Assembly (NCBI GenBank): GCA_016215705.1
Contig: JACRIR010000055.1
Location: forward strand, 1 to 17,303
Source: Candidatus Poribacteria bacterium
GTDB taxonomy: Bacteria; Abyssobacteria; SURF-5
DNA length: 17,303 bases
Direction: 5' to 3'
Position numbers and translations under genes: made by a program. Below are positions 1-17,303 of this stretch, piece after piece. The notes under the pieces were generated by a model, which saw only the letters and a program-made list of their open reading frames with translations, had not been told where the DNA came from and did not search any database. How positions within the stretch are numbered: position 1 is the first letter of the stretch; each line of letters begins with the position of its first letter.

Positions 1-1
1 C

Positions 2-721
2 GGCAAACTCGGGGGCAAAGACCCATTCGAGGTATACGCCGACACTGTCGTTATATCCGCCGGCGGAATCGGGACGCCCATCATTCTTCAGCACTCGGGC
101 CTGTTCGACGCCGGGAAGGGAATGACGATGGACCCGACCGTGATGGTTTACGGAGTCGCCAAGTATCGCGGTAATTCGGTTGATCCGCCGATGACGATTT
201 CGTGGTGCGACGATGACAACGGATACATGCTGAGCACGTTGATTGATCCTTGGATGCTCTATCCCATAATAATGTCGCTCAAAGGGCCGAAATATCCGCT
301 CACCGCGATACATTATAAGAACACGGTCGGCATGATGATCAAGGTGAAGGATGAAATAGCCGGCGGCATCACGATGGAAGGTAAGATAAGCAAGCCGATG
401 ACCGAGCGGGATCAGCAGCGGCTCAACCATGCTTCAATCGTCTGCCGGAAGATATTGATAAAAGCGGGCTGCGATTCAGAGTCTATCTTTGTAACGCCGC
501 TTCGAGGAACGCATCCGAGCGGCACGGTTCGCATCGGAGAGATGCTCGATACCGACTTGCAGACTGAGGTCAAGGGTCTCTACGTGTGCGACGCAAGCAC
601 ATTCCCCGAGGCGCTCGACAGGCCCACAGTGCTCACAATCATCGGCCTGGGCAAGCGACTTGCACGGCATATACTCAAGAAGAAAGCTCCGGAGAAACAG
701 GAAGCGAAAACGGCCAGGTGA
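2..721 (+). CDS. GMC-family FAD-dependent oxidoreductase, C-terminal part (5' end outside window)
   Basis: The frame is open from the window edge (phase beginning at base 2) to the TGA at 719-721, so only the C-terminal ~239 residues are present. The visible part starts just before a segment reading VVISAGGIGTPIILQHSGL, the typical GMC 'AGGxxTPxLLxxSG' motif near the flavin. It ends with a GMC C-terminal domain: HPSGTVRIG carries the active-site region histidine, and GLYVCDASTFPEALDRPTVL plus the final GLGKRLARHI helix form the FAD-binding tail. Members oxidise alcohols, sugars or sterols with FAD; the substrate cannot be told. The C-terminus ends in a basic tail (KKKAPEKQEAKTAR). An internal ATG at 122 is not the true start, because the motif upstream of it is in frame. 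A REP-like hairpin with A/T-rich feet follows 45 nt after the stop and may end transcription. Family confident, substrate unknown. Confidence 0.93.
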   Translation, partial: GKLGGKDPFEVYADTVVISAGGIGTPIILQHSGLFDAGKGMTMDPTVMVYGVAKYRGNSVDPPMTISWCDDDNGYMLSTLIDPWMLYPIIMSLKGPKYPLTAIHYKNTVGMMIKVKDEIAGGITMEGKISKPMTERDQQRLNHASIVCRKILIKAGCDSESIFVTPLRGTHPSGTVRIGEMLDTDLQTEVKGLYVCDASTFPEALDRPTVLTIIGLGKRLARHILKKKAPEKQEAKTAR

Positions 722-766
722 CAAGGAGCAAATTCACTTCCAGTAAGTTTCCGAAGTAATGTTGAG

Positions 767-805
767 AAAAATGGGGACACGATGACGCATCGTGTCCCCA
801 TTTTT
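767..805. repeat. REP-like perfect hairpin, possible bidirectional terminator
   Basis: An 18-bp perfect stem (767-784 and 788-805) encloses a 3-nt ACG loop. The core is GGGGACACGATG / CATCGTGTCCCC and the foot is A5T on the left and AT5 on the right. The T-run after the stem on the plus strand makes it a credible intrinsic terminator for the GMC gene ending at 721. The same core recurs at 7323-7363 and, degenerate, at 11183-11211, so it belongs to an interspersed family rather than being a private terminator. Confidence 0.8.
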
Positions 806-858
806 CCGGCATTGTGCTCCTAATTTTCCGATGCCATGTCGTGTCCCCATTTTTCTGA
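788..858 (+). repeat. Two CGTGTCCCCATTTTT half-copies 49 bp apart
   Basis: The right arm of the hairpin (CGTGTCCCCATTTTT at 791-805) is repeated directly at 840-854 with the same flanking ATTTTTC pattern, giving a 49-bp period. The sequence between them (a degenerate GTGCTCCTAATTTTCC) looks like a decayed further copy. It resembles the 51-bp array at 7345-7497 built on the same word. Confidence 0.6.
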
Positions 859-889
859 CACTGACCAACTCACGCCTGACATGACAAAA

Positions 890-911
890 GGGGCGCACGG
901 CCGTGCGCCCC
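890..911 (-). terminator. Intrinsic terminator of the His/Gly-rich protein gene
   Basis: A perfect 22-bp palindrome, GGGGCGCACGG followed by its exact complement, is followed on the minus strand by TTTTGTC. It lies 24 nt beyond the stop codon of the minus-strand gene at 935-1345, the expected place and orientation for a rho-independent terminator. Confidence 0.75.
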
Positions 912-934
912 AATAATGCTGCCGCGATTTCAGA

Positions 935-1345
935 TCAGTGATGCCCGCCGCCGTGGCCACCGCCGCCACCATGGCCTCCGCCATGACCGCTACCGTGGCC
1001 CTGGCCGCCTCTGTGCCTGTGTCTGTGGTTTTCTCCTTGATCTTCTCCGTGCTCCTGGCCGTGATCGTCGCCGTGGGACTCAGGGCCTTCAGGGTTTTCG
1101 ATTCCTTCATCCTCCGGGCCTTCGGGTCTCTCTACTTCCGGCCCTTCCGCTTCAGAACCCTCAGACTCAAGACGAACGACCGCAGATCTCTCGATCTCGG
1201 CAGTTGTCGTAAACGCCGTAGTTTCTCCTAATCCGGACATTGTGACATCAGCCGATGCGGGAACCGTCGTGAGCCACAAACTCGCGAGCGCAAGCAAGAC
1301 CAAGGCTGCGTATTTGCCGACTTCATATGCTTTCGAATTATCCAT
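935..1345 (-). CDS. Secreted acidic protein with His/Gly-rich C-terminus
   Basis: Not a family I recognise. The 136-residue product begins with a Sec signal peptide: MDNSKAYEVGKY, a hydrophobic core (residues 13-28) and an ASA cleavage site near residue 32. The mature part has three zones: a Ser/Thr-rich stretch to ~residue 60, an acidic Glu/Pro/Gly stretch to ~90 (EGPE, ERPEGPEDE), and a tail rich in His and Gly (HRHRHR, then GHGGG repeats ending in GGGHH) that could bind Ni, Zn or Cu. A GGGGGA Shine-Dalgarno lies about 8 nt before the ATG, and a clear terminator follows. The leader resembles those of the next two minus-strand genes, suggesting a common origin or export route. Low-complexity composition makes homology searches unreliable, but start, signal, RBS and terminator together support a real gene. 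Confidence 0.75.
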   Translation of the reverse strand: MDNSKAYEVGKYAALVLLALASLWLTTVPASADVTMSGLGETTAFTTTAEIERSAVVRLESEGSEAEGPEVERPEGPEDEGIENPEGPESHGDDHGQEHGEDQGENHRHRHRGGQGHGSGHGGGHGGGGGHGGGHH

Positions 1346-1560
1346 TTAAGTGTCCCCCTTCCGGATACGGTTCACTTTGTCGCTAAACTTAATACTATTG
1401 TGCCTCCATCTTCTTGCGGGGGCAATAGTCCTGGTTTCCAGTTCGGTATTCGGTACGGGAAGCGCAGGTTCTTGAGCTTGCGCGGCGCCGCATAATCGCG
1501 ACTGGTGAGTTGTCATTGCGAAGAGCATAACGCTGTGTCGGCGCAGCCGAACAGCAGATT

Positions 1561-1627
1561 GGGCGCGATGAATCGCATCCCTACGAAGTCTTACTACATA
1601 TCCGTAGGGGCGCAATTCATTCCGCCC
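1561..1627. repeat. GTAGGGGCGC-type interspersed inverted repeat
   Basis: Arms 1561-1585 (GGGCGCGATGAATCGC...) and 1603-1627 (CGTAGGGGCGCAATTC...) are complementary at 20 of 25 positions, separated by 17 nt. This 'TAGGGGCGCAATTCATTGCGCCC' style is a common short interspersed element in environmental bacterial genomes. The related palindrome at 3070-3096 contains the same GGCGCAATTCGT word. Confidence 0.65.
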
Positions 1628-1685
1628 TTGCAGGCGTGAACCTATTCACATTGAGAGTAGGCAATAGAGACTGTCAACCCTGAGC

Positions 1686-1713
1686 GCGCGTGGCAAGATG
1701 AACTGCCACGCGC
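1686..1713. repeat. 10-bp stem hairpin downstream of the PEK-repeat gene
   Basis: GCGCGTGGCA (1686-1695) pairs perfectly with TGCCACGCGC (1704-1713) around an 8-nt loop. It lies 85 nt past the stop of the minus-strand gene ending at 1799. There is no T-run after it on that strand, so it is a weak terminator candidate or another interspersed element. Confidence 0.5.
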
Positions 1714-1798
1714 CCCCCTCAAGATTGTAATAAACTCATTCGCTTTTCCGAGCTTCGGATTAGCCTCTGATCTTTCACATGCAGAGGATTGTCTGATC

Positions 1799-2803
1799 CT
1801 AATCCTTCTCGACCTCTGGCTTTTCCGGCCTCTCGACAGTGGAAGAAGCAGCGCCTTCTACATGTGGTTTTTCGGCCGGTTTTTCTATCTTTTCAGGTTT
1901 TTCAGCCTTGGAAGCAGTGGCGCTTCCAGGCTTCTCGGGTTTCTGGACTTCAGGTTTCTCCGGTTTCTCGAGAGTGGAAGAAGCAGCGCCTTCTACATGC
2001 GGTTTTTCGGCCGGTTTTTCTATCTTTTCAGGTTTTTCAGCCTTGGAAGCAGTGGCGCTTCCGGGTTTCTCCGGTTTTTCCGGCTTCTCGACAGTGGAAG
2101 AAGTAGCGCCTTCTACATGTGGTTTCTCGGCCGGTTTTTCCATCTTCTCAGGTTTTTCAGCCTTAGAGGCCGTGGCGCTTCCAGGTTTCTCCGTTTTTTC
2201 GGGTTTCTGGACTTCAGGTTTCTCCGGTTTTTCCGGCTTCTCGACAGTGGAAGAAGCAGCGCCTTCTACATGCGGTTTTTCAGCCTTTTCAAGCTTCTCA
2301 GGCTTTTCGGAGATGGAGGATGCGCCGCTTTCCGCATGCGGCTTTTCGACTTTCTCAGCCTTTTCAATCTCTCGTTCTTCGATCCTTGCGTCTTCCTTTT
2401 CTGAACCTCCTAGCGCGCTAGCGCTCGGTTGGTCGCCCGTGCGATCCTTGTCACGGTCTCTGTCCCGGTCCCTGTCAGTGGCAAGCTCCTTGGCAAGCAT
2501 CATATCGGTGAGGGCCACAGGCGCAGAAATGGTCGAATCCTTTTCGGGTTTTTCAATCTCGGGTTTCTCCGGAGCCTCAGGGCTGTCTTTCCCTTGTACC
2601 TCGGGGTTTTCCGGCTGTTCGGCCTCGGGTTTCTCAATCTCGGGCTTTTCAGGATTCTCGGCCTCAGGTTTCTCAACCTTTGCTCCATCGGCTGTTGGCT
2701 TCTGGACGCCCGCTGCGGCAGGCGTTGCCATACATGCAAGAGCTATCGCGAGCAATGCCAGAGCCAGGTATTTGCCTATGCTGAGTAACTTTTCTGTTTC
2801 CAT
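1799..2803 (-). CDS. Secreted Pro-Glu-Lys repeat protein
   Basis: Not a family I recognise. I place the start at 2803: AAGGAGAA sits ~7 nt upstream and the product then begins METEKLLSIGKY with a clean Sec signal (core residues 12-25, AAA cleavage near 31). An in-frame ATG 45 nt further upstream lacks this. The 334-residue product has PE/KPE-rich segments (32-90), a short less biased part (91-108), a DRDRDRDRDKDR charged run (110-121), and from ~173 to the end imperfect repeats of about 40-51 residues. Each repeat contains KPHVEGAASST, KPEKPE, KPGSATASKAEKPEK and IEKPAE. The DNA repeat units start near 1838, 1973, 2093 and 2246. The extended, highly charged chain suggests a spacer or periplasm-spanning or surface protein, as with Pro-rich TonB-like linkers, but no anchor domain is visible. 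AC at residues 23-24 is a poor lipobox. Confidence 0.78.
   Translation of the reverse strand: METEKLLSIGKYLALALLAIALACMATPAAAGVQKPTADGAKVEKPEAENPEKPEIEKPEAEQPENPEVQGKDSPEAPEKPEIEKPEKDSTISAPVALTDMMLAKELATDRDRDRDRDKDRTGDQPSASALGGSEKEDARIEEREIEKAEKVEKPHAESGASSISEKPEKLEKAEKPHVEGAASSTVEKPEKPEKPEVQKPEKTEKPGSATASKAEKPEKMEKPAEKPHVEGATSSTVEKPEKPEKPGSATASKAEKPEKIEKPAEKPHVEGAASSTLEKPEKPEVQKPEKPGSATASKAEKPEKIEKPAEKPHVEGAASSTVERPEKPEVEKD
1837..2290. repeat. Intragenic imperfect tandem repeats (120-153 bp units)
   Basis: The plus-strand word GTGGAAGAAGCAGCGCCTTC recurs at about 1840, 1975, 2095 (one base changed) and 2248, followed each time by TACATG(T/C)GGTTT. Period lengths of 135, 120 and 153 bp are all multiples of three, so repeat-number changes would keep the minus-strand protein in frame. 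Confidence 0.85.
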
Positions 2804-2848
2804 CTTTCGGTTCTCCTTTTTTGACATTTTCAACCAAACCAATTTCAA

Positions 2849-3208
2849 ATCTGCCCTAATTCTGTCAGTAGTTCTACCTAGTCGCTATAGGCGCATACAA
2901 GGGAAAAGACGAAAGGGGCAAGGAGAAAGGACTTAGGAAGACAAGGATAGTGTGAAAAAGAAACCCGAGCGCCGAAAGACGGAAAGGGAAGAAAGGGAAG
3001 AAGATGAAAGGGACAAGATGAAAGACGAAAAGAAATCAAGAGACTGCGAAAAAAGAGCAGAATTAACGAGGCGCAATTCGTTGCACGAATTGCGCCCCGC
3101 ACAACTGTCTGCAAACAGTGTTTCCAGCCGGGAGAACATGCAAGCGCAATCAGTGTTCTGCAAAGCTTCCAAGAGCTTCCCCGGCGCGTCAGCCGCATAG
3201 ACCGGTGA
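2849..3208. other. Gene-poor gap with long purine-rich tract
   Basis: From ~2896 to ~3066 the plus strand is overwhelmingly A/G (runs such as AAAGGGAAGAAAGGGAAGAAG). A GTG-started plus-strand frame of 82 codons crosses it (2952-3200), beginning MKKKPERRKTEREEREEDER. Its composition simply mirrors the purine bias and its second half covers a palindrome, so I do not call it a gene with confidence. The remainder (3097-3208) shows nothing I recognise. Promoter elements for the minus-strand gene starting at 2803 should lie in 2820-2930, but I see no good match. Confidence 0.55.
3070..3096. repeat. Perfect hairpin, 12-bp stem and TGC loop
   Basis: GGCGCAATTCGT (3070-3081) pairs exactly with ACGAATTGCGCC (3085-3096). 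It lies 113 nt past the stop of the minus-strand BON gene. On that strand a T6 run (CTTTTTTC) follows only ~15 nt later, so a terminator role is possible but not typical. The word GGCGCAATTC is shared with the repeat at 1603-1627. Confidence 0.65.
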
Positions 3209-3811
3209 CTAGCACACGACAATAATGTCATTTCGCACGGCCTTCACTCCGGAAGCGCGGCTGGCAATTTCCTCTGCCGCCTGCTTCTGTCGCATGTCCT
3301 TCACGGAACCACGCAGGGTAACCACACCATCATAGACTTCCGTTCCCACCGTCGTACCACTGACTCTGGGGCTGGCCAGGAGCTCCGCTTTGATGGTTCT
3401 GGCGGTCCAGAAGTCTTTCATGCTTTGTCCGGCGGTTCGTTCCCCGGCGCTCCTCATTTTGTAATTGGGGTCCACAATGAGCAAATCCACTACTTCCTTT
3501 ATGCCGGCCGTCTCCCTGGCTATTTTGAGAGCGCGGTCGCGATGCATCACATCGGGGATGTAACCGAACACATATGCGACACCCCCGACAACATCGACGT
3601 CGACATCGAACGTGTTGATTTGCCGGTCAAAGAGATAGGCGGTCTCAATCCGGTTGGATTGTAGCCCGTCGGAAAGCCGGGCGCCGAATGTCCGATGAGT
3701 CGGTTGCGAACAAACGAGCGCTGTCGCCGTTGTCGCTGGTATCAGGACAGCCGCTACAAGCGCAGCAACAAAAACGTATTTGCTTATATTAAGGTCTCTC
3801 ATGGAAACCAT
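3209..3811 (-). CDS. Secreted protein with two BON domains
   Basis: The start at 3811 is chosen because AAAGGAGGAGA lies immediately upstream with normal spacing; a further in-frame ATG at 3829 is part of the leader of that site. The 200-residue product has a signal peptide (MVSMRDLNISKY, hydrophobic core 12-26, likely cut after ATA near 31), then BON domain 1 (~44-114: DVDVVGGVAYVFGYI, RALKIARETAGIKEVVDLLIV) and BON domain 2 (~134-198: IKAELLASPRVSGTTVGTEVYDGVVTLRGSV, AEEIASRASGVKAVRNDIIV). BON domains (OsmY, secretin and channel families) bind membranes or lipids in the periplasm. The 'GVVTLRGSV' strand and the closing 'A...GVKxVxN' helix-strand are textbook. The chain ends in a lone Cys. 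Domain call confident; exact role unknown. It is divergent from htpX, another envelope-stress type gene. A weak minus-strand promoter (TTGCTG-18-CATACT, 3849-3878) is possible. Confidence 0.9.
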   Translation of the reverse strand: MVSMRDLNISKYVFVAALVAAVLIPATTATALVCSQPTHRTFGARLSDGLQSNRIETAYLFDRQINTFDVDVDVVGGVAYVFGYIPDVMHRDRALKIARETAGIKEVVDLLIVDPNYKMRSAGERTAGQSMKDFWTARTIKAELLASPRVSGTTVGTEVYDGVVTLRGSVKDMRQKQAAEEIASRASGVKAVRNDIIVVC

Positions 3812-3907
3812 GTTCTCTCCTCCTTTCAATGGTGCTTCTTCTTAGGAAAGTATGCGTCCGAAGGGTCGGTCGCAGCAATAGGCGGAATGGGACGGTGTGA
3901 ATAGATA

Positions 3908-3936
3908 TTGAAATCGATGGGTGAAGTTGCTAAAAT
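3908..3936 (+). promoter_or_regulatory. Sigma-70-type promoter of htpX
   Basis: TTGAAA (3908-3913) and TAAAAT (3931-3936) are separated by exactly 17 bp, upstream of the htpX start at 4030. The predicted leader is about 87 nt. It lies between the divergent BON gene and htpX. Confidence 0.65.
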
Positions 3937-4029
3937 GAGAATAAGAAGACCGACAGGCGGGCAGGGGGAATTTCCTCGGCGGCTGCCTGAAGGGAAGAAG
4001 ATCGACCACAAAGGAGAGAAGATACGACA

Positions 4030-4875
4030 ATGAATGGATTACGAACGATGTTTCTGCTGACTGCGCTCACGTTGTTGTTTGTGTTTGTGGGACAGGTTGT
4101 CGGTGGTCGGCAAGGCGCGATGTTTGCGTTTGTGTTCGCGCTGATCATGAACTTTGGCGCTTACTGGTTTAGCGACAAGCTTGTATTGGCCATGTACCGG
4201 GCCAAGCCGGTGTCGCCGAATGAGGCGCCGCGGCTGTACTCAATTGTGCAGGGTCTTGCGATAAGCGCGGGTTTGCCGATGCCGAAGATGTACATAATCC
4301 CGAGCCGGTCGCCCAATGCGTTCGCCACCGGGCGAAACCCGCAACATGCCGTTGTTGCCGTCACGGAAGGCATACTCGACTTGCTCGATGAGGACGAGCT
4401 CAGGGGAGTGCTGGCTCACGAGTTGGCCCACGTGCGCAACCGGGATATGCTCATCGGCTCGATTGCCGCGACGATGGCGGGCGCGATCATGATGCTCGCC
4501 AACATGGCGCGTTGGGGCGCCATAATCGGAGGATTCGGCGGCAGGGATGACAGGGACAACGGCGGCGCGCTCGGATTACTGGTGGCTGCGATTGTAGCTC
4601 CGATCGCCGCACTATTGATACAGATGGCCGTGTCGCGCTCGCGCGAATATCAAGCCGACGCTTCCGGCGCGGGGATAGCCGGCAATCCATACGGCCTCGC
4701 AGATGCGCTTGCGAAACTTGAGAGCGCCTCGAAGACGCGGCCGATCCAGGCAAACCCTGCGTCAGCTCACCTGTTCATCGTGAATCCGCTCCACGGCAAG
4801 AGTATGTGGAACCTCTTCAGCACGCATCCGCCGATCGAGGACCGCATCCGCCGCCTCCGTGAATGGCGGCCGTGA
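4030..4875 (+). CDS. htpX: HtpX-type membrane zinc metalloprotease (M48)
   Basis: A 281-residue product, the normal HtpX length. N-terminal transmembrane helices cover ~5-22 and ~28-47, followed by the peptidase domain with the zinc motif [12 protein letters not shown] (His130, Glu131, His134) and the third ligand Glu206 in [11 protein letters not shown]. Two more hydrophobic segments (~142-160 and ~180-201) lie between them, as in the family. The end carries [25 protein letters not shown], the usual HtpX C-terminal motif. HtpX degrades misfolded inner-membrane proteins together with FtsH during envelope stress. AAGGAGAG lies ~12 nt upstream of the ATG, slightly far but good. The stop overlaps the next gene by 13 nt, suggesting co-transcription. 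Very secure. Confidence 0.96.
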
Positions 4876-5954
4876 AAGAGATGACATCCTCACGAAGAGA
4901 ATCCGGTCGAATCGGTTGCACGCCGGCCGGAATGACGATCCGCGAGATGCTCGAGCGGCGGGAGCATGAGTATCTCTCGCCGTGCGCCACCTTCAGCGAC
5001 CAAAGCAAAGGCAGGCGTTTTCCCCTTGTGGAATGTGCGTATCGAACGACATTTCAGAGGGACCGCGACCGCATAATCCACTCTAAGTCTTTCCGCCGTC
5101 TCAAGCATAAGACACAGGTTTTCCTCGCGCCCGTCGGAGACCACTATCGCACTCGCCTCACCCATGCGCTGGAGGTGTCGCAGATCGCGCGCACCGTTTC
5201 CCGCGCTCTGTGCCTGAACGAAGACCTGACGGAGGCCATAGCCCTTGGGCACGATCTCGGGCACACTCCCTTCGGGCATGCGGGGGAGGCAGTACTGAAC
5301 GAGGTGTATCCGGGCAGGTTCGCCCACAATGAGCAGAGCCTCCGCATCGTGGACGAACTCGAGAACGGCAAGGGATTGAACCTGACGTTCGAGGTGCGTG
5401 ACGGCATCCTCAATCATTCCAAGGGGCCCGCCGACATCTTCGCACCCGGCCGCGGAGAGCGCCCGAAGACTCTCGAGGGGGAAGTGGTCAGGATTTCCGA
5501 CAGCATCGCCTACATCAACCATGACACTGACGACGCGATCCGAAGCAAGCTCATTACCGAAGCCGATCTGCCCTCCGATTGCGTCAGAGTTCTGGGAGAC
5601 ACGCCTTCTCACAGGATAGATACGATGGTGGGCGACGTTGTGAGGAGCAGCCGGGACGGCAAGATCCAGATGTCACCGGAGATTCTGCGGGCGACCAATA
5701 CCTTGAGAAGTTATCTTTACAAGAACGTGTACCCTCGTTCCGAAATACAGGATTCAATAAACAGCGCGAGGAAAATACTCAAGGAAATATATCATTTCCT
5801 GGTTGACAACCCGAAATTGTTCATCGACGAGACCTCTCCGAAAAGCCGCGATGCGGAGCTCGAACGACAGGTTGTCGATTTCATCGCGGGCATGACAGAC
5901 CGCTACGCTCTCGAATTCTACAAGAAGCACTTCCTCACCAAGCTCGAGATATAG
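4863..5954 (+). CDS. dgt: dGTPase-like HD-domain phosphohydrolase
   Basis: The 363-residue product matches the deoxyguanosinetriphosphate triphosphohydrolase-like (type 2 dGTPase) family, which splits dNTPs to nucleoside plus triphosphate. HD metal ligands are visible: His101 in [14 protein letters not shown], His130-Asp131 in [14 protein letters not shown] and Asp213 in [24 protein letters not shown] and [10 protein letters not shown] are further family hallmarks. The start is uncertain. The 4863 ATG overlaps htpX by 13 nt and has no clear ribosome site; ATG at 4932 gives [17 protein letters not shown], which aligns better with the usual family N-terminus, and ATG at 4881 is a third option. 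Coupling to htpX is probably incidental, although both are house-keeping or stress functions. A new promoter begins 4 nt past the stop. Confidence 0.93.
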
Positions 5955-5957
5955 TGT

Positions 5958-5986
5958 TTGGAGAATCGTCTGCCGTCGGCTATAAT
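5958..5986 (+). promoter_or_regulatory. Sigma-70-type promoter of the adenosyltransferase gene
   Basis: TTGGAG (5958-5963), a 17-bp spacer and a perfect TATAAT (5981-5986) start 4 nt after the stop of the dGTPase-like gene. The transcript should begin near 5993, with a leader of ~29 nt before the ATG at 6022. The leader is too short for a cobalamin riboswitch. Confidence 0.75.
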
Positions 5987-6021
5987 ATTCCCGCATCATT
6001 TCGACAAACGTGAGGAGTCTT

Positions 6022-6630
6022 ATGAGCAAGTATGGTCGATCCTCCGGAGGGGGAACCGGACTCATTCATATCTATACCGGCGAAGGCAAGGGCAAAACCA
6101 CTTCAGCGCTCGGCATGGCAGTGCGGGCGGTCGGAAACGGGCTCAACGTCATCATGATCCAGTTTCTGAAGACCTCGAACCGCTACGGCGAGCTCAAGGG
6201 CGCGAAGAAACTCACTCCCGGCTTCGAGATAGTTCAAATGGGGCCCGAGTGCGTGCGGCTTCGGAGGGACCCGACAGCCGACAAGGAATGCATCGGCTGC
6301 ATGGAATGCCACGTAGACCGCGAAAACCCGAGGGTTTCGGACCTCGAGGCGGCTCGCCGGGCGCTGGATTTCGCTGAGGATTGCATGTCGAACGGCATGT
6401 ATGACCTCGTCATCCTCGACGAGGTCAATTATGCCGTGAACTTCAATTTGCTCTCTGCCGAAGAGGTAGTTTCCGCTCTGAGGAACAAGAGGGACTCGGT
6501 TGAGGTCGTGCTCACGGGCAGGTCTGCCCATTCGGCTCTCATCGAGATTGCAGACTACGTGACGGAAATGCGGGAGATAAAGCATCCTTGGCGCGGGGGT
6601 GCGACCGCTCGCAAAGGGATCGAATACTAG
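6022..6630 (+). CDS. cobO: Corrinoid adenosyltransferase, CobO/BtuR type
   Basis: The 202-residue product transfers the adenosyl group of ATP to cob(I)alamin or cob(I)yrinate diamide, making the adenosyl form used by mutases and eliminases. It has the family P-loop GEGKGKTT (20-27), IMIQFLK (~44-50), YGELKG, a Walker B-like LVILDEVNYAV (129-139), VVLTGR and the ending YVTEMREIKHPWRGG. The ATG at 6022 follows GAGGAG by 4 nt; a GTG at 6010 is in frame but has no site. Odd: where the family has a plain linker it carries C-I-G-C-M-E-C-H (Cys90, 93, 96, His97) plus Cys77, a ferredoxin- or zinc-like knuckle. Its own promoter suggests independent expression, but it neighbours two B12-dependent radical SAM genes. 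Confidence 0.93.
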   Translation: MSKYGRSSGGGTGLIHIYTGEGKGKTTSALGMAVRAVGNGLNVIMIQFLKTSNRYGELKGAKKLTPGFEIVQMGPECVRLRRDPTADKECIGCMECHVDRENPRVSDLEAARRALDFAEDCMSNGMYDLVILDEVNYAVNFNLLSAEEVVSALRNKRDSVEVVLTGRSAHSALIEIADYVTEMREIKHPWRGGATARKGIEY

Positions 6631-6636
6631 GAGCTC

Positions 6637-6736
6637 AGGAGGCATCAGGTCTTCAGAATTGACAAATCGGATCATAACAAGAAGTTGCTGCCGGCTGAGA
6701 GGCCGAATTGTCAACCTTGAAGACCTGATCACTCCT
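6637..6736. repeat. Long imperfect inverted repeat upstream of the acyltransferase
   Basis: Arm 6637-6670 (AGGAGGCATCAGGTCTTCAG...) and arm 6703-6736 are complementary at 28 of 34 positions, with a 32-nt loop. TTGACAA occurs in each arm, facing inward. The first arm starts with a free AGGAGG, which has no start codon at a suitable distance. The structure ends only 9 nt before the ATG at 6746. It could be a terminator or attenuator between cobO and the next gene, or a small MITE-like element. Confidence 0.7.
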
Positions 6737-6745
6737 TGACACCGC

Positions 6746-7309
6746 ATGCCAGACACCAAAGATCAGATTAAGAATTTCTTCGAGAGTTTTTCGCTGAAGC
6801 AGGTTGTCGTGCTCTTGCTCGAGGAGTATGTCGCGTGGATTTTTCGCTATATCCCGGGCTTCGAGGGCTTCACACTCCGCTACCTCTTCTATAAGCTGCT
6901 CTGCAAGAAGATAGAGCCTTTCCCATTCATCTTCCCCGGCGCCTTTTTCCAGCATTCATACGGTATCGAGGCAGGACGCAACCTCAACGTCAATCGCGGG
7001 GTTCATATGTATGGACGCGGCGGCATAAAGGTCGGCGACTACGTGCTTATAGGTCCGAACGTCGTTATTGCTTCTTCCCAGCATCGCTACAACATTCAGA
7101 AGATTCCCATTATGTTTCAGGGACACGAGAAGAAAGCCGTCGTCATTGGAAACGACGTGTGGATAGGCGCAAACGCCGTGGTTCTGCCCGGAGTAACCAT
7201 CGCGGACGGAACGATCGTCGGCGCGGGGGCGGTCGTCACATCCGACACGGAGCCCTATTCCATCGTCTGTGGCGTGCCCGCCCGGAAAATAGGCGAGCGC
7301 AGTCATTAG
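6746..7309 (+). CDS. Hexapeptide-repeat O-acyltransferase (LbH/WbbJ type)
   Basis: An in-frame TGA at 6737 makes the ATG at 6746 the earliest possible start. No Shine-Dalgarno is visible and the inverted repeat abuts it. The 187-residue product has an N-terminal helical part (1-65) with hydrophobic segments, then a left-handed beta-helix (~71-177) built from [IV]GxxxxI turns: YGIEAGRNLNVNRG, IKVGDYVLIGPNVVI, VVIGNDVWIGANAVVLPGVTI, GTIVGAGAVVTSD. It ends in the typical YSIVCGVPARKIGER. His113 in ASSQHRY is the likely catalytic base. Such enzymes acetylate sugars of surface polysaccharides using acetyl-CoA. Its position ahead of glycosyl- and methyltransferase genes fits this. The hydrophobic N-terminus is longer than in minimal MaaT-type enzymes and may touch the membrane. 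Confidence 0.9.
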   Translation: MPDTKDQIKNFFESFSLKQVVVLLLEEYVAWIFRYIPGFEGFTLRYLFYKLLCKKIEPFPFIFPGAFFQHSYGIEAGRNLNVNRGVHMYGRGGIKVGDYVLIGPNVVIASSQHRYNIQKIPIMFQGHEKKAVVIGNDVWIGANAVVLPGVTIADGTIVGAGAVVTSDTEPYSIVCGVPARKIGERSH

Positions 7310-7322
7310 GATCTTGTGGACA

Positions 7323-7363
7323 GAAATTCGGGGACACGATGCGGCATCGTGTCCCCGAATTTC
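7323..7363. repeat. REP-like perfect hairpin, 19-bp stem
   Basis: GAAATTCGGGGACACGATG (7323-7341) is perfectly complementary to 7345-7363, with a CGG loop. It begins 14 nt after the acyltransferase stop. The core is identical to the hairpin at 767-805 (GGGGACACGATG), while the outer sequence differs (AATTC versus A-run), so the conserved part is the core. Confidence 0.85.
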
Positions 7364-7497
7364 GCGGTAGCGCCGACACAGAGGAGTCTCATCTGCATCG
7401 TGTCCCCGATTTTCGCGGCAATGCCGGCATGGAGGAATCTCAGCAGCAACACGTCCCCGATTTTCCCGGAAATACCAATAGTGAGGGATCTCCCTGT
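7345..7497 (+). repeat. Three-unit 51-bp tandem array of the GTGTCCCCGATTTTC element
   Basis: Units begin at 7345 (CATCGTGTCCCCGAATTTCG), 7396 (CATCGTGTCCCCGATTTTCG) and 7447 (decayed, ..CACGTCCCCGATTTTCCC). The word GTCCCCGA sits at 7351, 7402 and 7453, an exact 51-bp period. The rest of each unit is also related (GCCGACACAGAGGAGTCTC / GCCGGCATGGAGGAATCTC / ACCAATAGTGAGGGATCTC). All three frames stay open across it because 51 is a multiple of three, which creates spurious reading frames with 17-residue repeats. The first unit is also the right arm of the hairpin. Confidence 0.85.
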
Positions 7498-7558
7498 AGT
7501 GAACGAAATTGTGGGACGCAGGACTGAAACTCGGTCGCATAACCTACCGTGAGACCAA

Positions 7559-8995
7559 ATGGCCCGGATCGCCTTTGTCCAGAACATCGCGTTCGAATAC
7601 CTTGGTGTCATGCATCTCTCAGCCGTTTTGAAGAAGGCAGGCCATGAGGTCGAGGTGTTTCTGCTGGAACAAAGCGAGCAATCGCTTGTCCGGCAAGTGT
7701 TGGATTTTGAGCCATCCATAGTCGCCTTCTCCTGCACCACTGGCGTCCATCATTGGGCGATCAGCTTCGCCTCTCTCCTGAAACAGGCGCGACCGACGCT
7801 CACGATATTCGGCGGCCCTCACGCGACGTTCTTCCCGGAATTGATCGAGCAGCCTTCGGTTGACATCATCTGCCGAGGCGAGGGTGAGGAGGCGATTGTC
7901 GAGATCGCCGGCAAGTTGGATGCCGGAGAGCCTCTCGCCGACACCCTGAACTGCCACGTCAGGTCGAACGGACAAATAAAGCGGAACGATTTGCGCCCGC
8001 TCATCGAGGACCTCGACTCGATTCCCGATCCGGACAGGTCTCTCTACAGGTCGAAATACAAGTACCTTCGTAAGAGCGCGGCCGCATTCATGGCCGGGAG
8101 AGGCTGCCCGTTCAGATGTAGTTTCTGTTTCAACCATGCTATGCAGAAGCTTTATGCCGGGCGCGGGCGTTTTGTCAGGCTTCGAAGTCCCGACCGGGTC
8201 ATCAATGAAATCGAGCGCGTAAAATCGCGGTTCAACCTGCGAACGATATACATGCAGGATGACATTTTCGTTTTGAACAAGAAGTGGGTGAAGGAATTCT
8301 CTGACCTGTACGGCGAGCGGATCGGGCTGCCGATGCTCTGCCTCGTGCGCGCCGATCAGGCGGACGAGGATTCGATTGCCGCTCTCAAACGCGCGGGCGT
8401 CAAGAACATATTCTTCGGAATCGAGTCGGGCGACGAAACCTTGCGTAACGAGACTCTTAAGAAAGGAGTCACGGACGCGGATATCCGGCGAACGGCCGCA
8501 CTCCTGCGAAAATATGGAATCCGATTCCGAACGTATAACATGGTGGGTCTTCCGGGCGAAACGCTTCAGCAGGCGTTGAATACTCTCCGCATCAATGCGG
8601 ACATCCGCACAGACTTTCCATGGTGCGCCATATTTCATCCTTTTCCCGGAACGGAATTGGGAGAGATAGCGGCGCGGGCCGGCTTGATGACACGAAGTCC
8701 TGAGGATGCGCCGCCGTCGTTCTTCAAAGAGAGCATACTTCGCCTGCCGCAGTCGAACGAGATTGTGAATTTGCAGAAGCTCTTCTACTACGGGGTCAAG
8801 TTCCCCCGTCTGATTCCCATCATTGAGCGGACAATTTGCTTGAGGCCGAATCCGATATTTGATTTTCTGTTCCTGATCGGCTATGCCGTGAGCCTGTATG
8901 GAAGCGAGAATATGACGTTCGGCGAGATACTCTCGATCGGATTGCGCAACGTGGGCCAGTTCTTCTACGGGAAAAAGGGAGGAAGACGGCCTTGA
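7559..8995 (+). CDS. B12-binding-domain radical SAM protein
   Basis: An in-frame TGA at 7550 leaves the ATG at 7559 as the first start; its ribosome site is weak. The 478-residue product has an N-terminal cobalamin-binding Rossmann domain (~1-135: IVAFSCTTGVHHWAISFA, LTIFGGPHATFFPE, VDIICRGEGEEAIVEIAG). The classical DxHxxG histidine motif is not seen, as in many of these enzymes. The radical SAM barrel follows, with the cluster motif GRGCPFRCSFC (Cys183, Cys187, Cys190), YMQDDIF, KNIFFGIESGDE and YNMVGLPGET. A C-terminal helical part (~390-478) is usual. The class includes methylases of unactivated carbons and BchE-like cyclases; the substrate here is unknown. It overlaps the following methyltransferase by 4 nt, so the two are surely co-translated. 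Confidence 0.93.
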   Translation: MARIAFVQNIAFEYLGVMHLSAVLKKAGHEVEVFLLEQSEQSLVRQVLDFEPSIVAFSCTTGVHHWAISFASLLKQARPTLTIFGGPHATFFPELIEQPSVDIICRGEGEEAIVEIAGKLDAGEPLADTLNCHVRSNGQIKRNDLRPLIEDLDSIPDPDRSLYRSKYKYLRKSAAAFMAGRGCPFRCSFCFNHAMQKLYAGRGRFVRLRSPDRVINEIERVKSRFNLRTIYMQDDIFVLNKKWVKEFSDLYGERIGLPMLCLVRADQADEDSIAALKRAGVKNIFFGIESGDETLRNETLKKGVTDADIRRTAALLRKYGIRFRTYNMVGLPGETLQQALNTLRINADIRTDFPWCAIFHPFPGTELGEIAARAGLMTRSPEDAPPSFFKESILRLPQSNEIVNLQKLFYYGVKFPRLIPIIERTICLRPNPIFDFLFLIGYAVSLYGSENMTFGEILSIGLRNVGQFFYGKKGGRRP

Positions 8996-9882
8996 ATCTC
9001 ATGTGCCCTCTGTGCGGAACCCCGGAACCCGCCCATCTGTATACGAAGAAAGCCTTTACTGTTTTTCGTTGTCCCTCCTGCACGCTTGCATTCACGTGGC
9101 CGCAGCTTTCGGAACAGGCCGGCCGGCGGCTTTATGGCAATACATATTTCGAGAGTTGGGGTATTGACGGCGACCCATCGGTCCGCGAGATGAAGAAGCG
9201 CACATTCGATTTGAGACTGAAAGCAATTGAGAAACACATTCCGCCGGGACGCATCCTCGATGTCGGCTGCGCCACCGGTTTCTTTCTCGAGGCGGCGTCA
9301 GACCGGGGATGGAGCGCGTACGGCGTCGACGTCAATCCTCACGCAGTGGAGCTGGCGCGCAAGCAGTTCGGCGACCGCGTAATTGAGGGCACAATAGATG
9401 ACGCAAGGCTCGGCGGGGAAATGTTTGACGCGATAACGATGTCAGACGCGCTTGAACACGTGCATGATCCCTTCCGGACCCTTTTCCGGGCAAATGAGCT
9501 GTTGAGAAATGGCGGCATCGTGGCTGTAGTCACCCCCAACGTCAGAGGCATTTCTTCAATTCTTCTCGGACGGCGCTGGCCTCATCTGAAGGCAGAGCAT
9601 CAATTCTACTTTTCCCCGCGCACGCTTTCGTATGTGCTTCAAAAGGCCGGATTCCGGGTCCTGAGCGTGCGTCCGGCCCTGAAGGCCTTGAGTCTCAACT
9701 ACATTTATGCGCAGCGAACGGTGACTCGTGTGCCTTTGCTGACTCCCCTCGTCTCTGCGGTTCGGAGAGTGTTGCCTGCTTCAGTCGGCCGAAAACCTCT
9801 CTATTTTCTTGCAGGGGAAATGTTCGCGCTGGCGCAGAAAGAAGGCTCTCCCCGCTTGTCAAACAACTCCAGTATGCTGTAA
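8992..9882 (+). CDS. Zinc-ribbon class I SAM-dependent methyltransferase
   Basis: The TTG at 8992 overlaps the upstream TGA (TTGA) and has GGGAGGAAG 6-7 nt before it, so I prefer it to the ATG at 9001. The 296-residue product begins with a small zinc ribbon, CPLC (Cys5, Cys8) and CPSC (Cys27, Cys30). The Rossmann methyltransferase follows: motif I ILDVGCATGFFLEAA (88-102), acidic loop GVDVNPHAVELAR (111-123), and motif MSDALEHVHDP with the family's EH. The later region (PNVRGISSILLGRRWPHLKAEHQFYFSP) is typical of the Methyltransf_11/23 group that sits in O-antigen and capsule clusters, together with 'FSPxTLxxVLxKAGF'. It probably methylates a sugar or lipid intermediate. Family secure, substrate unknown. 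Confidence 0.93.
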   Translation: MNLMCPLCGTPEPAHLYTKKAFTVFRCPSCTLAFTWPQLSEQAGRRLYGNTYFESWGIDGDPSVREMKKRTFDLRLKAIEKHIPPGRILDVGCATGFFLEAASDRGWSAYGVDVNPHAVELARKQFGDRVIEGTIDDARLGGEMFDAITMSDALEHVHDPFRTLFRANELLRNGGIVAVVTPNVRGISSILLGRRWPHLKAEHQFYFSPRTLSYVLQKAGFRVLSVRPALKALSLNYIYAQRTVTRVPLLTPLVSAVRRVLPASVGRKPLYFLAGEMFALAQKEGSPRLSNNSSML

Positions 9883-9945
9883 ACTGGCGTTGTCGCGGGT
9901 CGGTCATCTTCCGGAAACAGGAAGAGGAAGGTTGGAGCAACACTT

Positions 9946-11166
9946 ATGCTGTCGCTATCAGCAATGAAGTTCATTGACAGCTTTGCGGGCAAGACGCTTT
10001 GCTTTCTGCTGACCCAATTGCGCAAGCTCAGGCGGCGTCCCCCTCTCTCTTATCCCGCGAGCGCACACAAAGCGCTCATTGTCAAATTCTGGGGCATTGG
10101 CAGCATTGTCCTGACGACTCCCGCCCTTGAACGATTGAAGGCGAAGCATCCGGGATGCCGGATCACATTTCTCACGTTCGAGAGCAACCGGCAAGTGTGT
10201 GAGATGATTCCCACCATCGATGAAATCCTGACCATCCGGACAAACGCCGACATTCTCAGTTTCGCGCGAGACACGCTCCATGCGCTTTTTGCCGTCAGGC
10301 GAGAGAAGTTCGATTTTGCGGCCGACTTCGAGTTCTTCACTTGCTTCTCCGCGCTGATGACTTTCCTGAGCGGCGCGAAAGTGAAAGCAGGATTCCACGC
10401 CTGGGAGGCATACAGAGGCGATCTTCACGACATCCGTGTTCCCTTCAATTATTATTGGCACGTGACCGACAACTTTGTGAATCTGGCGACGGGAGAAAGC
10501 AATGCCGCCGCCCCCCGCGCGCTTCCCCGGCTGCTAGTGCCGGAACAAGCGAGGTCGTGGGCGGGGCAACTCATGCGCGAAAATCGCATTGCTCAGGGCG
10601 ACATTTTTATTGTGGTAAATCCCAACGCGGGCGAGCTTGCTCTCGAGCGCAGATGGCCAAAAGAAAAATTCGCCCGACTCATACGCATCCTCGAAGAACA
10701 ACACGACGCTAAGATCATCCTGATCGGCGGCGCTGGTGAAGAGGACTACACTGCGGGCATTCTCCGGGAGGCGGGCACGCGAAACGCGAAGAGTTACGCC
10801 GGGAAGCTCACGGTTCAGCAGTTAGCCGGCGCGCTTTCCTTTGCAACGGTCATAATTACAAATGACAGTGGCCCGTTGCATCTGGCGTGCGGAGTCGGCC
10901 GCCCTGTTGTCGCCTTCTTCGGTCCGGAGACCCCGGTCCTCTATGGCCCCGTGGGAAGCGGGCATCGCATATTTTTCAAGAATCTGAGCTGCAGTCCCTG
11001 CATAAACGTTCACAACGCAAAGACCGCGCGCTGCAGGCACGGACATTCCGACTGCCTTACCCGTATAACCGTCGAGGAAGTTCTCGAGGCGATTCAGCCG
11101 TTTCTCAAACATTCTCCGGCCGGCATCGACCAGCAGCGGTCAGGTGCGGTTGCGCGGGAGAGATGA
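9946..11166 (+). CDS. Glycosyltransferase family 9 (heptosyltransferase-like)
   Basis: A GGAG 8 nt upstream supports the ATG at 9946. The 406-residue product has a ~40-residue basic-hydrophobic N-terminal extension, then the GT-B fold of GT9: KALIVKFWGIGSIVLTTPALERLKAKHP (42-69), the FIVVNPNAGELALERRWPKEKFARLI donor-domain entry (221-246), IILIGGAGEED and TNDSGPLHLACGVGRPVVAFFGPETPVLYGP (305-335), the family's signature. Cysteines 349, 352, 363 and 370 near the C-terminus match the CxPC...C...C seen in many GT9 members. Such enzymes transfer ADP-heptose or related sugars to lipid A-core-like acceptors at the inner membrane. With only one GT9 in view, a classical heptose core is not proven. 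It follows the methyltransferase by 63 nt and converges with the next gene. Confidence 0.93.
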   Translation: MLSLSAMKFIDSFAGKTLCFLLTQLRKLRRRPPLSYPASAHKALIVKFWGIGSIVLTTPALERLKAKHPGCRITFLTFESNRQVCEMIPTIDEILTIRTNADILSFARDTLHALFAVRREKFDFAADFEFFTCFSALMTFLSGAKVKAGFHAWEAYRGDLHDIRVPFNYYWHVTDNFVNLATGESNAAAPRALPRLLVPEQARSWAGQLMRENRIAQGDIFIVVNPNAGELALERRWPKEKFARLIRILEEQHDAKIILIGGAGEEDYTAGILREAGTRNAKSYAGKLTVQQLAGALSFATVIITNDSGPLHLACGVGRPVVAFFGPETPVLYGPVGSGHRIFFKNLSCSPCINVHNAKTARCRHGHSDCLTRITVEEVLEAIQPFLKHSPAGIDQQRSGAVARER

Positions 11167-11182
11167 GATCATTATGGAAAAT

Positions 11183-11211
11183 CGGAAACACGATGCCGCA
11201 TCGCGTCTCCG
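11183..11211. repeat. Degenerate REP-like hairpin between convergent genes
   Basis: CGGAAACACGATG (11183-11195) pairs with CATCGCGTCTCCG (11199-11211) at 11 of 13 positions (the two mismatches are A-C opposed), with a CCG loop. It is a diverged copy of the GGGGACACGATG family and sits exactly in the 55-bp gap between two converging genes, a place where REP elements and bidirectional terminators are usual. Confidence 0.65.
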
Positions 11212-11221
11212 GTCTTCCGTA

Positions 11222-12622
11222 TTAGGCGAGCAGGTTTCGGAATAACGAAATTGCGGCATATGCGTTCTCGCGCAGCTCCTGGAAGGACGAGAGCGAGCGC
11301 AGCCGCTTTGCAAGATATTTGGGTCTCAGATAGTATTTGACTATTGCCTCCGTCCTCAATCGTCTTAACTGTTCGGTGCTGAGGTGGGACGTAGGCATTG
11401 CAATGAACGTTCCGGACTGGTCCATCACTCTAATGTCGGCATTCACGAGTCCCATTGCCACAGCCTGGCTGCGGAGCACGGTGCCGGCCCGGGGCACGAC
11501 GAAATTGAATGAGGCATAGTCACAGTCGAGTTCGCAGGCGAGTTCTATGGTAGCCCGGCAAGTCTCCTCGGTTTCTTCCGGCAACCCCACAATAAAGGTT
11601 CCCACCGTCCGAATCCCCAGTTTCTTGCACAAGCTGAATACTTCGCGGACGTTTTCGATCGTGTAACCTTTCTTATAGTTCACGAGTATCCTGGAGCTTG
11701 CGCTCTCAACTCCAAAGATTATAGTTCGGCACCCCGCGTCTTTCATTCTGACCAAGACGTCTTCGTCGACCACGTCGACGCGCGAATAACATATCCAATT
11801 GAATCTGAAGTTTCTTCCAAGCATCTCCCGGCACAATTCGACGTTGTCAGACCTCTTCGGGCGGAACGTCTGGTCAAGGAAGAATATGTTTGATATCCCG
11901 AGCGACCGGATGAGTGAGAGTTCCTCGAGAATGTTTTTCACCTCCCGGTATCGGTATCCGAGCGTGCTCATGACACAGAATGAACACTTGAAGGGGCAAC
12001 CGAAGTCGGTGAGAACCGTGGCAAACGGGCTGTTCAGGAACGGCAGGCGATATGCCCGATTCATGAACAATTCGTGGCGCGGAATCGGGAGGGCGAATTT
12101 TTCATAGGCGCCTCGCCTGACGGGCAAGACCTTGATGGAGCCACCTTCCCTTACCACCATGTTGTTTGCTGCGCCACCGTCGAGATACGTGACGAGGTCG
12201 TCGCTCGAGAAGTCCAGCAGACCCGCGTCTACAGAAGGGTTCTGGCGCAACAGTTCTTCGCCGCTTTCGAGAAATACGTCGCCGCTGCCGATAAGGATCG
12301 TTTCGGGCAGAAGCTTTCTCAGGCGTTCAAGGAAAACCGAATCCTCGTTCCACGAGACTGCGCCGGCCAGGAAAACTATCACACGAGGGTTTAGTTCCGA
12401 AACTCGACTCAGGCATTTCTCGTCGCTCAGGCGCTCGGCAATGCAATCAATCAGACGGACTTCGTGATTTGCAGCCAGACGTCCGCTCAGCAAGAGCAAG
12501 TCACACGGTGCGAAGAGGTAATTGGTCTTGGAGGTCTTGCTGCAGTAGTAGTCCCTCACGTACAGCCGTTTTCCCGGCAAGTTCAACAGCAGTATTTTCG
12601 ATTTCGGAGGGAGAGGGGTCAT
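11222..12622 (-). CDS. Second B12-binding radical SAM protein
   Basis: The frame extends up to 12742, but I prefer the ATG at 12622 because MTPLPPKSKILLLNLPGKRLYVRDYYC begins right at the usual family N-terminus. This gives 466 residues. The cobalamin-binding part is ~1-165 (FAPCDLLLLSGRLAANHEVRLIDC, VIVFLAGAVSWNED) but more diverged than in the 7559 gene: the usual GGPH is replaced by IGSGDVF and RGEGE by LDFSSDD. The radical SAM core has DFGCPFKCSFC (Cys209, Cys213, Cys216), NIFFLDQTF, TIIFGVESAS and FIVGLPEET. The reaction is unknown. It is transcribed alone on the minus strand and converges with the GT9 gene. A promoter candidate lies at 12764-12793. Confidence 0.92.
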   Translation of the reverse strand: MTPLPPKSKILLLNLPGKRLYVRDYYCSKTSKTNYLFAPCDLLLLSGRLAANHEVRLIDCIAERLSDEKCLSRVSELNPRVIVFLAGAVSWNEDSVFLERLRKLLPETILIGSGDVFLESGEELLRQNPSVDAGLLDFSSDDLVTYLDGGAANNMVVREGGSIKVLPVRRGAYEKFALPIPRHELFMNRAYRLPFLNSPFATVLTDFGCPFKCSFCVMSTLGYRYREVKNILEELSLIRSLGISNIFFLDQTFRPKRSDNVELCREMLGRNFRFNWICYSRVDVVDEDVLVRMKDAGCRTIIFGVESASSRILVNYKKGYTIENVREVFSLCKKLGIRTVGTFIVGLPEETEETCRATIELACELDCDYASFNFVVPRAGTVLRSQAVAMGLVNADIRVMDQSGTFIAMPTSHLSTEQLRRLRTEAIVKYYLRPKYLAKRLRSLSSFQELRENAYAAISLFRNLLA

Positions 12623-12763
12623 GTTTTCCACGACTTTTTGTTGTACTAAACCAACCTCAATATACGCGAATCGTCCCAGACGGATGGTTGCGCGCTCAAA
12701 CGACCGGCGAGGAAGAAAAGGCGTTAACGAATAGACATCCAACTTCGTTACGCTGCTGACTGT

Positions 12764-12793
12764 ATGGTATCATCGGCTTAGATTGACTGTCAA
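12764..12793 (-). promoter_or_regulatory. Candidate promoter of the minus-strand radical SAM gene
   Basis: On the minus strand, TTGACA (12793-12788) is followed after 18 bp by TACCAT (12769-12764). The -35 box lies within a perfect 13-bp palindrome ATTGACTGTCAAT (12782-12794), which could also be an operator. The -10 match is only 4 of 6. Confidence 0.4.
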
Positions 12794-12804
12794 TTCCTTG
12801 GATA

Positions 12805-12862
12805 TGAGATTCTTCGCTCCGCTCAGAATGACAGGAGCCTTTTCAGAATGACAGGAGCCTTT
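12805..12862. repeat. Interspersed repeat remnant with 20-bp tandem duplication
   Basis: GAGATTCTTCGCTCCGCTCAG followed by AATGACA is a very common short interspersed bacterial repeat. Here its end is duplicated: TCAGAATGACAGGAGCCTTT occurs at 12823-12842 and again, identical, at 12843-12862. Confidence 0.75.
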
Positions 12863-12863
12863 A

Positions 12864-12893
12864 TTGACAGAAAACGCCTATGGCCGGTAATAT
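12864..12893 (+). promoter_or_regulatory. Candidate promoter of the membrane protein gene
   Basis: A perfect TTGACA (12864-12869) and TAATAT (12888-12893), with an 18-bp spacer, lie just before the ATG at 12902. The predicted transcript start falls at about 12900, almost on the start codon, and no Shine-Dalgarno is visible, so a leaderless mRNA is possible. Confidence 0.4.
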
Positions 12894-12901
12894 AAACGAT
12901 A

Positions 12902-13393
12902 ATGAAACCGAGGGAGGCAATAGAGTCCAGCGCATCAAATGGCAATTGGGTTTGGTCCACCGTTGTTGCGTTTTCGTGGCTCGCATACGGGGCAGCCCTA
13001 TATTTCATGTTGGTTGAAACAGGCTGCATTCACTTTGCTTATCGGCCGAACGAAATCGGTGTTATAAGCCCTACCACGATAGCTCGAATCCCAAAGATAG
13101 CGCGCACATTCCATTTCGTGGCTGGAACCGGTTTGTCGGCATTAATGGCCGTTTGCGGTTGGTGGTTGTGGGTGAGCTTCTGCGCCTTCCTTTCGCGTCA
13201 GTCCGGCCGCGACCTTCAAGGAATTCTCCCGAACGACGCTTTGGTCAATGTGGTATTGTTGATTGCTTTTGCCGATATTGTGTACAAGTTCACGCCCTAC
13301 AAGATTGCGGCGATTCTTGGCCTCGTAGTGCTAGCGACATGGAGACTCTCGTTTTTCCTTTATGCCCGAAAAAAGACCACAGTCCACGTCTAA
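12902..13393 (+). CDS. Four-helix integral membrane protein, unknown function
   Basis: Not recognised. The 163-residue product has four predicted transmembrane segments (~17-42, ~69-96, ~112-129, ~132-154) and a charged C-terminal RKKTTVHV. Between helices 1 and 2 is a polar loop with YRPNEIGVISPTTIARIPKIAR. An in-frame TAA at 12893 fixes the ATG at 12902 as the earliest start. The gene overlaps the following glycosyltransferase by 32 nt, so translation is probably coupled and the protein may serve the same surface pathway, for example as a small partner of the polytopic enzyme. Function cannot be stated. Reality is supported by hydrophobic periodicity, the absence of stops and the coupling. 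Confidence 0.75.
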   Translation: MKPREAIESSASNGNWVWSTVVAFSWLAYGAALYFMLVETGCIHFAYRPNEIGVISPTTIARIPKIARTFHFVAGTGLSALMAVCGWWLWVSFCAFLSRQSGRDLQGILPNDALVNVVLLIAFADIVYKFTPYKIAAILGLVVLATWRLSFFLYARKKTTVHV

Positions 13394-15512
13394 CGCATTC
13401 CGGCGACTCCTCCGGGCGATAGACTTTGCAGTAATCCCTCTTTTGCTGACAGCCTTGCGGATCGATCCTGTTTACTTCGTCTATCTGCGCTGGCCCGAAG
13501 CGGAGAAGTTGTTCTGCGAGACAGGCTATCGCTTCTTGGGAGAGATCGGCCAGTTTCTCGCGTGGGCAAACGCTGCGTATCACGGCGAGTGGCATGGCCG
13601 CGATTTCTTCTGCCTTTACGGGCCGCTGTACATCTATTCGATAGTGGCCACGTGGAAAATCGCGGGCAAATCGGTCCAGGCGCTATTTGCATACTGGCAC
13701 ATCATGAGCGCGCTGACCTGCATCGCGGCCTACGCTTTCTTTCGGCAGTTCTGGTCACGCCGTGTCCTGTGCGTTGTTGCCGCGCTTGCGCTCACGTTTA
13801 CGACGATTCTCGAGTATCCTGTCTCCGCGTGCCGGTTCACTGCAGCTCTCGGCGCGCTGGCGTTGCTTGCTGCCCACGCACGCGGGATTCGAGGGCTTCT
13901 GATTCCGGCCGGCATTCTTGTTGGGCTCGCGGTAATGACCAGCCAGGAGGTTGGCATAGCCGTGCTTGCGGCCTCCTTTGTGTTCCTTATTTGTGGTGAC
14001 ATAGGCAGGGGCCTTCGGAGAATGAGCGGAAGAATTGGCTTTTTTGCCCTTGGCTTTGCAGCGGCCGCCGCGCCCGCCGCCCTGGTCTTCCACTTGAATG
14101 GCGCCCTTTGGCCCATGGTGCAAAACGTCATAGAGTATCCCTCGGCCGTCAATCTCGGCTATGGAAATTATCCTTTCCCGCGAGTGGATTCCGTACTCCC
14201 CCTGAACCTCACGGGCGCCCCGCCCGGGGCTCTTCTTGTAAGGGCGGGGGTTCCGTCAACCATGCTCTTCTATTATGCGCCGTCGCTTTACGCCGTGTCC
14301 CTGGTCTATCTGTTTATCCGTCTCGTGCTTGGCCGATGGAAGTTGGATACCTTTGACAGCATGGTTGCCGCTTTGACAGCAGCCGGGATCATGCTGTTCG
14401 GTGTAGCGCTCGGAAGAAGCGATTACGCGCACCTGATTTTTGCTCTTCCGCCGGCCGTGTTGCTGCACCTCCTCTTCATAGGACACGTGACAAGAATATT
14501 ATATGCAAAGATGTCCTTGCGGCGGACAGTGAGTGTCCGCCGGAGTGAGCTTGCCGCCTGTTCCGTGATCCTGGTTGTCTCCATTTCGTTCTTCAATCCT
14601 TCTCTGATGCTCAAGAAAACCGTCTCATCTGCAACAGGCAATTTTGAGAAAATGATACTCGCCTTCAGGCTTCCGAAACCTCCACCCGAATTTCAGGGGC
14701 CGCCGTACATGGAAGTGGTCGACTACATCAAGCAGAATACGACTCCACGGGACTACGTTCTGGCGCTTCCAAGCAATTCCGCCTACTACTATTTTGTGGA
14801 CAGAGAAAACCCGACCCGCTTCTGCCAATTCTCGATGCTGGCAACGAACAAACACCGCGCAGAAGTTCTGGAAGATATTCGCGAACGGCGTCCGAAGTAT
14901 GTGATTTATGACATTACCGGCGAGAGAGTCGATGACATAAGCGACGAAGTCCAATTTCGCGATGCGCTCGACTTCATCCTGCAAAATTATGTAGCCGTAA
15001 AAAGAGTCGGCAATACGCTGCTTTTGTTGGATGGTGGGCGCATCCCCAACCGGCAGTCATCCGAGACGACAATATTCGACCGGGATTTGACACGGCCGGA
15101 AAATGTTCGTCAGATGGGACTGAGGGGTGCGCGCGTTGTGGACGTAACGGGCGCAGGATCATGTATTTCGCTTGAGATTCCGCAGTCAGAACTCGAGTTG
15201 CAGAATATGGGACTCGATTCCAGAGAGTTCTATCTTCTGCGCATAGCCGCAAGTATAGAGAAGGGCAATATCGGCCGGGTTTCCTGGGCTGTCAAAGGAA
15301 TCGGCAAGCGAAGAGTCTATTCGAAGATGCTTTGCGTGGCAATGGACGGTGAGTGGGAAACATACGAAGCGCTCATTGCGACACCAGAACCTTCGGGCGT
15401 GGTGGAGTCCCTTAAGCTGATCCCTTCCGACGAGCCGACGCGAATAACCATCCGGAGCATCAAGCTTACCCGGCTCAATAACCTTTCCTTGCCGACCCAT
15501 CTTCCATACTGA
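13362..15512 (+). CDS. Polytopic GT-C-like membrane glycosyltransferase with large C-terminal domain
   Basis: The 716-residue product carries about ten hydrophobic helices in 20-412 (for example ~108-127, ~133-150, ~177-211, ~223-244, ~301-324, ~333-350, ~355-377, ~395-411). A first-loop motif, EWHGRDFFCLYGPLYIY (76-92, Asp81), is of the kind carried by lipid-linked-sugar GT-C enzymes (PMT/ArnT/GT39-like), and GRSDYAHLIFALPP (351-364) is also seen in such proteins. From ~430 to 716 comes a soluble part. Its first half (MEVVDYIKQNTTPRDYVLALPSN, then KYVIYDIT) is the usual periplasmic extension. The last ~170 residues (GGRIPNR... to the end) look like a beta-rich, carbohydrate-binding-like domain. 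It probably moves a sugar from polyprenyl phosphate to a glycan, lipid or protein outside the membrane. No ribosome site; translation is likely coupled to the overlapping upstream gene. Confidence 0.82.
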   Translation: MPEKRPQSTSNAFRRLLRAIDFAVIPLLLTALRIDPVYFVYLRWPEAEKLFCETGYRFLGEIGQFLAWANAAYHGEWHGRDFFCLYGPLYIYSIVATWKIAGKSVQALFAYWHIMSALTCIAAYAFFRQFWSRRVLCVVAALALTFTTILEYPVSACRFTAALGALALLAAHARGIRGLLIPAGILVGLAVMTSQEVGIAVLAASFVFLICGDIGRGLRRMSGRIGFFALGFAAAAAPAALVFHLNGALWPMVQNVIEYPSAVNLGYGNYPFPRVDSVLPLNLTGAPPGALLVRAGVPSTMLFYYAPSLYAVSLVYLFIRLVLGRWKLDTFDSMVAALTAAGIMLFGVALGRSDYAHLIFALPPAVLLHLLFIGHVTRILYAKMSLRRTVSVRRSELAACSVILVVSISFFNPSLMLKKTVSSATGNFEKMILAFRLPKPPPEFQGPPYMEVVDYIKQNTTPRDYVLALPSNSAYYYFVDRENPTRFCQFSMLATNKHRAEVLEDIRERRPKYVIYDITGERVDDISDEVQFRDALDFILQNYVAVKRVGNTLLLLDGGRIPNRQSSETTIFDRDLTRPENVRQMGLRGARVVDVTGAGSCISLEIPQSELELQNMGLDSREFYLLRIAASIEKGNIGRVSWAVKGIGKRRVYSKMLCVAMDGEWETYEALIATPEPSGVVESLKLIPSDEPTRITIRSIKLTRLNNLSLPTHLPY

Positions 15513-15519
15513 AGGTCAA

Positions 15520-15548
15520 TTGACGGAGACTCGCGCCTAAGCTATAAT
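15520..15548 (+). promoter_or_regulatory. Near-consensus sigma-70 promoter of the ABC exporter
   Basis: TTGACG (15520-15525), a 17-bp spacer and a perfect TATAAT (15543-15548) lie 68 bp upstream of the ATG at 15616. It is the strongest promoter in the window and separates the exporter from the glycosyltransferase gene transcriptionally. Confidence 0.8.
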
Positions 15549-15615
15549 AGCTGTAATTTCGATAAGCCTTGTCCCTTGCCGCCCTCCGTTCCCGAAGTGA
15601 ATACTAGACTGCGGA

Positions 15616-17303
15616 ATGATTGACGACCTTCGATCTCTTAAGCCATATGTTCGCAAGTACTTCGGCGCTTATGCGCTCGGATGCGTGTGTCTTGTGGCCT
15701 CGAACGGACTCGCTCTCGTCATCCCATGGCTAACCAAGCAGACAATCGAGCATTTGCAGCGCGTCAGGGCGTCTGAAGGGCTGGGGAAGCCCCACTTTTA
15801 CGCGCTTCTCATCTTTGTGGTGGCGATTGTCCAGATGACGATTCGCATCGGGTCCCGCTGGTATCTTCTCGGTAACAGTCGCAAGGTGGCTCGCGACATG
15901 CGGGACGCTTTGTTTGCGCACTTGCAGACGCTTTCGCCTTCTTACTACGTTCGGACGCCGACGGGCGACCTGATGTCGCGCTTGATGAACGACATGCAAT
16001 ACGTCCAGAGCCTCGTTGGGCCGGTTATCCTGTACGTCACGAATACGGTCGTCCTGTACCTGGGCGCGATCCCAATCATGCTCTACATGAACAGCGAGCT
16101 TACGCTTCTCGCGCTCATTCCGTACCCGATTCTGATAGTTACGTTCAAGTGGTTTGCTTCGATCCTCTTTACCCGTTCGAGAAAGGTGCAGGATCAACTT
16201 GGGGACCTGAGCGCGCGGGCACAGGAGACCATATCGGGAATCCAGATCATAAAGGCTTATGTGCAGGAGGAAAACGAGGCGAAACACTTTCGGAAACTGA
16301 GCAAAGACTATCTCGGCAGCAACTTGAACCTGATGCGGGTCGATAGTCTGTTCATTCCCATGATAACGTGCGTGAGCGCCGTTGGGATGCTGGTTGTCAT
16401 CTGGGTCGGCGGGACCCAGGTTATAGCCGGACGGATAACTCTCGGCGAGTTCGTGGCTTTCAGCGGATACCTCACAATCCTTGCAATGCCGACGGCATTC
16501 CTTGGCATGATTATCAGCGCATCGCAGAGAGGGCTTTCGTCTCTGAGGCGTATAAACGAGGTGTTCAGCCAGCGGCCCTCCATCGTCGATGGTCCTTCCA
16601 CCCGTGCTTTCAACATCGAACGCGGCGAGATTGAGATAAGAAACCTCTCGTTCACTTATCCCTCTCTGAACAACGAGGCAAATCACAGGTTCGCGCTCAG
16701 GAATATCAACCTTAGTATTCCGGCCGGCACGACGCTTGCCATTGTCGGTCACACCGGCTCGGGCAAGACCACCCTGATCAACCTTATCTCTCGTCTACTT
16801 GAAGTCGAACCGGGCAAGATATTCATTGACGGTCGGGATATTACCACAGTCCCGCTGGCCGAAGTCAGGCGCAAGATAGCGCTCGTTCCGCAGGAGAGCT
16901 TTCTTTTCTCGGTTACTCTCCGCGAGAACATTTCCTTCGGCGCACATGACAGCGAGGCGGGCGACGAGGAAGCCGCCGCCGGCACGGCGGGTCTGATGCC
17001 CGACGTCGAGACATTCCCGAAAGGGTTCGATACCATCATCGGCGAGCGCGGCGTCAATCTTTCCGGCGGCCAGCGACAGAGGACAGCGCTTGCCCGCGCG
17101 CTCGTTTCCGATCCTCGCGTTCTTATTCTCGATGACGCCTTTTCGAGTGTGGACACGCACACAGAGGAACAGATATTGAGGAATCTCGAGAGCGTGCTCG
17201 AGCGGCGCACGGCCATCATGATATCGCATCGCGTGTCGACCGTCCGGTACGCGGATAAGATAGTGGTGCTGGAAGAAGGCCGGATCGCCGAGGAAGGCAC
17301 GCA
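15616..17303 (+). CDS. ABC exporter half-transporter, MdlA/YheI/MsbA-like (3' end outside window)
   Basis: The frame starts at ATG 15616 (in-frame TGA at 15598) and is open to the window edge, giving 562 residues. An N-terminal exporter membrane domain (~1-310: PTGDLMSRLMNDMQYVQSLVG, then ISGIQIIKAYVQEE, the usual coupling helix) is followed by a complete nucleotide-binding core. This has Walker A GHTGSGKTT (378-386), the Q-loop VPQESFLFS (Gln426), signature LSGGQ (482-486), Walker B VLILDDAFSSVD and the switch ISHRVS (His538). The catalytic carboxylate is Asp507, not Glu, as in the degenerate-site subunit of heterodimeric exporters such as BmrC, MdlA or TM287. The LEEGRI ending also resembles YheI. 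A partner half-transporter is therefore expected downstream. Substrate unknown; the neighbourhood suggests a lipid or glycolipid. Confidence 0.93.
   Translation, partial: MIDDLRSLKPYVRKYFGAYALGCVCLVASNGLALVIPWLTKQTIEHLQRVRASEGLGKPHFYALLIFVVAIVQMTIRIGSRWYLLGNSRKVARDMRDALFAHLQTLSPSYYVRTPTGDLMSRLMNDMQYVQSLVGPVILYVTNTVVLYLGAIPIMLYMNSELTLLALIPYPILIVTFKWFASILFTRSRKVQDQLGDLSARAQETISGIQIIKAYVQEENEAKHFRKLSKDYLGSNLNLMRVDSLFIPMITCVSAVGMLVVIWVGGTQVIAGRITLGEFVAFSGYLTILAMPTAFLGMIISASQRGLSSLRRINEVFSQRPSIVDGPSTRAFNIERGEIEIRNLSFTYPSLNNEANHRFALRNINLSIPAGTTLAIVGHTGSGKTTLINLISRLLEVEPGKIFIDGRDITTVPLAEVRRKIALVPQESFLFSVTLRENISFGAHDSEAGDEEAAAGTAGLMPDVETFPKGFDTIIGERGVNLSGGQRQRTALARALVSDPRVLILDDAFSSVDTHTEEQILRNLESVLERRTAIMISHRVSTVRYADKIVVLEEGRIAEEGT

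Follow-up and report, generated by a model that had tools for sequence, protein, structure and literature searches.

A core of six genes was found in the window (the whole stretch of DNA analysed, which is one entire contig of 17,303 bases), and this core probably represents a conserved module for the tailoring of a cell-envelope glycan or glycolipid. The genome to which the window belongs (G000) comprises 5.47 Mb in 270 contigs and is 92% complete. The core includes two radical SAM enzymes, designated rSAM1 and rSAM2, a methyltransferase (MT), a GT9 glycosyltransferase, a small membrane protein (4-TM) and a GT-C membrane glycosyltransferase. Uncultured bacteria are rich in radical SAM enzymes, but the substrate is known for only a few of these. 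Where two such enzymes recur beside defined glycosyltransferases in a small set, the class of substrate is indicated and the pairing can be tested; the module also directs attention to envelope sugars that would go unnoticed in standard annotation. A literature search found no paper linking B12-radical SAM enzymes to a glycan cluster of this kind.

Gene content and organisation of the locus

The first-pass annotation had listed eight open reading frames between positions 6746 and 17303, and all of them were found in the order claimed. Pfam and NCBIfam models agree with the families it had named for the hexapeptide acyltransferase, rSAM1, the methyltransferase (Methyltransf_23), GT9, the radical SAM enzyme rSAM2 and the MsbA-like ABC protein. 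The features are as follows.

6746..7309, plus strand: hexapeptide acyltransferase, 187 aa (PF00132, E 4e-16); a neighbour, probably not core
7559..8995, plus strand: rSAM1, 478 aa (PF02310, E 2e-20; PF04055, E 8e-22); core
8992..9882, plus strand: zinc-ribbon class I SAM methyltransferase (MT), 296 aa (PF13489, E 4e-28); core
9946..11166, plus strand: GT9 glycosyltransferase, heptosyltransferase-like, 406 aa (PF01075, E 1e-27); core
11177..11220, strand not assigned: REP-like palindrome or terminator-like stem between the convergent GT9 and rSAM2 genes
11222..12622, minus strand: rSAM2, 466 aa from the likely ATG (PF04055, E 7e-21); core
12902..13393, plus strand: orphan membrane protein 4-TM, 163 aa, four TM segments; core
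13362..15512, plus strand: GT-C membrane glycosyltransferase of PMT/ArnT/OST type, 716 aa (from structure comparison); core
15616..17303, plus strand: MsbA-like ABC half-exporter, incomplete at the contig end (PF00664, E 2e-48; PF00005, E 3e-31); a neighbour

The reading frame of the ABC half-exporter runs past the contig end at 17303, and a comparison of the last 154 bases with other contig ends gave no match for a rightward extension. Nucleotide-sugar genes were not recognised within the window. A B12-related gene, encoding an ATP:corrinoid adenosyltransferase, lies directly upstream of the acyltransferase gene (6010-6630, plus strand); to our knowledge, radical SAM enzymes of the rSAM1 and rSAM2 kind do not use adenosylcobalamin. 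The region 1799-2848 (minus strand) encodes a low-complexity secreted protein in which EKPEKPE repeats are abundant; at the DNA level, a unit of about 156 bases is present there three times.

The start of the MT gene overlaps the stop of rSAM1 by four bases, GT9 is located downstream, and the rSAM2 gene runs towards GT9 from the opposite strand. The intergenic region separating rSAM2 from 4-TM contains promoter-like sites, as does the stretch upstream of the ABC gene (15520-15548), and a terminator-like palindrome lies between GT9 and rSAM2, all of these being consensus matches only. Judging by the sequence, these genes are predicted to form at least three transcription units and no single operon, with the ABC half-exporter probably constituting a separate unit. 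REP-like palindromes built on CATCGTGTCCCC occur at 765-857, 7322-7496 and 11176-11217. The window contains ten near-matches to this palindrome against 1.4 expected, and among the loci compared its exact form is present in the window (L002) only. The gap between rSAM2 and 4-TM also contains a perfect tandem duplicate of TCAGAATGACAGGAGCCTTT (12823-12862).

Conservation of the core in other genomes

All six core genes are found within about 10 kb in a genome of another genus of the same family (G002), where the encoded proteins share 71% (rSAM1), 60% (MT), 66% (GT9), 65% (rSAM2), 44% (4-TM) and 55% (GT-C) identity with those of the window, and where an additional PMT-type GT-C is located between rSAM1 and rSAM2. 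The host phylum is represented in the panel by three genomes of this single family (G000, G001 and G002), and no close homologues of rSAM1 or rSAM2 were found in the third of them, G001. In two families other than that of the host, a large part of the set is retained. The gene order in G043 is GT9, MT (37% identity), rSAM1, a membrane protein of 512 residues, 4-TM and GT-C. G188 has a row of GT9, rSAM1, a 541-residue homologue of the same membrane protein, 4-TM and GT-C, and its MT homologues lie beyond GT-C or far upstream, with none between GT9 and rSAM1. The rSAM1 homologues in the module loci show 71, 52, 50 and 48% identity.

Further loci contain smaller portions of the set. G286 has GT9, rSAM1, MT and an rSAM2 (46% identity) that is truncated by the contig end, and in G078 and G220 adjacent rSAM1 and rSAM2 genes are followed by homologous PMT-type membrane proteins. 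The two radical SAM genes are also neighbours in at least two named MAGs of other phyla among the matches listed: a Flavobacteriales MAG (L077) with GT9, rSAM1 and rSAM2, and a Nitrospirae MAG (L080) with rSAM2, a GDSL protein, GT9 and rSAM1, preceded upstream by two polytopic TPR proteins. A second pair, consisting of an rSAM1-like enzyme and a partner radical SAM enzyme and accompanied by a protein of 560-570 aa, is common to G078 and G220 (L069:5362-9953 and L164:6882-11461). In a marine-biofilm bacterium, an unbroken run of seven radical SAM genes is followed by GT9 (L107:1-10319).

The first-pass annotation had counted the acyltransferase and the ABC exporter as part of the set. No homologues of either were found at the loci of G002, G043, G188, G078 and G220; both were therefore rejected as core genes, and the core is taken to be the remaining six.

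The panel used for the neighbourhood comparison included 386 genomes, with homologue cut-offs of E <= 1e-100 for rSAM1 and E <= 1e-95 for rSAM2. Homologues of rSAM1 are present in 23 genomes, those of rSAM2 in 20 and both in eight; the two genes are neighbours in four of the eight and lie on separate contigs in G035, G105, G180 and G314. Assuming uniform placement, the probability of this arrangement is 1.6e-5 without G000 and 0.0011 without the host family. Under a stricter null, every rSAM1 gene is taken to adjoin a random radical SAM gene of its genome; this null gives P 0.014 without G000 and loses its force when the host family (G000 and G002) is dropped (P 0.08). Both nulls are approximate and do not cover G286, L077 and L080. 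It had been suggested earlier that a scatter of the homologues in related genomes would mean a chance grouping; G002 has the six core genes side by side and two further families keep part of this arrangement, and the neighbourhood comparison thus favours the grouping. The gene grouping is not chance.

A cohesive grouping can also be explained without a single pathway, if the glycan islands of genomes rich in radical SAM enzymes loosely gather such enzymes and glycosyltransferases, and shared descent together with island shuffling accounts for the cohesion. Genomes of the host phylum each contain about 30 radical SAM candidates (about 30 in G000 alone), other radical SAM partners and long radical SAM runs exist elsewhere (L107), the pair is split between contigs in the four genomes named above, and the stricter null without the host family fits this explanation as well. 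However, the identical six genes persist in another genus at an identity of only 44-71%, GT9, rSAM1, 4-TM and GT-C are retained in two other families, and the uniform-placement probability without G000 is low, so loose recruitment is considered unlikely.

Radical SAM enzymes and methyltransferase

The rSAM1 protein contains a B12-binding domain (PF02310) and a radical SAM domain (PF04055), which score 73.0 and 78.6 bits, both over the cut-off. Its CX3CX2C motif is located at residues 183-190, the cysteines are invariant in the alignment, and the protein also carries a GGPHATFFP motif. C-methylation is the commonest chemistry among cobalamin radical SAM enzymes of this kind. In the adjacent MT, the zinc-ribbon cysteines C5, C8, C27 and C30 are unchanged across six aligned sequences. 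Beyond the close homologues, the wider rSAM1 family occurs in varied contexts and is more promiscuous, a GT-C-sized membrane protein being found at most three genes away in just 10 of 27 members.

The rSAM2 reading frame opens with TTG at 12742, and an alternative ATG is present at 12622. The latter appears to be the likelier start, because the related sequences align only from about residue 40-48. The N-terminal domain of rSAM2 matches PF02310 below the cut-off (E 0.0041; 17.4 bits against 32.1), and a trace of this domain was seen in three of six members of the rSAM2 family. A profile comparison aligned rSAM1 and rSAM2 over most of their length, including the N-terminal part, and it seems therefore that the B12 domain of rSAM2 is present but degenerate; the structural model of rSAM2 keeps the fold of this region. 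Both enzymes had been described as B12-binding in the first-pass annotation. This label is secure for rSAM1 only, since the PF02310 score of rSAM2 is under the cut-off. The phylogenetic tree placed the rSAM2 set in one clade with a support of 100, separate from rSAM1.

The closest fold to the rSAM2 model (pLDDT 76) is AprD4, with a VIA Z of 33.5 over 416 residues at 23% identity, followed at a clear distance by MgmA (26.6) and TsrM (25.8). The cluster motif of rSAM2 is CX3CX2C, not the CX3CX3C of AprD4, and the score with the AprD4 model NF033070 is 105.4 against a cut-off of 500. The modelled structure suggests that rSAM2 resembles AprD4, yet the protein is not assignable to the AprD4 family. 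The likeness, and the ABC half-exporter adjoining the set, could be taken to mean that the locus makes a secreted aminoglycoside-like small molecule, with rSAM2 as the diol dehydratase and the ABC transporter as the exporter. Such a product is very improbable, given the different cluster motif, the lack of a recognised AprD3-like reductase, aminotransferase or scaffold gene, an ABC gene that is not conserved with the core set, and a GT-C enzyme with a CBM-like domain, as would be expected for membrane glycans.

Among the NCBIfam models, TIGR03471 (HpnJ) fits both radical SAM enzymes best, the two scores being 142.3 and 173.1 against a cut-off of 577.6. The analogy with HpnP and BchE drawn earlier is weak, and the HpnJ and AprD4 models and structures fit better. 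An HpnJ-like action of rSAM2 or rSAM1 on a hopanoid glycoside would agree with this choice of model, but the scores are far under the cut-off. In addition, SQHop_cyclase was not matched in G001, G043, G078, G188, G220 and G286, and only weak partial matches were found in G000 and G002. A squalene-hopene cyclase is thus not convincing in any of these eight genomes, which is evidence against hopanoids. A hopanoid substrate, rejected on both grounds, seems extremely improbable.

Glycosyltransferases and the 4-TM protein

The GT9 protein scores 122.6 bits with TIGR02195 (lipopolysaccharide heptosyltransferase II), under the cut-off of 134.6. It is encoded beside or near rSAM1 in G002, G043, G188, G286, L077 and L080. 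GT9 enzymes usually act on LPS.

The GT-C protein has no significant Pfam match (PMT_2, E 0.011), and no significant match was found when its sequence was searched against PDB chains. Its structural model is a moderate one (pLDDT 57, pTM 0.52); the top Foldseek/VIA matches are GT-C enzymes (Pmt1/2, Pmt4, AglB, OST, EmbC and ArnT), AftA also matches, and the structural alignments with known GT-C enzymes show 8-15% identity. The earlier assignment to the GT-C enzymes is consequently backed, as regards the membrane fold, by structure comparison. The C-terminal part, at about residues 569-705, matches carbohydrate-binding (CBM-like) jelly rolls. Homologues of GT-C share 55% identity in G002 and 24-25% in G043 and G188.

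The 4-TM protein matched no Pfam or NCBIfam family. Its homologues were found only in the module genomes G002 and G043 among 98 genomes searched, and also at the G188 locus. What had been called an orphan four-helix protein is a membrane protein with four TM segments, whose homologues, among those 98 genomes, are confined to module-bearing ones. The overlap of the 4-TM and GT-C reading frames recurs in G000, G002, G043 and G188.

Since GT-C is structurally most similar to Pmt1/2, Pmt4, AglB and OST, it can be supposed that GT-C and 4-TM glycosylate secreted proteins in a PMT/OST-like manner and that the radical SAM enzymes modify a protein-linked sugar. However, ArnT, EmbC and AftA, with lipid A or glycan acceptors, match too, the Z of a model with pLDDT 57 cannot separate acceptors, and LPS is the usual substrate of GT9 enzymes. 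Protein glycosylation seems distinctly unlikely.

Proposed function of the module

The product class named in the first-pass annotation, a surface glycan or lipid, fits the GT9 protein, the GT-C fold with its CBM-like domain and the hosts: LpxC is present in seven of the eight genomes checked, and lipid A is therefore likely. The analysis shows which genes form the set and how far they are conserved, the predicted GT-C fold and AprD4-like fold, and LpxC in most hosts; we infer the remainder of the scheme, namely the substrate, the product, the order of the steps, the chemistries and the partnership of 4-TM with GT-C. GT9 would add a sugar to a lipid-linked acceptor at the cytoplasmic face. The rSAM1 enzyme, with cobalamin, might then perform a hard radical step, C-methylation or a similar one, and rSAM2, as an enzyme of the AprD4/HpnJ type, might follow with another radical reaction of the sugar that probably needs no B12, resulting in dehydration or deoxygenation or in a ring change. 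The zinc-ribbon MT would cap a hydroxyl or an amine. After flipping, GT-C, with 4-TM as a putative partner, would add another sugar from a polyprenyl-phosphate donor on the periplasmic side, and its CBM-like domain may hold the glycan.

The envelope tailoring module as such is probable, and the specific chemistry proposed for rSAM1 plus rSAM2 is doubtful. Successive action of rSAM1 and rSAM2 on one envelope sugar would yield a sugar with a carbon branch that is also deoxygenated or altered in its ring, of a kind undescribed in bacterial envelopes, to be extended by GT-C and 4-TM; this outcome is a speculative one and on balance quite unlikely.

Comparison with known systems

In the HpnI/HpnK/HpnJ set, HpnJ participates in the formation of the hopanoid cyclitol ether, as a radical SAM enzyme whose substrate is a lipid already glycosylated by a glycosyltransferase (PMC12583986). 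Of the curated models, that of HpnJ fits rSAM1 and rSAM2 best, but both score far below its cut-off, the window has GT9 and GT-C in place of HpnI and no recognised HpnK deacetylase, and the host genomes contain no convincing squalene-hopene cyclase. The GT9 protein is similar to heptosyltransferase II (RfaF/WaaF), although its TIGR02195 score is under the cut-off. The GT-C protein differs from ArnT, PMT, AglB and EmbC in sequence, with 8-15% identity and no significant match to PDB chains, but shares with them the multi-span GT-C fold and the C-terminal CBM-like jelly roll. AprD4 is the radical SAM 1,2-diol dehydratase of apramycin synthesis and works with the reductase AprD3 (PMC5461906; PDB 6fd2). 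An AprD3-like reductase was not recognised in the window, and rSAM2 differs from AprD4 in its cluster motif; nevertheless, AprD4 is the closest solved fold to rSAM2 and resembles it in the two-domain layout and, presumably, in acting on a sugar.
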